DNA of 11,172 nt, taken from NCBI GenBank assembly GCA_018334855.1, contig JAGXLE010000018.1, positions 1 through 11,172 on the forward strand. The letters run 5' to 3'. The notes under the pieces are model-generated. The model saw only the letters and a list, made by a program, of their open reading frames with translations, was not told where the DNA came from and searched no databases. How positions within the stretch are numbered: the first letter of the stretch is position 1; each line of letters begins with the position of its first letter. Origin of the DNA: Desulfobacterales bacterium (lineage in GTDB: Bacteria > Desulfobacterota > Desulfobacteria > Desulfobacterales > Desulfosalsimonadaceae). Shown here piece after piece: positions 1 through 11,172 of the stretch. The translations under genes were made by a program, and so were the position numbers.

Positions 1-521
1 AGAAAATCCTGGGCAAAAAGGCGGAAAAGGTGCTCACCCCGGTCTCCGAGTACACCGGCCAGCCCGAGACCCAGGGCGGCCTGGTCAAGACCCTGGACTT
101 TAAAATCTATCTCGGCCTGCTCACAGAATCCTACAACCCGGAGCACCAAAAAGACTTGAAGCGCACCAATGCCGTGCCCATAGATATGGTGGTGGCCAAC
201 CTCTACCCGTTCCAGCAGACCATCGAGTCCGCGGATGTCACCCCGGAAAAGGCCCGGGGCAATATCGATATCGGCGGGCCCTGCATGATCCGGGCGGCTG
301 CCAAGAACTTCATCCGCGTGGCATCCGTGGTGGACCCGGCCGATTATCCCATGCTGCTCGAGGAACTCGGATCCGTGGAGAGCATGACCTCGCTGGAAAC
401 CCGGGTGAAACTGGCCAAAAAGGCGTTTTTCCACACCGCGGCCTATGATCAGGCCATTGCCAATTACCTGCGGGAAACCTCGTTTACCGACATCCAGCAG
501 GCGTACGAGGAAATCCTGTAG
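1..521 (+). CDS. purH: IMP cyclohydrolase (stand-alone PurH N-terminal domain), 5' end cut
   Basis: This gene encodes the enzyme that closes the ring of FAICAR to give IMP, the final step of de novo purine synthesis in the cytoplasm. The frame is open from base 3 and ends with TAG at 519-521, so the N-terminal part lies outside the window. An internal GTG at base 30 should not be taken as the start, because the frame stays open and PurH-like upstream of it. Family hallmarks in order are SEYTG, VKTL (lysine codon at 87-89), VANLYPF, NIDIGGP, RAAAKN, VVDPADY and HTAAYDQAIANYL. The catalytic Lys, Tyr, Asp and Lys known from human PurH (Lys66, Tyr104, Asp125, Lys137, from memory) are therefore all present. 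It is odd in two ways. The usual KTLHPKIHGG reads KTLDFKIYLG, and the protein ends after this domain instead of continuing into the transformylase. The formyltransferase is the next gene, 52 bases downstream. Confidence 0.92.
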   Translation, partial: KILGKKAEKVLTPVSEYTGQPETQGGLVKTLDFKIYLGLLTESYNPEHQKDLKRTNAVPIDMVVANLYPFQQTIESADVTPEKARGNIDIGGPCMIRAAAKNFIRVASVVDPADYPMLLEELGSVESMTSLETRVKLAKKAFFHTAAYDQAIANYLRETSFTDIQQAYEEIL

Positions 522-573
522 AAAAATCCGAAACAGGAAACAACCTGCAAACAATCCTGATGGAGTAACGGAT

Positions 574-1824
574 ATGGCCGAAGATCTCAAAAAAATGTAC
601 AAGACCATCATGGACGATCATTTTCCGCCGCGCATGGAAATCGCGTTTGTGGATGATGACTCCCGCCAGACCCTGTTTTACGAAAAGGTGGACTGGGTGA
701 TCGAGGGCGTGCGCAAAGGCCTGAGATACGGGGAAAATCCGGGCCAGGAAGCCGCCCTGTACAAACTGGTCAACGGCAACCTGGTGCTTGGAGACACCCG
801 GACCCTGGCGCCGGGCAAACACTTGGCCTCGGATGCCGAGCTGCTGCAGTCCGGCAAGCACCCGGGCAAGACCAATCTCACGGATGCGGACAATGCCTTA
901 AACATTCTCCGGTATTTTACAGAAACGCCCTGCGCGGTGATCGTCAAGCACAACAACCCCTGCGGTGCGGCCGTATCCGACACCCTGGCCGATGCTTACG
1001 AAAAAGCCTACATGGCCGACCGGGTTGCGTCATTCGGCGGATGCATCGCTGTCAACCGGCCGCTGGACAAAACCACGGCCGAGGCCGTAGCCCGGCAGTA
1101 CGCGGAAGTAATCGTGGCCCCGGAATACGAGCCGGGCGTGCTTGAGATCCTTGCCCAGCGCAAGAATCTGCGCGTGATAAAGATCGACAACATCGAGCGC
1201 CTGCAGACATACGTGGGCGAGCGCGTGGTGGAATTCAAAAGCTTGATGGACGGCGGCATCATCACCCAGTGGTCATTTGTGCCCGAAGCCCGCAGCGATT
1301 CGGATTTCAGGCTCGCAGAATGCCAATACAAGGGCGAAACCTACAGGATTAAGCGGCCGCCCACTGCCGGGGAAATGGCGGATATCCGGTTCGGCTGGCT
1401 GCTGGAATCCGGCGTGACCTCCAATTCGGTGCTCTTTGTGAAAAACGGGGTATCGGTGGGCATCGGTACCGGCGAGCAGGACCGGGTGGGCGTGGCTGAA
1501 ATCGCCCGGGACAAGGCCTACAGGAAGCTGGCCGACCGCTTCTGCTTCGAGCAGTTCCGGGTCCCGTACAATGATCTGCGGGATCAGGAACAGAAGGCCG
1601 AAATTGACCGGCAGGTCCGGGAGCAAAACGGCGACCTGATCGGGTCGACCATGGTCAGTGACGCGTTTTTCCCGTTTCGCGACGGCGTGGACGTCGGACT
1701 GCGCGAAGGGGCCACCGCAGTGGTGCACCCGGGCGGATCGTTGAACGATTACCAGTCCATTGAGGCATGCAACGAGTACAACGCCACCATGGTACTTACC
1801 GGCCAGCGCTCATTTAAGCACTAG
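574..1824 (+). CDS. purH: AICAR formyltransferase (stand-alone PurH C-terminal domain)
   Basis: This 416-residue enzyme transfers a formyl group from 10-formyl-tetrahydrofolate to AICAR, giving FAICAR for the cyclohydrolase encoded just upstream. ATG at 574 is chosen because GGAG (562-565) sits at good distance; a longer reading frame from 445 would overlap the upstream gene and has no family resemblance before 574. Visible motifs are LRYGENPGQ (residues 50-58, usually GENPHQ), the catalytic-type Lys125-His126 in VKHNNPCGAA, ADRVASFGG, ASDAFFPF-like VSDAFFPFRDGVD near the C-terminus, HPGGS and a terminal QRSFKH. These match the transformylase half of bifunctional PurH. The segment around residues 94-108 (SGKHPGKTNLTDADNAL) replaces the usual GKxLSYNNxxDADAAL. 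The N-terminal 45 residues are not seen in the fused enzyme and may act as a linker or cap. The gene is probably co-transcribed with the preceding one. Confidence 0.93.
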   Translation: MAEDLKKMYKTIMDDHFPPRMEIAFVDDDSRQTLFYEKVDWVIEGVRKGLRYGENPGQEAALYKLVNGNLVLGDTRTLAPGKHLASDAELLQSGKHPGKTNLTDADNALNILRYFTETPCAVIVKHNNPCGAAVSDTLADAYEKAYMADRVASFGGCIAVNRPLDKTTAEAVARQYAEVIVAPEYEPGVLEILAQRKNLRVIKIDNIERLQTYVGERVVEFKSLMDGGIITQWSFVPEARSDSDFRLAECQYKGETYRIKRPPTAGEMADIRFGWLLESGVTSNSVLFVKNGVSVGIGTGEQDRVGVAEIARDKAYRKLADRFCFEQFRVPYNDLRDQEQKAEIDRQVREQNGDLIGSTMVSDAFFPFRDGVDVGLREGATAVVHPGGSLNDYQSIEACNEYNATMVLTGQRSFKH

Positions 1825-1835
1825 TGGTTCGCTGC

Positions 1836-1920
1836 ACGGGGACAGATTTTTGCGCTCCTGCGAAATTGCACTTCGTTGCCCTGACGGCGATGCGGAAAAG
1901 CGGTTTAAATTCCTGTCCTG
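1836..1920. repeat. Possible REP/MITE-like element bounded by GGACAG inverted repeats
   Basis: Shortly after the AICAR formyltransferase stop, ACGGGGACAGATTTTT (1836-1851) is mirrored by an AAATTCCTGTCC (1907-1918) end. GGACAG at 1840-1845 pairs exactly with CTGTCC at 1913-1918, and the similarity extends imperfectly into the T/A-rich flanks. The roughly 85-base length, the non-coding content and the GGGGACAG...CTGTCC ends resemble small palindromic elements mobilised by REP-associated tyrosine transposases. That comparison is from memory and is an inference. No transposase gene is present in the window. Confidence 0.35.
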
Positions 1921-1945
1921 AAGAATTTTTTTAGAATAATTCCGG

Positions 1946-1972
1946 ATTGCTTGAGGTGCAATTTATTTTTGT
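1946..1972 (+). terminator. Weak intrinsic terminator candidate after the purine genes
   Basis: ATTGC (1946-1950) pairs with GCAAT (1958-1962) around a 7-base loop and is followed by TTATTTTTG. The position, between the convergent AICAR formyltransferase and AdoMet decarboxylase genes, fits a terminator for the plus-strand genes. The stem is only five pairs and AT-containing, so the call is weak. Confidence 0.25.
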
Positions 1973-1982
1973 CCGGCAAAGA

Positions 1983-2927
1983 TTATCGGGTTCTGATAAA
2001 ATTTGAAAACAGAACCGCGTAACCGCTGTCAAATTCGTAGAGGCTTTTTTCCGGGCGGCGGTATCCGGCAATATTTTTCGGAATTTTGCCTTCGCCCGGA
2101 TCGCTGTCTGATACGGCCTCTGTAAAGACCAGGGTAAAGCGGCCCGGCTTAAAGATTTCCATAATCTGCTCAATTTTCTGCCGGTAATCTTTCTCTGCCA
2201 CGTTGGTCTCAAAGCTTGCATATGACCCTTTTTCCTCCGGGGTGACGTGGATGGTTGCGTAATGCTGCCCCGAGATACGGTTCATTGAATAGCCGTAAGG
2301 CTCAAATATGAAACTGTCGTTGACCATTTCCGGATAGAGCCGGTTTATGCCCGTGCGCGCCTCAATATCGGCGGATTTTTCCCCGGACTTCGGGATAAAA
2401 GCCCTGAGTACGGAAGGGTCAAGGTCGTGCATGAGGATTTCCAGTGTCTCGTCTTCTTCCTCTTCCTGTATTGTTTCCGGGCCTGCGGAGGAGGCGTAGA
2501 AAATGTGGACGTGATCGTGGTTGGCAGGGCCGAGCCTGTAGCTTTTGCCCCTGAAGTGCTCTGCAAGCCTGTCCACGTCTGCTTCAAAATCCGAGCTTTG
2601 GGCCTGAGGATACATCAGGTTTTTGCGTTCATAGAAGAAAAAGGCGATCCGGTCGCGTCTTATTGTCCGGATCAGTTCCGGCACGGCCTTTACCAGGGTG
2701 GTTTTGCCGCAGGTGATCATCAGTACACGGTCCGGCCACACAAAAAGGCTTGATTCCGAGAGCAGGTATGCATCCATGTCTTGCGAGGAAATGCGGCTTA
2801 CTATCTCTGCACCGCTTGCACGTACAACCGCCCCCCACCTGCCGTCCACATTGGAGCGGAGATCGGCATCAGGTTCGGCAAGTATCATCTCCAGCTTTTT
2901 TTCCGGACCTTCAAATTCCATGGCCAT
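1983..2927 (-). CDS. speD: S-adenosylmethionine decarboxylase, eukaryotic type (pyruvoyl enzyme)
   Basis: This 314-residue protein resembles human and plant AdoMet decarboxylase, which makes the aminopropyl donor for spermidine. ATG at 2927 is chosen because AAGGA lies 5 bases upstream and the product then begins MAMEFEGPEKKLE, matching the eukaryotic N-terminus with its conserved glutamates. Key features are the self-cleavage site LSE/SSLFV (Glu58/Ser59, giving the pyruvoyl group), catalytic Cys73 in ITCGKT, FFFYERKN (97-103), TLEILMHDLDPSV (161-173), Ser214 in GYSMN, His227 in TIHVTPE and SFETN (238-242). The C-terminus, IAGYRRPEKSLYEF...VLFSNF, also matches the eukaryotic family. Human counterparts, from memory, are Ser68, Cys82, Ser229 and His243. 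Typical bacterial SpeD proteins are much shorter and lack this duplicated fold. The lysine just before the catalytic cysteine in human (Lys80) is Ile71 here. No spermidine synthase gene is nearby. The gene converges with the purine genes and appears monocistronic. Confidence 0.93.
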   Translation of the reverse strand: MAMEFEGPEKKLEMILAEPDADLRSNVDGRWGAVVRASGAEIVSRISSQDMDAYLLSESSLFVWPDRVLMITCGKTTLVKAVPELIRTIRRDRIAFFFYERKNLMYPQAQSSDFEADVDRLAEHFRGKSYRLGPANHDHVHIFYASSAGPETIQEEEEDETLEILMHDLDPSVLRAFIPKSGEKSADIEARTGINRLYPEMVNDSFIFEPYGYSMNRISGQHYATIHVTPEEKGSYASFETNVAEKDYRQKIEQIMEIFKPGRFTLVFTEAVSDSDPGEGKIPKNIAGYRRPEKSLYEFDSGYAVLFSNFIRTR

Positions 2928-2974
2928 ATGATTCCTTGTATAGCAACAGTGAAATTCATTGAAATAATACAAAT

Positions 2975-3003
2975 ATTATACATAACCCTTTTGCATGCAA
3001 GCC
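2975..3003 (-). promoter_or_regulatory. Candidate speD promoter with overlapping palindrome
   Basis: On the minus strand a perfect TATAAT occurs at 2980-2975, about 50 bases before the decarboxylase start. The best-spaced -35 (GGCTTG, 3003-2998, 17-base spacer) is poor. A perfect 10-base palindrome, TTGCATGCAA, lies at 2991-3000 between and overlapping these boxes, where a regulator could bind. The rest of the 2928-3138 gap is AT-rich with a T tract at 3107-3115 and no further recognisable element. Confidence 0.35.
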
Positions 3004-3138
3004 TAAATCATAAATCAGTATGATGACGTCTGTGTATGGATTCCTGAGACATCGATTCTGCTTGTGGCGGTTGTACGAGAATGGTTTCGGCCTGTTGCCT
3101 GCTTTGTTTTTTTTTGGTTTTGTGCTAAATAAACAAAT

Positions 3139-3381
3139 ATGAAAGAATATAAATTTACACCATACTTTGAAAACGAAGTGCTCAGGAAACGCCCTTATTT
3201 AAAAAAGCAATGGTGTGTAAAGGTACTTGAAAATCCAGAAAAACAGGAACTTCAGGAGCGTAATCGTTACCGTTTCTGGGGAAAGATCGATGAATTGGAG
3301 GGCAGATATTTACGCGTGGTTACCCTGGCAGATAAAACCACGATACATAATGCCTTCCCTGACCGGGGGTTTAAGCCATGA
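3139..3381 (+). CDS. Small DUF4258-like protein, possible toxin of a two-gene module
   Basis: This 80-residue basic protein begins MKEYKFTPYFENEVL and contains RPYLKKQWCVKVLENPE, RYRFWGKIDELEGRYLRVVTL and a terminal TIHNAFPDRGFKP. The order (helix with xxVLENP, then beta strands RYRFWG and RYLRVVTL, then a final strand) resembles the DUF4258/RelE-like small protein fold, an assignment made by eye only. The start ATG at 3139 has no Shine-Dalgarno sequence upstream, only an AT-rich run, so translation may be leaderless or weak. Its stop overlaps the next start in ATGA (3378-3381), implying translational coupling. Both genes are visibly more AT-rich than the purine and cell-wall genes, which hints at acquisition. 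A toxin-antitoxin role is an inference; a conserved housekeeping role is also possible. Confidence 0.7.
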   Translation: MKEYKFTPYFENEVLRKRPYLKKQWCVKVLENPEKQELQERNRYRFWGKIDELEGRYLRVVTLADKTTIHNAFPDRGFKP

Positions 3382-3596
3382 AGCTGAATTATTATAAAGA
3401 TACGGATTCTTTATATATCGATTTGTCGTCAAAGCCCAGTGCGGAAAGCAAAGTTGTTTCCGAAGGAGTGGTTTTGGATTATGACGCTGAAGGGAATCTG
3501 GCTGGCATTGATATTGACAATGCAAGCAGTAAGCTGGATTTGAATGAAATTAATATCAGCAAATTGCCGGTACACATGCAGAGGATATCTGCTTAA
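3378..3596 (+). CDS. DUF2283 family small protein, possible partner/antitoxin
   Basis: This 72-residue acidic protein starts MKLNYYKDTDSLYIDLSS and continues with a VVLDYDAEGNLAGIDIDNAS segment. The pattern of YxxxTDSLYIDL followed by V.LDYD..G...GI.I..AS is characteristic of DUF2283. It overlaps the preceding gene by four bases (ATGA), so the two are co-translated. The arrangement of a basic DUF4258-like protein followed by an acidic DUF2283 protein recurs in bacteria as a pair and has been suspected to be a toxin-antitoxin unit; the function is not established from sequence. The C-terminus (INISKLPVHMQRISA) follows a short helix-like stretch. A 53-base gap with a good ribosome binding site separates it from the nuclease gene. 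Confidence 0.75.
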   Translation: MKLNYYKDTDSLYIDLSSKPSAESKVVSEGVVLDYDAEGNLAGIDIDNASSKLDLNEINISKLPVHMQRISA

Positions 3597-3649
3597 TCCA
3601 GATTTACAATGTTTGACAGTCATTGATCAAGTCAGGGAAAGGATAACGG

Positions 3650-5203
3650 GTGCAGATTCGATTCTACGGAGCGGTACGGGAAGTCACAGGGTCTATGCAC
3701 ATGCTGGAAACCGAAGAAGACCGGATTCTGCTTGACTGCGGAATGTTTCAGGGCCGGCGCAAAGAGGCGGACCGGAAAAACCGGGTTATGCCGTTTGATC
3801 CTTCGATTATTGCCAACATGGTGCTCTCTCACGCACATATTGATCATTCGGGACGGATTCCGCTTCTTATAAACAGGGGTTTTACAGGGCAGGTATTCTG
3901 TACCCGTGCTACTGCCGATGCCTGCGGATACTTGCTGCCCGACTGCGCTCATATACAGGAATCAGACGCTGACTACCTCAATTACAAGCGCGTGCGTGAA
4001 TCAGTGGCGGATCTGACCGGCAAAAGCAGGGAGGAGATTAAAAGAAAGCTCAAGCAAAACGGGCGAACCGACCCCGAGGCTGTAGAAAGATACATAAACC
4101 GCTATGGGCTTGAAAAGATCGAGCCGCTGTATACCTCCGAAAATGCGGAACAGGCGCTTGCCCATTTTGCAGGCCAGCCCTATAAAAGTCCGGTGACCGT
4201 CGGCAGGGGCATGGAATGCGTGTTCTACGATGCCGGACATATTCTGGGTTCTGCAATAACCATGATCCGTGCAAAGGACCAGGGACATACCTTAAATATC
4301 TGTTATACCGGCGATATCGGCCGGTTTGACAAGCCCATCATATGCGACCCCGAGCTGCGGTTCGAAGAAGAGGACCGCGATGTTGACCTGATGCTCATGG
4401 AAAGCACCTACGGCGACCGTATCCATGATCCTGTACAGGACATGACCCCCCAACTGAAACAGATTATAACCGAGACAGTCGAGCGCGGCGGAACCCTGCT
4501 GATACCGGCCTTTGCCTTCGGCCGCACCCAGGAGCTCCTCTATGCCATCCACGATCTCTATAACGACAACGAGGTGCCAAAAGTCCCCATTTACGTGGAC
4601 AGCCCTCTTGCCACCAGGATTACCAGGGTCTACGGCGAACATCCGGAGGTTTATGACAGGCAGACCCACAGGGATTTTTTAAAGGATGGAATGAACCCCT
4701 TCATGTTCGACCATCTTCATTTCACCGAGTCGGTAGAGGATTCCATGGCTCTTATGCGTGAAGAAAAGCCCCATATAGTACTTTCGGCCTCGGGAATGTG
4801 TGAAGGCGGCCGGATACTGCATCATCTGCGCTATAAGATACACAATGAAAAAAACACCATTCTTATAGTGGGCTACATGGCCGCCCATACCCTGGGCCGC
4901 AGGCTGCTGGAGAAGGGCCTGGAATACGAGGAAAACGGCCGTAAGGGAGAGCCGCCCATGATGCGGTTTATGAACAAGGAGTATCCGTTAAAGGCAAGGC
5001 TTAAAAGCCTGGAGGGATTTTCCGCGCATGCGGACAGAAACGAGATGCTCAGATTTCTCAGGGAATCCAATCTCAGGGTAAAGCAAATCGCCCTGGTCCA
5101 CGGGGAAGAAGACCAGATGGACTCTTTTGCCCAAACCCTGAAGGCAGAAGGCTATAAGGTGCTTGTGCCCAGGGCGGGCGAGAGCCTGAGAATTCGCGGT
5201 TAG
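3650..5203 (+). CDS. Beta-CASP metallo-beta-lactamase RNase (CPSF73/YSH1-like, COG1236)
   Basis: This 517-residue predicted zinc-dependent ribonuclease is of the family that includes CPSF73, archaeal aCPSF and bacterial RNA-processing exonucleases. The start is GTG at 3650, supported by AAGGA (3639-3643) six bases upstream. Metal-binding motifs are Asp29 (LLDCG), HAHIDH (61-66), His197 (DAGHILGS) and Asp222 (GDIG). The beta-CASP domain is seen from ESTYGDR (251-257), with PAFAFGRTQE (286-295), SGMCEGGRILHHL (381-393) and FSAHAD (457-462), and a final VHGEE (483-487). All catalytic positions appear intact. Residues 100-165 carry an inserted charged helical segment (DADYLNYKRVRE..., KSREEIKRKLKQNGR) found in many bacterial COG1236 members between the first metal motif and the rest of the lactamase domain. 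The substrate is not predictable. The gene converges with the FAD dehydrogenase, with only 38 bases between their stops. Confidence 0.9.
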   Translation: MQIRFYGAVREVTGSMHMLETEEDRILLDCGMFQGRRKEADRKNRVMPFDPSIIANMVLSHAHIDHSGRIPLLINRGFTGQVFCTRATADACGYLLPDCAHIQESDADYLNYKRVRESVADLTGKSREEIKRKLKQNGRTDPEAVERYINRYGLEKIEPLYTSENAEQALAHFAGQPYKSPVTVGRGMECVFYDAGHILGSAITMIRAKDQGHTLNICYTGDIGRFDKPIICDPELRFEEEDRDVDLMLMESTYGDRIHDPVQDMTPQLKQIITETVERGGTLLIPAFAFGRTQELLYAIHDLYNDNEVPKVPIYVDSPLATRITRVYGEHPEVYDRQTHRDFLKDGMNPFMFDHLHFTESVEDSMALMREEKPHIVLSASGMCEGGRILHHLRYKIHNEKNTILIVGYMAAHTLGRRLLEKGLEYEENGRKGEPPMMRFMNKEYPLKARLKSLEGFSAHADRNEMLRFLRESNLRVKQIALVHGEEDQMDSFAQTLKAEGYKVLVPRAGESLRIRG

Positions 5204-5241
5204 CAGTTTTGCGGGGAAAAGCTGAGATGATATGGGGATCA

Positions 5242-6639
5242 TCAGTCCTTTTTGCGCCGTATTATCTCCTTTGCAGGTATCAGGCCGGTGGCTGCAGCCG
5301 AGACTATGTTGCCCGCCACCCCCGGGCCGTCGCCTGCAACAAAAAGGCCGGGCACGTTTGTCTCCAGGGTTTCGGAAGCTTCCACCTGGGTGGCGAAAAA
5401 CTTGATCTCCGGGGCATAAAGCAGGGTTTCATTATTTGATACCCCGGGAACTACCTGGTTTAGCTTTTCAAGTCCTTCCATGATGTTGGCAAGAATACGT
5501 TCGGGAAGCGCCATTGCAATGTCGCCGCAAACCACGTTTTGAAGGGTGGGGCGGATGGTGCTTTTTTTAATGCGCTGCCAGGTGCTGCGCCTGCCCCGCT
5601 TTAAATCCCCCATCCGCTGGAGAAGGGGCCTGCCCCCGCCTATAAGGGATGCCAGTCTGCCGATTGACTCGCCGTATGCCTGGTTGTCGGTGATCGGATC
5701 CGTGAGCACCACCTTGGAGAGAAACGCGAAATTGGTGTTTTCCGATTTTTGATCCATGTAGGCGTGGCCGTTTACACATACAAAATCGCTGTAGTTTTCC
5801 TGGGTTACAAAGCCCCCGCTGTTGGTGCAGAAGGTGCGGGTCTCATCGTCGTACTTGCCTGTCTGGATGAAAAAGGCGGGATCATAGATCACATCGCATA
5901 AATCGTCCATGATTTCCCTGTGAACCTCTACGCGCACGCCCACCTCGATGCCCCGGTGATACATGTTTATACCGAAGCGGGCTGCAAGCTCCGAAATCCA
6001 GTCCGCCCCTGCGCGCCCCGGAGCAAGGATGACCGATTCTGCAAGGTATTGGCCTTTTTCCGAAACCACCCGGATTCCGCCCTGCTTCTCGGGCACCACG
6101 TCGGTTACAGGCTCCAGGGTCCGGATGGTTACTTTTTTTTCCAGGTCAGCCTGCATTTTTTCTATATATTCCGGGAGCCTGTCGCTGCCGAGATGTTTCT
6201 GGCGGATGAGCAGGAGGTCTATGCCGTATTTTCTGGCATGCTTGCGAAGATTTCGTGCCTTTTCCATATCCGTGGGGAAAACCGGTCCGCTCATCCCGAA
6301 GGCCTCAAAAATGGCCTCGGTCTCATCAATAAGATCCCGGGCCTCGGCAAGCGGCATGAACTGGGTCAGGTCGGTTTTGCCCAGCCTGGCAATAAAGTTT
6401 AGCTTTCCGTCGGAAAACAGGCCCGCTCCGCCTATGCCGCACAATACGTCGCAGGGATTGCATTTCGGGCATTCGGCTGTTTCGCTGATCCTGCACCTGC
6501 GTTTTTTCGGTGGTTTGCCTTTTTCAAGCAGCAGTATTGTGAGGCCGGAATGTTTTGCCAGGTAGTAGGCGGCAAACAGGCCCGCCGGCCCGCCGCCCAC
6601 GATTACAACGTCATAATTTTTGCAATTGCCGGCGTTCAT
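5242..6639 (-). CDS. FAD-dependent dehydrogenase (COG2509-like) with N-terminal cysteine cluster
   Basis: This 465-residue predicted flavoprotein oxidoreductase has a Rossmann FAD-binding motif, VVIVGGGPAGL (11-21), with the ribose-binding acidic residue Glu39. A GIGGAGLFSDGKL block (68-80) is typical of the COG2509 group. The second FAD contact is NVPGLFVAGDGPG, with AGDG at 435-438, followed by a helix GNIVSAAATG. Between these lie five cysteines (49, 57, 60, 63, 67; CxxCxxCxxxC) that could bind an iron-sulfur cluster or zinc; similar clusters occur in anaerobic members of the family. The substrate and electron acceptor are unknown. ATG at 6639 is preceded by AGGAA seven bases upstream. The gene follows the kinase-like gene on the same strand after 53 bases, so the two are probably co-transcribed. 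The annotation of family is firm, of function weak. Confidence 0.85.
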   Translation of the reverse strand: MNAGNCKNYDVVIVGGGPAGLFAAYYLAKHSGLTILLLEKGKPPKKRRCRISETAECPKCNPCDVLCGIGGAGLFSDGKLNFIARLGKTDLTQFMPLAEARDLIDETEAIFEAFGMSGPVFPTDMEKARNLRKHARKYGIDLLLIRQKHLGSDRLPEYIEKMQADLEKKVTIRTLEPVTDVVPEKQGGIRVVSEKGQYLAESVILAPGRAGADWISELAARFGINMYHRGIEVGVRVEVHREIMDDLCDVIYDPAFFIQTGKYDDETRTFCTNSGGFVTQENYSDFVCVNGHAYMDQKSENTNFAFLSKVVLTDPITDNQAYGESIGRLASLIGGGRPLLQRMGDLKRGRRSTWQRIKKSTIRPTLQNVVCGDIAMALPERILANIMEGLEKLNQVVPGVSNNETLLYAPEIKFFATQVEASETLETNVPGLFVAGDGPGVAGNIVSAAATGLIPAKEIIRRKKD

Positions 6640-6692
6640 GGCCGGTTTCCTGCGTAATTTTTCAGCAATTTTTATTTCCGTCCGGGCACTAT

Positions 6693-7301
6693 CTACTGTT
6701 GTGCTTTTTTGCAGATAAGATCCACTGCCGATTCGGCCGAATAATTCTCCATGTCGAGGATCAAATTGTAAAGCGCAGGATCCTGCCAGTCGGCCTTAAA
6801 ATATTTTTGAATATAGGCCTTTTTTTCGTCTTCGTCGTTTCTGATCATTTTTTCTGCAGCCTGGCGGCTGCATTTGCGGGCCTCCATGGTGTCTTTGACC
6901 TTTTGTTCAGGCTCTTTTTTCAAAAGCACGTGAAAGGTCTCCGGCTTTTTCTGGAGGATGCACTGGGCGCCCCAGCCCAGGATTACCGCATTTTCGTTTT
7001 TGTATATGTCTTCGACGAGCTTGCGGGTTTTGTCGTAGTAGGTGGTGTCATTAAGACAGCCGTGTTCCCGGTCCACAACTTTCTGGACAATTGAGCAGGT
7101 ATAGCGGTCCAGGTATCTCATTATGGAAGAGCTGCCCGGTTTTAGAAATGTTTCGGCCTCGTGTTTTGACATGTTCATCTGTTTTGCAACTTCTGCCACC
7201 AGCTGGTCGCCAATAAATTCAAATCCGAGTTTTTCAGCAGTTCCGGTTGCCACGCGCTGCCCCCCGGCCATGAATTCGCTGGTAATGGTAATCACTGCCA
7301 T
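6693..7301 (-). CDS. Cytidylate kinase-like protein (Cytidylate_kin2 family)
   Basis: This 202-residue protein resembles the cytidylate-kinase-like family (PF13189) of nucleotide-phosphate kinases. It opens with MAVITITSEFMAGGQRVATGTAEKLGF, the usual ITISRExGSGG...A..LA..LG block in altered form. The GSGG P-loop-like stretch reads FMAGG and the usual GRGA near residue 109 reads GWGA (VILGWGAQCIL, 106-116). The later RKCSRQAAEKMIRNDEDEKKAYIQKYF region and the terminal DPALYNLILDMENYSAESAVDLI follow the family pattern. These substitutions leave it unclear whether the protein still phosphorylates nucleotides. ATG at 7301 is preferred over an upstream ATG at 7430, because AAGGAG lies nine bases before it, family similarity begins there, and the upstream segment consists of hairpin-forming leader. 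The FAD dehydrogenase follows downstream on the same strand. Confidence 0.8.
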   Translation of the reverse strand: MAVITITSEFMAGGQRVATGTAEKLGFEFIGDQLVAEVAKQMNMSKHEAETFLKPGSSSIMRYLDRYTCSIVQKVVDREHGCLNDTTYYDKTRKLVEDIYKNENAVILGWGAQCILQKKPETFHVLLKKEPEQKVKDTMEARKCSRQAAEKMIRNDEDEKKAYIQKYFKADWQDPALYNLILDMENYSAESAVDLICKKAQQ

Positions 7302-7337
7302 CTTTTTCTTCTCCTTGTTTTCTTGGCATCCTGTTAT

Positions 7338-7372
7338 GCATCGCGTTGCGATGCCTTTAATCCGGGTTAAAG
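7338..7372 (-). promoter_or_regulatory. Two abutting hairpins in the leader of the kinase-like gene
   Basis: On the minus strand, CTTTAACCCGGATTAAAG (7372-7355; 6-pair stem, 6-base loop) is followed immediately by GCATCGCAACGCGATGC (7354-7338; perfect 7-pair stem, 3-base loop). Both lie in the predicted 5' leader, 36 bases before the start codon. No U run follows, so they are not a standard terminator. A role in mRNA stability, a protein-binding operator or a small structured leader is possible. Confidence 0.45.
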
Positions 7373-7520
7373 CCTCACGGAGTTTTTCATTGCAATAATC
7401 TGATCCGGTCTCCGGTCCGATCTCCGGCAAAGCATAAAAATTATACTAAGAGTAATCGCCCCGTGCGTCAAACCGCGGGCCAATATATTAAAATTTTACA
7501 TTTTTTTTGCTTTCATGTCC

Positions 7521-7549
7521 ATTATAAATGGGACTTGAAATCCACTCCA
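7521..7549 (-). promoter_or_regulatory. Candidate promoter for kinase-like/FAD dehydrogenase operon
   Basis: A perfect minus-strand TATAAT lies at 7526-7521, with TGGAGT at 7549-7544 as a partial -35 (3 of 6) at 17-base spacing. The -35 falls inside the inverted GTGGG-type boxes, so a bound MraZ-like protein would compete with or contact RNA polymerase. A near-perfect dyad, GTCCAT (7517-7522) and ATGGGAC (7528-7534), overlaps the -10. Confidence 0.4.
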
Positions 7550-7560
7550 CTTTGCCCCAC
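7541..7560 (-). promoter_or_regulatory. Inverted MraZ-type operator
   Basis: Read on the minus strand, 7560-7541 is GTGGGGCAAAGTGGAGTGGA, that is GTGGG, a five-base GCAAA spacer, then GTGGA. The mraZ-proximal operator on the plus strand has GTGGT, the identical GCAAA spacer, then GTGGG (7666-7680). The spacing is that of known MraZ boxes (GTGGG repeats five bases apart in E. coli). It points towards the kinase-like gene. Binding is inferred, not shown. Confidence 0.5.
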
Positions 7561-7627
7561 TGTAATATTTTTTTCATTACTATTTAAAATTACATATAAA
7601 AATTAAAAACAATTCAGTGTTTTTTTC

Positions 7628-7655
7628 TTGACAAATGTTTTGCAGCGTGTAGATT
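7628..7655 (+). promoter_or_regulatory. Promoter of the mraZ-rsmH-ftsL-ftsI operon
   Basis: TTGACA (7628-7633) is a perfect sigma70-type -35. TAGATT (7650-7655) is a 4-of-6 -10 at 16-base spacing. Transcription would begin around 7661-7663, just at the start of the MraZ repeat operator and about 35 bases before the mraZ ATG. Confidence 0.65.
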
Positions 7656-7661
7656 TTAAAT

Positions 7662-7691
7662 AAAAGTGGTGCAAAGTGGGTAAAAAGGGAG
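7662..7691 (+). promoter_or_regulatory. MraZ operator: three tandem decamers
   Basis: The bases fall into three consecutive decamers, AAAAGTGGTG, CAAAGTGGGT and AAAAAGGGAG, the last degenerate and doubling as the ribosome binding site of mraZ. GTGGT (7666-7670) and GTGGG (7676-7680) have the five-base spacing described for E. coli MraZ boxes, and AAAGTG matches the core reported in mycoplasmas. Lying at and downstream of the start of transcription, the site fits autorepression by MraZ. Confidence 0.7.
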
Positions 7692-7695
7692 AGGG

Positions 7696-8154
7696 ATGTT
7701 CAGGGGAAGTTCATATCACACTATCGATGCCAAGGGCCGTATCAACATACCCTCACGGTTCAGGGAGCTGATCCGGAATAACGGGGGAAACGGCCTTGTG
7801 GTATCCGGTCCCGGTCTCGATGAAAAAGGCCTGGTCGCCTATCCCTATAAAAGCTGGGAGAAGGTGGAGGAGAAAATTCTGCAAATGGCTGAAAAAAGTC
7901 CGGCCATGCGCAGGTTCAGGCGTATTTTCATCGGTGAGTCATCCGAGTGCCCCATTGATAAGCAGGGCCGTATCCTTCTTCCGCAGTCTTTGAGAGATTA
8001 TGCAAGCCTTGAAAAAGATATCGTGTTGGTCGGCGTTCTTGATCATTTTGAGATCTGGTCTCTGGAAAACTGGAATGAGGAGAAGCGCAGACTGCATGAA
8101 GAGGATATGAAAGATGAGGAGGTTTCCAACGAAATTGCCAGACTAGGGCTGTAA
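7696..8154 (+). CDS. mraZ: Transcriptional regulator MraZ
   Basis: This 152-residue protein has the two tandem AbrB-like (SpoVT-AbrB) half-domains of MraZ, each with the signature DxxGR: DAKGRINIPSRFR (11-23) and DKQGRILLPQSLR (88-100). MraZ proteins form ring-shaped oligomers that bind repeated GTGGG-type boxes upstream of their own gene and repress the division and cell-wall operon. The length is usual for the family. It opens MFRGSSYHTIDAKGR, and a purine-rich GGGAGAGGG sits directly before the ATG, overlapping the operator. The charged C-terminus (EEKRRLHEEDMKDEEVSNEIARLGL) is a typical terminal helix. It is followed after three bases by rsmH. Confidence 0.97.
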   Translation: MFRGSSYHTIDAKGRINIPSRFRELIRNNGGNGLVVSGPGLDEKGLVAYPYKSWEKVEEKILQMAEKSPAMRRFRRIFIGESSECPIDKQGRILLPQSLRDYASLEKDIVLVGVLDHFEIWSLENWNEEKRRLHEEDMKDEEVSNEIARLGL

Positions 8155-8157
8155 ACC

Positions 8158-9099
8158 ATGGCTTTTCGACATGTTCCCGTAATGCGCGAGGAAGCGATTC
8201 AGTACCTGAATTGCGCGCCCGGAAAACGGGTTGTCGACTCTACGCTCGGCGGCGCCGGGCATGCCATGGCAGTAGTGAAAAAAATTCTCCCCGGCGGATT
8301 GTTTATAGGCATTGACCGGGATGCCGGTGCCGTGGAAAATGCACGGAGGCAGCTGGCGGCATATGCCGAAAATGTCCGCCTTGTTCATGATAATTTTGTC
8401 AACCTTTCCCATATCCTCTTGCAGCTTGAAATAGACTCTGTTGATGCGATTCTTGCTGATCTGGGGCTTTCTTTCGATCAAATCGAGTCTTCGGGCAGGG
8501 GTTTTTCTTTTAGAAAGGATGAGCCCCTCGACATGCGGATGGATACGCAAAATACCGAAACCGCGGCAGACATTGTCAATAAAGCCGGGGTAAAGCGTTT
8601 GACCCGGATTTTTAAGGACCTGGGAGAAGAGCGATGGGCGGGCCGTATTTCGAAAAAAATCGGGGAAAAAAGAAAGACATCTCCGATAGAAACCACCGGC
8701 CAGCTGGCCGAAATAATACGCGGGGCCATTCCCGGCAAAGAGGCTGCCAGGCGCAGGATACACCCGGCTACCAAGGCGTTTATGGCCCTTCGCATCGAGG
8801 TAAACCGCGAACTCGAGGCGCTTGACTCGTTCCTAAATGATGCGGTTGAGCATTTAAAGCCCGGGGGTCGCATATGCGTGATATCGTTTCATTCCCTGGA
8901 GGACAGGATCGTTAAGCACAGGTTCAATGAATTTGCGCGCGGCTGCGAGTGTCCGCGGGATTTTCCGGTGTGTGTCTGCGGCAAAAAGCCCGTGCTCAGG
9001 GTCCTGACCAGAAAAATACGGCGTCCTTCGCAAGAGGAAACCCTGGAAAATCCTATGTCGCGAAGCGCCAGACTTCGGGCGGCCGAAAAATTGCAGTAG
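8158..9099 (+). CDS. rsmH: 16S rRNA (cytosine1402-N4)-methyltransferase RsmH
   Basis: This 313-residue SAM-dependent enzyme methylates N4 of C1402 in 16S rRNA in the ribosomal P site. Visible motifs are the N-terminal FRHVPVMREEAI, the SAM-binding VVDSTLGGAGHA (25-36), GIDRDAGAVENA, ADLGLSFDQIE, GFSFRKDEPLDMRMD, IHPATKAFMALRIEVNREL, PGGRICVISFHSLEDRIVK and the C-terminal ENPMSRSARLRAAEKL. The CECPRDFPVCVCGKKP cysteine segment is also seen in other family members. Length is normal. ATG at 8158 lies three bases after the mraZ stop with only a weak AGGG upstream (inside mraZ), so translation is probably coupled to mraZ. Confidence 0.97.
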   Translation: MAFRHVPVMREEAIQYLNCAPGKRVVDSTLGGAGHAMAVVKKILPGGLFIGIDRDAGAVENARRQLAAYAENVRLVHDNFVNLSHILLQLEIDSVDAILADLGLSFDQIESSGRGFSFRKDEPLDMRMDTQNTETAADIVNKAGVKRLTRIFKDLGEERWAGRISKKIGEKRKTSPIETTGQLAEIIRGAIPGKEAARRRIHPATKAFMALRIEVNRELEALDSFLNDAVEHLKPGGRICVISFHSLEDRIVKHRFNEFARGCECPRDFPVCVCGKKPVLRVLTRKIRRPSQEETLENPMSRSARLRAAEKLQ

Positions 9100-9132
9100 A
9101 AGGCCAAAGTTTCATGCGACCGGGAGTATTAA

Positions 9133-9438
9133 ATGACTGCCAACAAAAAATCCACCCAGCCTGTATTGACTCCGAGGAGAATTTCAGCCGGCATCATTCT
9201 GGTGCTGGCGCTGGTGGCCGAAGTGTTTTTCGACACCTGGTGCGGGGTGCAATGCAGGCGGACGGGCTATGAGATTGTAGAGGCACAGTCCCGGCAGGAA
9301 GAGCTTTTAGAGACCCGCAAGAAACTGCGGATTGAACGGGGACGGCTTAAGTCACCTCAGATTCTGGGGGCGCGGGCCAGGGATGAGCTGGGCCTTATCA
9401 CCCCGAAACCGGAACAGATAGTTATTATACGGCAATGA
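9133..9438 (+). CDS. ftsL: Cell division protein FtsL
   Basis: This 101-residue bitopic inner-membrane protein has a short cytoplasmic N-terminus, one transmembrane helix (about 17-33, RISAGIILVLALVAEVFF), and then a periplasmic region with heptad-like spacing (EIVEAQSRQEELLETRKKL) that should form a coiled coil. The end, ARARDELGLITPKPEQIVII, is the typical FtsL tail (...A...LGL..P....V). FtsL sequences are poorly conserved, so the call rests on size, topology, tail motif and position between rsmH and ftsI. FtsL works with FtsB and FtsQ to recruit and activate FtsW-FtsI at the septum. GGGAG (9121-9125) precedes the ATG by seven bases. The stop overlaps the ftsI start (ATGA). Confidence 0.88.
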   Translation: MTANKKSTQPVLTPRRISAGIILVLALVAEVFFDTWCGVQCRRTGYEIVEAQSRQEELLETRKKLRIERGRLKSPQILGARARDELGLITPKPEQIVIIRQ

Positions 9439-11172
9439 ATGTCAATGAAAAGGAAAAAAAGCGGATCGCCAGGCGAAATCGCCGTATTTTTCTGGTCTGC
9501 TGCGTGTTTACACTGTGTTACCTGGTTATTGCCTGCAAGGCTTTTTACTTGCAGGTGTTTGAAGAGGAGAGCCTTTCCAGGAAAGCTTCCGGGGAATACA
9601 GCCGCTTGGTTACGCAGCGTGAAAAGCGGGGAACCATATATGATGTAAAATCAAGGGAGCTTGCTGTAAGTACCGGGGTGGTATCGGTCGGCGCCCATCC
9701 GGACAAGATAAGCAAGCCTGCAAGGGCGGCCTCGGTTATGGCCGAAAAACTGGGTCTTGACAGGAAACATTTAATGGAAAAGTTGAACTCGGACAAATCG
9801 TTTGTCTGGATTCAGCGCGACGTCTCGCCGGACCGGGCCGAAGCCGTTAAGCGGGAAATCGACTCCGGCCTGGAGCTTATAAACTCTTATTCCCGGGTCT
9901 ATCCTAACAAAACCCTGGCTGCGCAGGTGCTCGGCTTTACCGGAGTCGACGGCCACGGTCTTGAAGGGCTTGAATACTATTATGATGATTATCTCAGGGG
10001 GGATGTCAGGCAATGGAAAATTGTCAGGGATGCCATGGGGCGGATTTTTAACAAATCCGCCCCCGAGGAGCCGGGGCAGGAAGGCAAAAACCTCATACTG
10101 ACCATGGACTCAAATATTCAGTACATAACAGAAAAAGCATTAAAAAAGGCGGTATTGCGCTTTAATGCAGAATCGGGCATGGCCATGGTTATGGTGCCCC
10201 AGACAGGTGCTGTCCGGGCAATTGCACATTACCCGACATTCAATCCAAACGCTTTTTCCGAGTTCCCCAGAAAAACCTGGCGCAACAGGGCGATCACCGA
10301 TTCCTTTGAGCCCGGCTCCACCTTTAAAATTTTTCTGGCCGCCGCGGCCCTCGAGTCAGGCCTGTACGCACCGACCACCATGGTGGACTGCGAAGGCGGC
10401 AGTTATACCATAGACGGAACTACCTTCAACGATACCCACTCTTATGAAGAACTAAGTCTGCTTGAAGTTGTCAAATACTCCAGCAACATCGGCGCGGTCA
10501 AAATAGCCGAATCCATCGGTCCGAAAACTCTCTACGACACGCTGCGCGATTTCGGCTTCGGCCGGGAGACAAAAATAGATTGCCCCGGTGAAGCTTCCGG
10601 GATTCTCAGGCATTACCGGAGTTGGCGGGAAATCGATAATGCCACCATTGCTTTCGGACAGGGGGTTTCAGTAACTGCTGTTCAGCTTCTGACAGCGGTT
10701 TCGGCAATAGCCAACCACGGTTTGCTGATGAAGCCAAGGATTGCAAAAGCGGTAACAAATCCTGACGGAAGCGTATTTAAAAGTTTCGAGCCGGAAATGG
10801 TCAGAAGGGTCGTATCTGCCGGCACCGCGGACAAGCTGAAAAACATGATGAGATCTGTCACAGAACCCGACGGAACCGGCCACAAGGCAGCGCCGGAAGG
10901 CTATAGTGTCTGCGGTAAAACGGGAACCGCCCAGATACTTAATAAAGACGGCACATACAAAAATTCCGAGTATAATGCGCTATTTGTGGGATTTGTTCCT
11001 GCGCGTTCACCGGAGCTGGCGGTGCTGGTTGTTGTAAAGGCCCCCAAGGTCGGCCATTACGGCGGAGAGGTGGCTGCTCCGTCTTTTGCAGAGATTGTGC
11101 GCGAATCATTTAATTACATGAACATTGCCCCGGCTGTTGCAGATAAAGCCGGAGACAAGACCCAAGAAGAGG
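9435..11172 (+). CDS. ftsI: Septal peptidoglycan transpeptidase FtsI/PBP3, 3' end cut
   Basis: This class B penicillin-binding protein cross-links septal peptidoglycan in the periplasm. The frame opens at ATG 9435, overlapping the ftsL stop by four bases, and is still open at the window end, giving 579 residues so far. A basic cytoplasmic start (KEKKRIARRNRR) precedes one transmembrane anchor (about 18-38). The dimerisation/pedestal region begins with RGTIYD (65-70). The transpeptidase has Ser295 in PGSTFK (SxxK), SSN (349-351) and KTGTAQ (starting Lys495), plus TAFGQG-like TIAFGQGVSVTAVQL between. All active-site motifs are intact. Whether a PASTA domain follows is not visible, because the sequence stops about 75 residues after the KTG motif. 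Expression should depend on the mraZ promoter. Confidence 0.95.
   Translation, partial: MNVNEKEKKRIARRNRRIFLVCCVFTLCYLVIACKAFYLQVFEEESLSRKASGEYSRLVTQREKRGTIYDVKSRELAVSTGVVSVGAHPDKISKPARAASVMAEKLGLDRKHLMEKLNSDKSFVWIQRDVSPDRAEAVKREIDSGLELINSYSRVYPNKTLAAQVLGFTGVDGHGLEGLEYYYDDYLRGDVRQWKIVRDAMGRIFNKSAPEEPGQEGKNLILTMDSNIQYITEKALKKAVLRFNAESGMAMVMVPQTGAVRAIAHYPTFNPNAFSEFPRKTWRNRAITDSFEPGSTFKIFLAAAALESGLYAPTTMVDCEGGSYTIDGTTFNDTHSYEELSLLEVVKYSSNIGAVKIAESIGPKTLYDTLRDFGFGRETKIDCPGEASGILRHYRSWREIDNATIAFGQGVSVTAVQLLTAVSAIANHGLLMKPRIAKAVTNPDGSVFKSFEPEMVRRVVSAGTADKLKNMMRSVTEPDGTGHKAAPEGYSVCGKTGTAQILNKDGTYKNSEYNALFVGFVPARSPELAVLVVVKAPKVGHYGGEVAAPSFAEIVRESFNYMNIAPAVADKAGDKTQEE

Follow-up and report, generated by a model that had tools for sequence, protein, structure and literature searches.

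Eukaryotic-type AdoMet decarboxylase gene in a bacterial chromosome

How a eukaryotic-type S-adenosylmethionine (AdoMet) decarboxylase came to be encoded in a bacterium of the Desulfobacterales, and what it does there, is the question raised by the stretch of 11,172 nucleotides analysed here, hereafter the window, which belongs to a metagenome-assembled genome (MAG). A sequence-only reading of this DNA had placed an open reading frame (ORF) of 314 residues at positions 1983..2927 and had assigned it to this enzyme family on the basis of a set of motifs. The coordinates were right, and the gene was found to lie on the minus strand, the plus-strand frame over the same interval being interrupted by stops. 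All the motifs that had been quoted were present in the protein, and the proposed ribosome-binding sequence, AAGGA (2933..2937, minus strand), is separated by 5 bases from the ATG at position 2927.

Profile searches with the 314-aa protein agreed with the proposed assignment, as PF01536 was the sole Pfam family retrieved (E 1.7e-83; 281 bits vs a cut-off of 22.2), with a full-length match spanning profile positions 3 to 342 of 343. The NCBIfam equivalog TIGR00535 was matched over nearly its full length at 207.2 bits, below its cut-off of 233.15; this bars the equivalog label and leaves membership of PF01536 intact. The human AdoMet decarboxylase (AdoMetDC) proenzyme (1msv) was the top match among solved structures (4.4e-48), and the bit score of the window's protein against the human enzyme was 169, the potato enzyme scoring 169 or 153 against the human one depending on direction. 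No match to the class 1 SpeD family (PF02675) was obtained for the protein. These results, together with the motifs, indicate that the window's gene is a real gene encoding a class 2 (eukaryotic-type) AdoMetDC proenzyme.

Contamination by eukaryotic DNA, already held unlikely from the letters of the window, was ruled out because the neighbours are bacterial, with all seven of the neighbouring ORFs scanned matching families usual in bacteria, and because the neighbourhood recurs in relatives. Scanning for promoters and terminators near the decarboxylase gene gave a number of sites not above that of shuffled sequences, and no RNA families or tRNAs were found in the window.

Predicted processing and conserved residues

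Alignment to human AdoMetDC, with cleavage taken over from the family, predicts that the proenzyme would cut itself between Glu58 and Ser59 (2751..2756, minus strand). The products would be a beta chain of residues 1-58 (2754..2927, minus strand), with Glu6, Glu9, Glu13 and Glu58, and an alpha chain of residues 59-314 (1986..2753, minus strand), which carries Cys73, Ser214 and His227, corresponding to human Cys82, Ser229 and His243. Ser59 (human Ser68) would be turned into the pyruvoyl cofactor, and AdoMet would then be decarboxylated to yield the aminopropyl donor. The protein has the processing serine of class 2 enzymes (Ser59) as well as their catalytic cysteine (Cys73), serine (Ser214), histidine (His227) and glutamates (Glu6, Glu9 and Glu58).

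The residue alignment contained 25 eukaryotic rows and 186 bacterial rows, the latter made up of 66 proteins from loci (53 of them different) and 120 proteins from searches, the window's own included, with near copies among them. Equivalents of the pyruvoyl serine, Cys82, Phe223, Ser229 and His243 occur in all 186 bacterial rows (near copies included), and the human row has Ala at position 68, the crystal sequence presumably being that of a processing-site mutant. The putrescine site of the human enzyme, which consists of Glu15, Asp174, Glu178 and Glu256 and is partly absent from plant enzymes, has all four acids in the window's protein (Glu13, Asp159, Glu163 and Glu240), from which putrescine activation is predicted. 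At these four positions the 186 bacterial rows have, respectively, Glu (181), Asp (180), Glu (103) or Gln (81), and Glu (185), and potato has Val at the Asp174 position. We infer cleavage, activity and putrescine activation of the window's protein. Bacterial class 2 enzymes have reportedly been found functional by Li in 2019.

Eukaryotic class 2 enzymes differ from the bacterial rows as a block at three positions. At the Lys80 position, 185 of the 186 bacterial rows have Ile, as does T. brucei, and the remaining 24 eukaryotic rows have Lys. Glu is found at the Ser113 position in 184 and Thr at the Phe285 position in 183 of the bacterial rows.

Distribution of the class 2 gene and replacement of SpeD

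The window's genome, a 62% complete MAG in 287 contigs, contains one PF01536 gene. A survey for a second, short SpeD, which the sequence-only reading had proposed, detected no PF02675 protein in this incomplete MAG. PF01536 was present in 49 of 389 genomes and 33 of 150 genera in a sample of the order (Desulfobacterales-like genomes, so called after their named relatives), in two of 395 genomes of a phylum sample, both from the window's genus, and, above the cut-off, in one of 344 genomes of a Spirochaete sample, this being the centre genome of the sample itself. Scanning of named genomes yielded 16 loci, 12 from Desulfobacterales or Desulfobacteraceae and four from Spirochaetes. A protein search retrieved 5216 relatives, and among the best 120 of these the organism names were bacterial where given, that is, in a minority of cases. 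The suggestion of a little-known bacterial branch holds as far as the branch goes; it is neither isolated nor unknown, given its presence in 49 of the 389 genomes, the chromosomal position that it retains across several families, and the bacterial class 2 enzymes already reported in PMC10407285.

Mobile carriage of the class 2 gene was also considered and rejected, the searched collections of phages, plasmids and viral contigs having yielded no PF01536 match. PMC9992855 reports no class 2 enzyme in viruses by BLASTP and PSI-BLAST. One genome bin (G688) carries two class 2 copies (L071 and L108), which, because both adjoin the same neighbour gene, probably represent two strains in one bin rather than paralogues.

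PF02675 was found in 149 of the 389 genomes of the order. Only two of the 49 genomes with PF01536 (G399 and G529) have both families, against 18.8 expected (Fisher 4.7e-9, uncorrected for kinship), and the count by genus was two shared vs 12.5 expected (4.6e-6; shared genera counted by hand, kinship uncorrected). At the level of families there is no exclusion, since both occur in eight families, the hand-made lists numbering 24 and 30, and this counts against replacement. The order's class 1b SpeD proteins and its SpeD-SpeDC fusions resemble the class 2 enzymes in being pyruvoyl AdoMet decarboxylases that are also paired with SpeE, and differ from them in family (PF02675), in locus and in the type of SpeE. 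In three SpeD loci (L116, L117 and L120), frames of 429-472 aa contain a class 1 SpeD domain followed by SpeE, and the two are likely fused.

A conserved locus with a bacterial-type SpeE

Analysis of 50 class 2 loci, one of them a fragment, revealed SpeE downstream of the decarboxylase gene, on the same strand and within 1 kb, in at least 33. The partner of the enzyme would be this bacterial-type spermidine synthase, which adjoins the gene in most relatives. Against a general pairing count the six of 27 loci with no SpeE match beside the gene (L030, L056, L065, L066, L068 and L069) and the window's genus, where, among the matches listed, SpeE was adjacent in only one (G705) of nine genomes. 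The SpeE proteins of class 2 loci and genomes form a single type that shares 56-97% identity with the G556 protein, itself typed as SpeE by NCBIfam; those beside SpeD, in 20 loci chosen for such a pair, are 34.7-41.4% identical to it. The solved structures nearest to the G556 protein by sequence are 1inl and 1iy9, from T. maritima and B. subtilis, respectively, so that the partner does not look eukaryotic. The window-type enzymes share with eukaryotic class 2 AdoMetDCs (human AMD1, potato, T. brucei) the full-length PF01536 domain, the catalytic residues and the processing site, but differ from them in that the bacterial gene adjoins a bacterial-type SpeE.

The gene order in the window's family is ftsL-rsmH-mraZ, a metallo-beta-lactamase/beta-CASP (MBL) protein, the decarboxylase, SpeE and a purH pair, with extra genes between them in some loci. 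In the window, the MBL protein is encoded at 3650..5203 (plus strand) and adjoins the decarboxylase in eight of the 11 loci fetched from the family, and mraZ, rsmH (mraW) and an ftsL-like gene form the start of a division cluster at 7696..9438 (plus strand), which several other families also have close to the decarboxylase. Outside the window's family, the mraZ cluster and/or purH was found in nine of 18 fetched loci and seven of 14 families, several of the contigs being short. Neither mraZ nor purH was found at any of 20 fetched SpeD loci (three on contigs under 5 kb). The class 2 gene looks like an old resident of the order, an age that we infer because it is rarely found with SpeD, mostly precedes SpeE and has kept the mraZ/purH locus across families.

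The split purH pair of the window (3..1824, plus strand) comprises an IMP cyclohydrolase piece, whose frame stays open over bases 3 to 521, and an AICAR transformylase ORF (445-1824). The two parts of purH are separate in all 17 of the relatives' loci compared, in different frames in 11 and in the same frame with intervening stops in six. In the window the pair is convergent with the decarboxylase and inverted relative to relatives; in G573 and others, purH and the decarboxylase run in the same direction with SpeE between them. SpeE directly precedes the purH pair in five of seven loci of the genus for which SpeE was retrieved together with flanking sequence; the remaining two have a contig end less than 0.6 kb from SpeE. 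The simplest reading would be an inversion of SpeE and purH that left SpeE just beyond the start of the window's contig, with misassembly as a possible alternative.

The polyamine pathway in the window's genus

The spermidine synthase that had been proposed for survey was found in the genus and not in the window's genome: searches of eight other genomes of the genus gave a strong SpeE match in each, in one case a partial match at the end of a contig, and no canonical SpeE was detected in the 62% complete MAG, a result that is counted against the proposed role of the decarboxylase. What this genome does encode, on contig C79, is a 700-aa membrane protein (L082, 577-2679) with a weak SpeE-like part. 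As this protein was the only SpeE-like one found there, and as a polyamine-independent role of AdoMetDC has reportedly been published, the decarboxylase of the window's species might feed an aminopropylation other than that of spermidine through it. We consider this very unlikely in view of the strong SpeE matches in the sister genomes, the incompleteness of the MAG, whose contig ends where SpeE would be expected, and the score of the membrane protein against the MFS_SpdSyn model (30.8), which is below the cut-off of 40. Frames of 708-1178 residues resembling this membrane protein are also present in G134, G556, G618, G705 and G714.

Regarding the origin of putrescine, a pyruvoyl arginine decarboxylase gene (PvlArgDC, PF01862) lies beside an arginase-family (SpeB-like) gene in nine of 11 genomes, the window's genome included, and neither gene was found in G673 and G714. 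The only PF02784 protein found in the window's genome looks LysA-like, with a score of 291.7 bits that narrowly misses the cut-off of 297.9. Because the PF01862 and SpeB-like pair is present and the sole PF02784 protein is LysA-like, the route likely leads from arginine through agmatine to putrescine, by means of the pyruvoyl arginine decarboxylase and an agmatinase, and on to spermidine; both decarboxylations would then be pyruvoyl-dependent.

Inheritance within the order

The decarboxylase was compared with RpoB in 26 genomes. Imposing the RpoB topology on the decarboxylase alignment cost 61 log units and was rejected by the AU test (0.0096; SH 0.32); ten shuffles of all labels cost 547-859, and 20 in which only labels outside the window's family were shuffled cost 162-263. 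Five of 23 splits were common to RpoB and the decarboxylase (mean 0.23 and maximum 3 in 1000 shuffles). The correlation between the distances of the two proteins was weak (r 0.25, p 0.033, 26 genomes), and it disappeared when the window's family was removed (r 0.07, p 0.34) and when Spirochaetes were included (r 0.08, p 0.24). We read these data as mostly vertical inheritance in the order with some exchange, for which synteny is a stronger argument than RpoB. A common, vertically inherited bacterial family had been named as the outcome that would speak against the sequence-only reading, and the data agree with it in part, within one order, where the gene is present in only a minority of genomes and the RpoB topology is rejected. 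The gene would have resided long in the order, with mainly vertical passage, many losses and some transfer, for instance to Spirochaetes.

That last transfer is likely because the Spirochaete sequences nest in the window's family while RpoB is far away: in three of the four Spirochaete genomes RpoB is at distances of 0.69-0.72 from that of four genomes of the window's genus and of 0.07-0.09 from each other. Mixed bins are a possible alternative. In the four Spirochaete MAG loci (L042, L044, L045 and L046) the class 2 gene and SpeE occur as a pair, and no match to the mraZ/purH neighbours was found in the stretches examined.

Altogether, taking the family assignment, the residues, the co-occurrence data, the synteny and the pathway genes, it is highly probable that these bacteria use a functional class 2 AdoMet decarboxylase in place of the SpeD usual in bacteria, and that its gene has been resident for long and passed on mostly vertically.

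Origin of the class 2 gene

The tree comprised 69 rows, 44 bacterial (34 from loci and 10 from proteins, out of 65 left by thinning at 72% identity) and 25 eukaryotic. The latter were hand-picked and include human, potato and T. brucei; nine of the 25 are metagenome proteins called eukaryotic by their place, and the yeast row is a sequence assumed to be correct. Bacteria and eukaryotes fell on opposite sides of one branch with support of 100/99 (bootstrap not fully settled). A quick tree from which T. brucei, yeast and three bacterial rows that were long or odd had been removed still gave this split a support of 100. The long branch of T. brucei was placed beside the bacterial stem (88/95), and its placement with the plant-and-algae group was not rejected (AU 0.36). 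No eukaryotic donor group was found in this tree, where protists are thinly sampled. Being unrooted, the tree points to neither direction of transfer; the ancient transfer suggested earlier is possible, and the tree provides neither its direction nor its donor.

SpeD-SpeDC fusions were tried as an outgroup for rooting and rejected, the profiles being too far apart. In the weak profile match (probability 14-17), the N-terminal SpeD segment GVSGVV...FTVHAWPE aligns with the C-terminal class 2 segment GYS...TIHVTPE, an arrangement in line with a two-domain origin.

The class 2 enzyme is, to our knowledge, near-universal in eukaryotes, and in the prokaryote samples searched it is confined to one order and a few Spirochaetes. 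This contrast argues for a single ancient transfer from a eukaryote into the order, where the gene was then kept, and a eukaryotic source is also what the available part of PMC10407285 states, citing a paper from 2019. Set against it are the 100/99 separation, with the bacterial rows within no sampled eukaryotic group, and the missing donor lineage under thin protist sampling, so that we hold this published view to be only somewhat better than even. The same placement on separate sides of the tree, together with a locus kept in several families, would suit the converse, in which the bacterial enzyme is older and eukaryotes took class 2 from an ancestor of the sulfate-reducing order. The order also contains two-domain SpeD-SpeDC fusions, proposed as class 2 precursors in the accessible text of PMC10407285, and ORFs of this type, as judged by length and similarity, measured 264-319 aa. 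Nevertheless, the distribution within the phylum is narrow, and profile comparison of the fusions gave a probability of 16.6 with bacterial and 13.7 with eukaryotic class 2, which is no clear sign that they are closer to the former; we regard a bacterial origin as unlikely. That Desulfobacterales had class 2 before eukaryotes did, and that the eukaryotic enzyme descends from a sulfate-reducer lineage, appears quite unlikely to us; if true, such descent would match a prediction of the syntrophic origin of eukaryotes.

Relation to earlier work and meaning

The window's gene encodes an enzyme of a known kind, whose occurrence in so unexpected a place had been noted before. According to the part of PMC10407285 (Li et al. 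2023) that is available, some bacteria encode class 2 AdoMetDC that was gained from a eukaryotic donor; these proteins are like those described here in being eukaryotic-type enzymes in bacteria, and differ in that neither the conserved locus nor the replacement of SpeD is described in that part of the article. The accessible parts of PMC11999265, PMC11107197 and PMC12803844 do not mention bacterial class 2 enzymes. In the literature searched, represented partly by incomplete texts and covering few subscription journals, no description was found of the conserved locus, the replacement of SpeD or the non-nesting in sampled eukaryotes.

With an old-looking bacterial clade that has kept its locus in several families, stands in for SpeD and lies outside the sampled eukaryotes, the direction of the transfer becomes a testable question. 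Moreover, these enzymes, encoded without introns and altered at the putrescine site (Lys80 to Ile, Ser113 to Glu), can be compared with those of humans and trypanosomes.
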